Positions 1 to 64,000 of a stretch of DNA of 64,000 nt are shown here, in pieces. A model generated the notes under the pieces. The model was not told the DNA's origin, did no database searches, and saw only the letters and a list, made by a program, of their open reading frames with translations. Both the position numbers and the translations under genes were made by a program. The number at the start of each line of letters is the position of its first letter. Positions within the stretch are counted from its first letter, which is position 1. Source of the stretch: an uncultured Pelagibacteraceae bacterium (lineage in GTDB: Bacteria; Pseudomonadota; Alphaproteobacteria; Pelagibacterales; Pelagibacteraceae); NCBI GenBank assembly GCA_902552805.1, contig CACDIC010000002.1, forward strand, positions 1 through 64,000, read 5' to 3'.

Positions 1-49
1 TCTTTAATAAAGTTACTTTTAAAAATTTTGTAAATGATATTTTAGCAGC

Positions 50-1438
50 TTATTTTGGATAAATCATTTTTTTTGGATTTACTATTCTATCAAAATCTTT
101 TTCACTAATTAATTTTGTTTTTAAAGCTTCCTCCTTTAGGGTTGTACCTTTTTTAAGTGCTGTCTTAGCTATTTTGGCAGAATTATCGTATCCAATATGA
201 GGGGCCAATGCAGTTACTAGCATTAATGACTTGTCTAAAAATTTTTTAATTTTTACTTTATCTGCTTTAATTCCTTTTACGCAATATAAAGCAAAATTTT
301 TGGTACTGTCTGCGAGAAGATCAATAGATTGTAAAATGTTGTGAGCAATAAGTGGTTTAAAAACATTTAGCTCAAAATGTCCATGAGATCCCGCCATTGT
401 TATTCCATTATGATTACCAATTACTTTAACACAAACCATTGTAACTGCTTCTGATTGTGTTGGATTTACTTTTCCAGGCATAATCGATGAACCTGGTTCA
501 TTTGCTGGTAAAATTATTTCACCATAACCAGCTCTTGGTCCCGATCCTAAGAATCTTATATCATTTGCAATTTTCATTAAACTAACAGCAGTAGTGTTTA
601 AAGTTCCAGAAAAATTTACTATTTCATCATGAGCTGCCAACGCAGCAAATTTATTCTTAGTTGGTTTAAAGGGTAGTTTAGTTATTTTTTTTATTTCGTT
701 AATTACCTTTTTATCAAAACCTTTTTTACTATTAATTCCTGTACCAACTGCAGTACCACCTTGAGCTAAATAATAAATTTCGTTTAAAGCATTTTTAATC
801 CTAAAAATACAATCCTCTAATTGAGATTGATATCCTGAAAACTCTTGCCCCAATGACAAAGGAGTTGCGTCTTGAAGATGAGTTCTTCCAACTTTTACAA
901 TATTTTTAAATTGGGAAACTTTTTTTTTCAATTCCTTGTTCAAAAGCTCAAGAGATGGTAGCAACTTATTTTTAGTTTCCATAGCTATAGCTATATGCAT
1001 TGCTGTAGGAAATACATCATTGGTAGATTGTGATTTATTTACATGATCATTTGGATGAACTGGTTTTTTTGTGCCTTTTCTTCCAGCTAAAATTTCGATT
1101 GCTCTATTTGCAATTACTTCATTTACATTCATATTAGTTTGAGTGCCAGAGCCAGTTTGCCAAACTTTTAATGGGAAGTGTTCATCTAATTTACCGCTTA
1201 TTACTTCATTGGATGCTTTTACAATGGCATTAGAAATTTTTGGTACAATCTGTTTTTCTTTTCTATGAACTATAGCAGCAGCTTTTTTAATTATTGCGAT
1301 AGATTTGATTAAAACTGGTCTAACTAAAAACTCTCCAATATCAAAATATTTTTTTGATCTTTGTGTAGAAGCTCCCCAATATTTATCATTAGGAACATTA
1401 ATTGTTCCAATACTATCGAATTCTTTTCTTAATTTCAT
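50..1438 (-). CDS. fumC: Class II fumarate hydratase
   Basis: Catalyses reversible hydration of fumarate to L-malate in the TCA cycle, in the cytoplasm. The 462-residue length is normal for class II (iron-free) fumarases. Visible family blocks are GSGTQTNMN (residues 96-104), [14 protein letters not shown] (128-141), [10 protein letters not shown] (184-193) and the superfamily signature [11 protein letters not shown] (316-326), which carries the mobile catalytic loop. The related aspartase and argininosuccinate lyase families share the last signature, but the first two blocks are typical of FumC. It stands alone, divergent from the MazG-like gene. The 49 bases downstream, to the window edge, show no gene. 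Confidence 0.97.
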
Positions 1439-1504
1439 TGATTAATAGGCAAATATTAAATTACTATAAATATACATTAATTTTAAAAAACATACAGGAG
1501 CATT

Positions 1505-1876
1505 ATGTCAAATTTTAGTAAGGTTGGAATTTTTATGAAAACCTTTGGTCAAGAGGTCAAAAATAAACCTTCATTTAGTACAGATAAAATCAATAAACTG
1601 CGATTAGATCTAATAAAAGAGGAATTGAGTGAGTTAACAGATGCAATGAATAACAAGGATTTATTAGAGGTTGCTGATGCTCTAACTGATATTTTATATG
1701 TTACTTATGGAGCAGGTCATGCTTTTGGAATTGATTTAGATAAGTGTTTTGATGAAGTTCAAAATTCTAATATGAGCAAGTTAGATGAGAATGGAAAACC
1801 AATTTATGATGAAAACGGTAAAGTAATGAAAGGACCAAATTACTTTAAACCAGATCTTTCAAAATTTGTAAATTAA
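1505..1876 (+). CDS. MazG-like NTP pyrophosphohydrolase family protein
   Basis: A small (123 aa) all-alpha nucleotide pyrophosphohydrolase of the MazG/PRA-PH superfamily. The metal-binding acids are visible as the cluster E39-E40-x2-E43 followed by E55-x2-D58 and D62, the EExxE...ExxD pattern of the fold. The C-terminal half contains the motif SNMSKLDENGKPIYDENGK, found in stand-alone members annotated as nucleoside triphosphate pyrophosphohydrolases. By family knowledge it hydrolyses a nucleoside triphosphate to the monophosphate plus pyrophosphate, perhaps as house-cleaning. The substrate cannot be told from sequence. The start has a usable AGGAG five bases upstream (ACAGGAGCATT ATG). The 3' end overlaps convergent nadC by four bases. 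Confidence 0.8.
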   Translation: MSNFSKVGIFMKTFGQEVKNKPSFSTDKINKLRLDLIKEELSELTDAMNNKDLLEVADALTDILYVTYGAGHAFGIDLDKCFDEVQNSNMSKLDENGKPIYDENGKVMKGPNYFKPDLSKFVN

Positions 1877-2706
1877 ATTTCTAATTTAAAATCTATCGCT
1901 GCCGCGCTATGAGTTATGCCACCAACAGAAATTCTATCTACACCAGTTTTTGCAATCGATTTAACTTTTTTGAGATTTATATTTCCCGAAGCTTCCGTTT
2001 GATAGTATTTTTTTGCAAGTTTAACTCCTAATTTCAAATTTTTAACACTCATATTATCAAATAAAACACAATCAAATTTTAATCCGATTATTTTCTTTAG
2101 CTGTTTAATTGTGTCTACTTCCACAGTTATTTTTTTTCGCCTTTTATTTTTAATCGCCAAACTTACTAATTCCCTTATGTTTGAATTTGCAATATGATTA
2201 TCTTTTATTAAAAATTCATCACTTAAGTTAAATCTGTGATTAGTTCCCCCACCTAATTTTACAGCATATTTTTGTATAACTCTTAAATTAGGAATAGTTT
2301 TCCTAGTGCAACAAATTTTACATTTTTTTCCTGCCAATTTTACAAATTGATTAGTTTTTGTAGCAATACCTGAAATATGAGATAAAAAATTTAGTGCAAC
2401 TCTTTCTGCAATCAAAATATTTTTTTTATTTCCTTTAATAATTGCGATTATTGAATTTCTTTTTACAAAAGACCCATCTTTCGTTTTTGAAATGAATTTA
2501 ATTTTTTTATCTATAAGTACAAAAGTATATTTTACAAATAGAAGCCCACCTATCACAGCATCCTGATTAGTTACTAATTTTGCCTCAATTATTTTATTAT
2601 CTTTAATTAAATCAGAAGTAATATCTCCTGAAGGATATAAATCTTCATTAAGTGCAAGTTTAACGTTACTTTTTATAAAATTTTCGCTTAGTTTTATTTG
2701 AGACAC
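1873..2706 (-). CDS. nadC: Nicotinate-nucleotide pyrophosphorylase (quinolinate phosphoribosyltransferase)
   Basis: Converts quinolinate and PRPP to nicotinate mononucleotide, CO2 and pyrophosphate in de novo NAD synthesis. At 277 aa it has normal family length. Family blocks seen are ERVALNFLSHISGIAT (101-116), TRKTIPN (134-140), LGGGTNHR (151-158) and the substrate-binding KDNH (168-171). It lies six bases downstream of nadA on the same strand, so the two are almost certainly one operon. The third pathway gene, for aspartate oxidation (nadB or an aspartate dehydrogenase), is not in this window. Confidence 0.95.
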   Translation of the reverse strand: MSQIKLSENFIKSNVKLALNEDLYPSGDITSDLIKDNKIIEAKLVTNQDAVIGGLLFVKYTFVLIDKKIKFISKTKDGSFVKRNSIIAIIKGNKKNILIAERVALNFLSHISGIATKTNQFVKLAGKKCKICCTRKTIPNLRVIQKYAVKLGGGTNHRFNLSDEFLIKDNHIANSNIRELVSLAIKNKRRKKITVEVDTIKQLKKIIGLKFDCVLFDNMSVKNLKLGVKLAKKYYQTEASGNINLKKVKSIAKTGVDRISVGGITHSAAAIDFKLEI

Positions 2707-2712
2707 AAAAAG

Positions 2713-3702
2713 TTATCTGCCGATAGCAACCATTTTTTCAACTGACATTCTTGCTTTATCGATTGTTTCTTGATCCATAATAATTTCACCAGTTTCATTC
2801 TCTAAACAATCTAATATTTTTGGTAAGGTTATTTTTTTCATATGAGGACACATGTTACATGGCCTGATAAATTCTACATTTGGATTTTCGACTTGAATGT
2901 TATCACTCATTGAACATTCAGTTACCATCATAACTTTCTTTGGTTGATTATCTCTAACATAATTTATCATTCCCGAGGTTGATCCAGCAAAATCACTTGC
3001 CTTTATTACATCTGGTGGACACTCAGGATGAGCTATGATCTTTATCCCTGGGTTGCTCTTTCTAATATTTTGAATTTCTTTTTCATTGAATTGATCATGC
3101 ACAATACAAATTCCTTTCCAAGAAATGATCTCAATATCTGTTTGGGAAGCAACATATTTTGCAAGATAATCATCTGGTAAAAAAATTACTTTTTTAACAC
3201 CTAAAGATTTCACAATCTTTACAGCATTTGCAGATGTACAACACACATCTGTTTCAGCTTTAACATCTGCAGAAGTATTGACATAAGAAACTACTGGAAC
3301 ACCAGGATATTTTTCTTTTAATAATCTTACATCTTTTCCTGTAATTGAAGATGAAAGAGAACAACCTGCTTTCATGTCAGGTAGTAAGACTTTTTTATTT
3401 GGACTCATTAGTTTTGCAGTTTCAGCCATAAAATGTACACCAGCCATAACAATTATATCTGCTGAAGTTTTTGAAGCTTCCACAGCAAGAGCTAGAGAGT
3501 CTGCTGAGAAATCTGCAATACCATGATAAATTTCTGGGGTTTGATAATTGTGAGCTAAAATTACTGCATTCTTTTCTTTTTTAAGTTTATTTATTTTATG
3601 AATATAAGGAGCATGCACTGACCATTCAATTTCAGGCATAACCTTAGAAATCTTTTTATAAATAGGATCAGTTGCTTGTTTTACTTCCTGATTAAATTCC
3701 AT
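2713..3702 (-). CDS. nadA: Quinolinate synthase, [4Fe-4S]
   Basis: Condenses iminoaspartate with dihydroxyacetone phosphate to quinolinate, the step before NadC. The 329-residue protein shows the three conserved cysteines expected to hold the oxygen-sensitive cluster: C114 in KAGCS, C199 in KGICIVH and C285 in CNMCPHMK. The substrate-contacting HNYQ (51-54) and the YVNTSADVKAETDVCCTS block (140-157) are also typical. First gene of a nadA-nadC operon. The start codon lies about 60 bases from the divergent tRNA-Leu gene. Confidence 0.96.
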   Translation of the reverse strand: MEFNQEVKQATDPIYKKISKVMPEIEWSVHAPYIHKINKLKKEKNAVILAHNYQTPEIYHGIADFSADSLALAVEASKTSADIIVMAGVHFMAETAKLMSPNKKVLLPDMKAGCSLSSSITGKDVRLLKEKYPGVPVVSYVNTSADVKAETDVCCTSANAVKIVKSLGVKKVIFLPDDYLAKYVASQTDIEIISWKGICIVHDQFNEKEIQNIRKSNPGIKIIAHPECPPDVIKASDFAGSTSGMINYVRDNQPKKVMMVTECSMSDNIQVENPNVEFIRPCNMCPHMKKITLPKILDCLENETGEIIMDQETIDKARMSVEKMVAIGR

Positions 3703-3759
3703 AATAAAAATTTATCAATTTGAAACCTACTTGTCATTGATTTAATGTGGGTCAAATTT

Positions 3760-3845
3760 GCGGCTATGCTGAAATTGGTAGACAGGCACGGTTGAGGGCC
3801 GTGTGGACCTAGTCCATGAGAGTTCGAGTCTCTCTAGCCGCACCA
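3760..3845 (+). tRNA. tRNA-Leu (anticodon GAG)
   Basis: An 86-base cloverleaf ending in an encoded CCA. The acceptor stem pairs GCGGCTA (3760-3766) with TAGCCGC (3835-3841). The anticodon stem CACGG/CCGTG encloses the loop TTGAGGG, giving anticodon GAG. The long variable arm and the D-arm sequence TGAAATTGGTAGACAGGCAC are typical of bacterial leucine tRNAs. The T-arm is GAGTTCGAGTCTC. It is a single-gene unit between nadA and the outer-membrane protein gene, both on the opposite strand. Confidence 0.96.
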
Positions 3846-3856
3846 AAAAAATTTGT

Positions 3857-4558
3857 TTAAAAGGGTATTCTGTAATCAATTCTGAATTGGGTTATGTCAA
3901 AATCAGCATCATAACCATTTTCCATACTTCTAATTTGATCATTTTCACATTCAAAGAGCAACTTTTCAATTGAGAAACCATAGTCTTTAAGCAATCCTGA
4001 GTTAACAAAAAAACCTAAATTTGGACTTACACCTAAGCATCTAACGTATGTGTGGGGTCCACCTTCACCATATCTTGGACCATCATATTGAGTGTCTGAT
4101 TGTTTACCTAAAAAATAAGTAGCATTTAAAGTTGCATATGGTGTTAAATTAGAAATTTCTTTAAATCTATAACTTGGACCTAAATCAAAAATAAAACCAT
4201 AGAAATATATATCTGGAAAAGCAGAATTATATCCACCATCGAATGTGATAGTTGTGTCAGTAGTACTATGTTTAACTAATGTTATTCCTGAATTTAGATA
4301 GAGATTGTCTTTAAGATATTTATTATAATCAAAATTTATTGAGATATTTGTATTTAAACTATCATCATCTAAGACTAAACCTTTTATTGTTGTGCCTGCA
4401 TTACCAGTAACGGGACCATGCAAACCTTTTACGTTTTCCATTATACCTTTACCCATTGCTATACCGAATGATATTTCATCATCAGCTGCACTGACATTAG
4501 TGCAAAATAATAAATAAATTAAAGCAAAAGTTTTATAAAAGATAAGTTTAAATTTCAC
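3857..4558 (-). CDS. Predicted outer-membrane beta-barrel protein, unknown function
   Basis: I do not recognise a named family. The 233-residue product starts with a classical Sec signal peptide (hydrophobic core FALIYLLFCTNVSA, probable cleavage VSA|ADD near residue 24). The mature part is rich in Gly, Tyr, Asn and Asp with alternating polar and hydrophobic residues, and it ends in Phe after a beta-strand-like tail (RIDYRIPF). This is the C-terminal signature recognised by the BAM complex. A small opacity/OmpW-like barrel of eight or so strands is the likely architecture. It lies 17 bases from ygfZ on the same strand but is not obviously related to it. Confidence 0.7.
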   Translation of the reverse strand: MKFKLIFYKTFALIYLLFCTNVSAADDEISFGIAMGKGIMENVKGLHGPVTGNAGTTIKGLVLDDDSLNTNISINFDYNKYLKDNLYLNSGITLVKHSTTDTTITFDGGYNSAFPDIYFYGFIFDLGPSYRFKEISNLTPYATLNATYFLGKQSDTQYDGPRYGEGGPHTYVRCLGVSPNLGFFVNSGLLKDYGFSIEKLLFECENDQIRSMENGYDADFDITQFRIDYRIPF

Positions 4559-4575
4559 TAAATACCTCTAACAAA

Positions 4576-5469
4576 CTAAGAGGATATTTCAAGCCAATCT
4601 GGGATTAATACTTTTATTGACCCATTTTTACATTTAAAAATTTTATTTTTATCGAAGTTTTTATCCAAGAACTTAATTAAAGCGAAGGGATAATCATCAT
4701 TAATTAGAACTTTACCAATTTCAGCGTTATTAGCAAAAATTGAATCATTCTCATTCAATTTTCCATCAATAATCTTTATTGGGAATAGTCTTTTTGAAAG
4801 TTTATTTTTTAATTTAATTCTTGCAGTATTTTCTTGGCCCACATAACAACCTTTTTTAAAGTCAATTCCATTCAATTCTTCGTAATTACACTCAATACCA
4901 AATAATCTGTTTTTTAATTTATTTAAATTTTTAGGTACAATTCCTAGCTTAAAACTTTTGATATGATAATTGTTTATTTTAGAGTCCTTTAAATCGAGTT
5001 TCTTTAAAGATAGATAGAGTTTCTCTAAATTGATGATAAGTCTAGCGCCCAAGAGTTTATTCCTTGGATCTAGAAAAATTGGGTCTTCCCTGTATTTAAA
5101 AGTGAATCCCAATATATCTTTTGAACCTTCAATTGATAAATATTTTTCATACCCAAAGCAAGCAACCACAAATTCGTTACTTAAATTAAGAATTTCTACT
5201 TTTGATCTTATTTTATAAAGATTTAGTTGTTTAAAAATTTCCTCAGATTGTGATTTTTCGCAATCAATAAAGTAACCTGACTTATGTTTAACAACCATAA
5301 ATTCATAGAGAAATTTACCTTGGGGGGTAAATAATGATGCAAAACAACTTGAATTATCTTTGACCTTATTAATATCGTTGCTGATAAGATTTTGTAAAAA
5401 ATCTTTCGCATCAGTGCCATTTATATAAAGTATGGCTCTATCATCTAATATATAAACATCATTATTCAT
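4576..5469 (-). CDS. ygfZ: Folate-binding YgfZ family protein (Fe-S cluster maintenance)
   Basis: A GcvT-like tetrahydrofolate-binding protein that in E. coli supports assembly or repair of certain Fe-S enzymes. The hallmark KGCYVGQE is present at residues 206-213, with the redox-active Cys at 208. The N-terminal YINGTDAKDFLQNLISND block is typical of the GcvT/YgfZ fold. Length is 297 aa (E. coli about 326). It is divergent from pyrC with 43 bases between the genes. Fe-S clients visible in the window include NadA and the ferredoxin, but the link is inference. Confidence 0.9.
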   Translation of the reverse strand: MNNDVYILDDRAILYINGTDAKDFLQNLISNDINKVKDNSSCFASLFTPQGKFLYEFMVVKHKSGYFIDCEKSQSEEIFKQLNLYKIRSKVEILNLSNEFVVACFGYEKYLSIEGSKDILGFTFKYREDPIFLDPRNKLLGARLIINLEKLYLSLKKLDLKDSKINNYHIKSFKLGIVPKNLNKLKNRLFGIECNYEELNGIDFKKGCYVGQENTARIKLKNKLSKRLFPIKIIDGKLNENDSIFANNAEIGKVLINDDYPFALIKFLDKNFDKNKIFKCKNGSIKVLIPDWLEISS

Positions 5470-5512
5470 ATTTGATTAGTATTTGATTTTAATATAATTA
5501 CTTTTTGCACAA

Positions 5513-6820
5513 ATGTTAGATCTAATAATCAAAAATGGAAAATGCTATATTGATGGTGGTCTCAAAGAAGTAAGTATAGGTGTTAAGGGTGGTAAAATTG
5601 ATAAGATTGGTGAAATCTCATCTGATGCTAAAGAAACTATTAATGCTAAAGATTTGTTAGTTTTACCAGGATGTATAGATACTCAAACTCATTTCAGAGA
5701 ACCTGGCTCAACAGATACTGAAGATCTTCACTCAGGAAGTAGAGCAGCAATTGCGGGAGGTATCACAGCAGTATTTGAAATGCCTAATACAAATCCACCC
5801 ACGTCCAATATAAAAGAATTTCAAAGAAAATTAGATCTTGCGAAAAATAGAATGTATTGTAATTACGCATTCTATTTTGGTGCAACAGCCGAAAACGTTA
5901 ATCAACTAGCAGAGCTGAAAGACCTAGAGGGATGCTGTGGTATCAAATTATTTGTAGGTTCATCAACAGGTAATCTTTTAGTAGCTCTTGAAGAGGATAT
6001 CGATAAAGTCTTTCAACATTGCTCAAAAATTGTTGCGGTTCATTCTGAAGATGAAGAAATTTTAAATAGGAATAAAAAATTAATTAAAAATGGAGATGTT
6101 CACTCTCATCCTGTGTGGAGAAGTGAGGAGTGTGCCATTTCCTCAACTAGAAGGATTGTCAGAATTGCTAAAAAATATAATAAGAAAGCTCACGTTCTTC
6201 ATATAACTACAAAGCAAGAGATAGATTTTTTATCTCAACATAAAGGCAATATTACTTTTGAAATCACCCCACAGCATTTAACAATTTATGCACCAGATTG
6301 TTATGATAAACTCGGAACTTATGCACAAATGAATCCACCAATCAGAGATAAATCTCATTATGATCGATTATGGTATGCGGTTAAAAATAATATCAATGAT
6401 ACCATTGGGTCAGACCATGCCCCACATTTAAAAGCAAACAAAGACAAAGAATATCCAAATTCACCTTCAGGAATGCCAGGCGTTCAAACACTTATGCCGG
6501 TTATGTTAAACCATGTTAATGAGGGAAAATTATCACTCAATCAATTGATGAACCTGGTATGTGAAAATCCGATTAAAATTTTTGGCATTAAGAATAAAGG
6601 ATTTATTAAAGAAGGTTATGATGCAGATTTTACTATCGTGGACATGAATAAAAAGATTGTAATAAAGAATGAAAATATTGAAAGTAAATGTGGATGGTCA
6701 CCTTTTAATGATGTTGAGTTTAAAGGTACTCCTGTAGCCACTATTATTGCTGGTAAAACAAAAATGAGAGACGGAAAAATTATAGGAGATCCAGAAGGAA
6801 ACCCATTAGAGTTTAATTAA
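5513..6820 (+). CDS. pyrC: Dihydroorotase, alphaproteobacterial class I subfamily
   Basis: Cyclises N-carbamoyl-aspartate to dihydroorotate in pyrimidine synthesis. At 435 aa it belongs to the amidohydrolase superfamily. Motifs seen: DTQTHFREPG (56-65), GIKLFVGSSTG with the lysine expected to be carboxylated, the metal-ligand histidines in AVHSEDE and HVLHITT, and the catalytic Asp in GSDHAPH. The first metal-binding motif, normally HxH, reads Q58-T-H60. From memory this substitution is seen in related alphaproteobacterial dihydroorotases and is not necessarily inactivating. An allantoinase or hydantoinase role is less likely because MPNTNPPT and the GSSTG block fit dihydroorotase. Confidence 0.9.
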   Translation: MLDLIIKNGKCYIDGGLKEVSIGVKGGKIDKIGEISSDAKETINAKDLLVLPGCIDTQTHFREPGSTDTEDLHSGSRAAIAGGITAVFEMPNTNPPTSNIKEFQRKLDLAKNRMYCNYAFYFGATAENVNQLAELKDLEGCCGIKLFVGSSTGNLLVALEEDIDKVFQHCSKIVAVHSEDEEILNRNKKLIKNGDVHSHPVWRSEECAISSTRRIVRIAKKYNKKAHVLHITTKQEIDFLSQHKGNITFEITPQHLTIYAPDCYDKLGTYAQMNPPIRDKSHYDRLWYAVKNNINDTIGSDHAPHLKANKDKEYPNSPSGMPGVQTLMPVMLNHVNEGKLSLNQLMNLVCENPIKIFGIKNKGFIKEGYDADFTIVDMNKKIVIKNENIESKCGWSPFNDVEFKGTPVATIIAGKTKMRDGKIIGDPEGNPLEFN

Positions 6821-7145
6821 GCTTTATTGTAAAGCTATTTACCAACACTACTCCAATTACAATTAAAAATAATCCTAATATTGCCTGCCAAGCTAAAGTT
6901 TGCTTGAAAAAAATATACCCTAGAATTGCAATTGTAAATATTCCAAGACCACTCCAAGTAGCATAAACGATTGCTATTGGAAGCTTGTTCACCACGAAAG
7001 TTAGCAGATAAAAAGCAGTTAAATAAAATATCGCAAGAAAAGTTGTAGGAACTAGTTTAGTAAAATTTTGTGATACTGGTAATAGCATAGTACCAGCTAC
7101 TTCACAAAAAATTGCACCAATTAAAAATAAATAAGTTTTAAGCAC
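6813..7145 (-). CDS. SMR-family small multidrug/guanidinium-type transporter
   Basis: A 110-residue protein with four predicted transmembrane helices, the standard size of small multidrug resistance transporters, which export cationic compounds in exchange for protons as antiparallel dimers in the inner membrane. The essential membrane-embedded glutamate is visible at E15 in GAIFCEVAGT (EmrE E14). A Trp-containing loop and GLGIFTIAILGYIFFKQTL also fit. The substrate class (drug, guanidinium, lipid) cannot be told. Its start overlaps the prpE stop by eight bases, so the two are probably co-transcribed. It converges on pyrC with an eight-base overlap. Confidence 0.88.
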   Translation of the reverse strand: MLKTYLFLIGAIFCEVAGTMLLPVSQNFTKLVPTTFLAIFYLTAFYLLTFVVNKLPIAIVYATWSGLGIFTIAILGYIFFKQTLAWQAILGLFLIVIGVVLVNSFTIKLN

Positions 7146-9039
7146 TTTTAAGAATATTATTTTTGATTAGATCCTCTTTGATCTCATCTAAAATTGTTGG
7201 ATCATCAATGGTTGGAGGCATTTTATATTCAACACTATCAGCGATTTTTCTAATAGTTCCTCTTAAAATTTTACCTGACCTTGTTTTTGGCAATCTTTTA
7301 ATAACAATTGCAACTTTAAAAGCAGCCACAGGTCCAATTTTATCTCGTACCATTTGAACACATTCTTTAGAAATTGTTTCATTATCTTTATCTACTCCTG
7401 CTTTTAAAACAATTAAGCCGATAGGTAATTGACCTTTTAGTTTGTCAGCTATTCCAAGCACCGCACATTCTGCAACTGACTGATGTTCTGATAAGACTTC
7501 TTCTATTGCACCCGTAGATAATCTGTGACCTGCAACATTAATAATGTCATCGGTTCTTGACATGATCCAGATGTAGCCATCTTCATCAATGTGACCCGCA
7601 TCATAGGTTTGATAATAACCTTCATAATTTGACATGTAATTCTCTTTATATCTTTGATCTGCATTCCAAAGAGTTGGAAAAGTTCCTGGAGGCAAAGGTA
7701 ATTTTACTACAATATCTCCCATCTCATTGGGTTTAGCTAAAGTTTGGTCTGATTTTATAATTTTAACATCATAACCAGGTACAGCTTTACAAGCTGAGCC
7801 ATATTTTGTTTTCATCATTTCAATACCAGTGCAATTTGAACTAATCGCCCAACTTGTTTCAGTTTGCCACCAATGATCAATTACTGGAACTTTTAATAAA
7901 TTCTCTGCCCATTTAATTGTATCAGGATCAGCACGTTCTCCCGCAAGAAAGAGGCTTTCAAATTTATTTAAATCATATTTAGAAAAGAATTTTCCCTCAG
8001 GATCTTCTTTTTTAATTGCTCGAAAAGCTGTTGGTGCGGTGAATAAAGATTTTACTTTATAGTCAGAAATTATTTTCCAGAACGCTCCAGCATCAGGTGT
8101 ACCAACAGGTTTACCTTCAAACAATACAGTGGTGCATCCTTTGAATAATGGAGCATAAACAATATAGGAGTGACCGACAATCCAACCAATATCACTTGCT
8201 GACCACCAAATATCATCTGCATCAATATTATAAATATTTTTCATCGTCCATTTTAATGCAACAATGTGGCCACCAATGTCCCTCACGATACCTTTTGGAG
8301 TTCCAGTGGTACCTGATGTGTAAAGTATGTAAGCAAATTCATTTGAATTCATTTCAACACAATCAGTATCTTTGGCATTAGCATGGGCCTCATCCCAACT
8401 TACCTCCATTGGAGCGTTTAATTTGACCTCGTGACCCTTTCTTTGAAATAAAATCATCTTACTAATTTTATGTTGAGCTTGTTTGATTGCTTCATCAACC
8501 AAAGGTTTGTACTCAACAGTTCGTCCAGGTTCAAAACCACATGAAGCGGTCACTAAAATTTTAGCCTTACTATCATCAATTCTGCTTGCAAGTTCATTTG
8601 AAGCAAAACCTCCAAACACTACTGAGTGTATGGCACCAATTCTTGCACAAGCTAGCATTGCAACTACTGCTTCAGGTATCATTGGCATATAAATTATAAC
8701 TCGATCCCCTTTGTTGACGCCTTGATCCTTAAGTGCACCTGCAAACTTCGAAACTTTTGATCTCAATTCCTCGTAAGTGAACCTACTTTTGTTTCCCGTA
8801 ATGGGACTATCATAAATTAAAGCAGTTTTACTTCCTTTTCCTTGGTCAATATGAAAATCTAAGGCGTTGTAACATGTGTTGGTCACTCCATCTTCGTACC
8901 ATTTGTAAAAAGGGGGATTAGATTTATTTAAAATTTTTGTGGGTTTCTTAAACCAAAAGATATCATTAGCAGCCTCTTGCCAAAATTTCTCAGGTTCTTT
9001 AATAGAAAGATCGTAAATTTTGCTGAATTTGTCTGACAT
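7138..9039 (-). CDS. prpE: Propionyl-CoA synthetase (acyl-CoA synthetase)
   Basis: Activates a short acyl group (propionate, perhaps acetate) to acyl-CoA through an acyl-adenylate. The 633-residue ANL-superfamily enzyme shows the ATP-binding loop TSGTTGTPKG (241-250) followed by IVRDIGGH, which favours PrpE/ACSS3 over Acs. It also has WWQTET, DDIINVAGHRLSTG and the C-terminal catalytic lysine K590 in TRSGKILRG. In many bacteria that lysine is acetylated to switch the enzyme off. No methylcitrate-cycle gene is visible here. The SMR gene follows with overlap. The upstream gap to the proteorhodopsin gene holds divergent regulatory sequence. Confidence 0.92.
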   Translation of the reverse strand: MSDKFSKIYDLSIKEPEKFWQEAANDIFWFKKPTKILNKSNPPFYKWYEDGVTNTCYNALDFHIDQGKGSKTALIYDSPITGNKSRFTYEELRSKVSKFAGALKDQGVNKGDRVIIYMPMIPEAVVAMLACARIGAIHSVVFGGFASNELASRIDDSKAKILVTASCGFEPGRTVEYKPLVDEAIKQAQHKISKMILFQRKGHEVKLNAPMEVSWDEAHANAKDTDCVEMNSNEFAYILYTSGTTGTPKGIVRDIGGHIVALKWTMKNIYNIDADDIWWSASDIGWIVGHSYIVYAPLFKGCTTVLFEGKPVGTPDAGAFWKIISDYKVKSLFTAPTAFRAIKKEDPEGKFFSKYDLNKFESLFLAGERADPDTIKWAENLLKVPVIDHWWQTETSWAISSNCTGIEMMKTKYGSACKAVPGYDVKIIKSDQTLAKPNEMGDIVVKLPLPPGTFPTLWNADQRYKENYMSNYEGYYQTYDAGHIDEDGYIWIMSRTDDIINVAGHRLSTGAIEEVLSEHQSVAECAVLGIADKLKGQLPIGLIVLKAGVDKDNETISKECVQMVRDKIGPVAAFKVAIVIKRLPKTRSGKILRGTIRKIADSVEYKMPPTIDDPTILDEIKEDLIKNNILKSA

Positions 9040-9067
9040 ACTTATTTTGATTCGTTGTTATAATTTG

Positions 9068-9087
9068 TTGTGGTTTTTAAATCACAA
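9068..9087. promoter_or_regulatory. 20-bp imperfect inverted repeat between prpE and proteorhodopsin
   Basis: TTGTGGTTT-TT-AAATCACAA forms a nearly perfect dyad (nine-base arms, one G/T offset) 29 bases upstream of the prpE start on the minus strand. It sits in the only divergent gap shared by prpE and the proteorhodopsin gene. It could be a repressor or activator operator for either gene. The sequence shows only the symmetry; the function is inferred. Confidence 0.35.
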
Positions 9088-9185
9088 ATTGTATTTAATT
9101 TTAAAAAACAAGTAAAATCAATGTAAATTAATGACAATTAAGTCTTCAATAAAGTCTTTTAATTTGGTATTTAACCACAACTTTT

Positions 9186-9203
9186 GCTTAGGGAAACCTA
9201 AGC
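9186..9203 (+). promoter_or_regulatory. Perfect GNRA-capped hairpin in the proteorhodopsin leader
   Basis: GCTTAGG-GAAA-CCTAAGC makes a perfect seven-base-pair stem closed by a GAAA tetraloop, a very stable RNA hairpin, 46 bases upstream of the start codon. No U-tract follows, so it is not a terminator. A role in mRNA stability or as part of a regulatory leader is inferred. Confidence 0.6.
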
Positions 9204-9221
9204 TTAGTTTATATAAACTAA
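9204..9221. promoter_or_regulatory. 18-bp perfect palindrome upstream of proteorhodopsin
   Basis: TTAGTTTATATAAACTAA is a perfect palindrome abutting the hairpin at 9186-9203. It ends 12 bases before the Shine-Dalgarno region. It could be a dimeric-regulator operator, contain a TATA-like -10, or extend leader RNA structure. The symmetry is seen; the role is not known. Confidence 0.45.
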
Positions 9222-9235
9222 TAAAAACTAACTAA

Positions 9236-9243
9236 AGAGGGAG
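9236..9243 (+). promoter_or_regulatory. Strong ribosome binding site of proteorhodopsin
   Basis: AGAGGGAG followed by six T and then the ATG at 9250. Most neighbouring starts in this window have no recognisable Shine-Dalgarno sequence, so this site marks the gene as highly translated and fixes its start. Confidence 0.75.
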
Positions 9244-9249
9244 TTTTTT

Positions 9250-10020
9250 ATGAAAAAACTTAAAATGTTTGCATTAGCAGCTGTTGCCCTTATCGGTATT
9301 ACAGGTGTTGCAAACGCAGCGACCACTATGTTAGCTCAAGATGACTTTGTTGGGATATCTTTCTGGATAATCTCGATGGGTATGTTGGCTGCTACTGCTT
9401 TCTTCTTCATGGAGAGAGGTACAGTGGCTCCTGGCTGGAAAACGTCAGTAACTGTTGCTGGTCTTGTAACTGGTATTGCATTCATCCATTACATGTACAT
9501 GAGGGATGTATGGGTGACTACTGGTGATTCACCTACAGTGTATAGATACATTGACTGGTTAATTACTGTGCCATTACAGATGATAGAGTTCTACTTAATT
9601 CTAGCAGCTGTAAGAAAAGCAAACTCTGGAATGTTCTGGAGATTGTTAATCGGTTCATTAGTAATGTTAATCGGTGGATATTTAGGAGAAGCTGGATATA
9701 TCAACGCTACACTTGGTTTTGTAATCGGTATGGCAGGTTGGATATACATTCTATATGAAATATTCTCAGGAGAAGCTGGAAAAGCTGCTGCTAAGAGTGG
9801 AAACAAAGCACTTGTTACTGCTTTTGGTGCAATGAGAATGATCGTAACAGTAGGATGGGCTATTTACCCATTAGGTTACATTTTTGGTTACCTAACAGGT
9901 GGAGTAGACGCTGACTCACTAAACGTGATTTACAACTTAGCTGACTTCATTAACAAAATTGCATTTGGTCTAGTAATCTGGGCTGCTGCAGTAAGTTCAG
10001 CTGGTGCAAGAGCAAGATAA
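9250..10020 (+). CDS. Proteorhodopsin, blue-absorbing type
   Basis: A retinal-binding, light-driven outward proton pump of the inner membrane (256 aa, seven helices after a cleavable signal peptide of about 23 residues ending ANA). Key residues, with the usual proteorhodopsin numbering offset by five: H80 (75), R99 (94), proton acceptor D102 (97), spectral-tuning Q110 (105), proton donor E113 (108), D232 (227) and retinal Schiff-base lysine K236 (231). Acid at both 102 and 113 indicates a proton pump rather than a sensor or ion pump. Gln at the tuning site predicts blue absorption near 490 nm, as in open-ocean types. No retinal or carotenoid synthesis gene is in the window. It has its own leader elements and terminator. 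Confidence 0.98.
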   Translation: MKKLKMFALAAVALIGITGVANAATTMLAQDDFVGISFWIISMGMLAATAFFFMERGTVAPGWKTSVTVAGLVTGIAFIHYMYMRDVWVTTGDSPTVYRYIDWLITVPLQMIEFYLILAAVRKANSGMFWRLLIGSLVMLIGGYLGEAGYINATLGFVIGMAGWIYILYEIFSGEAGKAAAKSGNKALVTAFGAMRMIVTVGWAIYPLGYIFGYLTGGVDADSLNVIYNLADFINKIAFGLVIWAAAVSSAGARAR

Positions 10021-10041
10021 TTACGCTTTAAAATAAATTTA

Positions 10042-10081
10042 TAGGGCGAGTATGTTTTTACATACTTGCCCTATTTTTTTT
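10042..10081 (+). terminator. Rho-independent terminator after proteorhodopsin
   Basis: A 13-base-pair stem TAGGGCGAGTATG / CATACTTGCCCTA (one G-U pair) with loop TTTTTA, followed directly by eight T. It separates proteorhodopsin from the ferredoxin gene, whose ATG is only 20 bases further on. Confidence 0.92.
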
Positions 10082-10100
10082 CATACTTATATCTAATCCA

Positions 10101-10421
10101 ATGGCAAAAATTACCTACATTACCCACGACAATCAAAAGCACGAAGTTGAAGTTCAAAATGGACTGACTGTTATGGAAGGGGCTGTGCAAAATGATATTC
10201 CAGGAATTGACGCTGATTGTGGTGGAGGAATGGCTTGTGCAACTTGCCATGTTTATGTCAAAGAAGATTGGTTTAATAAAATTCCAAAAAAAGAAGATGG
10301 TGAAGAAGATATGTTAGATATGGCATTTGAACCTAAAACAAATAGTAGACTGAGTTGTCAAATTGTAGTCTCAGATGAAATTGATGGTCTTGAAGTAAAT
10401 ATACCATCGAAGCAAGCCTAA
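10101..10421 (+). CDS. [2Fe-2S] ferredoxin, adrenodoxin/putidaredoxin type
   Basis: A 106-residue soluble electron carrier. Cluster ligands are C40, C46, C49 and C86 (C-x5-C-x2-C...C) in [16 protein letters not shown] and SRLSCQIVV, the adrenodoxin-like (Isc Fdx/putidaredoxin) spacing rather than the plant type. The reductase gene begins at the base after its stop codon, so the pair probably forms an NADPH-to-ferredoxin chain. By known SAR11 gene order, ferredoxin and its reductase follow proteorhodopsin. The 5' untranslated region can only be short, because the terminator hairpin ends 20 bases upstream. Confidence 0.95.
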
Positions 10422-11441
10422 ATGATTAAAACAGATGCATTAATAATTGGTGCAGGACCAACAGGTTTATTTACTGCTCATCAATTAAAATTAATTGGTC
10501 TAAATTGTGAAGTGGTTGATAATTTAGATAAAATTGGTGGTCAATGTATTGAACTTTATCCAGATAAACCAATTTATGATATACCTGCTGTGCCTGAATG
10601 TACGGGGGAGGAATTAACAAATAACTTAATCAATCAATTAAAACCATTTGATATTAAATTTCATTTAAACGAAAGAGTAGAAGAAGTTAAAAAAGAAAAT
10701 GATAATTGGTTGGTAAAAACTAACAATGGTACATCTTTTTCAACACCCAATGTTATAATTGCTGGTGGGGTTGGTTCATTTGAACCAAGAAAGTTTTCTC
10801 CAAAAGAGTGTGAAAAATTTGAAAATAAATCTTTATTTTACTCGGTAAAAGATAAAAAGATTTTTAAAGGAAAGACGGTATCAATTTTTGGCGGAGGTGA
10901 TAGCGCATTAGATTGGGCTGTTGAATTATCAAAAGAATGTAGCGTTAATTTAATACATAGAAGAGATGAATTTAGAGGTGCACAAGCTACAATAGATAAA
11001 GTGCATCAACTTGCAAAATATGGAAAAATAAATTTATTTACTCAATATCAAATGGCTTCTGTTAAAGGAGACAAAAATTTAGAAAGTATTGATATCAAAC
11101 ATGATAACAATGAAATTAAGAATTTAAAAACTGATTATGTATTAGGTTTTTTTGGTTTAATTATGCAACTAGGACCAATAGTAAATTGGGGTCTAAATAT
11201 TGATAAAAAAACTATTGAAGTAGATACAGAAAAATTTGAGACCAATCAAAAAGGAATTTATGCAGTAGGGGATATTTGTAATTACCCCGGCAAATTAAAA
11301 TTAATCTTATCTGGTTTTCATGAAGGTGCTTTAGCTGCAAGAGCTTGTTTTAAATTAGCAAGACCTAATGAAAAATATCGATTTGAATTTACCACTTCAT
11401 CAAAAACCATTAAAGAGCGTCTTGGTGTAAAAGGTGATTAA
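10422..11441 (+). CDS. Ferredoxin-NADP+ reductase, thioredoxin-reductase-like
   Basis: A 339-residue two-dinucleotide-domain flavoprotein. It shows an N-terminal FAD site GAGPTG (10-15), an NADPH site FGGGDSALD (156-164) and the C-terminal FAD motif AVGDIC. The CxxC disulfide of thioredoxin reductases is absent where expected between the two domains, and length and pattern match YumC-type ferredoxin/flavodoxin-NADP reductases. It abuts the ferredoxin gene with no spacer and overlaps the GST gene by eight bases, indicating a translationally coupled operon. It likely passes electrons between NADP(H) and the upstream ferredoxin in the cytoplasm. Confidence 0.9.
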   Translation: MIKTDALIIGAGPTGLFTAHQLKLIGLNCEVVDNLDKIGGQCIELYPDKPIYDIPAVPECTGEELTNNLINQLKPFDIKFHLNERVEEVKKENDNWLVKTNNGTSFSTPNVIIAGGVGSFEPRKFSPKECEKFENKSLFYSVKDKKIFKGKTVSIFGGGDSALDWAVELSKECSVNLIHRRDEFRGAQATIDKVHQLAKYGKINLFTQYQMASVKGDKNLESIDIKHDNNEIKNLKTDYVLGFFGLIMQLGPIVNWGLNIDKKTIEVDTEKFETNQKGIYAVGDICNYPGKLKLILSGFHEGALAARACFKLARPNEKYRFEFTTSSKTIKERLGVKGD

Positions 11442-12060
11442 ACTTTACTCCGCCAATACTCCTAACGGAAAAAAAATAAGTATCATGCTTGAGGAGATTG
11501 GCTATGAATACAAAGTAGTTAATATAGATCTCAACAAAGGTGATCAATTTAAACCTGAATTTAAAAAGATAAGTCCATTGAGTAAAATACCAGTGATCAT
11601 TGATCAGGATAATAATAATAATGTTTTCGAGTCAGGGGCAATTTTAATGTATTTAGCTGAACAAAGTGGAAAATTTTACAATGCAAAAGATCGACTAGAG
11701 ATAAACCAATGGTTGATGGCACAGATGGGTTATGTTGGACCCATGTTAGGACAACATCATCAATTTCATCATTACAATCCAGGTAAAAGTCAGTTTGGCG
11801 AAGAAAGATATTTCAAGATATCTAAGAGAATATATGAGGAATTAGACGAAAGATTATCTCAATCAAGATTTCTAGCTGGAGAAAATTATACAATCGCTGA
11901 CATAGGAACTTTTCCTTGGATAGCACGACATGAGTGGCATGACATTGGTCTTAAAAATTATAAAAATCTTACTAGATGGTATGTTGAGATATCTGAAAGA
12001 GAAGCGGTGAAGAAGGGTTTTAAATTTATGAATAAGGATGAAGTTCCACCAAAGCCCTAG
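11434..12060 (+). CDS. Glutathione S-transferase family protein (YfcG/YghU-like)
   Basis: A 208-residue protein with an N-terminal thioredoxin-like domain (IKLYSANTPNGKKISIMLEE) and a helical C-terminal domain containing FLAGENYTIADIGTFPW, the N-capping and folding motif of GSTs. The NTPNG active-site region resembles the YfcG/YghU disulfide-bond oxidoreductases, which use glutathione without a classical catalytic Tyr/Ser. It starts at a GTG lying inside the end of the reductase gene (eight-base overlap), so it is the last gene of the ferredoxin operon. The coupling suggests a redox role linked to that chain; gshA and gshB are also in the window. Confidence 0.87.
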   Translation: MIKLYSANTPNGKKISIMLEEIGYEYKVVNIDLNKGDQFKPEFKKISPLSKIPVIIDQDNNNNVFESGAILMYLAEQSGKFYNAKDRLEINQWLMAQMGYVGPMLGQHHQFHHYNPGKSQFGEERYFKISKRIYEELDERLSQSRFLAGENYTIADIGTFPWIARHEWHDIGLKNYKNLTRWYVEISEREAVKKGFKFMNKDEVPPKP

Positions 12061-12161
12061 TTCATTGAGCTAATTAACCTGAATAGTGAAGCAAAAATTC
12101 CGTGACCAGATAGTTCTATAGCTAAAATTGCAATAATTATTAAAATTAATTTTTGGTTCAT
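12057..12161 (-). CDS. Micro-ORF 2 behind dksA: 34-aa predicted membrane peptide
   Basis: A 34-codon ORF beginning MNQKLILIIIAILAIELSG, a short hydrophobic helix with a charged start and a polar tail ending SSMN. Its ATG follows the stop codon of the preceding micro-ORF with no spacer, so it could be translated by termination-reinitiation. No Shine-Dalgarno sequence is seen. It overlaps the last four bases of the GST gene on the other strand. I do not recognise the peptide. An ORF this short can arise by chance in AT-rich DNA; the tight packing and one clean hydrophobic segment argue for a real gene. Confidence 0.45.
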   Translation of the reverse strand: MNQKLILIIIAILAIELSGHGIFASLFRLISSMN

Positions 12162-12293
12162 CTAATTAATGAATACGAATAACAATAACAGAACCCAAAA
12201 AAAACCATAATAATAGTAAATATATTTTTTGGTAAAATTATATGTAATTGGGTTATGAACTTTCTTACTTTTCTTTTTTTTAGTCGTCGGCAT
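12162..12293 (-). CDS. Micro-ORF 1 behind dksA: 43-aa predicted membrane protein
   Basis: A 43-codon ORF that starts inside the last codons of dksA (14-base overlap, different frame). It encodes a basic N-terminus (MPTTKKKKSKKVHNP) and then one strongly hydrophobic segment including YYYYGFFWVLLLLFVFIN. The layout is that of a single-pass inner-membrane microprotein with a cytoplasmic Lys-rich tail (positive-inside rule). The overlap implies translational coupling to dksA. No named family is recognised. The charge-then-helix design and perfect fit between dksA and the second micro-ORF make a chance ORF less likely. Confidence 0.6.
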   Translation of the reverse strand: MPTTKKKKSKKVHNPITYNFTKKYIYYYYGFFWVLLLLFVFIN

Positions 12294-12804
12294 GAACCTT
12301 TTCATCCTTTTCATGTTTTTCTTGAGCAGCTATAGTATATTTTGCAACAGGTCTTGCCATGAGTCTTTTTAGCCCTATTGGTTCTGCAGTATCTAGACAA
12401 AATCCATAGGTATCTTCTCTTATTCTAGCTAAAGCTTTATCAATTTCTGAAATCAGTTTGATTTGTCTATTGATTGCTTTCATTTCAACATTTTTATCTG
12501 TGTATGAACTTGCTTGATCGACAATATCGGCTGAAATACTATTATCATCCATACTGCCGTTATACAGAGCTTCATTATTTGCTCTAACTAGCTCTTTTTT
12601 CCACTCTTGTAATTTCATTCTAAAGAAAACCTTATGTTTTTCGCACATATATTTTTCAGTTTCTTTTGGAATATATGTTTTAGAAATTTTGATAGGTCCT
12701 TTGCTAATTTCTTTTGGTTTACTGATGGTCTTAGGTTTTGCTTTAGTTACAGTTTTAGTTTTAGCTTTAGTAACCTTTTTTTTAACTTTACTAGTTTTAG
12801 GCAT
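12280..12804 (-). CDS. dksA: DksA-family RNA polymerase-binding regulator, zinc-less type
   Basis: Binds the RNA polymerase secondary channel and tunes stringent-response transcription. The 174-aa product has a Lys/Thr/Pro-rich N-terminal extension (about residues 1-45), then the coiled coil (about 52-130), then the globular end DTYGFCLDTAEPIGLKRLMARP. Only C136 of the four zinc-finger cysteines of E. coli DksA remains (T139 takes the second position, none at the second pair), as is usual for alphaproteobacterial DksA. The coiled-coil tip carries MDDNSISADIVDQAS, an acidic segment matching the DksA catalytic tip. Two micro-ORFs follow in apparent operon. Confidence 0.93.
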   Translation of the reverse strand: MPKTSKVKKKVTKAKTKTVTKAKPKTISKPKEISKGPIKISKTYIPKETEKYMCEKHKVFFRMKLQEWKKELVRANNEALYNGSMDDNSISADIVDQASSYTDKNVEMKAINRQIKLISEIDKALARIREDTYGFCLDTAEPIGLKRLMARPVAKYTIAAQEKHEKDEKVHADD

Positions 12805-12882
12805 CTTTCAATTTGAATTCGAGGGAGTATATTCAGCAAAATAGGGGTGTCAAGCAACGTTAATTATTGTAAATATTTACTT

Positions 12883-14205
12883 ATGAATGTCTTAAATAGA
12901 AATATTAATAATATTTTTTTTATTTTTGCATTGTCACATTTAATAATTTGGACACTGATTCCCTCATTAACAAATAAAAATTTACCATTAGATACAATTG
13001 AAGCCTTAGCATGGGGAAGTAATTTAGATTGGGGTTTTAATAAACATCCACCCATGAGTGCATTTTTTCCTGAGGTATTTTTTCAAATTTTTGGTTCTCA
13101 AGATTGGGTTTATTATTTATTAAGCCAAATATTCGTGATAATTGCTTTTTATTACGTATTTAAATTTGCTTTTGAAATTTTTAGAGATTTAAAATTAAGT
13201 TTAATTTCTGTTTTATTATTAGTTTCTATCTATTTCTATAATTTCACCACTCCTGAATTTAATGTAAATGTTTGCCAATTACCATTTTGGTCATTAGTTG
13301 TTTATTATTCATGGAAAATTTATTCATCACAGGAAATAAAATTTTCAGATTGTTTTCTAGTTGGCTTATTTGGTGCGGTTGGCTTTTTATCTAAATACTT
13401 GTTTCTCTACCTTTTAATATCAATCGATTTATTGTTCATTTATTTAATTTTTTTTAAAAAAACTAAAAAATTTGATTTTAAATATTTGATAACAATTGAG
13501 GTCTTTTTAGTTTTATTAGTTCCTCATTTAATTTGGCTGTTTAATAATGATTTTATAACCATAACGTATGGATTAAACCGAACAGGATTAGAAAGTTCTA
13601 GTATTTTAGATCACATTAGTAATCCAGTATTATTTTTATCAAAACAAATTGGTATACTGGTTCCTTTCTTCTTTTTGATCTGGTTACTCACTAAAAAGAT
13701 AAAATTTAAGCTAAATGTAAATGATAAAAAATTAATGTTTCTACTATTTATTAACTTTATGCCTATTGTCCTAATGTTTCTGACATCATTGATTACTGGT
13801 TCAAAAATTAGAACAATGTGGATGACGCCTTTTTATTTATTTTTTGGAGTGTTATTTTTATATCTTTTAAAATCACAAATTAATTTAAAAAAATTAAATT
13901 CGTTTCTTTATGGATTCTTTTTTCTATTTTTTTTGTCACCCATTCTTTATTCTTATGTCTCATTATCACAGACAGATAAACGAACGGATTATCCTGGAAA
14001 AGATATTGCAATGAAAATTCAATATGTTTGGGATCAAGATTTTGATAAAGAAATTCAATTTGTAACCGGCGATGAGTGGAAAGCTGGGAACCTTTCATAT
14101 CACTTAAAATCTAGACCAAAGTGGGAGGGGTTTAATAATAAAGAGATACTCAATAATTCATCACAATTTATTTGTGTGGGTGATGTTTGTTTGGGAAGAT
14201 ATTAA
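12883..14205 (+). CDS. ArnT/PMT-like GT-C glycosyltransferase, membrane
   Basis: A polytopic membrane glycosyltransferase of the family 39/83 (ArnT-like, PMT_2) type that uses a polyprenyl-phosphate sugar donor at the periplasmic face. The first lumenal loop motif PLDTIEALAWGSNLDWGFNKHPPMSAFF (with the acidic catalytic residue) is characteristic. About ten hydrophobic segments follow, then a short soluble C-terminus ending CVGDVCLGRY. I chose the ATG at 12883 because it places the first helix at the expected distance. A GTG at 12847 would add 12 residues. The next gene, a GtrB-like polyprenol-phosphate glycosyltransferase, begins seven bases after the stop, suggesting it makes the donor used here. 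Confidence 0.82.
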   Translation: MNVLNRNINNIFFIFALSHLIIWTLIPSLTNKNLPLDTIEALAWGSNLDWGFNKHPPMSAFFPEVFFQIFGSQDWVYYLLSQIFVIIAFYYVFKFAFEIFRDLKLSLISVLLLVSIYFYNFTTPEFNVNVCQLPFWSLVVYYSWKIYSSQEIKFSDCFLVGLFGAVGFLSKYLFLYLLISIDLLFIYLIFFKKTKKFDFKYLITIEVFLVLLVPHLIWLFNNDFITITYGLNRTGLESSSILDHISNPVLFLSKQIGILVPFFFLIWLLTKKIKFKLNVNDKKLMFLLFINFMPIVLMFLTSLITGSKIRTMWMTPFYLFFGVLFLYLLKSQINLKKLNSFLYGFFFLFFLSPILYSYVSLSQTDKRTDYPGKDIAMKIQYVWDQDFDKEIQFVTGDEWKAGNLSYHLKSRPKWEGFNNKEILNNSSQFICVGDVCLGRY

Positions 14206-14212
14206 TTTTTGA

Positions 14213-15082
14213 ATGAAAATTAAAATTTTAGTACCTATTTATAATGACTGGCAATCAGCTTCTAAACTCCTGGACGATATTGATAATAATATTTTAGATT
14301 TAGATCACGAAATCTCTGTGATTATTGTCAATGACGCTTCAACACACGATCGTCAAGAAGAACAAAAGGATTATAAAAATATACATTCAATCAAAATTCT
14401 AAATATGAAAACTAATCAAGGTCACGCTAGATGTATTGCAACTGGATTGAAATATATCTTTGAAAAAGAAGACTTTGATTATGTAATTCCAATGGATGGA
14501 GATGGAGAAGATAGACCAGAAGAAATTAAAGAATTTATCAATCAAATTGATAATTCAAATAACAATCCAATAGTCGGTGAAAGAGTGAAAAGATCAGAAA
14601 AATTAATTTTTAAAATTTGCTATCAATTACATAAATTAATCACACTAACTTTTACTGGTAAATCAATTAAATTTGGAAATTATACATGCTTGCCAAAAAG
14701 CACGGTTGAAAAAATGATTAAAGAAAAAGCGACCTGGAATAGTTTTTCAGGATCATTAAAAAAAATTGAAAATAATTTATTACCAATACCATCTACTAGA
14801 GGCAGTAGATATTTTGGTCCATCGAAAATGAGTTTTTTTAATTTGATAAAACATTCACTTTCAATCATGAGTGTTTTTAGAAAAACATTTTTAATTCGTT
14901 CAGGTTTGTTTATAATTTTATATATCTTATTTATTAAGAGTAATGCTTCTGTGGTGACTGCATTGCCTCTGGTATTTTTGTTAATAGCTGTCTACTCAAT
15001 TTCGAATTTAGCTTTAAGAGAAAATATTGCTGAATTTGATAAAGCTTTATCTAAAATAAACGATATAGAGAATATTAAATAA
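14213..15082 (+). CDS. Family 2 glycosyltransferase, polyprenol-phosphate sugar synthase type
   Basis: A 289-residue GT-A enzyme with N-terminal nucleotide-sugar domain (ILVPIYNDW at 5-13, catalytic acid motif DGDGEDRPEE at 95-104, QGHARCIATGL at 69-79) and two C-terminal membrane helices (roughly 225-270). This layout resembles DPM1/GtrB/ArnC enzymes that load a sugar onto undecaprenyl phosphate. The sugar cannot be told. It is flanked by the ArnT-like transferase (seven bases upstream) and the lyase-like secreted protein (five bases downstream), forming a three-gene envelope-glycan unit. Confidence 0.82.
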   Translation: MKIKILVPIYNDWQSASKLLDDIDNNILDLDHEISVIIVNDASTHDRQEEQKDYKNIHSIKILNMKTNQGHARCIATGLKYIFEKEDFDYVIPMDGDGEDRPEEIKEFINQIDNSNNNPIVGERVKRSEKLIFKICYQLHKLITLTFTGKSIKFGNYTCLPKSTVEKMIKEKATWNSFSGSLKKIENNLLPIPSTRGSRYFGPSKMSFFNLIKHSLSIMSVFRKTFLIRSGLFIILYILFIKSNASVVTALPLVFLLIAVYSISNLALRENIAEFDKALSKINDIENIK

Positions 15083-15087
15083 GTTTT

Positions 15088-15918
15088 ATGAAAAAAATTT
15101 TTTTTACAATTTGTATAAGTATAATTTTTCTAGGACCATCGAATTTGCTTAACAAAGTTTATGCAAAAGAAATTACAAATCTTCAATGGAAAAAAAGTGT
15201 AGCAAAAGGCAAGAAGCTTTCTAAGTTCAGAGAAACTGTTACTTCTCCAGCTTTAGGGGAAAAAGCTTGGAAGATAACATTATTACCTAAAGATTGTGGC
15301 AGAGATCAGGATGGTGATTATTCCGATTGTACAAATAATGGCAGAGATGCTGTGGTTGGACATGGAGGAGGAGATCGAGCTAGAAGTGAGTATTCAGCAA
15401 AACCAAGATATACAGGAGAGAAATGGATTTCAGTAAGTATTTTTATCCCAAAAGATTTCAAAACAGTCGAACCAGTTAGCACTTCTCTTTTTCAGATATA
15501 TGAATGGGGAAATACCAATCAACAAAGACATCCTAGGATGATGCTTAGAGTTAAAAGAGGTAATTTAGAGCCCAGATATTTTGCTGTAAATGGAATGGAT
15601 TCCCAAGGATTGATTTACAAGCATTTAAAGATTGATGACATGAGAGACAAGTGGACTACTATAATATTTCATACCAAAATGTCTAAAGATCCAGAAAAAG
15701 GATTTATTAAGATGTATGTGGATGATGTACTCTATAATGATTACAAAGGCAGGACGGGTTATGGTGGCAAATTTTTTAATAAATTTGGAATTTATCATAG
15801 CTGGATTAGTAGATGGAACGAAGAAGTACATGGAGAATACCCAACACAAGTTGTTTACTATGACAATCTTTTTAGGACTAGCAGTAAAGAAAAACTTTTA
15901 AAATTAATTCAAAATTAA
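15088..15918 (+). CDS. Secreted polysaccharide lyase-like protein (heparin-lyase I-like jelly roll)
   Basis: A 276-residue exported protein: signal peptide (KKIFFTICISIIFLGPSNLL, cleavage probably after VYA near residue 26) followed by a concanavalin-like beta-jelly-roll resembling family PF14099. Seen features are EKWISVSIFIPKDF, SLFQIYEWG, HPRMMLRV and YVDDVLYNDYKGRTGYGGKFFNKFGIYHSW, the usual strand pattern of glucuronan/heparin lyase-like proteins. Whether it cleaves a polysaccharide or only binds one is not clear. Being the third gene behind two glycosyltransferases, it may trim or remodel the cell's own surface glycan rather than scavenge. Confidence 0.7.
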   Translation: MKKIFFTICISIIFLGPSNLLNKVYAKEITNLQWKKSVAKGKKLSKFRETVTSPALGEKAWKITLLPKDCGRDQDGDYSDCTNNGRDAVVGHGGGDRARSEYSAKPRYTGEKWISVSIFIPKDFKTVEPVSTSLFQIYEWGNTNQQRHPRMMLRVKRGNLEPRYFAVNGMDSQGLIYKHLKIDDMRDKWTTIIFHTKMSKDPEKGFIKMYVDDVLYNDYKGRTGYGGKFFNKFGIYHSWISRWNEEVHGEYPTQVVYYDNLFRTSSKEKLLKLIQN

Positions 15919-15922
15919 TTGT

Positions 15923-17200
15923 TTAAGCTCTTATCGTTGGTAGACAATAAAAATCAGCAGTGTCTATTTTAGACGAATATTGTCTTCGCATATTCCATTT
16001 TTTATGAACCCCAGCGCTTGCAAGACTTAAAGTGGATCTGCCATATCTATAATTAGTATTATCAATTGATCGCATTAAACTTTTTATTTTTTCATCTTTT
16101 TCAGATGAAAATAGATTTTTTCTACCATCGTCATTACGCAGTCCTGTCAGCATTACACCTGCTTTTTGATAACGATAACCATTTTTAAAAATGCTTTCTA
16201 AAATTGAAACTGCAGTCTTAACAGTTTCAATACTATTGTTTGTTGCAATAGGAAAATCAATTGTTTTAGCATTTGAATAATAACCATAGTCTCTCTGAAA
16301 AGGACTAGTTCGAACGAAAACTGTGATGGCTTTTGCAACCAAAGATTCTGATCTAATTTTTTCAGACGCATTCAAGCAATAGTTGGCAACTGCTTCTTTT
16401 AGTTCTTGAAATTTTTCAATTCTTTTACCAAATGACCTTGAAACTACACAGCTCTTTCTTTTACTTTGAGTAGTTTCTAAATTTATACAAGGTATTCCTC
16501 TAAGTTCCATTGCAGTTCTAGAGCTTAAAACATTAGAGCATTTTTTAATCCAGGTATTGGATTTATTCTTAAGTTGCTTAGCATTATAGATACCATTTTT
16601 TTGATAGAATTTTGTTAGCTGCCTGCCAACACCCCATATATCGTTTATTTCAACCTTTTCTAAAATGGGGTCTAAATTTTCTATTCCAATTAAACTGGTT
16701 ACCCCTGATTGTTTTTTCTTGGCAATATGATTTGCAACTTTACTTAAAGTTTTAGTTTTAGCAATACCGATACTGGTTGGAATACCAGTCCATTGCAAAA
16801 CTGTTTCTCTAATTTCTCTACCGGCTTTTTCAACCTCAGAGTCTGGAAAATTGGACAAATCTATGAACGCTTCGTCAATGGAATATACCTCTATTTCAGC
16901 ATTAAATCTTTTAAGTGTTCTCATTACTCTTCTAGATAAATCTCCATATAAAGAATAATTTGATGAAAAAACCTCAACTTTATTTTTAACAATAATATCT
17001 TTTGCTTTAAAATAAGGTTCACCCATTTTAATCCCCAAAGCTTTTGCTTCATTGGATCTAGAAATAATACAACCATCATTATTTGATAGTACAACTACAG
17101 GTTTTTTTCTTATTCTTGGATTGAATAATCTTTCACATGAAACATAGAAAGAGTTACAATCAACTAAGCCTATTTTTTTAGTACGTTGAATGGATGACAT
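15923..17200 (-). CDS. umuC: Y-family DNA polymerase V subunit UmuC
   Basis: Error-prone translesion DNA polymerase made under SOS. At 425 aa it matches E. coli UmuC. Visible features: palm metal ligand D14 in GLVDCNSFYVSCERLF, the catalytic pair D109-E110 in YSIDEAFIDL, SNNDGCIISRSNEAKALGIKMG for nucleotide binding, the helix-hairpin-helix KTLSKVANHIAKK, and a C-terminal UmuC-specific tail with YRYGRSTLSLASAG. The start overlaps the umuD end by 23 bases, so it is co-translated with its partner. The motifs I checked are intact. In genome-reduced SAR11, a complete umuDC is noteworthy. Confidence 0.95.
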   Translation of the reverse strand: MSSIQRTKKIGLVDCNSFYVSCERLFNPRIRKKPVVVLSNNDGCIISRSNEAKALGIKMGEPYFKAKDIIVKNKVEVFSSNYSLYGDLSRRVMRTLKRFNAEIEVYSIDEAFIDLSNFPDSEVEKAGREIRETVLQWTGIPTSIGIAKTKTLSKVANHIAKKKQSGVTSLIGIENLDPILEKVEINDIWGVGRQLTKFYQKNGIYNAKQLKNKSNTWIKKCSNVLSSRTAMELRGIPCINLETTQSKRKSCVVSRSFGKRIEKFQELKEAVANYCLNASEKIRSESLVAKAITVFVRTSPFQRDYGYYSNAKTIDFPIATNNSIETVKTAVSILESIFKNGYRYQKAGVMLTGLRNDDGRKNLFSSEKDEKIKSLMRSIDNTNYRYGRSTLSLASAGVHKKWNMRRQYSSKIDTADFYCLPTIRA

Positions 17201-17573
17201 AAGTCACAACCCCCCAAATAAAGACATCTTCTTCTTCATTTATCAAAATTCTATTAGAAAAATCTTTAGAGCCTGAGGATAGAAATTTTTTATCTCTTTT
17301 TTGAACTAAAGTTTTAACTACAAGCTCGTCATGAACATTTGCAATAACGGTTGAAAAGTTTTTTGGCTTTAAACTTTTGTCGACAACTAATAAATCCCCA
17401 TCATTAATCCCAACATCGACCATAGATTTTCCCTGTACTCGGATGATAAAAGTGGCTGGAACATTTTTGATTAAATGCATGTTCAGATCGATATCTTCTT
17501 CGATATAATCAGTGGCAGGCGATGGAAAACCAGCGCCAGCTTTATGCAGATAATAAGGAATAGTGAGCTTCAT
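17178..17573 (-). CDS. umuD: UmuD translesion polymerase accessory protein (S24 self-cleaving)
   Basis: Peptidase S24 protein that cleaves itself on RecA-ssDNA filaments and then binds UmuC to form Pol V. At 131 aa it is slightly shorter than E. coli UmuD (139). The cleavage site is A14-G15 in AGAGFPSPA, nucleophile S50 in VQGKSM and general-base K87 in ELVVKTL. Only about 14 residues precede the cleavage site, versus 24 in E. coli, so the inhibitory arm is short. An SOS box lies directly against the start codon. It heads a umuD-umuC operon. Confidence 0.94.
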   Translation of the reverse strand: MKLTIPYYLHKAGAGFPSPATDYIEEDIDLNMHLIKNVPATFIIRVQGKSMVDVGINDGDLLVVDKSLKPKNFSTVIANVHDELVVKTLVQKRDKKFLSSGSKDFSNRILINEEEDVFIWGVVTYVIHSTY

Positions 17574-17588
17574 GTTCTTGTTTTGTTC
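17574..17588 (-). promoter_or_regulatory. LexA (SOS) box touching the umuD start codon
   Basis: On the coding strand the sequence GAAC-AAAACAA-GAAC ends at the base immediately before the ATG of umuD. It is an exact match to the alphaproteobacterial LexA consensus GAAC-N7-GAAC (GTTC-N7-GTTC). No Shine-Dalgarno fits between box and start. Confidence 0.82.
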
Positions 17589-17736
17589 TTATTTGTAGCG
17601 CAGTTATACAATGCAGTCAATAGGTTGTATTTTGAGTCCGTAATTGAATCAAAACTGAATCAAAACATGAACATCGAAACTATATTTTGTATGCTTGTGG
17701 ATAACTTTAACCAAGGATAGTTTAATTGGATATCAA

Positions 17737-18285
17737 ATGAGAGTAATTTTAATAATTTTAATTTCAATACTAACCTTAAATTCTCAAGTTATGGCATACG
17801 AGGAAGCAAATTATGAAATAGTAAAAGAAAATAAAGAATATGAAATCAGAAAATATTCTGATCGTTTAGTCATTGAAACAAATTCCATACAGGGTAATGG
17901 TTTTAGAAAACTGTTTAATTATATTTCAGGAAACAATGAGGAGAAAAAAGAAATTAAGATGACAGTTCCTGTTACTCAAGAAGTCAAAAATGGAAATATG
18001 ACAATGCAATTTTATCTACCTTCAAAATTTAACCAAACTAATACGCCAAAGCCATCTAATTCAGAAATAAAGGTTTTAACAATAGAAGGTGGGTACTATG
18101 CTGTTATTAAATATTCCGGAAGATCTTCAGACCAAAACTTTTTAAAGAATAAAGACATCTTAGAAAAACAGCTTAAGCAAGATAATATTACTATTTTAAG
18201 TCCTCCGATAAGAGCATCCTATAATTCACCATTTACATTACCAATGTTAAAAAGAAATGAAGTAATGTATAGAATAGACTTATAA
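17737..18285 (+). CDS. SOUL-family heme-binding protein, exported
   Basis: A 182-residue SOUL/HEBP domain protein. The ATG at 17737 is preferred because it begins a signal peptide (MRVILIILISILTLNSQVMA), with the mature part starting YEEANYEIVKENKEYEIRKY, the classic opening of SOUL domains. Further family features are the KKEIKMTVPVTQ segment and the C-terminal FTLPMLKRNEVMYRI. Family members bind heme or tetrapyrroles; the precise role in bacteria is unclear. The signal peptide places it in the periplasm. The GFA gene begins at the next base after the stop. Confidence 0.87.
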   Translation: MRVILIILISILTLNSQVMAYEEANYEIVKENKEYEIRKYSDRLVIETNSIQGNGFRKLFNYISGNNEEKKEIKMTVPVTQEVKNGNMTMQFYLPSKFNQTNTPKPSNSEIKVLTIEGGYYAVIKYSGRSSDQNFLKNKDILEKQLKQDNITILSPPIRASYNSPFTLPMLKRNEVMYRIDL

Positions 18286-18648
18286 ATGAAAAAATTAGTT
18301 TGCCATTGTGGAGCTGTAGAAGCAGAAATTAATTTAGATGGAGATTTAGCTAAAGTAATAAAATGTAATTGTTCTATTTGTAAAAGAAAAGGAGCAATCA
18401 TGTCGATGGTAAAAAATGAAGATTTTAAAATTACTAAAGGCCAAGATAAATTAAAACTTTATCAATTTCATTCAAAAGTAGCGAAACATTACTTTTGCTC
18501 CGATTGTGGGATTTACACACATCATAATCCAAGGATCAATCCGGCAATGACAGGATTTAATGTTGGTTGTATTGATGAAATAAATACTTTCGATATGAAA
18601 GAAGTTCCAGTAAACGATGGTCAAAATCATCCATTAGATAAAAAATAA
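18286..18648 (+). CDS. GFA/CENP-V family zinc-binding protein
   Basis: A 120-residue GFA-fold protein with the full set of zinc cysteines: C6-x-C8, C27-x-C29-x2-C32 and C71-x2-C74 (CHCG, CNCSICKRKG, FCSDCGIYTHH). The family is named for glutathione-dependent formaldehyde-activating enzyme, but most members have no proven activity, and formaldehyde activation should not be assumed. It starts directly after the SOUL stop codon and ends five bases before the glycerate-kinase-like gene. Confidence 0.85.
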   Translation: MKKLVCHCGAVEAEINLDGDLAKVIKCNCSICKRKGAIMSMVKNEDFKITKGQDKLKLYQFHSKVAKHYFCSDCGIYTHHNPRINPAMTGFNVGCIDEINTFDMKEVPVNDGQNHPLDKK

Positions 18649-18653
18649 TTTTC

Positions 18654-19583
18654 ATGCAACAATTCAGCTTATGCTTTGGTAAGGTAAAAAAAGATTGTTT
18701 AAAGTTTATTAAATCTCAAGAAACAAAAGCAGACAAATTTAAGAATAAGGAAAGAATGATAAAGTCTTTCTTAATTCCATTATGTTTTTGGATTAGTAAA
18801 AAAGCTGATAATAAAAGACCTTACTTTGTAGGTCTAGCAGGAGGCCAAGGTACAGGTAAAACCACCATTAGTTCACTCATTAAGATAATTTTAACAAAGT
18901 ACTTTAAATTAAAAGTTTTCAGAATTTCTATAGATGATTTTTATAAAACTAGAAAAGAGAGAATAAATTTATCTAATAAAATTCATCCAATGCTTTTAAC
19001 TAGAGGAGTACCAGGAACACATGATATTAATATGATGTTGAGTTTTTTTAGAAAGGCAAAAAGTAGAAAATTTAAAAGGCTGAAGTTGCCAACATTTAAT
19101 AAAGCAATAGATGACCGATTTCACAAAAAGAATTGGTATGATCTAAAAGCAAGACCTGATGTAATTATTTTTGAAGGTTGGTGTGTTGGTGCAAAATCAG
19201 AAAAAAATAATACTTTAAAGAAAAATATCAATTCTCTGGAAAAAGCCAAAGATCAAAGACAAATTTGGAGAAAATATGTTAACCAGCAATTGAAATCAAA
19301 ATACAAAAACTTATATTCCCAACTTAATTGTTTAATTTATTTAAGAGCAAAAAATTTTAGTTTGCTTCAGAAATGGAGATTAAAACAAGAAAGAAAACTT
19401 TGGGTGAAAAGTAAAGTAAAATCCAATTTAAAAATAATGAGTAGAGGAGATGTCATCAACTTTATGCAGACATATCAAAGAATAACCCAGAATATGTTTA
19501 AAAATATGCCTAAATATGCATCTATAGTTTTTAATCTAAATAGTAACCATCAGATCAAATCTGCAGTATATAAAAGTAAATGA
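18654..19583 (+). CDS. P-loop kinase resembling D-glycerate 3-kinase
   Basis: A 309-residue kinase of the uridine kinase/phosphoribulokinase superfamily, close in pattern to plant-type D-glycerate 3-kinase and E. coli YggC. The Walker A loop is LAGGQGTGKTT (61-71); the Walker B-like ISIDDFYKTRKER, the LLTRGVPGTHD block and IIFEGWCVGAK are family signatures. Product would be 3-phosphoglycerate, feeding glyoxylate/glycerate carbon into glycolysis. Unusually Lys-rich. The last four bases overlap the start of the TolC-like gene. Confidence 0.75.
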   Translation: MQQFSLCFGKVKKDCLKFIKSQETKADKFKNKERMIKSFLIPLCFWISKKADNKRPYFVGLAGGQGTGKTTISSLIKIILTKYFKLKVFRISIDDFYKTRKERINLSNKIHPMLLTRGVPGTHDINMMLSFFRKAKSRKFKRLKLPTFNKAIDDRFHKKNWYDLKARPDVIIFEGWCVGAKSEKNNTLKKNINSLEKAKDQRQIWRKYVNQQLKSKYKNLYSQLNCLIYLRAKNFSLLQKWRLKQERKLWVKSKVKSNLKIMSRGDVINFMQTYQRITQNMFKNMPKYASIVFNLNSNHQIKSAVYKSK

Positions 19584-20875
19584 AAAAAATAATTTTAATT
19601 TTTTTTGGAACATTCTTATTATTTTCCAAAGTTAACGCAGAAACTTTTTCTAGTGCTTTATCAAAAGCCTATAAAAATAATTCAGAGCTTAACGCTGAAA
19701 GGGAAAATATTAATGTTTCTGAACAAGATCTAAATATTGCAAGAGGATCTTATTTACCAACGATTACGCTTGAGGGAACTAAAAGTCAGGAAGACACCAA
19801 CAAACTTACAAATCAAGGTGGGGGAGATGCCACAATTAGCGATGTGGACCCTTCAACAAGATCAGTCTCAATTACTCAAACTTTAATAGATTTTGGTAGA
19901 GGTGCAGATCTTGCAAAAAACAAGATAGGTATTGATCTTGCAAAAGCTAAATTATTAAAAAAAGAGCAAGATATCTTATATAAAACTACCGAGGCTTATA
20001 CGGGGCTAATTTCAGCAAATGAAAAGTTAGAAATTAATAGAGCAAACGTTGAGCTTTTAAACAGACAAGTAGAAACTGATAGAATTAGACTTAGTAGAGG
20101 TCAAATTTCTTTATCAGATGTTTCTCAATCAGAATCTTCGTTAGCAGGCGCTGAGGCACAATTTATTAAGGCACAAAATGATTTATTAACCAGTAAATTA
20201 AATTATGAAAATATTATAGGTAACATTAATGATGTGCAATCATTAGATAAAAGTTCAATTATTAATTATGAACTTCCAGGAGATCTTAATTCAGCAATTG
20301 AGCTTTCAAAGAAAAATAATCCTGATTTAATAATTGCAAAGTTAGAGTATGAACAATCTATTAAAGATAAATCAATTGCTAAATCTGATTTAGCACCTAC
20401 TGCAAAATTATCTTTTGAAAGATCATATACTGAAGATTTAAATACAACATATGATGAGAGAGAAAAAGATACTGTTAAAGCAACTGTTTCTTGGCCTTTT
20501 TTTTCAGGTGGGAAGAACATTGCTAAATATAAAAAAAATCAAAGTTTAGAAAATAGAAAAAGATTGATTTTAGATAGTGCAGTAAAACAAAATCAAACCG
20601 ATGTAGCTAGCGCATGGTCCAATTATCAATCTAATAGAAGTTTACTTAATTCTGTTCAATCTCAAGTTAAAGCTGCTGAAATTGCCAATGAGGGAATTGC
20701 TGCTGAATATAATAGTGGGGCAGGAAGAACAACTTTAGAGGTCATTCAATCCAACTCATTACTTTTGAATGCTCAAATTTCTTTGGCAGATTCTGAGAGA
20801 AATTACATTTTATCTCAGTTCAATTTGTTAAAGTCCTTAGGATTGCTAAACAGCGATTACCTAAAAATTAGATAA
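19580..20875 (+). CDS. TolC-family outer-membrane efflux/secretion channel
   Basis: A 431-residue outer-membrane factor. It has a signal peptide (KKIILIFFGTFLLFSKVNA, cleavage about residue 20) and the duplicated helical-barrel repeat of TolC: first half with SLTQ-like SVSITQTLIDFGRG, second half with VKATVSWPFFSGG. It forms the trimeric exit duct for RND/ABC efflux or type I secretion. No inner-membrane pump or adaptor is adjacent, so the partner is elsewhere. It ends 105 bases before recA. Confidence 0.88.
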   Translation: MKKIILIFFGTFLLFSKVNAETFSSALSKAYKNNSELNAERENINVSEQDLNIARGSYLPTITLEGTKSQEDTNKLTNQGGGDATISDVDPSTRSVSITQTLIDFGRGADLAKNKIGIDLAKAKLLKKEQDILYKTTEAYTGLISANEKLEINRANVELLNRQVETDRIRLSRGQISLSDVSQSESSLAGAEAQFIKAQNDLLTSKLNYENIIGNINDVQSLDKSSIINYELPGDLNSAIELSKKNNPDLIIAKLEYEQSIKDKSIAKSDLAPTAKLSFERSYTEDLNTTYDEREKDTVKATVSWPFFSGGKNIAKYKKNQSLENRKRLILDSAVKQNQTDVASAWSNYQSNRSLLNSVQSQVKAAEIANEGIAAEYNSGAGRTTLEVIQSNSLLLNAQISLADSERNYILSQFNLLKSLGLLNSDYLKIR

Positions 20876-20916
20876 TTATTGGTTTTTTGAGGAAAAATAA
20901 AATATCTTGCTAATGA

Positions 20917-20931
20917 GAACAAAATGTGTAC
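20917..20931 (+). promoter_or_regulatory. Near-consensus LexA (SOS) box upstream of recA
   Basis: GAAC-AAAATGT-GTAC, one base off GAAC-N7-GAAC, 49 bases upstream of the recA ATG. The position and the exact box found at umuD support autoregulated SOS control. I could not assign -35 and -10 elements with confidence. Confidence 0.6.
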
Positions 20932-20980
20932 ATTTATTTTATGATTCGAGTGTTAAAAAAAGCAAGAAAAGAGGCAAAAA

Positions 20981-22129
20981 ATGACAAAAAATAACTTAAA
21001 AGTAGTTAAATCTACGAAAGATCAAGAATTGGATATTAAAGAAAAAAACAAAGCATTAGATGCTGCGATTAGCCAGATAACTGACAATTTTGGAAAAGGT
21101 TCAGTTATGAAGCTGGGCGAAAAAAGAGCGATGGATATCGAGTCGATATCGACAGGTTCTTTAAGTTTAGATTTAGCTTTAGGAATAGGTGGTTTACCTA
21201 AAGGAAGAATTATTGAAGTTTATGGACCAGAGAGTTCTGGAAAAACAACATTAGCATTACAAGTAGTTGCTGAAGCTCAAAAGGCAGGTGGAATTTGTGC
21301 ATTCGTTGATGCGGAGCATGCTTTAGATCCAGTCTATGCAAAAAAATTAGGAGTGAATACTGAAGAGCTTTTAATTTCTCAACCAGATGCAGGTGAGCAA
21401 GCTTTAGAAATCGCTGATACGCTAGTAAAATCAGGCTCTATTTCAGTTATCGTAATTGACTCTGTTGCAGCTTTAACTCCAAAAGCTGAAATTGAAGGTG
21501 AGATGGGCGATCATCATGTTGGTCTTCAATCAAGATTAATGAGTCAGGCTTTAAGAAAATTAACTGGTTCAATTTCAAATACAAACACAATGATGATTTT
21601 CATTAACCAAATTAGAATGAAAATTGGAGTTATGTTTGGAAGTCCAGAAACAACATCAGGTGGAAATGCATTGAAGTTTTATTCATCTGTAAGAATGGAT
21701 ATTAGAAGAATTGGTGCTATCAAAGATAAAGATGAAATTATCGGCAATACTACAAGAGTAAAAGTAGTTAAGAATAAAGTTGCACCACCATTTAAAGTTG
21801 TTGAGTTTGACTTAATGTATGGCAGAGGAATTAGCAAAATGGGTGAGTTAGTTGACCTGGGTGCTAAAGCTGACATTATTGAAAAATCAGGAGCATGGTA
21901 TGCTTATAAGGGTGAAAAAATAGGTCAAGGTAGAGAAAACGCAAAAACTTACCTTGCTCAAAATCCTAAAATTGCTGCAGAAATAGAAATGGCAATTAGA
22001 GAAAAAGCAGGTGTGATTTCAAAGAAAATTGAGGGAAATCCATTAAGTCCTGAAAAAATTGAAAAAGAGAAGAAAGTAGCTGAGAAAGAAGAGGCTGCAA
22101 AAGAAGCTACTCCTTCTAAAAAGAACTAA
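20981..22129 (+). CDS. recA: Recombinase A
   Basis: ATP-dependent strand-exchange protein and coprotease for LexA/UmuD. Length 382 aa. Walker A GPESSGKT (82-89), then [30 protein letters not shown] (Walker B and loop 1), [12 protein letters not shown] and [22 protein letters not shown] (loop 2) are all intact. The C-terminal tail is long and dominated by Lys/Glu/Ala, similar to other alphaproteobacteria. A GAGG six bases before the ATG serves as ribosome binding site. Single-gene unit with a SOS box upstream and a hairpin downstream. Confidence 0.99.
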
Positions 22130-22154
22130 AATTAAAGGTCATCTTTAAATTATA

Positions 22155-22179
22155 AAAGGCGCTTGTTATAAGCGCCTTT
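22155..22179 (+). terminator. Hairpin terminator after recA
   Basis: AAAGGCGCTT-GTTAT-AAGCGCCTTT is a perfect ten-base-pair stem, starting 25 bases after the recA stop. The following tract is TTTCCCCCTTT rather than pure T, so it may be an imperfect terminator or act with Rho. Confidence 0.75.
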
Positions 22180-22229
22180 CCCCCTTTATCCCTAACTAGA
22201 CATAGAATAAAAAAGCTGTATTTTAAAGT

Positions 22230-24896
22230 ATGGCGGATAAATCATTAAATGAAATAAGAAGTACGTTCTTAAAATATTTTGAAAAGAATGATCATAAGAT
22301 TGTTGAGTCTAGTAATTTAGTTCCAAATAACGATCCGACATTAATGTTTGCCAATTCTGGAATGGTTCAATTTAAGAATGTGTTTACAGGTTTAGAAAAA
22401 AGAGATTATCAAAGAGCTACCACTTCTCAAAAATGTGTCAGAGCAGGAGGCAAGCATAATGATTTAGAAAATGTTGGTTACACTCCAAGACATCATACTT
22501 TTTTTGAAATGTTGGGAAATTTTTCTTTTGGGGACTATTTTAAAGAAAGAGGAATTGAACTTGCATGGAATTTAATCACTAAAGATTTTGGTTTAGATAA
22601 AAATAGACTTTATGTAACGGTTTTTCATGAAGATGATGAAGCCTTCAATTTTTGGAAGAAAATAGCGGGTTTTAGCGATGATAAAATTATCAGAATTTCG
22701 ACATCAGATAATTTCTGGTCAATGGGCGAAACAGGTCCTTGTGGTCCTTGCTCAGAAATATTCTACGATCATGGTGATCATTTAAAAGGTGGTTTACCAG
22801 GAACAAAGGATCAAGATGGAGATCGTTTTATTGAAATTTGGAACTTGGTATTTATGCAATATGAACAAGTTTCAAAAGATAAAAGAATAGATTTACCTAA
22901 ACCATCTGTAGATACCGGAATGGGATTGGAGAGAATAGCTGCTCTTTTACAAGGCACACACGACAATTATCAAACTGATCATTTTAAGAAATTAATAAAT
23001 TCGATATCAGATGTAACTAAAGTTAAACAAGCTGATAATAACATATCAAGTTTTAGAGTAATTGCTGATCACTTAAGAGCAAGTTCATTTCTTTTAGCTG
23101 AAGGTGTTCTGCCATCTAATGAAGGTCGTGGATATGTCTTAAGAAGAATTATGAGAAGAGGTATGAGGCATTCTCATTTATTAGGATCAAAAGAACCTAT
23201 TTTTTACAAAATTTTTGGATCCTTAAAAAATGAAATGTCTGGAAATTATCCAGAGTTAGAGCGATCTGAATCTTTGATAACAGAAACATTAAAAATGGAA
23301 GAAGAAAAATTTTTAGTTTTACTTGATCGAGGAATTAAAATTCTAAATGATGAAATTTCCAAAGTTGATAAAGTGTTATCAGGTGAAGTAGCTTTTAAAT
23401 TATATGACACTTATGGTTTTCCATTAGATCTCACAGAAGATATTCTAAAAAATAAATCATTAAAAGTTGACCATCAAAAATTTGATGAGTTGATGAAAAA
23501 AAGCAAAGAACTTGCAAAAAAGAATTGGAAAGGATCTGGGGACAGCTCAGAGGAGGCAATTTGGTTTTCAATTAAAGATAAAACCGGTCCCACAGAATTT
23601 TTGGGTTACGAGTCTAATCAATCTGAGGGAGTAGTGTTAAATCTAATTAAAAAAAAACAGGAATCAAAATCATTAGCTACTGGAGAAGAAGGAATGATTA
23701 TAACTAATCAAACTCCTTTTTATGGTGAGTCAGGAGGACAACTTGGAGATAAAGGCACAATAGTTTCTGGTAATTCAGTTTTTGAAGTTGAGGATACGCA
23801 AAAAAAACTTGGAGATTTATTTGTTCATTATGGATCAGTTAAAACTGGAGAAATTAAAATTAATGATGTAGTTGAAATGAAAATTAATGTTGAGAGAAGA
23901 AATAATTTAAAAGCTTATCATTCTGCAACTCACTTACTTCATGAGTCTTTAAGAAGAACTTTAGGTAAGCACGTGATGCAAAAAGGATCATTAGTTGCAC
24001 CAGATCGTTTGAGGTTTGACTTTAGTCACATGAAACCGATTACTAATGAGGAATTAGAAACAATAGATAAATTAGTTAACGAATACGTTAAAAATGGTTC
24101 TGAAGTGACTACAAGAATTATGACACCTAAAGCTGCAATAGAAAAGGGAGCGCTAGCTTTTTTTGGTGAAAAATATGGCGAAGAAGTTCGTGTCGTTTCA
24201 ATGGGTAAGGAAAAAGATGCTTATTTTTCAACGGAATTATGCGGTGGGACCCATGTAAAAAACACCGGAGATATTGGAAAATTTAAAACAGTCAGTCAAT
24301 CATCTATTGCTGCAGGAGTAAGAAGAGTTGAAGCTTTAAGAGATAAACAGCTTGAGGATTTTATTAAGAATAAAGAAAAGCTATCAACTTTATCTGTACA
24401 AAAAGATGAGGAGACTATCAAAGATTTGTCATCACAAATAATCAAACTTGGAGGTAAACCGAAAGTTGATAATAAAGATTTAAAAGAAATTATAAAAAAT
24501 CTTTCAAAACAACTTGAAAAATTAAATGTTAATTCAGTTCTTCAAGATAAAACAAAAAATATTATTAATGATCAAAAAATAAAGGATATAAAAGTTCGAT
24601 TTCAAAAAGTTCAAGATTTACCCCCTAAAGATCTGAGAAAATTAGTTGATAGTGGAAAAAAAGAACTTGGCGATGGGATTGTAATTGTTTTTGCAAGCAG
24701 TGAAGATAAAGTTGGTTTAGGAGTTGGTGTTACTGAAAAGCTAGTTGATAAATATGATGCTGTAAAATTTGCAAAATTAGGTTCAGAAATTATTGGTGGC
24801 AAAGGTGGGGGAGGTCGAAAAGATTTTGCCCAAGCAGGGGGACAGGATAAAAACAAAATTGATGAGGCTTTTGAAAAACTAAAGGCTTTAATTTAG
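22230..24896 (+). CDS. alaS: Alanyl-tRNA synthetase
   Basis: Charges tRNA-Ala. The 888-residue length is standard. The class II catalytic core opens with [32 protein letters not shown] in typical form. The editing domain carries the zinc/catalytic HSATHLLH and CGGTHV motifs, and the C-terminal C-Ala domain ends with the glycine-rich [16 protein letters not shown] (DHHA1). The frame is intact throughout. Its 3' end overlaps convergent icd by nine bases. Confidence 0.98.
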
Positions 24897-26102
24897 CTTC
24901 TGTTTAAGATTGTTATCAATTACATCCAGAAATTGATTGGTTGTTAAATATTTGCTTGAAGGTCCAACCAATATTGCAAGATCTTTTGTCATAGAGCCAT
25001 TTTCAACACTTTCAATACAAACTTTTTCAATTGTATTTGCAAATTTGATAAGTTCGTCATTACCATCAAGCTTTCCTCTATGTGCTAATCCTCTTGTCCA
25101 TGCAAAAATCGAAGCAATTGGATTTGTGGAAGTTTCTTTACCTTGTTGGTGCATTCTATAATGTCTTGTTACTGTTCCGTGAGCTGCTTCTGCCTCCATT
25201 ATTTTTCCATCAGGTGTAAGCAGTGTACTGGTCATTAAACCAAGTGAGCCATATCCTTGAGCCATGGTATCTGATTGAACATCACCATCATAATTTTTAC
25301 ATGCCCATATATACTTTCCGCTCCATTTCATTGCACATGCTACCATGTCATCAATTAACCTGTGTTCATAAGTAATTTTTGCATCCTCAAATTTTTTCTT
25401 GAATTCTTTATTATAGACCTCTTCAAATATATCTTTAAATCTTCCATCGTATTTTTTTAGAATTGTATTTTTGGTTGATAAGTAAACTGGCCAATTCTTA
25501 ATTAATCCATAACTAAAACAGGATCTTGCGAAATCCTCGATTGATTTATCTAAATTATACATTGAGAGTGCAACCCCTGGACCGGTAAAATTAAATACTT
25601 CATATTTAATTTCATCTTTACCATCTTCAGAAGTCCATTTTACTTCCATCTTACCTTTGCCAGGCACTTTGAAATCTGTTGCTCTATATTGATCTCCAAA
25701 TGCATGCCGTCCGATCACTACTGGATCTGACCAAGAGGGTACGAGTTTTGGAATGTTAGAACAAATTATGGGTTCTCTAAATACAGTTCCTCCAATGATA
25801 TTTCTGATAGTTCCGTTTGGAGATCTCCACATTTTCTTCAATTTAAACTCTTCAACTCGTGCTTCATCTGGAGTGATGGTTGCACATTTGATACCGACAC
25901 CAATTTTTTTAATTGCATTAGCAGAGTCTATAGTGATTTGATCATCAGAGTCATCTCTACTTTTCATTCCTAAATCGTAATATTCGATGCCGAGATCTAA
26001 ATACGGAAGTATCAATTTTTTCTTGATAAATTCCCAGATTATTCTGGTCATTTCATCGCCATCTAACTCTACTATTGGGTTTTTAACGCTAATTTTGCTC
26101 AC
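24888..26102 (-). CDS. icd: NADP-dependent isocitrate dehydrogenase, dimeric eukaryote-like type
   Basis: Oxidatively decarboxylates isocitrate to 2-oxoglutarate in the TCA cycle, giving NADPH. The 404-residue protein begins [22 protein letters not shown] and contains [21 protein letters not shown] (substrate phosphate and Arg contacts), all typical of the IDH1/2-like subfamily common in alphaproteobacteria rather than E. coli Icd. NADPH made here is a plausible source for the FNR and glutathione systems (inference). It is divergent from psd with a 74-base gap. Confidence 0.97.
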
Positions 26103-26176
26103 TTATATTTTTATCTTAATAATTGAATTTCGCGATTTTATATACATATTAATGACAAATTATCAAATAGAAGAAT

Positions 26177-26824
26177 ATGTTTAGTAAGATATTTCCAAAA
26201 ATTCACGCTGAAGGTTATAAATTTTTAGTTATAGCCGGAATAATCACAATAGTATTTTATTTTTTTAGTAATTTCTTAGGTCTAATTGGTTTGGTCTTAA
26301 CTATTTGGGTTTATTATTTTTTTAGAGATCCAGAGAGAGTTATTATTGATAATGATAATTATCTTGTTAGTCCAGCAGATGGTGAGGTGATTAAAGTTGA
26401 AGAAGTTGATGGGCCTAAAGAACTTGGTCTAGAGAATAAAAAATTTAAAAAGATTAGTGTTTTCATGAATGTTTTTGATTGTCATGTAAACAGAACTCCA
26501 TGTGCAGGGAAGATTGAGGAAATCTTATATAAGCCAGGCAAGTTTGTAAATGCTTCATTAGATAAAGCAAGTGAGGATAATGAAAGAAATTACTTTAAAA
26601 TTAAAGACCCCCACAACAATGACATTATAGTTGTTCAAATAGCTGGATTGGTTGCACGAAGAATAGTTTGTGAGTCAAATAAAGATCAAGAGTTGAAACA
26701 AGGAGATCGTATTGGCATGATACGATTTGGTAGTAGAGCTGATATATATTATGAAAATTATGAGCCACTTGTAAAAGTTGGCCAAAAAGCTATTTCAGGT
26801 GAGACACTACTTGCAAAAAAATAA
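26177..26824 (+). CDS. psd: Phosphatidylserine decarboxylase, short pyruvoyl type
   Basis: Converts phosphatidylserine to phosphatidylethanolamine. A 215-residue short-form (archaeal/alphaproteobacterial type) proenzyme. Self-cleavage expected between G185 and S186 in MIRFGSRADIY, which makes the pyruvoyl cofactor from S186. Other family motifs are SPADGEV (65-71) and NVFDCHVNRTPCAG (98-111). Two N-terminal hydrophobic segments tie it to the inner membrane. It is followed one base later by pssA, the preceding enzyme of the pathway. Confidence 0.95.
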   Translation: MFSKIFPKIHAEGYKFLVIAGIITIVFYFFSNFLGLIGLVLTIWVYYFFRDPERVIIDNDNYLVSPADGEVIKVEEVDGPKELGLENKKFKKISVFMNVFDCHVNRTPCAGKIEEILYKPGKFVNASLDKASEDNERNYFKIKDPHNNDIIVVQIAGLVARRIVCESNKDQELKQGDRIGMIRFGSRADIYYENYEPLVKVGQKAISGETLLAKK

Positions 26825-26825
26825 T

Positions 26826-27629
26826 ATGGAACAAAAAAAACCAAATCTTAAAATTGTAGCAGATAAAAAAAGCGCAAGAATGATTTTACCAAATATGTTA
26901 ACCCTGATGGGCGTATGTATTGGTTTAAGTTCAATTCGATTTGCTTTGGACGGTAGATTTGAAATAGCAATTATTGCAATAATTTTTGCTGCTTTGATTG
27001 ATGGCTTAGATGGAAGAATAGCAAGACTTATAAAAGGAACCTCAAAGGTTGGAAAAGAATTAGATTCTTTGACGGATGTAATAAGTTTTGGGGTTGCTCC
27101 AGCATTCATTATGTATTTCTGGAAATTAAATACCTTAGGTCGATTTGGATGGTTATTATGTTTAGTTTATGTAATTTGTGTTGCTTTAAGATTAGCAAGA
27201 TTTAATGTTAATTCTAATCAAGAACCTTCCTGGAAAGATAACTTTTTTGAAGGAGTACCATCTCCAGCAGGTGCTATATTATTGTTAACTCCGCTAATAA
27301 TAAGCCTTAGTGGTTTCGATTATATTCAGCTAAATTTTAATATCATTGTTCCAGTATTTTTTGTGGCAACATCATTGCTTCTCATTAGTAAATTTCCAAG
27401 TTATTCATTTAAAAAAATAGTCATACCAAGAAAGACAACAATATTTTTATTATTTGGCATAGTTCTATTTTTTGGACTATTGTTAGTTTATACATTTAAT
27501 GTAATTGCAATAAGTTCTTTAGTTTATGTGCTTTTATTACCAATTAGCTTTTTTCATTTTCAAAAAAAAAAAAAACAACATGAAAATGACAAAATTCAAG
27601 AGGATGATGATCTTGAAGACATACTTTAA
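26826..27629 (+). CDS. pssA: CDP-diacylglycerol-serine O-phosphatidyltransferase
   Basis: Makes phosphatidylserine from CDP-diacylglycerol and serine. The CDP-alcohol phosphotransferase signature is perfect: D62-G63-x2-A66-R67-x8-G76-x3-D80-x3-D84. Multiple membrane helices follow; the tail is hydrophilic and acidic (ENDKIQEDDDLEDIL). I place the start at the ATG at 26826 (267 aa), after the psd stop, rather than an upstream TTG inside psd that would add 16 residues. Together psd and pssA provide phosphatidylethanolamine. Confidence 0.94.
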   Translation: MEQKKPNLKIVADKKSARMILPNMLTLMGVCIGLSSIRFALDGRFEIAIIAIIFAALIDGLDGRIARLIKGTSKVGKELDSLTDVISFGVAPAFIMYFWKLNTLGRFGWLLCLVYVICVALRLARFNVNSNQEPSWKDNFFEGVPSPAGAILLLTPLIISLSGFDYIQLNFNIIVPVFFVATSLLLISKFPSYSFKKIVIPRKTTIFLLFGIVLFFGLLLVYTFNVIAISSLVYVLLLPISFFHFQKKKKQHENDKIQEDDDLEDIL

Positions 27630-28540
27630 TGAAAAAAAACACAATAGTTTCTCTTGCTGATGCTAACTATTTTCCTTTATTAGAGGAATTAATAAATTCT
27701 ATAAAAAGATTCAAAGAAAGTGAGAATGTTGCGATCTGTATTTTAGATGCAGGCTTAAACAAAGATCAAAAACAAAAATTATCTACCCAAGTAGATGAAA
27801 TTAAATCTGCAGAGTGGGATATTGAAGTTCCTCAATCTAAAGTTAAAGAAAAGGAATGGCTTAAAAGTCAAGTTTCAAGAGCATTTTTACCTAAATATTT
27901 CCCAAACTATGAAAAATATTTGTGGATTGATTGTGATGCTTGGGTAAATGATTGGAGTTCTGTTGAGCTTTATTTTCAAGCTTGTGACAATGGTAAGTTG
28001 GGTATTACACAAACAATAGGACCAGGTTACAAAATTACGTCAAAAGTAAATTGGTTATTCGGAAAATTAGCAATAATCAAATCCCAGAATTTTAAACATG
28101 CAATAAAATCAAAAATTGGTGCTGATAAAGCTAGAAAACTTGCTTTTGCTCCACATATTAATATTGGCGTGTTTTCCTTAGAAAAAAACTCAAAAGGGTG
28201 GAGCTTGTGGCAAAAAAATTTATCAGAAACATTAAAGGCTGGGAATATTTTTGGTTCTGAAGGATTAGCAATTAATATGTCCGTTTATATTGATGATCTT
28301 GAAACAGAATTTTTACCCTTAAATTGTAATTGGATCACTAGCAATCTTTTACCGAAATATGATGAAAATCAAAAAACATTTGTAGAACCTTATCTTCCCA
28401 ATTACAAAATAGGCATAATGCATCTTGCAGCTGGAATATGGCAAGATGGTAAAGATATGAGGGTAGATAAAAGTATAGAGATAGAATTAGAAACTTTAGA
28501 CAATAAAAAAATTAATAAAAGTTTAAGATTTGATACTTAG
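27629..28540 (+). CDS. Predicted nucleotide-sugar glycosyltransferase, GT-A fold (GT8-like)
   Basis: A 303-residue soluble protein. The N-terminus has a beta strand with TIVSLADANYFPLLEELINSI, and the metal-binding DxD appears as WIDCDAW (D101, D103), preceded by KYFPNYEKYLWI. Later segments such as HINIGVFSLEK and NCNWITSNLLPKYD match the acceptor region of GT8-like transferases. Acceptor and sugar are unknown. Start overlaps the pssA stop by one base, and rlmE begins directly after its stop. Confidence 0.65.
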   Translation: MKKNTIVSLADANYFPLLEELINSIKRFKESENVAICILDAGLNKDQKQKLSTQVDEIKSAEWDIEVPQSKVKEKEWLKSQVSRAFLPKYFPNYEKYLWIDCDAWVNDWSSVELYFQACDNGKLGITQTIGPGYKITSKVNWLFGKLAIIKSQNFKHAIKSKIGADKARKLAFAPHINIGVFSLEKNSKGWSLWQKNLSETLKAGNIFGSEGLAINMSVYIDDLETEFLPLNCNWITSNLLPKYDENQKTFVEPYLPNYKIGIMHLAAGIWQDGKDMRVDKSIEIELETLDNKKINKSLRFDT

Positions 28541-29152
28541 TTGAAAAAAAATAAAATTTCAAAAAATTGGATTAATAAACAAAGAAGAGATACTTATGTT
28601 CGTCAATCCAAAGTGGATGGTTATAGAGCTAGATCTGCATATAAATTAATTGAAATTGATGAAAAGTTTAAAGTTTTTAAGGGTGGAATTTCTGTAATAG
28701 ATGTTGGTGCTGCACCAGGAAGTTGGTCTCAATATGCTTCAAAAGTTGTAAAAAATGGGACTATTATCTCAATAGATTTAAAAAAAATGGAAAAAATTAA
28801 TAACACTATTCAAATTGAGGGTGATTTCACAGAGCCCAATATTCAAGCGAAAATAAAAAATAATCTTCACAATCCAGTTGATGTGGTTATGTCTGATATG
28901 GCAGTAAATACGACTGGAATAAAAGATGTTGATGCGATTCAAACTGGAGAGTTGTGTAAAGAAGCAATGGTATTTTCAAAAGATGTAATGTCTGAAAAGG
29001 GTATTTTTATTGCTAAAATCTTTATGGGCAGATCTTTTAATGAAATTGTCGCACTAGGAAAAAAAATTTTTAGAGAAGTAAAGGTTTTTAAACCTAAGTC
29101 GAGTCGCAAAGATTCTAAAGAGAGTTTTATTATTTGTAAAAATCTTAGATAG
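28541..29152 (+). CDS. rlmE: 23S rRNA (uridine-2'-O-)-methyltransferase
   Basis: Methylates the 2'-O of U2552 in the ribosomal A-loop, using SAM (RrmJ/FtsJ). Length 203 aa. The K-D-K-E catalytic tetrad is visible as K35 (RSAYKL), D119 (MSDMA), K159 (FIAKIF) and E194 (SKESF); the SAM motif is DVGAAPGSW (54-62). The start is a TTG immediately after the stop of the preceding gene; no ATG lies near enough to keep the N-terminal RNA-binding residues. Confidence 0.95.
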   Translation: MKKNKISKNWINKQRRDTYVRQSKVDGYRARSAYKLIEIDEKFKVFKGGISVIDVGAAPGSWSQYASKVVKNGTIISIDLKKMEKINNTIQIEGDFTEPNIQAKIKNNLHNPVDVVMSDMAVNTTGIKDVDAIQTGELCKEAMVFSKDVMSEKGIFIAKIFMGRSFNEIVALGKKIFREVKVFKPKSSRKDSKESFIICKNLR

Positions 29153-29189
29153 ACACTTTTAATTTAAAAGGAATCATATATAAAAGATT

Positions 29190-30266
29190 ATGGTTCCTAT
29201 AAAAGAAGCACTTACCTTTGATGACGTTACTTTAGTTCCTAAGTACTCTGAAATATTACCTTCAGAGGTTGATACGAGTATAAAATTAACAGACTCATTA
29301 AAACTTAAAATCCCACTTTTATCATCAGCAATGGATACAGTAACTGAAAGCAAAATGGCTATTGCTATTGCAAAATCTGGTGGACTAGGAATAATCCACA
29401 GAAATTTAGATATCAAAAAACAAGTTCTTGAAGTTAGGAAAGTCAAAAAACAAAAATTACTAGTAGGTGCAGCTGTGGGAGCAGGACCTAACGAGTTCAA
29501 AAGAGCTGAAGCACTATTAAAAGAAAAATTGGATATGATTGTTGTGGACACTGCTCACGGACATACCAAAAAAGTTTCTGAAATAATTAGATTTATCAAA
29601 AAAATTAAAAGTAAAAAAACAGCTCTATGTGCTGGAAATATAGCAACACCAGATGCAGCTAAATTTTTACTCAAATTAGGCGTTGATGTAATTAAGGTTG
29701 GGATTGGTCCCGGTTCTATCTGCACAACTAGGTTGGTTGCGGGTATTGGAGTTCCTCAATTAAGCGCAATATTAAATGTGAGAAACGGCATGAAGAATAA
29801 AAATGTGAAAATTATTTCTGATGGAGGGATAAAATACTCAGGTGACCTCGCTAAAGCTTTTGCTGCTGGCGCTGATGCAGTCATGATAGGTTCATTGTTT
29901 GCAGGAACTGATGAAACGCCGGGTAAACTCATAAAAAAAAATGGTAAACTATTTAAAAGTTTTAGAGGTATGGGCTCGGTAGGAGCGATGAACAAAGGCT
30001 CGGCTGATCGATATTTTCAAAAAAAACAAAAAGATAGTTCAAAGTATGTGCCCGAGGGAGTAGAAGGATTAGCAAAATACAAAGGTAAAGTTGATAAAGT
30101 TATTTTTAAATTAGTTGGTGGATTAAGATCATCCATGGGTTATCTTGGCTCCAAACAGATTAAATATTTAAGATATAAACCGCAATTTGTTAAAATTACA
30201 AAGGCTGGATTTTATGAAAGTATGGTTCATAATGTCGATATCGTTAAAAGTGATAGTAAATACTGA
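29190..30266 (+). CDS. guaB: IMP dehydrogenase lacking the CBS (Bateman) module
   Basis: Oxidises IMP to XMP, the committed step of GMP synthesis. The catalytic barrel is complete: [22 protein letters not shown] (44-53), [20 protein letters not shown] with catalytic C178, and the flap [18 protein letters not shown]. The protein has 358 residues against about 490 usually: the tandem CBS insert that normally follows the HRN segment is missing, and KVKKQ (85-89) runs straight into LLVGAAVG. The deletion is clean and in frame. It is likely active but without adenine/guanine nucleotide allostery. guaA follows two genes on. Confidence 0.95.
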
Positions 30267-30706
30267 TGACAAAAATATTTAAATTAATTTCTTTATTATA
30301 TTTAATAATCAATTGCATGAGTATTGCTATAGCGGATGAAAATTTTTTTAATAAAGGTTTAAAATTATTCAAAGATAAAAAATATGAGGATGCAAGGTTT
30401 ATGTTTGAAAGAGGTATAGTGTTTAATCCTAAGGACTCAAATTCTTATCTTTATTTAGCAAAAATTTACAACATTCAAGAAGATCAAGATAAAGAAGAAA
30501 AAAATTTGGAAGCAACATTATTAATTGAACCTAATAATGAGGAAGCAATATTAATGTCTATGAAAATAGCTTTAGAGAGATCTAATTATTCAAAAGTAAA
30601 AAATTTATCTAATACTTTTTCTAAGGTTTGCAAAAAACTCTGTAATGAAAATAAAGAAATTTTAGACACCCTTGCAAATATAGAACCCAAAAAAAATGAG
30701 TCTTGA
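30266..30706 (+). CDS. Small exported TPR-repeat protein, unknown function
   Basis: A 146-residue protein with a signal peptide ([18 protein letters not shown], cleavage about residue 23) and two to three tetratricopeptide-like helical repeats ([43 protein letters not shown] pattern, residues about 27-70). TPR proteins mediate protein contacts; no client can be named. It lies between guaB and guaA, overlapping guaB by one base (TGATG) and guaA by 11 bases, so it is co-transcribed with purine genes, perhaps only through genome compaction. Confidence 0.7.
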
Positions 30707-32258
30707 TAAGAATTTGAACAAAATTTTAATAATAGATTTTGGTTCGCAATTTACTCAGTTAATAGCCAGGCGAATAAGAGAGTCAGGAGTTTATTCCGAA
30801 ATTATTAGTCATAAAAAGGTTAAAAATAAAAATATTGATAATTCAATTAAAGGAATAATTTTATCAGGCGGACCATTAAATGTTTACCAAATTAATAAAT
30901 ATTCTTTTGATAAAAGGATTATCGAAAATCAAATACCAGTCTTAGGTATTTGTTTTGGTCATCAAATTTTATCAAAACTTAATGGTGGCAGAGTTAAACA
31001 ATCAAAATATAGAGAGTTTGGATTAGCAAATATTCGCAAAAAGAGGGAAAGTATTTTGATAAAAAACTTCTTTAATAAAAAAAATATTAATAAAGTTTGG
31101 ATGAGTCATGCTGATCAAGTTTCGAAACTTCCCAAAAATTTTAACGTTATTGCCTCAAGTCAAAACTCGAAATTTGCTATTATCGAAAATAAGAAAAAAA
31201 ATTTTTATGGTGTCCAGTTTCATCCCGAAGTTACTCATACAGAAAATGGAAAAAAATTAATAAATAATTTTATATTTTTGATATGTAAAATTAAAAGAAA
31301 TTGGTCATCAAAAGATCAAAAGATTAAATTGATAAAAGATGTTCAAAATTTAGTCGGTAAAAATAAAGCAATATGTGCATTATCAGGTGGAGTTGATAGT
31401 AGTGTTGTCGCTCAGTTATTGAATAAAGCAATTGGTAAAAAATTATTTTGTATCTTCGTTAACACGGGTCTTCTTAGAAAAAATGAGGAAATACAAGTAG
31501 TTAAAACTTTTAAAAAAAAATTAAAAATAAATCTGATTTATGTGAATGCAGAGAATGAATTTTTGAAAAAGCTCAGCAATGTTTCTGACCCAGAGAAAAA
31601 AAGAAAAATAATTGGAAATTTATTTATCAAAATTTTTGAAAGATACGCTAAAAGAATAAAAAATGTAAAATTTTTAGCGCAAGGAACGCTCTATCCAGAT
31701 CTTATTGAAAGTAAGTCAGTGACAGGAAGCCAAACCTCAAAGATCAAATCTCATCATAATGTAGGTGGTTTACCAAAGAAAATGAAACTTAAATTGGTAG
31801 AACCATTGAAATTTTTATTTAAAGATGAGGTTCGAAAATTAGGATTAGAATTAAAACTTAGTAAAGAAATTATTTCAAGACATCCGTTTCCAGGACCTGG
31901 ATTAGCGATCAGAATGCCTGGCATTATTACTAAAGAAAAAATCAAAATTCTAAAAGAAGCTGACAATTATTTTATTCAAGCTTTAAGAGAGCACAATTTA
32001 TATAATAAAATTTGGCAAGCCTATGCTGCATTGCTTCCAGTCAAAACAGTAGGTGTCATGGGTGATAATCGAACTTATGAATATTTGTGTTTATTAAGAG
32101 CAATTACATCTGAGGATGGAATGACAGCTGATTTTTATGACTTCAAAAAATCATTTATTCAAATGATTTCAAATAAAATTGTAAATAGCATAAGAGGAGT
32201 AAATAGAGTAGTTTATGATGTTACTTCTAAACCGCCGAGCACCATTGAGCTTGAATGA
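30696..32258 (+). CDS. guaA: GMP synthase (glutamine-hydrolysing)
   Basis: Aminates XMP to GMP. The N-terminal class I glutamine amidotransferase domain has its nucleophile C86 in LGICFGHQ and the catalytic FHPEVTHT segment. The ATP-PPase loop is SGGVDSS (230-236); the C-terminal dimerisation domain ends KPPSTIELE, hallmark of GuaA. Length 520 aa is normal. It overlaps panB by four bases (ATGA). Confidence 0.98.
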
Positions 32259-33027
32259 AAAAAATAAAAAAAATTATAAATAAAAAAAATAAATCTAAAA
32301 TTGTTTGTCTTACCGCGTATTCAAAAAATATTGCAGAAGAGGTAGATAAATATGTTGATATTGTATTAGTGGGAGATTCGCTAGGTTCAGTATTGTACAA
32401 TTATTCAACTACCAGAAAAGTTACTCTAACAGAAATGATCAATCATTCTAAGAGTGTAAGACTTGGAGTAAAAAAAAGTTTAATGGTTGTTGATATGCCA
32501 TTTAACACTTATTCAACACCAAACGCTGCTTTAAAGAATGCTAAAAAAATAATTAAGGAAACCAAATGTGATGCAGTGAAGTTAGAAGGTGGAAAAAAAA
32601 TAATCCATCAAATTAAACTATTAACAAAAAACAAGGTTCCTGTGATGGGACATCTTGGATTATTACCCCAATCGACCAAAGGCAAATTTAAATCTAAAGG
32701 AAAAACTACAAAAGAAATCAATCAATTAATTAATGATGCTTTATTACTTCAAAAAACGGAGTTTTTGCAATTGTCCTTGAGTGCATAAAAACACCAATCG
32801 CTAAAGAAATTACAAAAAATTTAAATATTCCAACAATTGGAATTGGTTCATCTGTTCATTGCGATGGTCAGGTTCTTGTTACAGATGACTTAATTGGTTT
32901 AAATCAAACAAAAATAAAATTTGTTAAACAATTTTTAAACGTAAAAAAATATATCAATACTGGATTAAGAAAATATGCTTCAGAGGTGAGATCTAAGAAA
33001 TATCCAACTAAAAAACACTCGTATTAA
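32255..33027 (+). pseudogene. panB: Ketopantoate hydroxymethyltransferase, frameshifted
   Basis: PanB makes ketopantoate for coenzyme A. The reading frame runs from 32255 and hits a stop at 32786-32788, but PanB homology does not end there: after the run CAAAAAACGGA (A run at 32751-32756) the next frame continues with FAIVLECI, NIPTIGIGSS, CDGQVLV and so on to a stop at 33025-33027. One extra A in the run would restore a single frame of about 257 residues, the normal PanB length. The 5' part holds VLVGDSLGSV, DMPF, KLEGG and PVMGHLGL, all correct PanB motifs. It may be a true inactivating mutation, a slippage-tolerated gene, or a sequencing/assembly error at a homopolymer. Confidence 0.9.
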
Positions 33028-33635
33028 AAATATTTTTTAAATTGTTCATTGATTGATAAAATTTCTAAGTCCACTAAACCTCCAATTACTAATTGAAGAG
33101 CTACTAAAAGAATAAAACCTAAACCAACATAGGCAATCCATAAATGTTTTTGAATATAACTTGCAAGATATGTTGCCATTGCTCCTGTTAAAATTACTGA
33201 TAAAACCAGTCCAAATATCATAAATCCAAAATTGCCTTTGGCAGCTCCAACTACACCTATCACATTATCAAAACTGATTGTAATATCCGCAAATAAAACT
33301 TTATAAACACTTTGAATATAAGATGGTTCTTTAGATTTTTTTGTTGGCGATTTTACTTTCTTTATTTCAAAAAGATCTTTTCTTAAATCATTAACGATCC
33401 AGATTAAAAGTAAACCACCTAAAATTTTAATAAAATAAAATTTAAACAAGTAAGTTGCAAATAACGCAAAAATAACTTTAAATATTAAAGCACCAGCCAC
33501 TCCCCATAAAATAATTTGTCTTCTATGTTTTGGTGCAAAGTTTGCAGCAATCAAACCAATGATAATTGCATTATCTGCTGCCAAGATTATATCGATAAAA
33601 ATAATCTGAACTAATATGAGTGCTTCTTCTAACAA
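33024..33635 (-). CDS. TerC family integral membrane protein (YjbE-like)
   Basis: A 203-residue protein with seven hydrophobic segments and the TerC/YjbE acidic membrane motifs DIILAADNAIIIGL and ADITISFDNVIGV, each with the DN pair thought to bind metal. Members are linked to Mn2+ export or metal loading of secreted proteins; that function is family knowledge. The gene converges on panB with a four-base overlap, and is divergent from the TRAP operon. Confidence 0.87.
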   Translation of the reverse strand: MLEEALILVQIIFIDIILAADNAIIIGLIAANFAPKHRRQIILWGVAGALIFKVIFALFATYLFKFYFIKILGGLLLIWIVNDLRKDLFEIKKVKSPTKKSKEPSYIQSVYKVLFADITISFDNVIGVVGAAKGNFGFMIFGLVLSVILTGAMATYLASYIQKHLWIAYVGLGFILLVALQLVIGGLVDLEILSINEQFKKYF

Positions 33636-33748
33636 AGTAAGAGCATAGTATAAAATATTTAAAATAATTCAATTAAAAGTAGTATTATTTTTTTATTGAT
33701 AATTATTTTAATACATAATGAAATAGTCTTAATAAAAATGGAGGACAA

Positions 33749-34720
33749 ATGAAATTCTTAAAATATTTATCAACTATTTTAGTTTCATTAATTTTGTCAA
33801 TTAATCTTGCGATTGCAGAGAAATGGGACATGGCTCTAGCCTATGGGGCGGGGAACTTTCATTCTGCAAATGCAGCTGAATTCGCAAAAAATGTTACTGA
33901 AAAAAGTGGTGGCAAGTTAACAATTGTAACACACCCTGGTGGTTCGTTGTTTAAAGGTGGAGAAATTTTTAGAGCAGTAAGAACAGGTCAAGCTCAAATT
34001 GGTGAGAGATTTATGTCAGCTTTAGGAAAAGAGGATCCACTTTTAGAAGTAGACTCTCAACCTTTCTTAGCAACGTCTTACGCTGATGCGATGAAGTTAT
34101 ATAAAGCATCAAAAGACGAAATCGTAAAAGGATTAGACGAGAAAGGCTTAGTATTTCTTTATGCTGTACCTTGGCCAGCGCAAGGCTTGTATAGTAAAAA
34201 GGAAATTAACTCTGTTGAAGATTTAAAGGGTCTTAAATTTAGAGCTTATAATTCTGCTACCATCAGAATAGCCGAGCTAACAGGAATGGCTCCTACAAAA
34301 ATAGAGGCTGCTGAAATTAGTCAGGCGTTTTCTACAGGTGCAGTAGAAAGTATGATCACATCACCTACTACAGGTAAAAACTCAAAAATTTGGGAAAATG
34401 GTGTGAAATATTTTTATGATATTGCAGCTTGGTTTCCAAAAAATATGATAATTGTGAACAAAGATGCTTGGAATAAATTAGATCAGGCAACTAAAGATCT
34501 TGTTATGAAACAAGCAGCTTTGGCTGAAAGAAAAGGTTGGCAATTATCAAAACAAGGTAACGTTGGTGACAAAAAAGCTTTAGCTGATGCTGGTATGGTA
34601 GTCGGTAAAGTAAATGCACCACTACAAGCTCATTTTGAAAAAGTTGGAGAGACTATGGCTAAGGAATGGTCTCAAAAAGCTGGTTCAAGAGGAGCTGCTG
34701 TTTTATCAAGTTATAAATAA
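33749..34720 (+). CDS. TRAP transporter substrate-binding protein (DctP family)
   Basis: Periplasmic receptor of a tripartite ATP-independent transporter. The 323-residue protein has a signal peptide (cleavage near AIA|EKWDM, residue 23) and the DctP hallmarks: GNFHSANAAEFAKNVTEKSGGKLTI, GQAQIGERFM, LKGLKFRAYNS with the carboxylate-binding Arg, and a late NKDAWNKL. The ligand is probably an organic acid but cannot be fixed. GGAGGA seven bases before the ATG is one of the stronger ribosome sites here. A hairpin follows, then dctQ and dctM genes. Confidence 0.93.
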   Translation: MKFLKYLSTILVSLILSINLAIAEKWDMALAYGAGNFHSANAAEFAKNVTEKSGGKLTIVTHPGGSLFKGGEIFRAVRTGQAQIGERFMSALGKEDPLLEVDSQPFLATSYADAMKLYKASKDEIVKGLDEKGLVFLYAVPWPAQGLYSKKEINSVEDLKGLKFRAYNSATIRIAELTGMAPTKIEAAEISQAFSTGAVESMITSPTTGKNSKIWENGVKYFYDIAAWFPKNMIIVNKDAWNKLDQATKDLVMKQAALAERKGWQLSKQGNVGDKKALADAGMVVGKVNAPLQAHFEKVGETMAKEWSQKAGSRGAAVLSSYK

Positions 34721-34734
34721 TTCAATTCTTAAAA

Positions 34735-34765
34735 TTAAGGCCACTTAAAATTTGAGTGGCCTTAA
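34735..34765 (+). promoter_or_regulatory. Intra-operon hairpin between TRAP dctP and dctQ genes
   Basis: TTAAGGCCACT-TAAAATTTG-AGTGGCCTTAA forms a perfect 11-base-pair stem. No T-tract follows, and the dctQ start is seven bases downstream, so a partial attenuator or a 3' stabiliser that raises the amount of binding-protein mRNA is more likely than a full terminator. Confidence 0.8.
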
Positions 34766-34771
34766 ATTGTT

Positions 34772-35254
34772 ATGTTAAAATCACTAGATAGAAATTTAAA
34801 TAAACTCTATAAATTTTCAGGTTATGTTGCTGCTTTTTTCTTAATTTTGGTAGCAGTTTTTATTCTTATTGGTATCTCATCAAGAATATTTGGTTTTTAT
34901 ATAAGAGGTCTTGCTGAGTATTCAGGTTATTGTATGGCTGCCGCATCTTTTTTTGCATTAGCTTACACATTTGTAGAAGGGGGACATATTAGAATTACGC
35001 TTTTCTTAGAAAAATTATCAGGCACAAAGAAAAAATTTATTGAAACCTGGTGTTTAAGTATTGCAAGCTTTTTTTCAGGATACTTAGCTTTTTACTTCGT
35101 TAAAATGTTAATTATTTCCTATAAATTTCAAGAACGAAGTGAAGGAGCAGATGAAATTTTGATTTGGATTCCTCAAACAAGCGTAGCTATCGGATCAACA
35201 ATTTTTTTTATAAGCGTTTTTCATCAATTTATTTTAACCATTAAAAAAGATTAA
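34772..35254 (+). CDS. TRAP transporter small permease subunit (DctQ family)
   Basis: A 160-residue membrane protein with four predicted helices, as usual for the small TRAP subunit that couples receptor and large permease. Recognisable segments are GLAEYSGYCMAAASFFALAYTFVEGGHIRITLFLEKL in the central helices, with the conserved GHIR. The stop is directly followed by the dctM start with no spacer. Confidence 0.9.
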   Translation: MLKSLDRNLNKLYKFSGYVAAFFLILVAVFILIGISSRIFGFYIRGLAEYSGYCMAAASFFALAYTFVEGGHIRITLFLEKLSGTKKKFIETWCLSIASFFSGYLAFYFVKMLIISYKFQERSEGADEILIWIPQTSVAIGSTIFFISVFHQFILTIKKD

Positions 35255-36565
35255 ATGACTGAAATACTTTTAACAATTTTCTTTATCAGTGTTTTGCTAT
35301 TTTTTTTAGGATCTGGAATTTGGGTTGCGTTGAGTATGATTGGTGTATCGGCAATTGGCATGATGTTATTTACATCAAGACCAGTTGGTGATGCAATGGC
35401 TACAACAATATGGGGCACATCATCCTCTTGGACACTTACCGCATTACCATTATTCGTCTGGATGGGTGAGATTTTATTTAGGACAAAGCTTTCTGAAAAT
35501 TTATTCAAAGGATTATCTCCTTGGATGCAAAAATTACCGGGAGGTTTAATCCATGTTAATGTTGTTGGATGTGCATTATTTGCAGCAATTTCAGGCTCTT
35601 CAGCAGCAACTGTTGCAACAATAGGCAAGATGTCTATTCCCGAATTAAGAAAAAGAAATTATCCAGAAAAAATCTTACTAGGTAGTTTAGCGGGTTCAGG
35701 AACATTAGGTTTGCTGATACCCCCATCAATTATATTGATCATCTATGGCGTTGCTGTCCAAGAGTCTATAGCAAAATTATTTATTGCTGGAATTATTCCT
35801 GGGATAATGATTGCACTAATATTCATGTCTTACGTGATTATTTGGTCTTTAATTAATAAAAAAACTATGCCAAAAATTATTGAGGATTACTCATTTTTTG
35901 AAAAAATAAAAAGATCAAAACAACTTTTGCCAGTAATAATTTTAATATTAGCTGTTATTGGATCGATATATACAGGAATTGCAACAGCCACTGAAGCAGC
36001 CTCGTTAGGAGTTGTTGGTGCATTAATATTGTCTTACTTTCAAAAAAGTTTGACATTAAAGACTTTTAAATCCTCTTTACTTGGAGCGACAAAAACATCT
36101 TGTATGATTGCATTTATCTTAGCGGGCTCAACGTTTTTATCTTTGGCAATGGGATTTACAGGGCTACCAAGAAATCTAGCTCTTTGGATACAAAATATGG
36201 ATCTATCTCCATATGTTTTGATATTTGTTTTAATGATTTTTTATATAATTTTAGGAATGTTTCTTGATGGTATTTCAGCTGTTGTTTTAACGATGGCAAT
36301 TATCGAACCAATGATAAGACAAGCAGGATTTGATATGATTTGGTTTGGTATTTTTTTGGTAATTGTTGTTGAGATGGCACAAATCACTCCACCTGTTGGT
36401 TTTAATTTATTTGTGCTTCAAGGTATGGCAAAAAAAGATATGGGTTACATTGCGAGGAGCGCATTTCCATTATTCTTACTAATGGTTCTAGCAGTAATAT
36501 TAGTTGTAATTTTTCCAGAAATAGCTTTATGGATGCCAGAACAGATGATTAAAAATATAAATTAA
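35255..36565 (+). CDS. TRAP transporter large permease subunit (DctM family)
   Basis: The 436-residue, roughly 12-helix transport subunit, driven by a sodium or proton gradient. Family motifs include ALPLFVWMGEILF, AAISGSSAATVATIGKMSIPELRKRNY, GSLAGSGTLGLLIPPSI and the C-terminal EMAQITPPVGFNLFVLQG. Typical complete DctM. It forms a tri-cistronic operon with the receptor and small permease. The convergent TPR gene overlaps its last four bases. The pxp genes lie next door, but a shared substrate is only a guess. Confidence 0.94.
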   Translation: MTEILLTIFFISVLLFFLGSGIWVALSMIGVSAIGMMLFTSRPVGDAMATTIWGTSSSWTLTALPLFVWMGEILFRTKLSENLFKGLSPWMQKLPGGLIHVNVVGCALFAAISGSSAATVATIGKMSIPELRKRNYPEKILLGSLAGSGTLGLLIPPSIILIIYGVAVQESIAKLFIAGIIPGIMIALIFMSYVIIWSLINKKTMPKIIEDYSFFEKIKRSKQLLPVIILILAVIGSIYTGIATATEAASLGVVGALILSYFQKSLTLKTFKSSLLGATKTSCMIAFILAGSTFLSLAMGFTGLPRNLALWIQNMDLSPYVLIFVLMIFYIILGMFLDGISAVVLTMAIIEPMIRQAGFDMIWFGIFLVIVVEMAQITPPVGFNLFVLQGMAKKDMGYIARSAFPLFLLMVLAVILVVIFPEIALWMPEQMIKNIN

Positions 36566-37047
36566 TATTTTGATTTCTCGCCAGCTATAACAGCTTTTAA
36601 CTGATCATATTCTTCGCAATTACAACCCTCTAAAACTCCGAGCCTTTCAACTGCAAGATTATGTCTGTTAGTTGCAACATACAATTCACCAAGATATTCG
36701 TTAATACCTTTATGTTTTGGATCAATAGCTAAACCTTGAAGGTAATACTTTTCACCATTCTCAAAATCACCTAGCTTTCTAGTTGTGAAACCTAAGTAGT
36801 TAAGAGTATCAGCTTTACCAGGTTTTTTTTCATTTGATTTGATTAAAAGCTTTTGTGCTTTTGCAAAACTTTTTTGCGCTTTTTCTAATTTTCCTTTTTT
36901 TTCGTATTTTTTAGCACTTTTAATATGCACTACCGCTTTATCATAGTTTGTTTTTGTTGAACTTGATCCGCTAGAAGAAGAACCAGCTGCAAAAACGTTT
37001 GTTGTGATAAAGAAGGCAATAGATAAAGTTAAGATAATTTTTTTCAT
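36562..37047 (-). CDS. Exported TPR-repeat protein, unknown function
   Basis: A 161-residue protein with a signal peptide (KKIILTLSIAFFITTNVFAA, cleavage about residue 21), then a serine-rich linker SSSSGSSSTK, then Lys-rich helices and at least two TPR units (ADTLNYLGFTTRKLGDFENGEKYYLQGLAIDPKH). Two cysteines near the end (GCNCEEYDQL) suggest a disulfide. Likely periplasmic scaffold; no partner known. It lies one base after pxpA on the same strand. Confidence 0.7.
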   Translation of the reverse strand: MKKIILTLSIAFFITTNVFAAGSSSSGSSSTKTNYDKAVVHIKSAKKYEKKGKLEKAQKSFAKAQKLLIKSNEKKPGKADTLNYLGFTTRKLGDFENGEKYYLQGLAIDPKHKGINEYLGELYVATNRHNLAVERLGVLEGCNCEEYDQLKAVIAGEKSKY

Positions 37048-37048
37048 A

Positions 37049-37822
37049 TTAAATAAATTTTTTCATTTTGTTTAAAGTTTTTAATTCTAAACCATTTTCA
37101 ACTAAGTTTTCTCTTATCGACTTAGCAGTTGCTAATGAGCTTAGATTGTCACCATGTATACAAACAGAGTCGATTTCACAAGGTATTTGCTTCCCGCTGT
37201 GACAATTAAGCGACTGAGTTTGCACCATCTTTAATACATGTTTTTTTGCTAGCTCAGGGTCAGTTATTAGTGCATGAGATTTCTTTCTCGATACAAGGTT
37301 GCCATCATCCTCATAATTTCTGTCAGCAAATATTTCACAAGCGAACTTCATATCTAATTTCTTCGCTGCTTCTTGCATTTTTGATCCAGTAGGTACGAGA
37401 TATATTATGTCTTTATTAATATCCTTAATAGTTTTGGCTAAAATTGTGGCTAACTCAATATCCTCGCATGCCATATTATTTAAGGCCCCATGAGGTTTTA
37501 CATGAGATACACTTTCTCCATGAGAAGAAGCTATTTTTTGAAGAATTTCATATTGATCAATTATAAGTTTTTTTATTTCACTTTCAGAAAGATTCATTCT
37601 TTCTCTACCAAAATTTTCTGGATCGTTAAAAGAAGGATGGGCACCAATACTCACTCCATTTTTTTTGGAAATTTTTACTACTTGATTCATGGTTTGCTCA
37701 TCTCCGGCGTGATAGCCACAAGCAACATTGGCTGAATTTACGATTTCTAATAAATCTGGATCATACTTATTGGAGTGATGTTTTGATTTTTCACCTAAAT
37801 CACAATTTATATTAATTTCCAT
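37049..37822 (-). CDS. pxpA: 5-oxoprolinase subunit A (LamB/YcsF family)
   Basis: One of three subunits of the bacterial ATP-dependent 5-oxoprolinase, which opens pyroglutamate to glutamate. Start placed at the ATG giving MEININCDLGE, matching the family's invariant NxDLGE opening; upstream ATGs at 37828 and 37846 would add two or eight residues. Other motifs: ANVACGYHAGD, GAHPSFNDPENFGR, VKPHGALNN and the Cys-rich late CIHGDN. Divergent from pxpB and pxpC with a 27-base gap. Confidence 0.93.
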   Translation of the reverse strand: MEININCDLGEKSKHHSNKYDPDLLEIVNSANVACGYHAGDEQTMNQVVKISKKNGVSIGAHPSFNDPENFGRERMNLSESEIKKLIIDQYEILQKIASSHGESVSHVKPHGALNNMACEDIELATILAKTIKDINKDIIYLVPTGSKMQEAAKKLDMKFACEIFADRNYEDDGNLVSRKKSHALITDPELAKKHVLKMVQTQSLNCHSGKQIPCEIDSVCIHGDNLSSLATAKSIRENLVENGLELKTLNKMKKFI

Positions 37823-37849
37823 ACTCATAATTTGTAAGTATAACATGGC

Positions 37850-38524
37850 ATGATTAAAAATATATCAAATCTTGGTGACGCAGCTCTGTATTGTGATTTT
37901 GGGACTGAGGTAAACAAAGAAATAAATAGTAAAGTAATTCGATTTTTTAAAAGTATTCAAAAAGAAAATATTGATGGGATCAATAACTTAACTCCCTCAT
38001 ATAATAAATTAATTATTTCATTCGATCTACGAAAAAAAAATTTTCAAACAATCAAACAACAAATTGAAAATTTAAATGTTATTAATGATGACGCTTTAGA
38101 GAGTAATAAAATTAAAATACCTGTTTGTTGTGATGAAAGTTTTTCATTAGATATAAAAAGATTAGAGGAAAAGTTACAAATAACTCGTGATAAAATTTAT
38201 GAGAAATTTTTCGGTAAGGAATTTTTTTGTTACATGACTGGTTTTATTGCAGGTATGCCTTTTCTGGGTGATCTGGAAAATGAGCTGCAGGCAAAACGTT
38301 TGGAAACACCGAGAGTAAAAGTGCCTAAGGGTTCAGTTGGATTAACAGAACAATTTGCAAATGTTTATACATTCGAAAGTCCTGGTGGGTGGAATATCAT
38401 TGGAAATACACCACAAGTTATTTTTGATAGCACTAATGAGAATAATCCAAATTTAATTAATCCAGGTGATGTAGTTACTTTCGAGCAAATTACTAAAGAT
38501 CAATATTACAATAACAATGAATAA
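37850..38524 (+). CDS. pxpB: 5-oxoprolinase subunit B (KipI family)
   Basis: A 224-residue KipI/PxpB protein. The C-terminal cyclophilin-like domain is evident from CYMTGFIAGMPFLGDL, PRVKVPKGSVGL and SPGGWNIIGNTP, which are diagnostic. It assembles with PxpA and PxpC. Its end overlaps pxpC by eight bases. Glutathione turnover and spontaneous glutamine cyclisation are usual sources of the substrate 5-oxoproline; gshA and gshB are in this window, but far away. Confidence 0.92.
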   Translation: MIKNISNLGDAALYCDFGTEVNKEINSKVIRFFKSIQKENIDGINNLTPSYNKLIISFDLRKKNFQTIKQQIENLNVINDDALESNKIKIPVCCDESFSLDIKRLEEKLQITRDKIYEKFFGKEFFCYMTGFIAGMPFLGDLENELQAKRLETPRVKVPKGSVGLTEQFANVYTFESPGGWNIIGNTPQVIFDSTNENNPNLINPGDVVTFEQITKDQYYNNNE

Positions 38525-39461
38525 AAATTATTTTGAAATAAAAAGAGCTGGAATAAACACAACATTTCAAGATCAAGGTAGAGATAATCTTTATCATATT
38601 GGTATTCCATTTAGTGGAGCAATGGATAATAGAAATTTTCAAATTTCTAACAAACTTGTTGGTAATCAAGTAAATTTTCCAATAATTGAATTTGCTTATC
38701 AAGGTCCTTTGTTAAAGTATTTTGGTGAAAAGATTAATTTTGCAATTACGGGAGATGTAAAATTTATAATTAGAAAAAAAAATAATGCTATCGAAGGAAC
38801 TTGTTATCAATCTTTCACTTTAGAAAATGGTGATGAATTGGATATTATAAGCACTAATAAATCTGTTTATGGATATTTAGCAGTAAGTGGTGAATTTGAT
38901 GTAAATTATCAATGGTCAAGTTGCTCTGTTAACACAAAAGCAAACATAGGTGCAAATAATGGAAAAAAAATAGAAGATGGACAAAAGATTTATATTTTAA
39001 ATATCAATAAAAATTTAAGTGATAAAAAATTAAATTACATTAATACAAAAATTGAAAATATCAGAGTTATCCAAGGAACAAATTTTGACTATTTTTCTGA
39101 CGAAGGAAAAAAGATTTTTTTTGAGAAAGAATTTGTAATATCAAAATTATCAGATCGTATGGGTATGAGACTAGAAGGACCAAAAATAAAAAATATTGTT
39201 GATACCAATATTAAATCGGAAGGTTTATTAAAAGGTGTTATTCAAGTACCAGCAGATGGAAATCCAATAATTATGCTTTCAGATCATGGCACTATTGGAG
39301 GTTATCCTAAAATAGGAGTTGTTATCAGTGCAGATTATGACAAGTTGGTTCAATTAACCCCAGGTTCAAAGATTAAATTTAAAAAAGTCGAATTAGCTGA
39401 TGCAGAAACATTATTTAAACTATATGACATGGAGACACAAAATTTAATTTCACAAATTTAA
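38517..39461 (+). CDS. pxpC: 5-oxoprolinase subunit C (KipA/biotin-dependent carboxyltransferase-like)
   Basis: A 314-residue PxpC/KipA protein. Motifs include GINTTFQDQGRDNLYHIGIPFSGAMDNRNF at the N-terminus (the standard TxQDxGR...GVPxSGAMD pattern), FAITG, and near the end LKGVIQVPADGNPIIMLSDHGTIGGYPKIG. The annotation as allophanate hydrolase subunit 2 in many databases is older; in the PxpABC context 5-oxoprolinase is preferred. It shares its last base with the start of the DMT gene. Confidence 0.92.
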   Translation: MNKNYFEIKRAGINTTFQDQGRDNLYHIGIPFSGAMDNRNFQISNKLVGNQVNFPIIEFAYQGPLLKYFGEKINFAITGDVKFIIRKKNNAIEGTCYQSFTLENGDELDIISTNKSVYGYLAVSGEFDVNYQWSSCSVNTKANIGANNGKKIEDGQKIYILNINKNLSDKKLNYINTKIENIRVIQGTNFDYFSDEGKKIFFEKEFVISKLSDRMGMRLEGPKIKNIVDTNIKSEGLLKGVIQVPADGNPIIMLSDHGTIGGYPKIGVVISADYDKLVQLTPGSKIKFKKVELADAETLFKLYDMETQNLISQI

Positions 39462-40339
39462 TGACTTTTATAAGAAACTTACCTGGACCATTATTAATTT
39501 TTTTAGGTGCATTAAGTTTAAGTTTTGGTGGATTAATTATAAAATCTTTTGAGGGAGCTACATTATGGCAAATTCTATTTTGGAGATCTTTATTTTTTTC
39601 TTTAACAGTTCTAGCTTTCTTAATTTTAAGTTATAGAGGAAAAACAATTGAGTCATTTTATAAATCTGGATTACCGGGATTTTTTGGTGGAATTATTTTA
39701 TCTTTTGGTTTTTGTGGATATGTGTTTGCTATGTACAACACCACTGTTGCTAATACTAATTTTATCATTTCACTTCAAATACTATTTCTAGCAATATTTG
39801 GATATTTTTTCCTTAAGGAAAAAATAAATTTAATTACTTTGTTTTCAATCTGTCTGGCGATGACAGGTGTTTTATTAATGGTTGGCAATTCATTATCTCC
39901 TGGAGAATTATCTGGAAACCTTGCAGCTTTTACAATGCCAATTACTTTTGCAGTTTTAATAATGATTGTGAGAAAATTTCCCTCTGTGGATATGGTACCA
40001 GCCCAGTTCGTTGCTGGTGTAAGTTCATGTCTAATTGGTTTTTTGCTTTCCACTAAAATCATGATTTCTCCTCATGATATCTTTTTGGGTTTTCTCGCAG
40101 GTTTTTTTCAAGTTGGTTTTGGTTTTATATTTATAACTATCGGTGCAAGAACAACACCGTCTGCAATGGTAGGAATCATAATGTTATCCGAATCTGTCCT
40201 AGGACCGATATGGGCATTCCTTTTCGTAAGTGAAAGACCCTCTGTATTTGGATTAATTGGTGGCGCAATTATACTTTCTGCGGTTTTATTACAATTTTAC
40301 TCGCTTTTAAGTAAACAAAAAAAAATTGTTTCTAATTGA
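39461..40339 (+). CDS. EamA/DMT-family transporter
   Basis: A 292-residue inner-membrane protein with ten helices in two EamA repeats (first PGPLLIFLGALSLSFGGLIIKSFEGATLWQILFWRSLFF, second around FTMPITFAVLIMIVRKFPSVDMVPAQFVAG). Drug/metabolite transporters mostly export amino acids, nucleobases or similar; the substrate is unknown. It is the last gene of the pxpBC run. Its stop codon lies inside the likely -35 of the gcv riboswitch promoter. Confidence 0.85.
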   Translation: MTFIRNLPGPLLIFLGALSLSFGGLIIKSFEGATLWQILFWRSLFFSLTVLAFLILSYRGKTIESFYKSGLPGFFGGIILSFGFCGYVFAMYNTTVANTNFIISLQILFLAIFGYFFLKEKINLITLFSICLAMTGVLLMVGNSLSPGELSGNLAAFTMPITFAVLIMIVRKFPSVDMVPAQFVAGVSSCLIGFLLSTKIMISPHDIFLGFLAGFFQVGFGFIFITIGARTTPSAMVGIIMLSESVLGPIWAFLFVSERPSVFGLIGGAIILSAVLLQFYSLLSKQKKIVSN

Positions 40340-40362
40340 CTTTTTTCCACACATGTAAGAAT
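40336..40362 (+). promoter_or_regulatory. Probable promoter of the gcv operon
   Basis: TTGACT (40336-40341) then a 15-base spacer, then an extended -10-like TGT-AAGAAT (40354-40362). Transcription would begin near 40369, right where the riboswitch P1 strand starts at 40371. The fit of predicted start and RNA element is the main support; the spacer is short. Confidence 0.45.
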
Positions 40363-40370
40363 ATCCTGAC

Positions 40371-40528
40371 ACGGGAGAGACTACAGATTATCGTAGCGCC
40401 GAAGGAGCAACCACCCAGGAATCTCTCAGGCAAAAAGGACCGTAACATATTAACTCTGGAAAGAGATTTAATTCTCGCCGAAGGAGCAAAACTCTCAGGC
40501 AAATATACAGATGGGTACAAAGAGTTAA
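40371..40528 (+). ncRNA. Tandem glycine riboswitch upstream of gcvT
   Basis: Two glycine aptamers in series. Aptamer 1 spans 40371-40443, with P1 ACGG/CCGT, GGAGAGAC, CGCCGAAGGAGCAA and ATCTCTCAGGCAAAAAGGACC. Aptamer 2 spans 40450-40528, with an eight-base-pair P1 TTAACTCT/AGAGTTAA, CTCGCCGAAGGAGCAAAA and CTCTCAGGCAAATA. Both show the gcvT-motif core. The 3' strand of the second P1 ends two bases before the gcvT ATG and includes the only Shine-Dalgarno-like AAAGAG. Glycine riboswitches ahead of gcvT and malate synthase are known in SAR11. Confidence 0.97.
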
Positions 40529-40529
40529 T

Positions 40530-41633
40530 ATGGAAACAAAAAAAACATCGCTGTACCAATTACATCAAGATTGTAATGCAAAATTTGTTGAATTTGCAGG
40601 CTATCAAATGCCGATACAATATTCGGAAGGTATTGTAGAAGAACACAAATTCACACGAAATCACTCAGGTATCTTTGATATTTCCCATATGGGTCAGCTA
40701 TTTATTTATGGTGGTGAAGACTTAATCAAAGATTTAGAAAAAATTTTTCCTTTAGATCTTAAAAATTTGAAATTAAATCATTCAAAATACAGCTTCTTAA
40801 TGGACAAAGATGCTGGGATACACGATGATTTAATTATCACAAAAATAAAAGAAGGTTTTTTGATAATCCTCAATGCAGCATGTAAAGATAATGACTTTAA
40901 AATTTTAAAAGAATTACTTGGGGATAAGTACAAAATGGTTATGGATGAAAATAGATCTCTAATTGCCATTCAGGGTCCTAAATCATCAGAAATTCTTAAT
41001 GATGTAATTAATGGTGTGAAAGATCTAAATTTTATGTCTGGAAACTGGTTTACATTTGAAAATCAGAAAGTTTATATTACGCGATCTGGTTACACAGGCG
41101 AAGACGGTTTTGAAATATCAATTGTAAATGATTTTGTACACCAATTAACTAGAGAATTAATCAACAAAGGATCTAAATTGATAGGTCTTGGAGCAAGAGA
41201 TACATTAAGATTGGAAGCAGGTTTATGTCTTTATGGTCATGATCTTGATAAAGACAAAACTCCAGTGGAAGCAAATTTAAAGTGGGCTATTTCAAAAGAA
41301 AGAATCTCTAAGGGAGATTTTATTGGCTCTGACATAATTATTAAACAATTAAATGATGGTGTCAGTAAAATAAGAGTTGGAATTAAACCTGAAGGCAGAA
41401 TTATTGCTAGAGAAAAAACAAAAATATTTAATCAATCAGATGTTCATATTGGAGAAATCACAAGTGGTACATTTGGACCAAGTGTCAATGGACCTGTTGC
41501 AATGGGTTATGTGGAAAATGAATTTTCAAAAAAAAATACTAAAGTATTTTTAGAAGTCAGAGGTAAAAAACATCCTGCAAGTATTTGCAGCTTACCATTT
41601 TATAAAAAAAGTTATGTCAAAGGGGTAAACTAA
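40530..41633 (+). CDS. gcvT: Glycine cleavage system T protein (aminomethyltransferase)
   Basis: Transfers the aminomethyl carbon from H-protein to tetrahydrofolate, giving methylene-THF and ammonia. At 367 aa it has normal length. Motifs include [55 protein letters not shown] and [20 protein letters not shown], all diagnostic and distinguishing it from YgfZ. The start is fixed by the riboswitch ending just before it. Overlaps gcvH by one base. Confidence 0.98.
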
Positions 41634-42013
41634 TGAGTAAAGTAAAATATTCAAAAGAACACGAGTGGATTAAATTAGATGGAGATGTTGCAACAATTGG
41701 TATCACAAAACATGCTACAGAGATGTTAGGTGATATAGTTTTTGCAGAACTTCCAGAAAAAGGTTCTAGCGTAGAGAAAGATGGTACAGCTGGTGTTGTA
41801 GAGTCAACGAAAGCTGCTAGCGATGTATATACCCCTGTGAGCGGTGAAGTAGTTGATACCAATCAAGCTATAGTAGATGATCCATCAAAGATTAATCAAG
41901 ACCCGGAGGACTCAGCGTGGTTTTTTAAACTAAAAATAAAAGATCCATCAGAAATGGATACTTTAATGAATAAAGACGATTACGATAAATTTGCAAAGGA
42001 GACTTCAGCATAA
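41633..42013 (+). CDS. gcvH: Glycine cleavage system H protein (lipoyl carrier)
   Basis: Lipoylated shuttle protein of the glycine cleavage complex. At 126 aa it is full length. The lipoyl lysine is K60 in [12 protein letters not shown], set in the usual hammerhead beta-fold. N-terminus [23 protein letters not shown] is classic. It shares single-base overlaps with gcvT upstream and gcvP downstream, indicating a fully coupled operon. Confidence 0.98.
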
Positions 42014-44883
42014 TGTTACCAAATTCAGAAAAAGATTTTTTAAGAAGACATATTGGTCCTTCAAAAGAAGACCAATCAAAAATGTTAAAAGAATTAGATT
42101 ATAAGTCACTAGATGACTTGATTGATAATACTGTTCCAGAAAAAATAAAGTTTAAAGGTGAACTTAATATTGGTGATTCAAATTCAGAGTATGAGGCATT
42201 AAGAAAGTTACGAGCAATTTCGAAGAAAAATCAAGTCTACTCAAATTTTATTGGTATGGGTTATTATGGAACCTATACACCCTATGTAATTTTGAGAAAT
42301 ATATTAGAAAATCCAGGTTGGTACACTTCCTATACACCTTATCAGCCTGAGGTAGCTCAAGGAAGACTTGAGATGTTATTAAACTTTCAACAAATGATTG
42401 TTGACTTTACTGGGATGGATATTGCCAATGCATCTTTATTAGATGAAGGCACAGCAGCAGCAGAAGCCATGGGTTTAAGTCACAGATTAAATAAAAAAGA
42501 TAGTAATTTAGTTTTTGTTTCTGAAGATTGTCACCCTCAAACAATAAATGTAATTCAAACAAGAGCTGAACCTATGGGTTTAAAGGTTTTAGTCGGTAAA
42601 GAAGATGAAGTTTTAGATAAACTAAAAGAGGATTTAGTTTGTGGAATTTTACAATATCCAGGAACTTTAGGAGATATTAAAGACCCAAGTGAAGCAATTA
42701 GCAAAATTCACAAAAAGAATGGGAAGGCGGTATTAGCTTGTGATCTGTTGGCTTTAGCAAAATTAAAAACACCAAGAGAACTTGGTGCCGACATTGCAGT
42801 TGGAAGCTCTCAAAGATTTGGTATTCCAATGGGATATGGAGGTCCACATGCAGCTTTTTTTGCAACAAAAGACGAATTTAAAAGATCAATGCCCGGAAGG
42901 ATTGTCGGTGTATCAGTTGATAGACATGGTAATAAAGCTTACAGATTATCATTACAAACAAGAGAGCAACATATCAGAAGAGATAAGGCGACGAGTAATA
43001 TTTGTACTGCCCAAGCTTTATTAGCAATTGTGTCAGCAGCGTATGCTATTTATCATGGCCCGGATGGAATTAAAAATATTTCGGAAAGAGTGTCTCAATT
43101 AGCAAAAAGTTTTGCTGATAAAATAAAACAATCTGGATACGAGCTTTATTCGAATAATTTTTTTGACACTGTAACGATTATTACCAAAGAAAAGACTGAT
43201 CAAATTTATAAGAATGCTCTGAATCAGAGAGTTAATATTCGAAAAGTAAATTCTGAAATGCTTGCTGTTTCATTTGATGAGAGAAAAAATGTATATAGAG
43301 TAAATCAATTATTAAAAATTTTTAATGCAGCAGAATCAATAAAAAAAGAAGATCCATCAGTAAGTTTACCCAATCTTCCAAAAAATTTATTAAGAACTTC
43401 AAAATATTTAGAACATCCAGTTTTTAACTCATATCATTCCGAAACTGAAATGCTTAGATATTTAAAAAGATTAGAAGATAAAGATATAGCATTGAATAGA
43501 ACTATGATTGCACTTGGTTCTTGTACAATGAAATTAAATGCTGCTGCCGAAATGATCCCAATATCATGGAAAGAATTTGCAGAACCTCATCCGTTTGTCC
43601 CAATTGAACAAATGGAAGGTTTTAGAGATTTATTCACTGACCTAAAAAATTGGTTGCGTTCTATAACTGGTTTTTCAGGTGTTTCTTTGCAACCTAATGC
43701 AGGTGCTCAAGGTGAGTATGCGGGCTTAATGGTTATTAGAAAGTATCATTTAGATAGAGGTGAGGCTAATCGTAATATATGTTTAATTCCAAGTTCAGCA
43801 CATGGTACTAACCCAGCAAGTGCACAAATGGTTGGAATGAAGGTGGTAGTTGTTAATTGTGATAAAGAGGGAAATGTTGATTTTGATGATTTAAAGAAAA
43901 AAGCTGAACAACATTCAGAAAATCTTGGGGCACTAATGGTAACTTATCCATCTACCCATGGAGTATTTGAAGAAAAAATAACTGATATCTGCGAGTTAGT
44001 TCACAAACATGGTGGGCAAGTGTACATGGATGGAGCAAATTTAAACGCCTTAGTTGGAGTTGCAAAGCCTGGAAATTTTGGGCCAGATGTTTGTCACATT
44101 AATTTACATAAAACATTTTGTATTCCACATGGCGGGGGAGGACCAGGTATGGGACCAATTGCTTGTAAAAGACATTTACAAGTTTATCTACCTAATCATC
44201 CAGTGATTAAAGATTGTGGACCAACATCTGGCATTGGAGCAGTCTCGGCAGCTCCTTGGGGTAGTTCAAGTATTCTATCAATCTCTTGGATGTACATTAA
44301 AATGATGGGATCAGCAGGGTTAAAGCTTGCTACTGAAGTAGCAATTCTAAATGCAAATTATATTGCTCATAGACTAAAAGATCACTTTCCAATTTTGTAT
44401 AAAGGATCAAATGGAAATGTTGCTCATGAATGTATTATTGATATTAGAAATATTAAATCAGAGACAGGAGTAACAGAGGAAGATATTGCAAAAAGATTAA
44501 TAGATTACGGGTTTCATGCACCAACTATGTCATGGCCAGTAGCTGGTACAATGATGATAGAGCCAACTGAAAGTGAGGGTTTGTCAGAACTCGATAGATT
44601 TTGTGATACTTTAATTAAGATTAAAGAAGAAATTGAAAAAATTAAATCAGGTGAATTTGATAAAATAGACAATCCAATAAAAAATGCTCCTCACACGGAC
44701 AGCGAACTAGCTTCTGATGATTGGACGCATAAATATTCAAGAGCAGAAGCTGCTTATCCAGCAAAATTCTTAAGAGCTAATAAATTTTGGCCTCCAGTTG
44801 CAAGAGTAGATAATGTTTATGGTGACAAGAATATATTCTGTACTTGTCCAAGCATTGATGAATTTAAAGAAGATGCAGCTTAA
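42013..44883 (+). CDS. gcvP: Glycine dehydrogenase (decarboxylating), P protein, single-chain
   Basis: PLP enzyme that decarboxylates glycine and loads the aminomethyl group on GcvH. The 956-residue product is the fused single-chain form (as in E. coli), rather than split gcvPA/gcvPB. The PLP lysine is K700 in INLHKTFCIPHGGGGPG; the N-terminal half carries EDFLRRHIGPS-like start, and FIGMGYYGTYTPYVILRNILENPGWYT. Last gene of the riboswitch-controlled operon; the L protein (lpd) is not in this window. A separate FAD-oxidase group starts seven bases on. Confidence 0.98.
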   Translation: MLPNSEKDFLRRHIGPSKEDQSKMLKELDYKSLDDLIDNTVPEKIKFKGELNIGDSNSEYEALRKLRAISKKNQVYSNFIGMGYYGTYTPYVILRNILENPGWYTSYTPYQPEVAQGRLEMLLNFQQMIVDFTGMDIANASLLDEGTAAAEAMGLSHRLNKKDSNLVFVSEDCHPQTINVIQTRAEPMGLKVLVGKEDEVLDKLKEDLVCGILQYPGTLGDIKDPSEAISKIHKKNGKAVLACDLLALAKLKTPRELGADIAVGSSQRFGIPMGYGGPHAAFFATKDEFKRSMPGRIVGVSVDRHGNKAYRLSLQTREQHIRRDKATSNICTAQALLAIVSAAYAIYHGPDGIKNISERVSQLAKSFADKIKQSGYELYSNNFFDTVTIITKEKTDQIYKNALNQRVNIRKVNSEMLAVSFDERKNVYRVNQLLKIFNAAESIKKEDPSVSLPNLPKNLLRTSKYLEHPVFNSYHSETEMLRYLKRLEDKDIALNRTMIALGSCTMKLNAAAEMIPISWKEFAEPHPFVPIEQMEGFRDLFTDLKNWLRSITGFSGVSLQPNAGAQGEYAGLMVIRKYHLDRGEANRNICLIPSSAHGTNPASAQMVGMKVVVVNCDKEGNVDFDDLKKKAEQHSENLGALMVTYPSTHGVFEEKITDICELVHKHGGQVYMDGANLNALVGVAKPGNFGPDVCHINLHKTFCIPHGGGGPGMGPIACKRHLQVYLPNHPVIKDCGPTSGIGAVSAAPWGSSSILSISWMYIKMMGSAGLKLATEVAILNANYIAHRLKDHFPILYKGSNGNVAHECIIDIRNIKSETGVTEEDIAKRLIDYGFHAPTMSWPVAGTMMIEPTESEGLSELDRFCDTLIKIKEEIEKIKSGEFDKIDNPIKNAPHTDSELASDDWTHKYSRAEAAYPAKFLRANKFWPPVARVDNVYGDKNIFCTCPSIDEFKEDAA

Positions 44884-44889
44884 TAATTA

Positions 44890-46128
44890 ATGAAGATTGC
44901 TGTTGTTGGCTCAGGCATATCAGGATTAAGTGCTGCATATTACTTATCAAAAAAACATCATGTAGATCTTTTCGAGAAAGAAGATCGTTTCGGTGGTCAC
45001 TCTCATACAATTGATTTATCATTTGGTACAAAAAAAGTTCCTGTTGATATAGGTTTTATTGTATTTAATTACGCAACTTACCCAAATTTAATTAATTTTT
45101 TTGAAGAGAATAATATTGCAATTGAAAAAAGTGATATGTCTTTTTCTGTTTCAGTTGAAAAATCTTCATTTGAATATTGCGGTCGAGGATTAAATGGAAT
45201 TTTTTCGAATAAAGCTAATCTGTTTAATTTAAGATTCCTCAAAATGTTTTTTGATATAATAAAGTTTTACAAAAAATGTGATAATATAAAAAAAATTGAT
45301 CAAGAGACTACACTTGGTAATTATTTGAGAAAGGAAAATCTTTCAAAAGAGTTCATCAACTATCATTTGATACCGATGGTCTCAGCTATATGGTCAATGC
45401 CACCAAGTGCTAGCAGTCAAATGCCGTTGAGATTTTTCTTAAAGTTTTTTCAAAATCATGGTTTGTTTAAATTAAAAAATAGACCCCAGTGGTACACTGT
45501 ATCAAATCGAAGTAGGACTTATGTTCAAAACATTATTTCAAAAATCAGCGGTGAACATTTCAAAAATTATCCAATCAAAAAAATTAAAACAAAAACAACA
45601 GGTATAGATTTATATTATGGTGGAGAAAGTGAATATTTTGGATACGATAAAGTTGTTTTAGCAACACATGCAGATGAAGCTTTATCAATAATTGATAATC
45701 CAACCGACCAAGAAAAGAATGTGCTTTTAAATTATAAGTATAAGGAAAATATTGCCTATATTCATACCGATGAACAAGCTATGCCAAAAAATAAAAAAGC
45801 TTGGTGTTCATGGAATTCATCAATCAAAAAGGATGAAATAGAAAAAAATTCAATTACATATTGGTTAAATTTATTACAAAACCTTAAATGCGATGAAAAT
45901 ATTTTTCTTACCTTAAATCCTTATTTTAAAATTGATGAGAAGAAAATTTTAAAAAAAGTAAGATTTACACATCCATATTTTGATCAATCTGCACTTAATT
46001 TTCAAAGTCAGCTTACAAATTTACAGAATAAAAGAAATATTCTTTATTGTGGTAGTTATTTTGGTTACGGTTTTCATGAAGATGGAATAAAATCATCTAT
46101 TGAAATGCTTAAAACCCTTAATGACTAG
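44890..46128 (+). CDS. FAD-dependent amine-oxidase-like protein (COG2907 type)
   Basis: A 412-residue flavoprotein with N-terminal Rossmann motif AVVGSGISGLSAAYYLS (GxGxxG at 7-12) and VDLFEKEDRFGGHSHT, the usual amine oxidase/desaturase opening. The motif YCGRGLNGIFSNKANL and a C-terminal YCGSYFGYGFHEDGIKSS match the COG2907 group. In other bacteria this group is adjacent to DUF1365 and Cfa-like genes, as here, and has been linked to fatty-acid desaturation in furan fatty acid synthesis and to the singlet-oxygen response. That link is established-context inference; the true substrate here is unknown. Overlaps the DUF1365 gene by eight bases. Confidence 0.85.
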   Translation: MKIAVVGSGISGLSAAYYLSKKHHVDLFEKEDRFGGHSHTIDLSFGTKKVPVDIGFIVFNYATYPNLINFFEENNIAIEKSDMSFSVSVEKSSFEYCGRGLNGIFSNKANLFNLRFLKMFFDIIKFYKKCDNIKKIDQETTLGNYLRKENLSKEFINYHLIPMVSAIWSMPPSASSQMPLRFFLKFFQNHGLFKLKNRPQWYTVSNRSRTYVQNIISKISGEHFKNYPIKKIKTKTTGIDLYYGGESEYFGYDKVVLATHADEALSIIDNPTDQEKNVLLNYKYKENIAYIHTDEQAMPKNKKAWCSWNSSIKKDEIEKNSITYWLNLLQNLKCDENIFLTLNPYFKIDEKKILKKVRFTHPYFDQSALNFQSQLTNLQNKRNILYCGSYFGYGFHEDGIKSSIEMLKTLND

Positions 46129-46879
46129 TTGTATATATAATGGCGCTGTAATTCACAAAAGATTTAAACCAAAGATACATTTTTTTAAGTACAGGGTATT
46201 TTCACTTTTAATTGATCTTTCTGAATTAGAAAAATTAGATAAAACGATTAATTTTTTTTCATACAATAAATTTAATTTAATTAGTTTTTTTGATAAAGAT
46301 CATGGAGATAGAGATGGATCACTCTTAACCGATTGGGTTAAAAAAAATCTTAGACAAAATAATATTAGTAGTGAAAATATTAGAATTAAACTTTTATGTT
46401 ACCCAAGAATCTTAGGATATGTTTTTAATCCATTAAGTGTTTTTTATGTGTACAATAATAACAATGATTTGATATCCATATTATATGAAGTCAAAAATAC
46501 TTTTGGTGAGCAACACACTTATGTTTTTAAAGTAAAAAATGACAATTTATTGCAACACAATTGTGAGAAAAAATTTCATGTTTCACCATTCATTGAAATG
46601 AATTGTAGTTATTTTTTTAGAATTTTAAAACCTGCAGATAAAATCTCAGTAATCATAGATCAATATCAATTAAACGAAAAAATATTATATGCTTCTCAAG
46701 ATGGGAAAAGAAAAGATTTTACAACTTCAGAGTTAATTAAATCATATTTAAAACATCCCCTAATGACGTTTAAAATTATTGCAGCGATACATTTTGAAGC
46801 GTTTAAATTATGGACCAAAGGAATAAAGTTTATCCAAAAAAAATTGAAAATAAGAAACAACATATCTTTTGAAAATTAA
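46121..46879 (+). CDS. DUF1365 family protein, possible lipid oxygenation enzyme
   Basis: A 252-residue DUF1365 protein. Start chosen at the ATG at 46121, giving MTSCIYNGAVIHKRFKP, the family's standard opening (SxLYxGxVxHxRxxP); it overlaps the previous stop. Other family motifs: YRVFSLLIDLSEL, LLCYPRILGYVFNPLSVFYVY and the NTFGEQHTYVF region. DUF1365 is associated with furan fatty acid formation in Rhodobacter by neighbourhood and genetics as I recall; biochemistry is thin. Its last base is shared with the Cfa-family gene. Confidence 0.88.
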   Translation: MTSCIYNGAVIHKRFKPKIHFFKYRVFSLLIDLSELEKLDKTINFFSYNKFNLISFFDKDHGDRDGSLLTDWVKKNLRQNNISSENIRIKLLCYPRILGYVFNPLSVFYVYNNNNDLISILYEVKNTFGEQHTYVFKVKNDNLLQHNCEKKFHVSPFIEMNCSYFFRILKPADKISVIIDQYQLNEKILYASQDGKRKDFTTSELIKSYLKHPLMTFKIIAAIHFEAFKLWTKGIKFIQKKLKIRNNISFEN

Positions 46880-48057
46880 TGTCCTTAAATAGACTTTCAG
46901 ACAAACTGGTTTTTAACATATTAGCGGGAATAAATATTGGAAATCTAGAAATTACAAATTATCAAGGAGAAGTTTTTAAATTTGGAAATCCTCAGGATAA
47001 TTTAAAGGCTAAATTGAAAATTAAAAAACCAAATTTTTCTTTCAATCTTATAAAGGGTGGCAGCATTGGTTTTGCTGAGTCTTACATGAGAGGAGAATTT
47101 GAAACTGATAATTTATCCAATCTCATTGAAATAACAGCTCGAAATATCAAAATCATATACAAGTTTTCAGGTTTACTCGATTTTCCAATTATAAATTTTT
47201 TAAAAGGTATCTTTATAAAAAATACAAAAAATAGAAGTAAGGAAAATATTGCAAAACATTATGACTTAGGAAATGATTTTTTTTCTTTATGGCTTGATGA
47301 AACTTTAACTTACTCAAGCGGAATTTTTAGTGAGACCACTAAAGATCTTTCTGATGCACAAAATAACAAATATCAAAAAATGATAGATTTAATAAAACCA
47401 AACCATGGCGACAGGGTTTTAGAAATCGGATGTGGCTGGGGTGGTTTTGCAGAATATTTAGGAAAAAAATATGATGTAAAATTAGATTGTATTACTATTT
47501 CAAAAAAACAATTTGAATATGCAAAAAAAAGAATTCATAATTGTGGTTTAAATGAAAAAGTAAATATCGAAATAAAAGATTATAGAGATTTAAAAAATAA
47601 ATATAATTCAATAGCGTCCATAGAAATGATTGAGGCAGTAGGGCAAAATTATTTGGAAGGTTATTTTAAAACTATTAAGAAAAACCTTTCTAAAAATGGT
47701 AGGGCTGCCATTCAAGCAATTACAATAGATGATAGTTTATTTGATAGATATAAAACGAAACAAGATTTTATTCAAAAATATATTTTTCCAGGAGGATTTT
47801 TGCCAAGTAAAAATAGCTTAAACAAATATGTTTCAGACAATGGTTTAACAATAAAGTCTTACGACTCATATGCTGATCATTATGCAAATACATTAGCTAT
47901 TTGGAAAAATGAATTTAATAGAAAATGGGATCTCATTAAAAAACAAGGTTTTGATTTAACTTTTAAAAGAATGTGGGAGTTTTACCTATCTTATTGTGAG
48001 GCTGGATTTAAATCGAAAAATATTGATCTGATACAATTTTCAATTCAAAATAAATAA
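46879..48057 (+). CDS. Cfa-family SAM-dependent fatty-acid methyltransferase with altered active site
   Basis: A 392-residue member of the cyclopropane fatty acid synthase family. Lipid/substrate region KHYDLGNDFFSLWLDETLTYSSGIF (127-150), SAM motif LEIGCGWGGF (181-190). Compared with E. coli Cfa, the catalytic Glu (239) and Tyr (317) are kept as E252 and Y335, but the residues for C139 and H266, which with them hold bicarbonate, are S147 and Q279. The enzyme may therefore methylate an acyl chain without closing a cyclopropane, like the methylases of methyl-branched or furan fatty acid pathways. Position behind COG2907 and DUF1365 genes agrees. Confidence 0.85.
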   Translation: MSLNRLSDKLVFNILAGINIGNLEITNYQGEVFKFGNPQDNLKAKLKIKKPNFSFNLIKGGSIGFAESYMRGEFETDNLSNLIEITARNIKIIYKFSGLLDFPIINFLKGIFIKNTKNRSKENIAKHYDLGNDFFSLWLDETLTYSSGIFSETTKDLSDAQNNKYQKMIDLIKPNHGDRVLEIGCGWGGFAEYLGKKYDVKLDCITISKKQFEYAKKRIHNCGLNEKVNIEIKDYRDLKNKYNSIASIEMIEAVGQNYLEGYFKTIKKNLSKNGRAAIQAITIDDSLFDRYKTKQDFIQKYIFPGGFLPSKNSLNKYVSDNGLTIKSYDSYADHYANTLAIWKNEFNRKWDLIKKQGFDLTFKRMWEFYLSYCEAGFKSKNIDLIQFSIQNK

Positions 48058-48070
48058 ATAACGGGGTCTT

Positions 48071-48619
48071 GTGAGCAAAATAATAAACTTAAGATCAATT
48101 TTATTGATAATCTCTTTATTCTTAATTACAAACTGCTCAAATAATAGTGATATGAAACCAGAGGATTTTAAAGGTAAAGAACCAAGATTAATCATAGAAA
48201 ATTACTTGTCAGGCAATGTTAAAGCTTGGGGAGTTCTTCAGAATAGATCCGGAAAAGTTACTAGACAATTTTCAGCAGATTTAGATGGTAAGTGGGATGG
48301 TAAGCAATTAATTCTTGATGAAAAATTTAATTGGGATGACGGTGAAGTACAAACTAGGCAATGGCAAATTACTAAAATAGACGACAACAATTATGAGGGA
48401 ACTGCTGGAGACGTAGTTGGTAAAGCCAAGGGATATTCATATGGTCCCGCATTTAAATTTGAGTATGTTTTATTAGTTCCAGTAAAAGGGAAAGAAATTA
48501 AGATTACTTTTGATGATTGGATTTTTAAACAGGATGATCGAGTAGCAATTAATAGAGCTACAATGACTAAATTTGGTATTAAAGTTGCTGAATTGACAGT
48601 GGTGTTTGTAAAAGATTAA
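48071..48619 (+). CDS. DUF3833 family lipoprotein
   Basis: A 182-residue predicted lipoprotein starting at a GTG (GGGG eight bases upstream). The signal sequence ends with LITNC, so C22 is the likely lipidation site. The mature part shows the DUF3833 pattern: YLSGNVKAWGVLQNRSGKVTRQF, WDGKQLILDEKFNWDDGE and FDDWIFKQDDRVAINRATMTKFG. Function unknown; it is regularly seen next to the Cfa/DUF1365/COG2907 group in other proteobacteria and here closes that run, 13 bases behind the methyltransferase. Confidence 0.85.
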   Translation: MSKIINLRSILLIISLFLITNCSNNSDMKPEDFKGKEPRLIIENYLSGNVKAWGVLQNRSGKVTRQFSADLDGKWDGKQLILDEKFNWDDGEVQTRQWQITKIDDNNYEGTAGDVVGKAKGYSYGPAFKFEYVLLVPVKGKEIKITFDDWIFKQDDRVAINRATMTKFGIKVAELTVVFVKD

Positions 48620-49377
48620 TCTTTCTTTTGATATTTAGTTAATTTTCCAACTAAACCAAAATAAATCTTACTTGGGAGAAAACTTAAGATTTTCAGTACA
48701 ATAGTTAATGATTTTGGAAAATGAATTTCAAAAGTCTTTTTATTTACTAAGCCATCATATATTTTTTCAGCCGCATATTCAGTAGTCTTTAAAAAAGGCA
48801 TTTTAAAATCATTTTTATCTGTCATTGGAGTTTTGATAAAACCTGGAGATACCAAACATACTCTCACATTTGATCGACCAAAATCAAAATATAGACTTTC
48901 TGCTAAATTATTAAGAGCAGATTTTGAAGGTCCGTATCCGGTTGAATTTGGTAAACCTCTATAACCAGCTATTGATGAAACAATAGTAATTGTCCCACTT
49001 TTCTTGTTTTTAAAATATTCTTCGACTGCTTTGATGGTATTCAATGTCCCAAAAAAATTAATTTTGAACACTTCCTCAATTTGTTCAACATCAATATCCC
49101 TTTCTTTTTTTGGATTCCATGTGCCAGTGGAAAAAAAACAAATATCTATATTTTCAAATTTATTTTTAATTTTTTCAAAAACCTCTTTGCATTTTGATTT
49201 ATCAGTCACATCTAATGGAAATGGACTTATATTTTCATGATTGACTGAAATCTCATTAAGAAGATTCTCACGTCTGGCTGAAATAGCAACATTCCACCCC
49301 TCATTAGCAAATTTTATTGCAAGAGCTTTACCGATTCCGGTACTTCCACCAGTAATCCAAATTGTTTTTTTATTCAT
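48616..49377 (-). CDS. Short-chain dehydrogenase/reductase
   Basis: A 253-residue classical SDR. Cofactor motif WITGGSTGIGKA (7-18), catalytic Ser at about 135 in VSSIAGY, Y148 and K152 in TGYGPSKSAL. Arg residues after the first strand (SARRENL) favour NADP(H). It converges on the DUF3833 gene with a four-base overlap and is divergent from tspO. SDR genes commonly accompany the adjacent COG2907/DUF1365/Cfa cluster in other species, so a role in the same lipid pathway is possible. Substrate unknown. Confidence 0.88.
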   Translation of the reverse strand: MNKKTIWITGGSTGIGKALAIKFANEGWNVAISARRENLLNEISVNHENISPFPLDVTDKSKCKEVFEKIKNKFENIDICFFSTGTWNPKKERDIDVEQIEEVFKINFFGTLNTIKAVEEYFKNKKSGTITIVSSIAGYRGLPNSTGYGPSKSALNNLAESLYFDFGRSNVRVCLVSPGFIKTPMTDKNDFKMPFLKTTEYAAEKIYDGLVNKKTFEIHFPKSLTIVLKILSFLPSKIYFGLVGKLTKYQKKD

Positions 49378-49401
49378 TATCTAAAGATGTATAATACTTA
49401 A

Positions 49402-49869
49402 ATGTTAAAAAATAAATTTTTATCATTCATACTTTTTTTTATTATCACATTTTCAGCCTCATTTATTGGTAGTTTAGTCACAATTAATTTAAAAGACCCT
49501 TGGTATTCTCAATTAGTCAAATCAGATTTTAACCCACCTGACTGGGTGTTTGCACCTGTTTGGACAACGCTTTACTTAATGATGACATTTGCTATTTGGT
49601 TTTTTTGGCATAGTAAAAATAGAGACATGAACACGATTTATATTTATTTTATTCACATTATATTTAATACAACTTGGAGTATTGTTTTTTTTGGATTACA
49701 CCAAATTTTTTTTGCTTTGATTGTTATGGTAATCCTAATTGGTTTAATAATTACTTTGATAATAAGATATAAGCGTGTCAATTTTGTGAGTTATTATTTA
49801 ATGATTCCCTATTTACTTTGGTGTTGCTATGCATTATTTCTGAATATTAACTTACTAATATTAAATTAA
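49402..49869 (+). CDS. tspO: TspO/MBR family membrane protein
   Basis: A 155-residue five-helix membrane protein. The signature SDFNPPDWVFAPVWTTLYLMM and the late IPYLLWCCYALFLN match TspO (the tetrapyrrole/cholesterol-site motifs). In alphaproteobacteria TspO represses photosynthesis genes and binds tetrapyrroles under oxygen and light; in SAR11 its role is not known. Divergent from the SDR gene and shares one base with the DAO-family gene that follows. Confidence 0.88.
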   Translation: MLKNKFLSFILFFIITFSASFIGSLVTINLKDPWYSQLVKSDFNPPDWVFAPVWTTLYLMMTFAIWFFWHSKNRDMNTIYIYFIHIIFNTTWSIVFFGLHQIFFALIVMVILIGLIITLIIRYKRVNFVSYYLMIPYLLWCCYALFLNINLLILN

Positions 49870-50972
49870 TGGATGATGTTGTAATAGTTGGGGGTGGAAT
49901 AATTGGAGCCGCAACTGCTTATTTTTTATCAAAAGAGGGCAGAAAAGTTAAAGTCATAGAAAAAGACCCAACTTATAAAACTGCTTCTTTCCCTTTGTCA
50001 TTAGGTGGCTTTAGAAGACAATTTTTCCAAAAAGAAAATATTTTATTAGGAAAATTTGCCAGAGAATTTATTTTTCAAATTCCAGATTTATTAAAAACTG
50101 AAAAAAATCCAAAACCCACTGCTAGTATGGTGACCAATGGTTATTTATTAATGTTTGGACCTGAGCATGCAGATGAACAATACAAAGCGCTGGAAAATCA
50201 TAAAGCTTGTGATGCGGGAACAAAAAATATCAAAGGCTCTGAATTAAATAAGTTTTTTCCATATATTAATGGTGAAGGAATTGAAACGGCAACTTTTACA
50301 GACAATCAAAGCGAAGGATGGATTGACCCCTTCATGTTTCATAGTGCTCTAAAAAGTAAAGCGATTGATCTTGGTGCAGAATTTGTTAAGGGTGAAGTTA
50401 AATCTCTCTCAGAAATTAATGCTAAGACAATTATTTCAGCAGCTGGATGCTGGACTAAAGAGCTTTTAGAGGATATCCCTGTTGAACCTCAAAAACATAC
50501 AGTTTTTAGAGTAAAGTGCCCAAAACATATTCCTGAAATGCCATTAACCGGAGATCTAACAACAGGAGTTTATTGGAGACCGGAAGGTAAAGAATACTTA
50601 GCTGGTTCACCAAAATCAGTCTTTGATGCCAAAGATCTTGAACCTGCATGGGATGATTTTGAAGAATTGGTTTGGCCAGCATTGGCTCATAGAATACCGG
50701 CTATGGAAGAATTAAAATTAACCGGTGGCTGGGCTGGATATTATGATTGCAATCGACTTGATAACAATGCAGTTGTTGGAAAACATCCAAAATTTGAAAA
50801 TGTTTATTTAGCAACAGGTTTCACAGGAAGAGGATTAATGCAAGCTCCAGGAATTGGTAGAGCATTAACAGAATTGATTACGACGGGTGCTTATCAATCA
50901 ATTGATATTTCAAATATGGCGGTCGAAAGAGTTTTAGGTAAACAGGCAAGACATGAGCCATATGTTCTTTAA
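49869..50972 (+). CDS. DAO-family FAD-dependent oxidoreductase (sarcosine/amino-acid oxidase-like)
   Basis: A 367-residue flavoprotein: FAD motif VIVGGGIIGAATAYFLS (GxGxxG at 8-13) and E-rich second strand, then a C-terminal FTGRGLMQAPGIGRALTELI typical of the D-amino-acid/sarcosine/dimethylglycine oxidase group. Specificity cannot be read from sequence. If it demethylates a glycine derivative, it would feed glycine and C1 units to the gcv system in the window (inference). Shares a base with tspO; converges on selO with no gap. Confidence 0.85.
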   Translation: MDDVVIVGGGIIGAATAYFLSKEGRKVKVIEKDPTYKTASFPLSLGGFRRQFFQKENILLGKFAREFIFQIPDLLKTEKNPKPTASMVTNGYLLMFGPEHADEQYKALENHKACDAGTKNIKGSELNKFFPYINGEGIETATFTDNQSEGWIDPFMFHSALKSKAIDLGAEFVKGEVKSLSEINAKTIISAAGCWTKELLEDIPVEPQKHTVFRVKCPKHIPEMPLTGDLTTGVYWRPEGKEYLAGSPKSVFDAKDLEPAWDDFEELVWPALAHRIPAMEELKLTGGWAGYYDCNRLDNNAVVGKHPKFENVYLATGFTGRGLMQAPGIGRALTELITTGAYQSIDISNMAVERVLGKQARHEPYVL

Positions 50973-52427
50973 TTAAGTTCCACAAAAAGTTTGATAATTT
51001 TCATTTGAACTGGATAATATTTGGTATTCACTGATATCTTTTTGATCAGTATAGGGACTATTTAAGATTTTTAAAAAGTTGAGCAAAGGTTCCAAATTTC
51101 CTTGATCTGCATCTCTAAGAGTATTTTCAACTATATGATTTCTTGGAATTAAAAGAGGGTTTGTACTTCTCATCAATTTTTTATGCTTTTCCTTTGAATT
51201 ATCATGACTTGATGATCTTTCCTGCCACCTTTTTTTCCAGTTGCTAAAATCAGCACTTTCATAAATATTATCTTTTTGAGTTTTAAAGTTCATCAAGTGG
51301 CAAAATGTATTTGTGTAATCAACTTTATTTTGATGCATCCAAGTGAGTAAGTCTAAAATTAGGTACTTATCTTTTTTATCCGAACCAATTAAGCCTAGCT
51401 TAGCCCTCATCATATTTAACCACTTTTCTTCATATATTTTTTCAAAAGTGTCAATTATTTCAGTTGCTAATTTTACAGCTGTATCTTGGTCTTTATCAAT
51501 CAAAGGTATCAAGCACTCAGCAAATCTCGAAAGATTCCATTTTGTTATAACCGGCTGATTGCAATAAGCATATCTTCCTAATTTATCAATTGAACTAAAT
51601 ACAGTTTTTGGATCATAAATATCCATGAAAGCACAGGGTCCGTAGTCAATGGTCTCACCAGCTATACTCATGTTATCTGTATTCATTACACCATGAATAA
51701 ATCCAACTCTCATCCAATTAACAACTAAATCAATCTGTTTATCTAAAACAACTTTTAAAAGATCTAACGCTTTATTTTTTGAATTTTCTATTTCTGGGTA
51801 ATGTCTTTTGACAACATAATCAAATAGTGTCTCTAATTCACCTTTTTTATTTCTCGCTGCAATATACTGAAAAGTTCCTACTCTAATATGACTTGATGCT
51901 ACTCTAGTGAGTATAGCACCTTCTAATGGTGTCTCTCTAATTACATTTTCTCCAGTTTTGGCGACCGCTAGACTTCGCGTCGTTGGTATATTTAAGGCAT
52001 ACATTGCTTCACTTATTAAATATTCTCTTAACATAGGCCCTAATGCTGCTCTTCCATCTCCATTTCTTGAAAAAGCAGTTTTTCCTGAGCCTTTAAATTG
52101 AATATCGTATCTATGATTATTTTTAGATACATGTTCTCCAATTAAAACTGCTCTACCATCACCGAGCATTGTAAAATGGCCAAATTGATGACCTGCATAA
52201 GCTTGTGCTATTGAATTACTATTTTTCGGCAATTCGTTTCCTGTAAATATGGCCGATAACTCAGACTGACTTATTTCAGAAAAGTCTAAATTTAGATCCT
52301 TAGCCAAAGACTCATTTAATAAAATCAGTTTAGGATTTTTAACTTTTACTGGATTTATCTTTTCTCTAAATGGCTTAGGCAATTTGGAATATGTGTTATC
52401 AAAATTCCAATTGATATTATTTTTCAT
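50973..52427 (-). CDS. selO: Protein adenylyltransferase SelO (YdiU family)
   Basis: A 484-residue pseudokinase-fold AMPylator. Recognisable: YAGHQFGHFTMLGDGRAVLIGE, KGSGKTAFSRNGDGRAALGPMLREY, LRVVG-like RSLAVAKTGENV, and GFIHGVMNTDNMSIAGETIDYGPCAFMD with the metal-binding Asn/Asp. A single Cys three residues from the C-terminus (TFCGT) is in the position of the selenocysteine of eukaryotic SelO. By family knowledge it AMPylates redox proteins in oxidative stress. It lies six bases downstream of msrA, another oxidative repair gene. Confidence 0.95.
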   Translation of the reverse strand: MKNNINWNFDNTYSKLPKPFREKINPVKVKNPKLILLNESLAKDLNLDFSEISQSELSAIFTGNELPKNSNSIAQAYAGHQFGHFTMLGDGRAVLIGEHVSKNNHRYDIQFKGSGKTAFSRNGDGRAALGPMLREYLISEAMYALNIPTTRSLAVAKTGENVIRETPLEGAILTRVASSHIRVGTFQYIAARNKKGELETLFDYVVKRHYPEIENSKNKALDLLKVVLDKQIDLVVNWMRVGFIHGVMNTDNMSIAGETIDYGPCAFMDIYDPKTVFSSIDKLGRYAYCNQPVITKWNLSRFAECLIPLIDKDQDTAVKLATEIIDTFEKIYEEKWLNMMRAKLGLIGSDKKDKYLILDLLTWMHQNKVDYTNTFCHLMNFKTQKDNIYESADFSNWKKRWQERSSSHDNSKEKHKKLMRSTNPLLIPRNHIVENTLRDADQGNLEPLLNFLKILNSPYTDQKDISEYQILSSSNENYQTFCGT

Positions 52428-52433
52428 AAATTG

Positions 52434-53009
52434 CTACATTTTCCAAATTCTATTTAAAATCTCTTCTCTTCTACAAGCTTTTTTATATTTTAAATAATTT
52501 AAAAAATATACTTCATAATAATCTTGATGATGATCTTCAGCTATATAAAATTTTTCAAATTCTTTAATATAAGTAACAACTTTTTTATTAAATTTTTTTT
52601 CTAGTCTTCTAAAATCTTTTTCAATTAAATCTTTTTCCTTTTGATTTGTATAAAAAGCTGCGGATCTGTAGCTATAGCCTTTGTCACAAAACTGGCCATA
52701 AGGATCAAATGGATCTATATTGAGCCAAAAATTTTTAAGTAATTCTTCGTAAGATATTAAACTTGCGTCATAAATTATTTCTACAACTTCGAGGTGACCT
52801 GTATTTCCATAAGTAACTTCTTCATAGGTTGGATTTTCAGTTTTTCCTCCAGAGTATCCAGAAATCACTTTCTCAACACCTGTTAATTTTTCAAAAGACT
52901 CTTCCATGCACCAGAAACAACCACCAGCAAAATACGCTTTACTTTTCTCAGCTGCTAATACTGAATTTGCAATTATTAAGTTTAAAAATATGAATAATAA
53001 AAATCTCAT
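52434..53009 (-). CDS. msrA: Peptide methionine sulfoxide reductase MsrA, exported
   Basis: Reduces methionine-S-sulfoxide in proteins. The start at 53009 gives a signal peptide (MRFLLFIFLNLIIANSVLAA) then the active site YFAGGCFWCMEE, nucleophile C31, resolving cysteines later (C near GQFCDKGYSYRS and in KKACRREE). A start six codons further up would only lengthen the leader. A signal peptide means repair of periplasmic or outer-membrane proteins. Followed by selO on the same strand; the pair forms a redox-stress unit. Confidence 0.94.
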   Translation of the reverse strand: MRFLLFIFLNLIIANSVLAAEKSKAYFAGGCFWCMEESFEKLTGVEKVISGYSGGKTENPTYEEVTYGNTGHLEVVEIIYDASLISYEELLKNFWLNIDPFDPYGQFCDKGYSYRSAAFYTNQKEKDLIEKDFRRLEKKFNKKVVTYIKEFEKFYIAEDHHQDYYEVYFLNYLKYKKACRREEILNRIWKM

Positions 53010-53051
53010 GACCAAAAATTTATACAAAAATTGGGAATTGAGTCTAGATTA

Positions 53052-53085
53052 TTAAAGGTAGCTACCTTAAGTAGCTATCCTTTAA
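53052..53085 (-). terminator. Hairpin after the formate dehydrogenase gene
   Basis: TTAAAGG-TAGCTAC-CTTAA-GTAGCTA-T-CCTTTAA: a 14-base-pair stem with one bulged base between fdh and msrA, both on the minus strand. No strong T-tract, so a Rho-independent terminator is only probable. Confidence 0.6.
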
Positions 53086-53098
53086 TAGTTAGAATGAT

Positions 53099-54298
53099 TT
53101 ATTTTTTCTGATATTTAGCTGCTTCTTCAGAACCACCCGTAGCAGATCCTTTACTATATGAGTGAGCACCCATTCCAGCCAATTGTCCATCTTTGACAAT
53201 AAGATATTGATCTCTAATTGCTTTTCCCTCAAAGAAACATTCTAAGATTTCTCTTACACCATCAGCATATCTTGTTTGAGCTGACAAAGATGTTCCAGAA
53301 GTGTGAGGTGTCATTCCATGGTTAGGCATTGTTCTCCATACATGATCATTTGGAGCTGGTTGTGGAAACCAAACGTCTCCAGCGTAACCACTTAGTTGAC
53401 CACTCTTCAATGCTTTTGCGATTGCATCTCGATTACAAATTTTACCTCTTGCCGTGTTTACAATATAAGCGCCTTTTTTCATTTTGCTTATCATTGCATC
53501 GTCAAATAAGTTCTCAGTCTCAGGATGGAGAGGACAATTTATAGTCACGACATCACAAACTTTAACCATAGACTCTACTGACTCATGAAATGTTAAGTTT
53601 AATTCTTTTTCAACACTATCTGGTAATTTGTGTCTATCAAAATAATGTAAGTGTACATCAAATGGTTTCATTTTTCTTAATGCATCTAAACCGATACGGC
53701 CAGCAGCAACAGTTCCAATGTGCATACCTTCAACATCATAAGATCTTTGCACAGCATCTGCTATGTTCCATCCACCTTCATTAACAATTCTATGTTGGTT
53801 GTGATAGTCTCTCACCATTGATACAATCATCATTACAATGTGTTCAGCAACAGATCTTGAATTACAAAAAGTTACTTCAACCACATCAATTTTGTTATCC
53901 ATAGCTGCTTGTAAATCCACGTGATCAGAGCCAATTCCGGCTGTAATAGCCATTTTTAAGTTTTTAGCTTTAGCAATTCTTTCTTTAGTTAAATAGTACG
54001 GAAAAAAAGGTTGAGAAATTACTATATCAGCATCAACGATATGCTTATCAGCCTCACATCCGTCTCCATCTTTACTATTAGTAACTACTAACTCGTGTCC
54101 ATTACTTTCTAAAAATTTTCTTAATCCTAATTCTCCTGAAACACATCCTAACAATTCTCCTGGATTAAAATCTCTTCCTTTTGGTGAAGGTAATGTCATC
54201 CCATCTGGATATTTTTCTAGTTTAGGAAGATCTTTAAGTGGATATGACTTAGGCATTCCTCCTTTTGGATCATCATATAATACACATAATATTTTCAT
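53099..54298 (-). CDS. fdh: NAD-dependent formate dehydrogenase
   Basis: Oxidises formate to CO2 with reduction of NAD+, no metal required. The 399-residue protein is a close match in pattern to the Pseudomonas sp. 101 enzyme: FPYYLTKERIAKAKNLKMAITAGIGSDHVDL (catalytic Asn site is in the VEVTFCNSRSVAEH segment), an NAD-binding GxGxxG-like VAAGRIG, catalytic HTSGTSLSAQTRY and the tail YSKGSATGGSEEAAKYQKK. The nucleotide loop reads AAGRIG rather than GAGRIG. It ties to the gcv-linked C1 pool: formate from THF oxidation can be burned for energy. Long 77-base gap upstream to the HPP gene. Confidence 0.97.
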   Translation of the reverse strand: MKILCVLYDDPKGGMPKSYPLKDLPKLEKYPDGMTLPSPKGRDFNPGELLGCVSGELGLRKFLESNGHELVVTNSKDGDGCEADKHIVDADIVISQPFFPYYLTKERIAKAKNLKMAITAGIGSDHVDLQAAMDNKIDVVEVTFCNSRSVAEHIVMMIVSMVRDYHNQHRIVNEGGWNIADAVQRSYDVEGMHIGTVAAGRIGLDALRKMKPFDVHLHYFDRHKLPDSVEKELNLTFHESVESMVKVCDVVTINCPLHPETENLFDDAMISKMKKGAYIVNTARGKICNRDAIAKALKSGQLSGYAGDVWFPQPAPNDHVWRTMPNHGMTPHTSGTSLSAQTRYADGVREILECFFEGKAIRDQYLIVKDGQLAGMGAHSYSKGSATGGSEEAAKYQKK

Positions 54299-54375
54299 TT
54301 ATTCTCCTGCGTTACTTTCGATCGTTAATTTATTTTGAGACATCTAACATTATTTTAATGTCGCTAGCAAACAAA

Positions 54376-54840
54376 TTATTTTGTTTTTGGATAATTCTTT
54401 TTAAGTATAAATTTATTAATTATAATAGCAAAAACTAGAATAATTATTGATCCTGAAATTATTGGGCTTAACAAATAGTCTAGTGAGACACTTCCCATAA
54501 TAACTATAATTGGATTTCCACCTGCAGGTGGATGGGTTACATTTAACAATATCATTAGACCCACTCCAAAACCAACTGCTAATGGAATAATTATAAATAA
54601 TGGCAAAGGAATTAAATATAAAAAAAACATTCCTACTGTTGCAGTTACTAGATGCCCAAAAAAAACATTTTTGGGTTGGGCAAAGGGGCTTTCGGGATAT
54701 CCATACAACAGAACCATTGATGATCCAAAAGATGCAATAAGAAAAATTCCAAATTCAGTTTTGTAAGTTAGTAAAGTTAAAATACCTATAGTGATAATTG
54801 AAAATAATCCTGCAATAAAAGATTGTTTTAAATTACCCAT
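54376..54840 (-). CDS. HPP family membrane protein
   Basis: A 154-residue protein with four to five predicted membrane helices carrying the defining motif NVTHPPAGGNP (about residues 100-110). Family members include nitrite transporters of chloroplasts and cyanobacteria and proteins of unknown role. No transport activity can be inferred here. It lies four bases after the SufU-like gene. Confidence 0.85.
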   Translation of the reverse strand: MGNLKQSFIAGLFSIITIGILTLLTYKTEFGIFLIASFGSSMVLLYGYPESPFAQPKNVFFGHLVTATVGMFFLYLIPLPLFIIIPLAVGFGVGLMILLNVTHPPAGGNPIIVIMGSVSLDYLLSPIISGSIIILVFAIIINKFILKKNYPKTK

Positions 54841-54844
54841 GAGA

Positions 54845-55243
54845 TCATTTTGATACTATTTTTTTTATTGTTTTAAAAGGTAATAAAATACATTCTTTAC
54901 GAGATAGATTTTTATCATTGAATATTTTATTTAGTGATTTCCATTTTTTTTCAATATTTTCAACGTTTCCCTCAAAATAATGTTTTGCATCATCGCACAA
55001 TTCATTAATTTTAGATTTATTTTCATTCATTGAAATTTTTGAAAGTAAGCTTGCTGAGGCTTGACAATAAACACAGGACTTACCTTGATAACCAAAATCA
55101 ATAATTTTATTTTTTTTGATAACTAAATCTATTTGCATCTCATCACCACACATTGAATTTTTCAATTTTGAGTGGTGTGTATAATTTTTGATACTTTTGT
55201 TATTGTTGGTATCAGAGGCTATTTTAAGAATATCCAAATTCAT
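54845..55243 (-). CDS. SufU/NifU N-terminal-like iron-sulfur scaffold protein
   Basis: A 132-residue protein of the IscU/SufU fold. The three cluster-ligand cysteines are visible: C32 in MCGDEMQ, C57 (or C60) in GKSCVYCQASAS, and C118 in RKECILLPF; the conserved Asp D34 is present. It likely assembles or transfers Fe-S clusters, paired with a SufS-type desulfurase elsewhere. In an operon with the HPP gene. Nearby enzymes needing clusters are not obvious, since the adjacent fdh is metal-free. Confidence 0.88.
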   Translation of the reverse strand: MNLDILKIASDTNNNKSIKNYTHHSKLKNSMCGDEMQIDLVIKKNKIIDFGYQGKSCVYCQASASLLSKISMNENKSKINELCDDAKHYFEGNVENIEKKWKSLNKIFNDKNLSRKECILLPFKTIKKIVSK

Positions 55244-55329
55244 ATTAATTTATTATATTAGTCCTAATACTTTGTATAACAATTTAATTTATGTTGTAGT
55301 ACTAATCAATTAGATCTAAATAGTCGATT

Positions 55330-56235
55330 ATGGTTGAACTAAGAAATGAAAAAATAGCTGTACCGGTCGTTTTATTTGCAGGGATACTTTGGTCGTTTGG
55401 TCCATTGGTAGTGAGATATATGAATGATCCTCATATGGTCCCTTGGCAATATATTTTTGGTAGAGGTTTAACTATTTTTATTATTTTAAATTTATATTTA
55501 TATTTCGAAGAGGGAATCAATTTTTATAAAAATTACAAAAAAGTAGGTAAATCAGGAATTGTTGGTGGCATGGGTCTTGGTATTGCAATGATTTCATTTA
55601 TTTATTCAATTACAAACACTACTGCAGCAATTACTTTATTATGTTTAGCTGCAATGCCTTTTTTTACTGCATTATTAGCCTTTTTATTTTTAAAGGAAAA
55701 AATTTCTCTAAATGTCTGGATATCAATGCTTATTGCAACTGTGGGTATTATAATCATGGCTGTTGGTAATACTGAAAAAAATTCTTTAATAGGCTTTGTT
55801 TTTGGACTTACGTCATCAATAGGATTTTCAATTTTTTCTGTCACCTTAAGATGGAGGAAAGAAACGCCGAAATTTACAACAGTCGCTGTAGCCGGTTTAT
55901 TTTGTTTTATAACTGCTACAATTATGATTTTGGTTAATAAACAAACCTTTTTTGCAACTAGTTATAATAGTGCAATGTTTTCTTTACATGGGGTATTAGT
56001 GTGTTTGGGTCTTATTTTATATTCGATAGGATCTAAAGCAATCCAAGCAGCAGAGCTGACATTATTGTCTCTAACAGAGGTTATTGGAGGAATTTTTTGG
56101 GTATGGTTACCATTGTTTGGGATTAATGAAATTCCATCTACTAACACAATAGTAGGTGGTTTCTTTCTGTTTGTTTCACTTATTTATTATAGTCTTATCA
56201 TGAGGTGGAATAAGAGATACATCGCTCTAAATTAA
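55330..56235 (+). CDS. EamA/DMT-family transporter, paired with amidinotransferase
   Basis: A 301-residue ten-helix EamA transporter. Both repeats are visible: the first around VPVVLFAGILWSFGPLVVRYM and TTAAITLLCLAAMPFFTALLAFLFLKEKIS, the second around LIGFVFGLTSSIGFSIFSVTLRW. Only five bases separate it from the amidinotransferase gene, so they are one operon, suggesting it moves a substrate or product of that enzyme (guanidino compound or amino acid). Direction is unknown; most DMTs export. Confidence 0.85.
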   Translation: MVELRNEKIAVPVVLFAGILWSFGPLVVRYMNDPHMVPWQYIFGRGLTIFIILNLYLYFEEGINFYKNYKKVGKSGIVGGMGLGIAMISFIYSITNTTAAITLLCLAAMPFFTALLAFLFLKEKISLNVWISMLIATVGIIIMAVGNTEKNSLIGFVFGLTSSIGFSIFSVTLRWRKETPKFTTVAVAGLFCFITATIMILVNKQTFFATSYNSAMFSLHGVLVCLGLILYSIGSKAIQAAELTLLSLTEVIGGIFWVWLPLFGINEIPSTNTIVGGFFLFVSLIYYSLIMRWNKRYIALN

Positions 56236-56240
56236 ATTTA

Positions 56241-57356
56241 ATGGATAGAAATAAAGTCATTGTAAATAGTTGGAATGAGTGGGATCCATTAAAACATGTA
56301 ATTGTTGGAAGAGCAGATGGTACATGTATTCCTGCAGCAGAGCCTGCGCTTGAAGCAAAAGTTCCCGAGGACTCTGATATGAAAGGTAAATTTGGTCCAA
56401 GAACAAAAGATACAATAGATAAAGCTAATCAATTGTTAAATGATTTTTCAGAAATGTTATCTAAGCGTGGTATAAAAGTAGATAGACCAACACCAATTGA
56501 TTTTAATCAAAATATTTCAACTCCTGATTGGAAAGTTGAAACTATGTTTGGTTGTATGCCTCCAAGAGATGTTTTACTGACTGTGGGCAATGAAATTTTA
56601 GAAGCTACTATGAGTTATAGATGCAGATGGTTTGAATATCTTTGCTATCGACCACTTTTAAAAGAATATTATAATTTAGACCCAAACATGAGACATGAGT
56701 CGGCTCCTAAACCAAGATTGACTGATGCAGATTACAGAGAAGATTATTTATCTGACAAAATAGGTATTGAAAAAAGATTAAAGTGGACAGAAGATAAATT
56801 TTTTGTAACAACTGAGGAAGAACCTTTATTTGATGCAGCAGATATACTACGATTTGGAAAAGACTTAATTGTACAGCATGGTTTTACAACAAATTTAAAA
56901 GGTATTGATTGGTTAAGAAGACATTTTAAAGATCATAGAATTCATGCAGTAAACTTTCCGGGTGACCCATATCCAATACATATAGATGCAACCTTTACTC
57001 CTATAAAAGAAGGATTGATTATAAACAATCCCCAAAGAAAATTACCTAAAGATCAAAGAAAATTATTTGAAAATAACGGATGGAAAATAATTGATGCTGC
57101 TCAACCAGCTCATAATGAGCCACCACCACTTTGTTATTCATCTGTTTGGCTTTCAATGAATGTTTTGGTGTTAGATCCTAAAACAGTTTGTGTTGAAAAA
57201 AGTGAAAAATATCAGGCAGAACAATTAGACAAGTTTGGTATGGAGGTAATTCCAGTAGATTTAAGAGATGCTTATGCTTTTGGAGGCGGACTCCATTGTT
57301 GTACTGCTGACGTTTATAGGGAAGGGGAAATCAAAGATTATTTTCCAAAACAATAA
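56241..57356 (+). CDS. Glycine/inosamine-type amidinotransferase (AGAT family)
   Basis: A 371-residue enzyme of the guanidino-modifying superfamily, arginine:X amidinotransferase branch. The catalytic triad is visible as D201 in FDAADILRFG, H247 in YPIHIDATF and nucleophile C353 in GGGLHCCTADV. The N-terminal VNSWNEWDPLKHVIVGRADG is typical of AGAT. It would transfer the amidino group of arginine to an amine acceptor, releasing ornithine. The acceptor (glycine, lysine, an amino-sugar) is not readable. Preceded by a DMT transporter. Confidence 0.9.
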   Translation: MDRNKVIVNSWNEWDPLKHVIVGRADGTCIPAAEPALEAKVPEDSDMKGKFGPRTKDTIDKANQLLNDFSEMLSKRGIKVDRPTPIDFNQNISTPDWKVETMFGCMPPRDVLLTVGNEILEATMSYRCRWFEYLCYRPLLKEYYNLDPNMRHESAPKPRLTDADYREDYLSDKIGIEKRLKWTEDKFFVTTEEEPLFDAADILRFGKDLIVQHGFTTNLKGIDWLRRHFKDHRIHAVNFPGDPYPIHIDATFTPIKEGLIINNPQRKLPKDQRKLFENNGWKIIDAAQPAHNEPPPLCYSSVWLSMNVLVLDPKTVCVEKSEKYQAEQLDKFGMEVIPVDLRDAYAFGGGLHCCTADVYREGEIKDYFPKQ

Positions 57357-57363
57357 AAAAAGA

Positions 57364-58095
57364 TTAATTTTCTTTGGATTTATCTATATTAAAATTCTCT
57401 AATCCACTTGATGAACTTTTCAGATTTTTGTCAATTTCATCAAATCTTGCTCTTTTTTCTATTTCTTTTTGAATAAGTCTTTGTTCACGTCTAATTTCTT
57501 CTTGTTCTTTTTGCTTACGTTCTCTATCAAATTTTTCTTCCCACTCTCTTATTTTGATAAACTCAGCTTCTTTTTGTCTATCTTCCTCTTCTTTCAATAT
57601 TTTTAACTCTCTATTTTTACGTCTTTGCTCTTTTAATTCTTTATTTTTTTGTTCATCTTCTCTTACTTTTAAATCAATATCTTTTCTATTTTGCTCTTCT
57701 TCTCTAGTTTTTAATTGTTTTTCTTTTTCCCTTAATTCTTTTGCAACAAGTACTAACTCCTCATCTTTTTTCGTTAGTCTTTCACTTTCAATTTTTTGTT
57801 GATCTTCTTTAGACCTAATTTCTTTTTCTCTTATCCTTAGCTCTTCTTCATTTGAGCGGATTTTACTACTTTCTTTATTGAGCCTATCCTCCCAAAGTTT
57901 CAATTCTTTCTTTTCCTTTTGATAAGAATTTCTTTCCTCAAGTTTTTGTAATTTAATAGCTTTGATTTTTTCTTGTTCTTTTTTTTTCTTATAATTAGTT
58001 AACGCGCTGCTAAGCGAACTTGTTGTAAACGATGCTATTTTAGCAAGCCCGTTATTTTTTTTTTTAATTTTTGTTTTCTTTTTTTTTAATGGCAT
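57364..58095 (-). CDS. Highly charged coiled-coil protein, unknown function
   Basis: A 243-residue protein with no recognised domain. From about residue 35 to 215 it is one extended alpha-helical coiled coil made almost only of Lys, Glu, Arg, Gln, Leu and Ile, in units such as LKTREEEQNRKDIDLKVRED. A short N-terminal region is basic (MPLKKKKTKIKKKNNG) followed by a small hydrophobic/Ser patch (LAKIASFTTSSLSSALTNYK). No signal peptide and no Cys. Low complexity like this can mimic many proteins, so homology claims would be unsafe. It is transcribed toward the amidinotransferase gene (converging, seven-base gap). Confidence 0.7.
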   Translation of the reverse strand: MPLKKKKTKIKKKNNGLAKIASFTTSSLSSALTNYKKKKEQEKIKAIKLQKLEERNSYQKEKKELKLWEDRLNKESSKIRSNEEELRIREKEIRSKEDQQKIESERLTKKDEELVLVAKELREKEKQLKTREEEQNRKDIDLKVREDEQKNKELKEQRRKNRELKILKEEEDRQKEAEFIKIREWEEKFDRERKQKEQEEIRREQRLIQKEIEKRARFDEIDKNLKSSSSGLENFNIDKSKEN

Positions 58096-58203
58096 TTTTT
58101 AAATTTTATTTATTTCACTAGATAAATGAAAATTATTCAATAAGATTCTTAAAAAAATCTATGTAGTCCGACTAAAATGAGTTACAACCTGAAAGGGATA
58201 TAT

Positions 58204-59559
58204 TTAGTATGTCGCTTCCTCTTTTTGATCTTCGTTCTCGTCTTTTTTATATTTTACACCTTTTCTTTCTAAAATTTCTTTAACTTTTTCTGAATATGGT
58301 TCTTCTATGTGTTCAGTAGTAGGATTAAGTTCAATACCTGCTGGAGTAATGGTCTGTGGCATTGCAACGAACTGAGAGTCTGGATTTTCAACAGTTTTTC
58401 TTACTTTCATTCTATATATTCCAAAAAATCCTATGAAAGAGTGAAAAATAAAGAGAAATACAAAAAAACCATTTGGTCCAACCAAATCCATAAATATTGA
58501 ACAAAGAAATGGCCCGCTCATTGCTCCTAATCCAAAAGCAAATTGCAGTCCCGCTCCAGCTGCTACAAACTTTTCTTTTGAAATATAATCATTTGTATGT
58601 GCTAGTATTAAAGAGAACATCGGCAAACTACAAAATGAAAAAAGAATAAAGAAAAAATAAAACCATGTTTTGCTGGTTGCAAGACCACCAGGCAAATACA
58701 TTTGTCTTGAAACGAATATTGCAATAATTGCAAATATTGCCGCCCCAAATGTTGAAAAAACAATTACTCTTCTTCTATCATAAATATCAGAAATTTTACC
58801 AACTGGAAATTGGGCTATTGCACCTGATATTGCCAATAAGAAAGTAACAATTGATATTTCTAAAATTGTAAAGTTCATGGAGGTAGCATAAACTGCTAGC
58901 AATGTGAATAAAGCTGATTGTATTGTTCCATAAAAAAGAGAGCTCACCATACCAAAAGGTGAAGCTTCGTATAACTCTCTCATATTCATGGCTTGTATTT
59001 TTTTAAAATTTGGTGGTTTTTTTTTAGTTAGTAAAATAGGAATTAAAGCAGCAGAAGTTATTACTGAAACCAAGATAAAAGGTTGAAAGTTTTTAGGACT
59101 ACTAAAGTTAAGTAAAAACATACCAACGCCCATGGCTCCATAAAGTATGACCATATAAACTGAAAGTACGCTGCCTCTATTTTTATTACTTGATCTGTCA
59201 TTTAACCAACTTTCTGCAACTGTATAAATACAGACCATGCTTACACCTGTGAGTATTCTTAATAGAAACCATATAAATGGATGAATTATTACTGAGTGAA
59301 TTAAAACAACTAATGAAGCTAAAGATGCAAAAGCTGCAAAAACTCTTATGTGACCAACACTCGAAATTATATTTGGAATAGTTGCGGCACCGATAAAATA
59401 TCCAACAAAATAACCAGACATCATAAATCCAGTTGAAGTAAGGCTAAATTCTTCCTGAACAGCCCTTACACCTAAGAGAGACCCTTGGAATCCATATGCC
59501 ATCATTATGAAGCCCATTCCTAAAAACAATGCCCAGGAGTTTTTTAAAACTTTATTCAT
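58204..59559 (-). CDS. MFS transporter
   Basis: A 451-residue major facilitator superfamily protein with twelve predicted helices. The intracellular loop motif after helix 2-3 is loose; the mid-protein IAQFPVGKISDIYDRRRVIVFS matches the conserved GxLxDrxGrrrvl motif between helices 8 and 9. A hydrophilic tail of about 50 residues rich in Glu ends KKDENEDQKEEATY. Substrate unknown. The DMT gene lies 58 bases upstream on the same strand. Confidence 0.88.
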   Translation of the reverse strand: MNKVLKNSWALFLGMGFIMMAYGFQGSLLGVRAVQEEFSLTSTGFMMSGYFVGYFIGAATIPNIISSVGHIRVFAAFASLASLVVLIHSVIIHPFIWFLLRILTGVSMVCIYTVAESWLNDRSSNKNRGSVLSVYMVILYGAMGVGMFLLNFSSPKNFQPFILVSVITSAALIPILLTKKKPPNFKKIQAMNMRELYEASPFGMVSSLFYGTIQSALFTLLAVYATSMNFTILEISIVTFLLAISGAIAQFPVGKISDIYDRRRVIVFSTFGAAIFAIIAIFVSRQMYLPGGLATSKTWFYFFFILFSFCSLPMFSLILAHTNDYISKEKFVAAGAGLQFAFGLGAMSGPFLCSIFMDLVGPNGFFVFLFIFHSFIGFFGIYRMKVRKTVENPDSQFVAMPQTITPAGIELNPTTEHIEEPYSEKVKEILERKGVKYKKDENEDQKEEATY

Positions 59560-59617
59560 AAAAATTGAGGTAATTATTCGCGATGTATTATTAAATCAAG
59601 TCTTAATTGTGACAAGC

Positions 59618-60478
59618 TTAAGAATTTTTGAGTTTTAAGTATGAGTGAATTGCGATGGTGGTTATTATAATTAGACCACCCTGAAGTGTTTCTAAACTAG
59701 GCTGTTCTTTTATGATTAACCAAACCCAAATTGGACCAATTATAGTCTCTAGCAGAAAAAAAAGATTTACTTCTGCAGCAGGTATAAACCTTGGTGCAAT
59801 GGTCACTAACACAAAAGGTATTGCTACACATAAAATACACATCAAAGGAACAATCAAAAGATCTTTACCAACTAATGCAAAACTTTCAATAAAAAGTAAT
59901 GCAAAAGTTGCTACAAATAATTTACCAACTACCGCAGCAGGAACTAAATTTTTATTTTTAGCAGATCTGATAATAATTGCTCCAACCGCTAAACCTATCG
60001 CAGTAACAAATCCTAAAATATCTCCATAGAAATTACCTAACTTCAAAGAGTCATAGAAAATATATATTATTGCTAAAAAAGTAATTATTATAGAGGTCCA
60101 AGTTTTTTTATCAGGTGGTTCTTTTAAAAATATAGCTCCAAGAATAGCTGATAACATTGGAGCAGTCGCTATCATAACTAAGGTATTGGCGACATTTGTA
60201 TTTTGAATTGAAATAACAAAAGTTATATTGGTTACACTAAATGTAATTACATAAAATATTCCATGATAACCACTAGTGAAAAGTATTTTAAAGAAATTTA
60301 ACTTATAAATAATTAACATGCCTAATAAAACTGTTATAAAAGGAATAATTCCCCTATAAAAAACTAAACCCCAAGTTTCTACATTTGAAAGCCTAATGAA
60401 AAGTGAGTCTGGTGTAATAAACATTACCGCAACAAAGGCCAATAACGATCCCTTTTGTTGGTCTGTAAGATTTTTCAC
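59618..60478 (-). CDS. EamA/DMT-family transporter
   Basis: A 286-residue ten-helix EamA protein: first repeat opening DQQKGSLLAFVAVMFITPDSLFIRLSNVETW, with ANTLVMIATAPMLSAILGAIFLKEPP; second repeat with GDILGFVTAIGLAVGAIIIRSAK. The third EamA protein in the window. It starts four bases inside the end of gshB, so it is probably expressed with the glutathione genes and may carry a thiol or amino acid; that is inference. Confidence 0.85.
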   Translation of the reverse strand: MKNLTDQQKGSLLAFVAVMFITPDSLFIRLSNVETWGLVFYRGIIPFITVLLGMLIIYKLNFFKILFTSGYHGIFYVITFSVTNITFVISIQNTNVANTLVMIATAPMLSAILGAIFLKEPPDKKTWTSIIITFLAIIYIFYDSLKLGNFYGDILGFVTAIGLAVGAIIIRSAKNKNLVPAAVVGKLFVATFALLFIESFALVGKDLLIVPLMCILCVAIPFVLVTIAPRFIPAAEVNLFFLLETIIGPIWVWLIIKEQPSLETLQGGLIIITTIAIHSYLKLKNS

Positions 60479-61401
60479 GCTTTTAATTCTTTCCAGAAAG
60501 TTGAGGCTAAATTTATTTTTGAAAGATCGTAGAAAGTTTTTAATCCGGTAGGTGATGTTACATTTATATCACCATTTAGTTGTTCATCTATGAAGTCAAT
60601 TCCAGCAAAGAAAATTTTATTTTTTTTTAAATCTTTACTAATCAATTTTGATATTTTCATTTCTTTATTAGTTAATTTTATATTTATTGGTTTTGCACCT
60701 TTGCTTAAATTGCTTAAAAAAGAGCCTTTTTTTGGAATTCTCGATATTGCGCCACAAACTTTACCATTTATCAAAAAAACTCTCTTATCTCCCTCTTTAA
60801 TCTTAGGTAAATATTTTTGACACATAATATGATTGTGTTTTTTAATAAATTTTTTAAAAAATTTTAGATTAAACTTGGTCAATAAATATATATTGTTTCC
60901 ACTATAACTATTAATAGGTTTAACAATCACTTTTTCATGTTTTTTAAAAAACTTTCTTATTTCATCAATACTTTGTGAAAAAATAGTATCTGGCATAAAT
61001 TTTTGATATTTTGTGGAAAAAAGTTTTTCAGATACATTTCTTATTGCTGCTGGATCATTAATAACTTTAACCCTTTTTTTTATTTTATCTAAAATAAGAG
61101 TTGAACAAATGTATTCTAAATTGAATGGTGGATCTTGGCGAACGAGTAAATATTTACACCTAATTAGCTCTAATTTTTTTTTTTTTAAAATTTTAAAAAA
61201 TCTTTTTTTTCTGTAATCAAATTTGACGAAAAATCCTTTAGCAATTACTTTAAAATTAATGATAGATAAATCTTTTGGATCATAATAGAAAATTTTATAA
61301 TTTTTCTTTTGTATTTCATGAGCTAAAAAAATACTGGTATCTGTTCTAGGGTTAAGTTTAGAAGGATGATTTCCCTGGATAGCAATAATTTTATTTGTCA
61401 T
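60475..61401 (-). CDS. gshB: Glutathione synthetase
   Basis: ATP-grasp enzyme adding glycine to gamma-glutamylcysteine. At 308 aa it is about E. coli size. Motifs include LLVRQDPPFNLEYICSTLILD, NDPAAIRNVSEK, KPINSYSGNNIYLL, KEGDKRVFLINGKVCGAISRIP and DINVTSPTGL, all diagnostic. Its start lies within the end of gshA (11-base overlap). Unusually Lys/Phe/Ile-rich for the family, reflecting AT bias. Confidence 0.93.
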   Translation of the reverse strand: MTNKIIAIQGNHPSKLNPRTDTSIFLAHEIQKKNYKIFYYDPKDLSIINFKVIAKGFFVKFDYRKKRFFKILKKKKLELIRCKYLLVRQDPPFNLEYICSTLILDKIKKRVKVINDPAAIRNVSEKLFSTKYQKFMPDTIFSQSIDEIRKFFKKHEKVIVKPINSYSGNNIYLLTKFNLKFFKKFIKKHNHIMCQKYLPKIKEGDKRVFLINGKVCGAISRIPKKGSFLSNLSKGAKPINIKLTNKEMKISKLISKDLKKNKIFFAGIDFIDEQLNGDINVTSPTGLKTFYDLSKINLASTFWKELKA

Positions 61402-62686
61402 ATAATTCAGTTAAATCTTCATCTTTAGAAAATTTAATAATCATATGATGTGCATTTGTAGTTTTATTATCAATCACTTTTTGTAGATGATTTAAAAATA
61501 TGGTCTCATTTTTTCCACTTTTATTGAATATATCTCTTTTTTCTAATCCCTTTTTAGATAAATTTAATAACACTGAAGACCAATAAAGCAGGTCTTTACC
61601 CATAAGCTGGGTATTAAAACCTTTTTGTGGCGCTTCTAAATATGCATTTATAATTTTATCTTTATCCCAACTAGAAATTAATTCATAAACTTCATCTAAA
61701 TTTCCATATAACATTCCAACGTTAAATGCTGGTCCTGCACATAGACAATCCCAACCACAAGTATCCATAGACCTCAATTCAATATATTTTTTAAGTCTAT
61801 TCTCGGTAAAAATTGTACTTAAATGAGTTGATAAATCATTTTCATCGGGCAGACGATTGTTTATCTCTTTAATATTTCCTGACATGAAATCACTAAAATT
61901 GTATCCTCTGCCTGAAAAATAATTTTCTTTTTGTTGTATAAACAGAACTGGAAAATTAATTACAAAATCCGCATATTTTTCAAAATCAAAGTTTTCTAGG
62001 AACAATTTAGGCAAACCTCCTCGAGAAGTATTTTGCCATACTTTAGACCGGTACGATAAATAATTACTTTTTTTCTTCTCAACTATGGATGAATTAGCGA
62101 ATAAAGCAATTGAAATAGGTACCAGAGAATTAACTATCTTAAATTTTTTTTTAAAATCTTCTTCCGAACAGTAATCTAAATTTAACTGCGTTCCACAGGT
62201 TCGGTACATCATATCAAGACTTAATTCTCCCCCTAAAGGCATATCTCTTGTCATGAGTTTGTATCTTTTTTTAGGGTTATTGGGGATCTCATCTAATTTT
62301 GATATTGGATCAAAACCTGCACTTACGATTTTAATGTTAAGTTTTTTTGTGACCTGTTTTAACTCAAATAAGTAATCATAAGACTCTGCACACGCTTCAT
62401 GAATATTAGTAAGTTTATCACCAGATAATTCAATTTGATTACCTGGTTCAAGAGTAATGTTTTTACCACCCTTATTTAAACCAATAATATTTCTGTTTTC
62501 TAATACAGGATTCCATCCAAATTCAAGTAGAGCCGAGCACATCTCCTTTATTTTTTGATAATCAATTCTCTTATTATTTTGACTATCAAATAGAAATTTC
62601 TCATGTTCGATACCAATTTTAAATTCTTTTTTATTTTTAATTCCAGACTTGAAATATTCAATTATTTGCTCTTTTTTTGTAATCAT
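61391..62686 (-). CDS. gshA: Glutamate-cysteine ligase, plant/alphaproteobacterial type
   Basis: Makes gamma-glutamylcysteine from Glu and Cys. The 431-residue protein is of the GCS2 group shared by plants and alphaproteobacteria: KIGIEHEKFLFD (catalytic acids), GLNKGGKNITLEPGNQIELSG, MYRTCGTQLNLDY, RSMDTCGWDCLCAGPAFNVGMLYG. Its partner gshB follows with overlap, so the two steps of glutathione synthesis are coupled. An HD-domain gene precedes it by 15 bases. Confidence 0.94.
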   Translation of the reverse strand: MITKKEQIIEYFKSGIKNKKEFKIGIEHEKFLFDSQNNKRIDYQKIKEMCSALLEFGWNPVLENRNIIGLNKGGKNITLEPGNQIELSGDKLTNIHEACAESYDYLFELKQVTKKLNIKIVSAGFDPISKLDEIPNNPKKRYKLMTRDMPLGGELSLDMMYRTCGTQLNLDYCSEEDFKKKFKIVNSLVPISIALFANSSIVEKKKSNYLSYRSKVWQNTSRGGLPKLFLENFDFEKYADFVINFPVLFIQQKENYFSGRGYNFSDFMSGNIKEINNRLPDENDLSTHLSTIFTENRLKKYIELRSMDTCGWDCLCAGPAFNVGMLYGNLDEVYELISSWDKDKIINAYLEAPQKGFNTQLMGKDLLYWSSVLLNLSKKGLEKRDIFNKSGKNETIFLNHLQKVIDNKTTNAHHMIIKFSKDEDLTELYDK

Positions 62687-62701
62687 TAGTAGTATTTTTT
62701 T

Positions 62702-63268
62702 TTAATTTTTCGTTAGAGAAGAATATGGTTTTCTAGAAAAAATTTTTTTTACAATTGGTTTGAAAAATTCCAATGGTAAAGACTCATATTTAGGATCAAA
62801 AGAATTTTGATCATATTTTTCGCAGAAATCTATTGTATCTTGATAATATTTGTGATCTTTATATTTATCTCTTCTGTTCTTATCACCACCTAAATGATGC
62901 GCATAATAATACATTTGAAATTCGCCATGCTTTTCTACTATCCAATGAGTTTTTTCTGATACATAGGGCTTTAAAATTGAGGCAGCATACTCAGAATGAT
63001 TCATTGGCGCCAATTCATCACCGATATCGTGCAACAGACAAGCTACAACCATCTCTTCACTTTCACCATTTCTATGAGCTCTCGTAGCACTTTGAAGTGA
63101 GTGCTCAAGCCTTGATACCTGATAACCTTCCAAGGTTTCATTTAATCCAGACATAAATTTTAATATTCTATCAGCAGTTTTACTAGCAAAATCTTTTTCA
63201 TGTTTATCTAAAAAAAGATAATCCTCTTTAGTTCCATTTTTCATTTCAGTAAAACTTACTTTTTTCAT
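62702..63268 (-). CDS. HD-domain protein of the PhnZ-like metal oxygenase/phosphohydrolase superfamily
   Basis: A 188-residue protein with an HD metal site: E55-H56 (RLEHSLQ), H80-D81 (LLHDIGDE), H91 (NHSEYA), H114 (VEKHGEFQ) and D153 (EKYDQNSFDP). The EHSLQ-type first ligand, and a second His after the HD pair, are shared with PhnZ-like mixed-valent diiron oxygenases, although the PhnZ spacing of Tyr and Glu before the first His is different here. Annotated homologues, as I recall, are just called phosphohydrolase or HD-domain proteins. Substrate unknown. The purF stop lies directly upstream (purF ends one base before its start), and gshA follows. Confidence 0.8.
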   Translation of the reverse strand: MKKVSFTEMKNGTKEDYLFLDKHEKDFASKTADRILKFMSGLNETLEGYQVSRLEHSLQSATRAHRNGESEEMVVACLLHDIGDELAPMNHSEYAASILKPYVSEKTHWIVEKHGEFQMYYYAHHLGGDKNRRDKYKDHKYYQDTIDFCEKYDQNSFDPKYESLPLEFFKPIVKKIFSRKPYSSLTKN

Positions 63269-64000
63269 TTAATTGTTAGATGCAGTATTTAATAATGATA
63301 ATTGTGTGATTTTACTATCACCAAGTTCATCGATAGGTTTGACAGGATAATCTCCAGTAAAATAATGATCAGTTAATTCAGGATAAGTCTCATTTCTTTT
63401 ATCAAAACCAATTGCCCGATACATTCCATTCACTGACAAAAATTTCAATGATTTTGCACCTATGTACTCACAGATTTCTGAGTTACTTTTATTAGCAGCA
63501 AGTAATTCTTTTTTAGTTGGCGTATCAACTCCATAAAAATCAGGAAATTTTATTTCTGGACAGGCAATTCTAACATGAACTTCTTTTGCGCCAGCATCAT
63601 ATAGCATTTTAACTATCTTATGGGATGTGGTGCCTCTTACTAGTGAGTCATCTACTAAAATTATTTTTTTGCCTTGAATTGTTGATTGATTGGCATTTAA
63701 TTTTAATTTAACACCTAAACTTCTGATCTTCTGACTTGGTTCAATGAAAGTTCTTCCGACATAATGATTTCTGACTAAACCAAGCTCAAATTTTACGTTC
63801 AGGGATTGTGCAAAACCTAAAGCGGCTGCATTTCCAGAATCTGGTACTGGCACAACAATATCAGCATTTATATCATTTTCTTTTGCAAGTTCTGAGCCAA
63901 GATTTTTTCTATGTTCATACGCAGTTTTTCCATCAAGCATGCTATCTGGTCTTGCAAAATAAATATACTCAAAAACACAAGGTCTAACTTTTCTTGGTGG
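63269..64000 (-). CDS. purF: Amidophosphoribosyltransferase, partial (C-terminal part)
   Basis: First committed enzyme of purine synthesis: transfers amide nitrogen of glutamine to PRPP. The window holds only the C-terminal half; the frame stays open to the last base, with the read-through segment ending CVFEYIYFARPDSM before the visible LDGKTAYEHR, so the gene extends beyond 64000. The phosphoribosyl motif IVPVPDSG and the PRPP loop ILVDDSLVRGTT are intact, and IGFDKRNETYPELTDHYFTGDYP is typical. The N-terminal glutaminase domain with the Cys nucleophile lies outside. Confidence 0.96.
   Translation of the reverse strand, partial: PPRKVRPCVFEYIYFARPDSMLDGKTAYEHRKNLGSELAKENDINADIVVPVPDSGNAAALGFAQSLNVKFELGLVRNHYVGRTFIEPSQKIRSLGVKLKLNANQSTIQGKKIILVDDSLVRGTTSHKIVKMLYDAGAKEVHVRIACPEIKFPDFYGVDTPTKKELLAANKSNSEICEYIGAKSLKFLSVNGMYRAIGFDKRNETYPELTDHYFTGDYPVKPIDELGDSKITQLSLLNTASNN

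Follow-up and report, generated by a model that had tools for sequence, protein, structure and literature searches.

A complete set of furan fatty acid genes (ufaM, ufaD and ufaO) is present in the window, the 64,000-nucleotide stretch of DNA from an uncultured Pelagibacteraceae bacterium (SAR11) that was analysed here. By sequence comparison, the cluster ufaD-ufaO-ufaM-DUF3833 is a match to the tested furan fatty acid genes of Rhodobacter and Rhodopseudomonas. We consider it fairly probable that the cluster specifies a furan fatty acid pathway, working by the mechanism proposed below and co-transcribed with gcvT, gcvH and gcvP in the window lineage. The enzymes are already known; the host and the probable regulation are new. 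Because the ufa genes sit behind gcv genes and a glycine-sensing riboswitch, very abundant ocean bacteria may be making these lipids under unusual control.

The ufa cluster and its relatives

The predicted operon lies on the + strand and is headed by a glycine riboswitch aptamer (40362..40452; Rfam RF00504, 64.9 bits, E 3.4e-11). The gcvT-gcvH-gcvP block that follows (ORFs covering 40530..44883) ends 6 bases before ufaD; it comprises gcvT (40530-41633) and gcvH (41633-42013), named from their translations and the riboswitch context, and gcvP (42013-44883; Pfam GDC-P, 2.3e-188). The sequence-only reading of this DNA had not mentioned the riboswitch and gcv genes directly upstream. The next four genes are also on the + strand. 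ufaD (44890..46128), labelled a COG2907 flavoprotein in the sequence-only reading, has Pfam matches to NAD_binding_8/Amino_oxidase and a position before ufaO; it is predicted to encode an FAD-dependent methyl-alkene acyl desaturase. ufaO (46121..46879; DUF1365, PF07103, 1.7e-77) would encode an O2-dependent furan-forming oxygenase; its start is the ATG at 46121, the listed ORF beginning upstream with a TTG at 46100. ufaM (46879..48057; CMAS, 8.8e-83) encodes a Cfa-family SAM methyltransferase, identified by its residues and by its grouping with UfaM sequences in the tree. The gene for the DUF3833 protein (48071..48619; PF12915, 3.7e-61) starts with GTG, and its product has a lipoprotein-like N-terminus with Cys22. 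The 8-base overlap of ufaD and ufaO, the 1-base overlap of ufaO and ufaM and the 13-base gap between ufaM and the DUF3833 gene, together with the Pfam matches, bear out the description of four coupled genes given in the sequence-only reading. No NCBIfam match above the curated cut-off was obtained for the flavoprotein, DUF1365 or Cfa-like proteins. Further downstream are an SDR-family oxidoreductase gene on the - strand (48616..49377; adh_short, 1.2e-44) and a TspO/MBR gene on the + strand (49402..49869; PF03073, 1.4e-38).

Window UfaD, UfaO and UfaM are 34% (E 2e-95), 41% and 41% identical, respectively, to their homologues in Rhodopseudomonas pseudopalustris, which are not themselves the biochemically tested sequences; the ufaD-ufaO-ufaM order of that species is the same as in the window. 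According to the available part of Lemke 2020 (PMC7380195), UfaM, UfaD and UfaO of R. sphaeroides give 11-methyl-12t-18:1, its 10t,12t-diene and the furan acid, and RPA2569, RPA2571 and RPA2570 of R. palustris are their functional homologues. All three core enzymes of R. sphaeroides (ufaM, RSP2144; ufaD-ufaO, RSP1091-1090) are common to the window, and the locus numbers RPA2571-2570-2569-2568 indicate the window's ufaD-ufaO-ufaM order in R. palustris (same source). The R. sphaeroides ufaM lies apart from ufaD-ufaO (PMC12089945, in the portion available), whereas the genes are adjacent in the window. The ufaD-ufaO-ufaM order recurs both in further SAR11 genera and elsewhere among the proteobacteria, which argues against a chance assembly. 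By analogy, the SAR11 enzymes would catalyse the Rhodobacter and Rhodopseudomonas reactions, the likely product being a methylated alkene plus a furan. The earlier proposal of a methyl-branched or furan-type product instead of a cyclopropane one thus draws support from tested homologues, from the 34-41% identity and from the tree split described below.

A plasmid cluster of Azospirillum lipoferum (L262) has nearly the window layout, with the order ufaD-ufaO-ufaM-DUF3833 and an opposite-strand SDR gene. It differs by one NTF2-like gene in between and by a divergent upstream pair of a sigma factor and a ChrR anti-sigma gene, and the stretch contains no gcv genes. The SDR gene, a frequent companion, also stands beside the cluster in Paracoccus and Pseudoalteromonas; TspO/MBR adjoins it in Paracoccus zhejiangensis and in SAR11 regions. 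DUF3833, another frequent neighbour, lies next to ufaM in A. lipoferum. The DUF3833 gene of R. sphaeroides is presumably RSP1088. Single deletions of RSP1087, RSP1088 and RSP1089 left the fatty acids of that organism unchanged, as far as the available text of PMC7380195 goes.

UfaM and the cyclopropane synthases

Alignment of window UfaM with E. coli Cfa (6bqc) by phmmer and with E. coli K-12 Cfa by MAFFT agreed in equating S147 with C139, E252 with E239, Q279 with H266, I281 with I268 and Y335 with Y317 (E. coli numbering second). These equivalences come from sequence alignment within ungapped motifs, the structural comparison having yielded no residue pairs. Ala253 occupies position 240, a His in E. 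coli Cfa, and Glu249 occupies position 236, a Gly there. The alignments confirm the claim that Ser and Gln replace C139 and H266 while Glu and Tyr are kept; the changes are, however, a general mark of the UfaM family (131 sequences) and not, as first presented, something particular to this protein. Glu at the Gly236 position occurs in 131/131 UfaM-type and 0/24 Cfa-type sequences examined. It is accompanied in the former by His240 to Ala and His266 to Gln, the Cys139 position being variable. We define the type by E236, A240 and Q266, found in window UfaM as E249, A253 and Q279; since the UfaM set was selected by E239, A240 and Q266, E236 is the sole independent mark of the three. Among Cfa-type sequences, L231 (Gln at 266) and L254 (Ala at 240) are exceptions. 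Loss of Cys139 was discarded as the key change: Cys is found in 3 of the 131 UfaM-type sequences (L085, L086 and L142), and Ala or Gly in 8. Because Cys139 persists in some UfaM proteins, the changes at 240 and 266 and the gained Glu236 are the better marks. These residues are tied to the product by clade. No earlier statement of the marks was found in the UfaM papers PMC12089945 and PMC7380195, whose available portions lack the phrase "active site". The plasmid records examined label UfaM-type proteins under a cyclopropane synthase name.

That the protein simply makes cyclopropane fatty acids as any Cfa does, its substitutions being without effect, is very improbable. The predicted UfaM model does match E. 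coli Cfa in fold (6bqc; 335 residues at rmsd 1.9, Z 39.6), and the SAM motif and the equivalents of Glu239 and Tyr317 are shared as well. Halomonas ufaM overexpressed in E. coli gave cyclic acids too, but E. coli has its own cfa (PMC12089945, available part). The bicarbonate ligands of Cfa are Glu239, His266 and Tyr317 (PMC11387697, excerpted text); window UfaM, however, has Gln279 in place of His266 and has gained a Glu. Moreover, its gene is accompanied by ufaD and ufaO, and the window genome encodes, at another place, a canonical Cfa that has both Cys and His. The tree (84 rows, quick mode) also separates UfaM from Cfa with an SH-aLRT of 99, placing R. pseudopalustris UfaM and SAR11 UfaM on one side (24 of the 40 SAR11 UfaM were included, all falling there).

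We propose that UfaM, having an extra Glu (E249) and lacking the bicarbonate-holding His of cyclopropane synthases, would for that reason let the cation intermediate give up a proton from the adjacent chain carbon and not from the new methyl. No ring would form, and the outcome would be the methyl-branched trans alkene 11Me-12t-18:1. The part played by E249 in this product choice is our conjecture. UfaD, using FAD, would then strip two hydrogens to leave a conjugated methyl diene, into which UfaO would insert an O2-derived oxygen atom, closing the furan ring.

Actinobacterial operons likewise pair a Cfa-like enzyme with an adjoining FAD protein (PMC7791843, in part), which might suggest a system for 10-methyl branched saturated acids. 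The enzymes of that study were chosen for a conserved bicarbonate site, as its available text states, and this site is altered in window UfaM; the furan pathway is favoured, too, by the additional DUF1365 gene and by the relatives in proteobacteria. We regard a 10-methyl system as very improbable.

The AlphaFold model of UfaO (pLDDT 92.7) gave no Foldseek match at E <= 0.001. The best VIA-align hits (Z 7.0) were lipid-binding-like and nitrobindin-like beta barrels and the spirocyclases OlmO/OssO; since such a score may reflect merely a common arrangement, no cofactor is claimed. H11, R13, D59, H60, R95, N125, K149 and H223 are invariant (numbered from the codon at 46124).

Co-occurrence of UfaM and DUF1365

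Counted by hand, UfaM-type and DUF1365 matches occur together in 177 of 247 sampled genomes of the order Pelagibacterales, with UfaM alone in 3, DUF1365 alone in 1 and neither in 66. These figures bear on the possibility that the cluster yields nothing beyond a methyl-branched unsaturated acid, either 11-methyl-18:1 or the diene, in which case UfaO would act on some other target or be near-idle. Among 80 UfaM loci, ufaD and ufaO are both near ufaM in 28 within the fetched stretch, although partners may lie elsewhere, as in R. sphaeroides. Because many ufaM genes stand without ufaD and ufaO, some bacteria seem to benefit from the methylated alkene by itself. The related FCMT-1 of C. elegans, compared by description, converts cis-vaccenic acid to a methyl-branched acid and is an animal gene apparently without furan partners (PMC10876521, available part). 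In SAR11, however, 177 of the 181 genomes with either match have both, and the ufaD-ufaO coupling is tight. We therefore think it rather improbable that the pathway stops short of the furan.

Loss of the cluster within the window's genus, considered for 22 UfaM-negative genomes, was not supported. Thirteen have a gcvP match, and their contigs stop within gcvP, within ufaD or early in ufaO; L135, which is among them, has a gcvP-to-SDR junction near the contig end. The other 9 have no gcvP match. With contigs breaking off at these genes, or gcvP missing too, the absences look like assembly gaps. In family f2, 43 of the 53 genomes have no UfaM-type match.

Glycine riboswitch, light stress and the control of ufa

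The ufa genes stand behind gcvT-gcvH-gcvP in three SAR11 genera including the window's (22 of 23 regions), with gcvP-ufaD gaps of -1 to 14 bases. A glycine riboswitch lies upstream of gcvT in 11/11 gcv-linked loci scanned (the window and 10 others, from 22 available); the riboswitch-gcvT link is known from 'Candidatus Pelagibacter ubique' (PMC2704228, available part). Together with the Rfam matches, this link agrees with the assignment of the window to SAR11. On this arrangement, ufa and gcvTHP are probably carried on one transcript in the window lineage. The ufa genes would thereby come under the glycine riboswitch, replacing the RpoE/ChrR control known elsewhere.

SAR11 gene order is generally stable. 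The arrangement could thus reflect shared ancestry in compact genomes, with internal ufa promoters and no regulatory meaning, and to this we give slightly less than an even chance. One genome (G028) has the cluster without gcv genes or riboswitch alongside, its ufa genes following a permease-like gene, and in other SAR11 genera a photolyase gene is upstream. Promoter-like matches, 35 against 31.6 by shuffling, are uninformative, and internal promoters may exist. Against this explanation, the + strand between 44300 and 49500 shows no terminator-like site, and the near-zero gaps persist over three genera even though UfaD outside the window's genus is about 57-59% identical to window UfaD.

The photolyase gene is directly upstream of ufaD in 8/8 regions of three other SAR11 genera, which agrees with a role in light stress; photolyase, RpoE or ChrR matches accompany 59 of 80 UfaM loci. 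The products rise on loss of chrR in R. sphaeroides (PMC7380195, excerpted text), whereas the window has gcvTHP and a glycine riboswitch. The ChrR cupin PF12973 has no match in the window genome, which is 87% complete, so that a chrR gene may lie in the missing part. Across the order, PF12973 exceeds its cut-off in 27/247 genomes, mostly in short one-cupin frames; one frame of G032, 232 aa long, carries two such cupins. Of the singlet-oxygen context suggested in the sequence-only reading, the link to light stress gains support from the photolyase neighbours, and the ChrR element is without a match here. Its association of the cluster with proteorhodopsin is not discriminating: rhodopsin occurs, by hand count, in 220 of the 247 genomes whether the cluster is present or not, among them 32 of the 43 f2 genomes lacking a UfaM-type match.

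A wider proposal appears possible but doubtful. In three SAR11 genera, the window's among them, the ufa genes would have escaped singlet-oxygen control to form the 3' half of an operon under the glycine riboswitch, the antioxidant tracking the supply of glycine-derived one-carbon units (a source of SAM methyl groups). SAR11 would be a main oceanic producer of the furan fatty acids that accumulate in fish, and UfaM, by exchanging His-held bicarbonate for Glu236, would have changed from forming rings to forming alkenes. The open-licence literature searched yielded no report of a furan fatty acid in SAR11. The available text of PMC3160333 does not mention cyclopropane or fatty acid, nor does that of PMC13198564 mention cyclopropane, DUF1365, gcvP, furan or fatty acid.

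The E236/A240/Q266 set offers a simple means to separate UfaM from cyclopropane synthases and a testable idea of product switching, and the glycine-sensing link is directly testable in culture. Methylated furan fatty acids are membrane antioxidants. By reacting with radicals and singlet oxygen, the furan would shield the membrane. If SAR11 conserves the furan pathway, these bacteria would be candidates for a large source of furan fatty acids in the sea and would possess a lipid shield against light damage.

Layout of the ufa cluster and its probable regulation

Four closely spaced genes, assigned from the ORF listing and Pfam, encode a flavoprotein (ufaD, 44890-46128), a DUF1365 protein (ufaO, 46121-46879), a Cfa-like protein (ufaM, 46879-48057) and a DUF3833 protein (48071-48619). 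ufaD overlaps ufaO by 8 bases, ufaO overlaps ufaM by 1 base, and 13 bases separate ufaM from the DUF3833 gene, an arrangement already recognized in the sequence-only reading. An SDR gene on the opposite strand and a tspO gene lie on the 3′ side. The DUF3833 protein may be located at the membrane, since its N-terminal lipoprotein-like signal ends in Cys22. The genes gcvT, gcvH and gcvP (40530-44883) stand directly upstream, gcvP and ufaD being 6 bases apart, and are preceded by a glycine riboswitch (40362-40452). The window also holds a rhodopsin gene (9349-9993) and the SAR11_0636 sRNA (17623-17712; Rfam RF01827). Both this sRNA and the riboswitch, whose position before gcvT in SAR11 was already known, have been described in 'Candidatus Pelagibacter ubique' (PMC2704228); on this basis the window is taken to be SAR11 (order Pelagibacterales).

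In a Red Sea study, reads from the SAR11 glycine riboswitch were reported to extend mainly into gcvT (PMC5069720), indicating that the head of an operon of this kind is expressed in nature. Judging from gap sizes alone, the ufa genes would be co-transcribed with gcv.

Residues that set UfaM apart from Cfa

Matching by phmmer against the E. coli Cfa structure (6bqc) and by MAFFT with E. coli K-12 Cfa agreed in placing window UfaM residues S147, E252, A253, Q279, I281 and Y335 at E. coli C139, E239, H240, H266, I268 and Y317. These alignments confirm the early suggestion that the active-site Cys and His are replaced by S147 and Q279 while Glu and Tyr are kept; the changes are, however, common to the known UfaM family. 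Glu-Ala-Gln at positions 239/240/266 (E. coli numbering) occurs in all 84 named UfaM-type loci (the best 80 plus four plasmid loci), in all 40 SAR11 sequences, the window's among them (one more locus, the 41st, stops short of ufaM), and in 7 of the 30 best-scoring class-control loci, which include the separate, ordinary Cfa of the window's own genome. Six of these seven adjoin ufaO, as opposed to none of the other 23, 21 of which have C-E-H-H. The two odd ones carry Gln at 266 (L231) and Ala at 240 (L254). L231, which retains His240 and Gly236, is a Cfa closely similar to that of SAR11 but from a genome listed under another family, possibly on a stray SAR11 contig.

Among the 131 UfaM-type sequences, selected by Glu-Ala-Gln at 239/240/266, position 139 is Ser in 120, Ala in 7, Cys in 3 and Gly in 1. 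Position 236, which played no part in defining the set, is Glu in all 131, whereas none of 24 Cfa-type sequences has Glu there (Gly in 23, Ala in one). The predicted UfaM model superposes on 6bqc with Z 39.6 and rmsd 1.9 over 335 residues. These enzyme features are the signature of a known family. In a tree of 84 rows chosen from sequences in hand (IQ-TREE quick mode, whose support needs care, letter make-up being uneven for many rows), the UfaM/Cfa split has an SH-aLRT of 99, the 11 gcv-linked SAR11 UfaM rows form a single clade (100), and 24 SAR11 UfaM rows group together (95) with L255, a locus from another alphaproteobacterial family.

Predicted chemistry

R. sphaeroides UfaM is reported to methylate cis-vaccenoyl chains to 11Me-12t-18:1, and UfaD to yield the 10t,12t diene. 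The DUF1365 protein UfaO then forms the furan acid, whose added oxygen comes from O2. In R. palustris the same three reactions are carried out by RPA2569 (UfaM), RPA2571 (UfaD) and RPA2570 (UfaO) (PMC7380195). When expressed in E. coli, a Halomonas ufaM also gave rise to the methylated alkene (PMC12089945). Window UfaD, UfaO and UfaM are 34%, 41% and 41% identical to proteins of Rhodopseudomonas pseudopalustris, a congener of the tested strain rather than the source of the tested sequences. The methyl-branched or furan-type product originally suggested is thus likely right.

E. coli Cfa contacts its catalytic bicarbonate through Glu239, His266 and Tyr317 (PMC11387697). Methyl transfer would leave a cation on the acyl chain; in Cfa, the bicarbonate base removes a proton from the new methyl, leading to ring closure. 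UfaM has lost the His ligand and gained a Glu three residues ahead of the kept one, which makes it plausible that the chain itself loses a proton, giving the alkene. Plant N-methyltransferases of the same superfamily have Glu at a motif position that we read as corresponding. UfaD and then UfaO would act as in Rhodobacter. The UfaO gene product gives a confident predicted model without a strong structural match. Its alignment has 25 residues invariant across 27 sequences; counting from the codon at 46124, these include H11, D59, H60, R95, K149 and H223, candidates for a putative oxygen-activating site. As for the glycine link, gcvTHP generates methylene-THF that can feed SAM, a guess at the reason for this control.

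Spread and neighbourhoods in SAR11

Among 247 sampled genomes of the order, 180 have a UfaM-type match (E 2e-75 or better; next best match 7e-57) and 178 have DUF1365 above cut-off. By hand compilation from two listings, 177 have both, three UfaM only (G070, G082, G087), one DUF1365 only (G206, a fragment) and 66 neither; all 11 single-contig genomes have both. G087 belongs to another family and is 64% complete; its UfaM fragment (C16:8546-9517) shares 87% identity with window UfaM and probably lies on a misplaced contig. The 67 UfaM-negative genomes comprise 43 of the 53 in family f2, 22 in the window's genus and two elsewhere in its family. In 13 of the 22 a gcvP match is present and the contig breaks in gcvP, ufaD or the ufaO start, and in the other nine no gcvP match was found; these absences therefore look like assembly gaps. 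At least two f2 genomes, G002 (100% complete) and G004 (99%), seem truly to lack the gene.

The order ufaD-ufaO-ufaM is constant in the 40 regions read, as far as contigs extend. In genera g1, g5 and g6, the cluster starts between -1 and 14 bases after gcvP in 22 of the 23 regions, and a riboswitch precedes gcvT in all 10 scanned of these 22, as in the window. The exception, G028, has no gcvP match, nor a riboswitch match at the cluster. There (L115), a 290-aa permease-like gene (5914-6786) is followed without a gap by ufaD (6787-8037), where gcvTHP stands elsewhere; ORFs before it resemble, by eye, 5-oxoprolinase subunit genes. The cluster can thus persist without gcv. In the other genera (17 regions) no gcvP match lies beside the cluster; all eight regions from g2, g3 and g4 have a photolyase gene immediately upstream of it. 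Six f2 loci (L098, L100, L101, L102, L103, L104) have, about 1 kb upstream of ufaD, a GcvT-family gene whose product is 24-25% identical to window GcvT.

Of the best 80 UfaM loci, a list skewed to Rhodobacterales as was the query, 51 have a photolyase match within the stretch taken around each locus, 14 an RpoE or ChrR match and 59 at least one of these; ufaD and ufaO both lie within the stretch in 28, and gcvH or gcvP in none. The ChrR cupin has no match in the window's own genome (87% complete). Named neighbourhoods examined include Azospirillum lipoferum, Paracoccus and Pseudoalteromonas; plasmid stretches of Pelagibacterium and Roseicitreum carry UfaM without ufaD and ufaO. The interest of the cluster lies in its host, in its spread through SAR11 and in the move of the ufa genes behind a glycine riboswitch.
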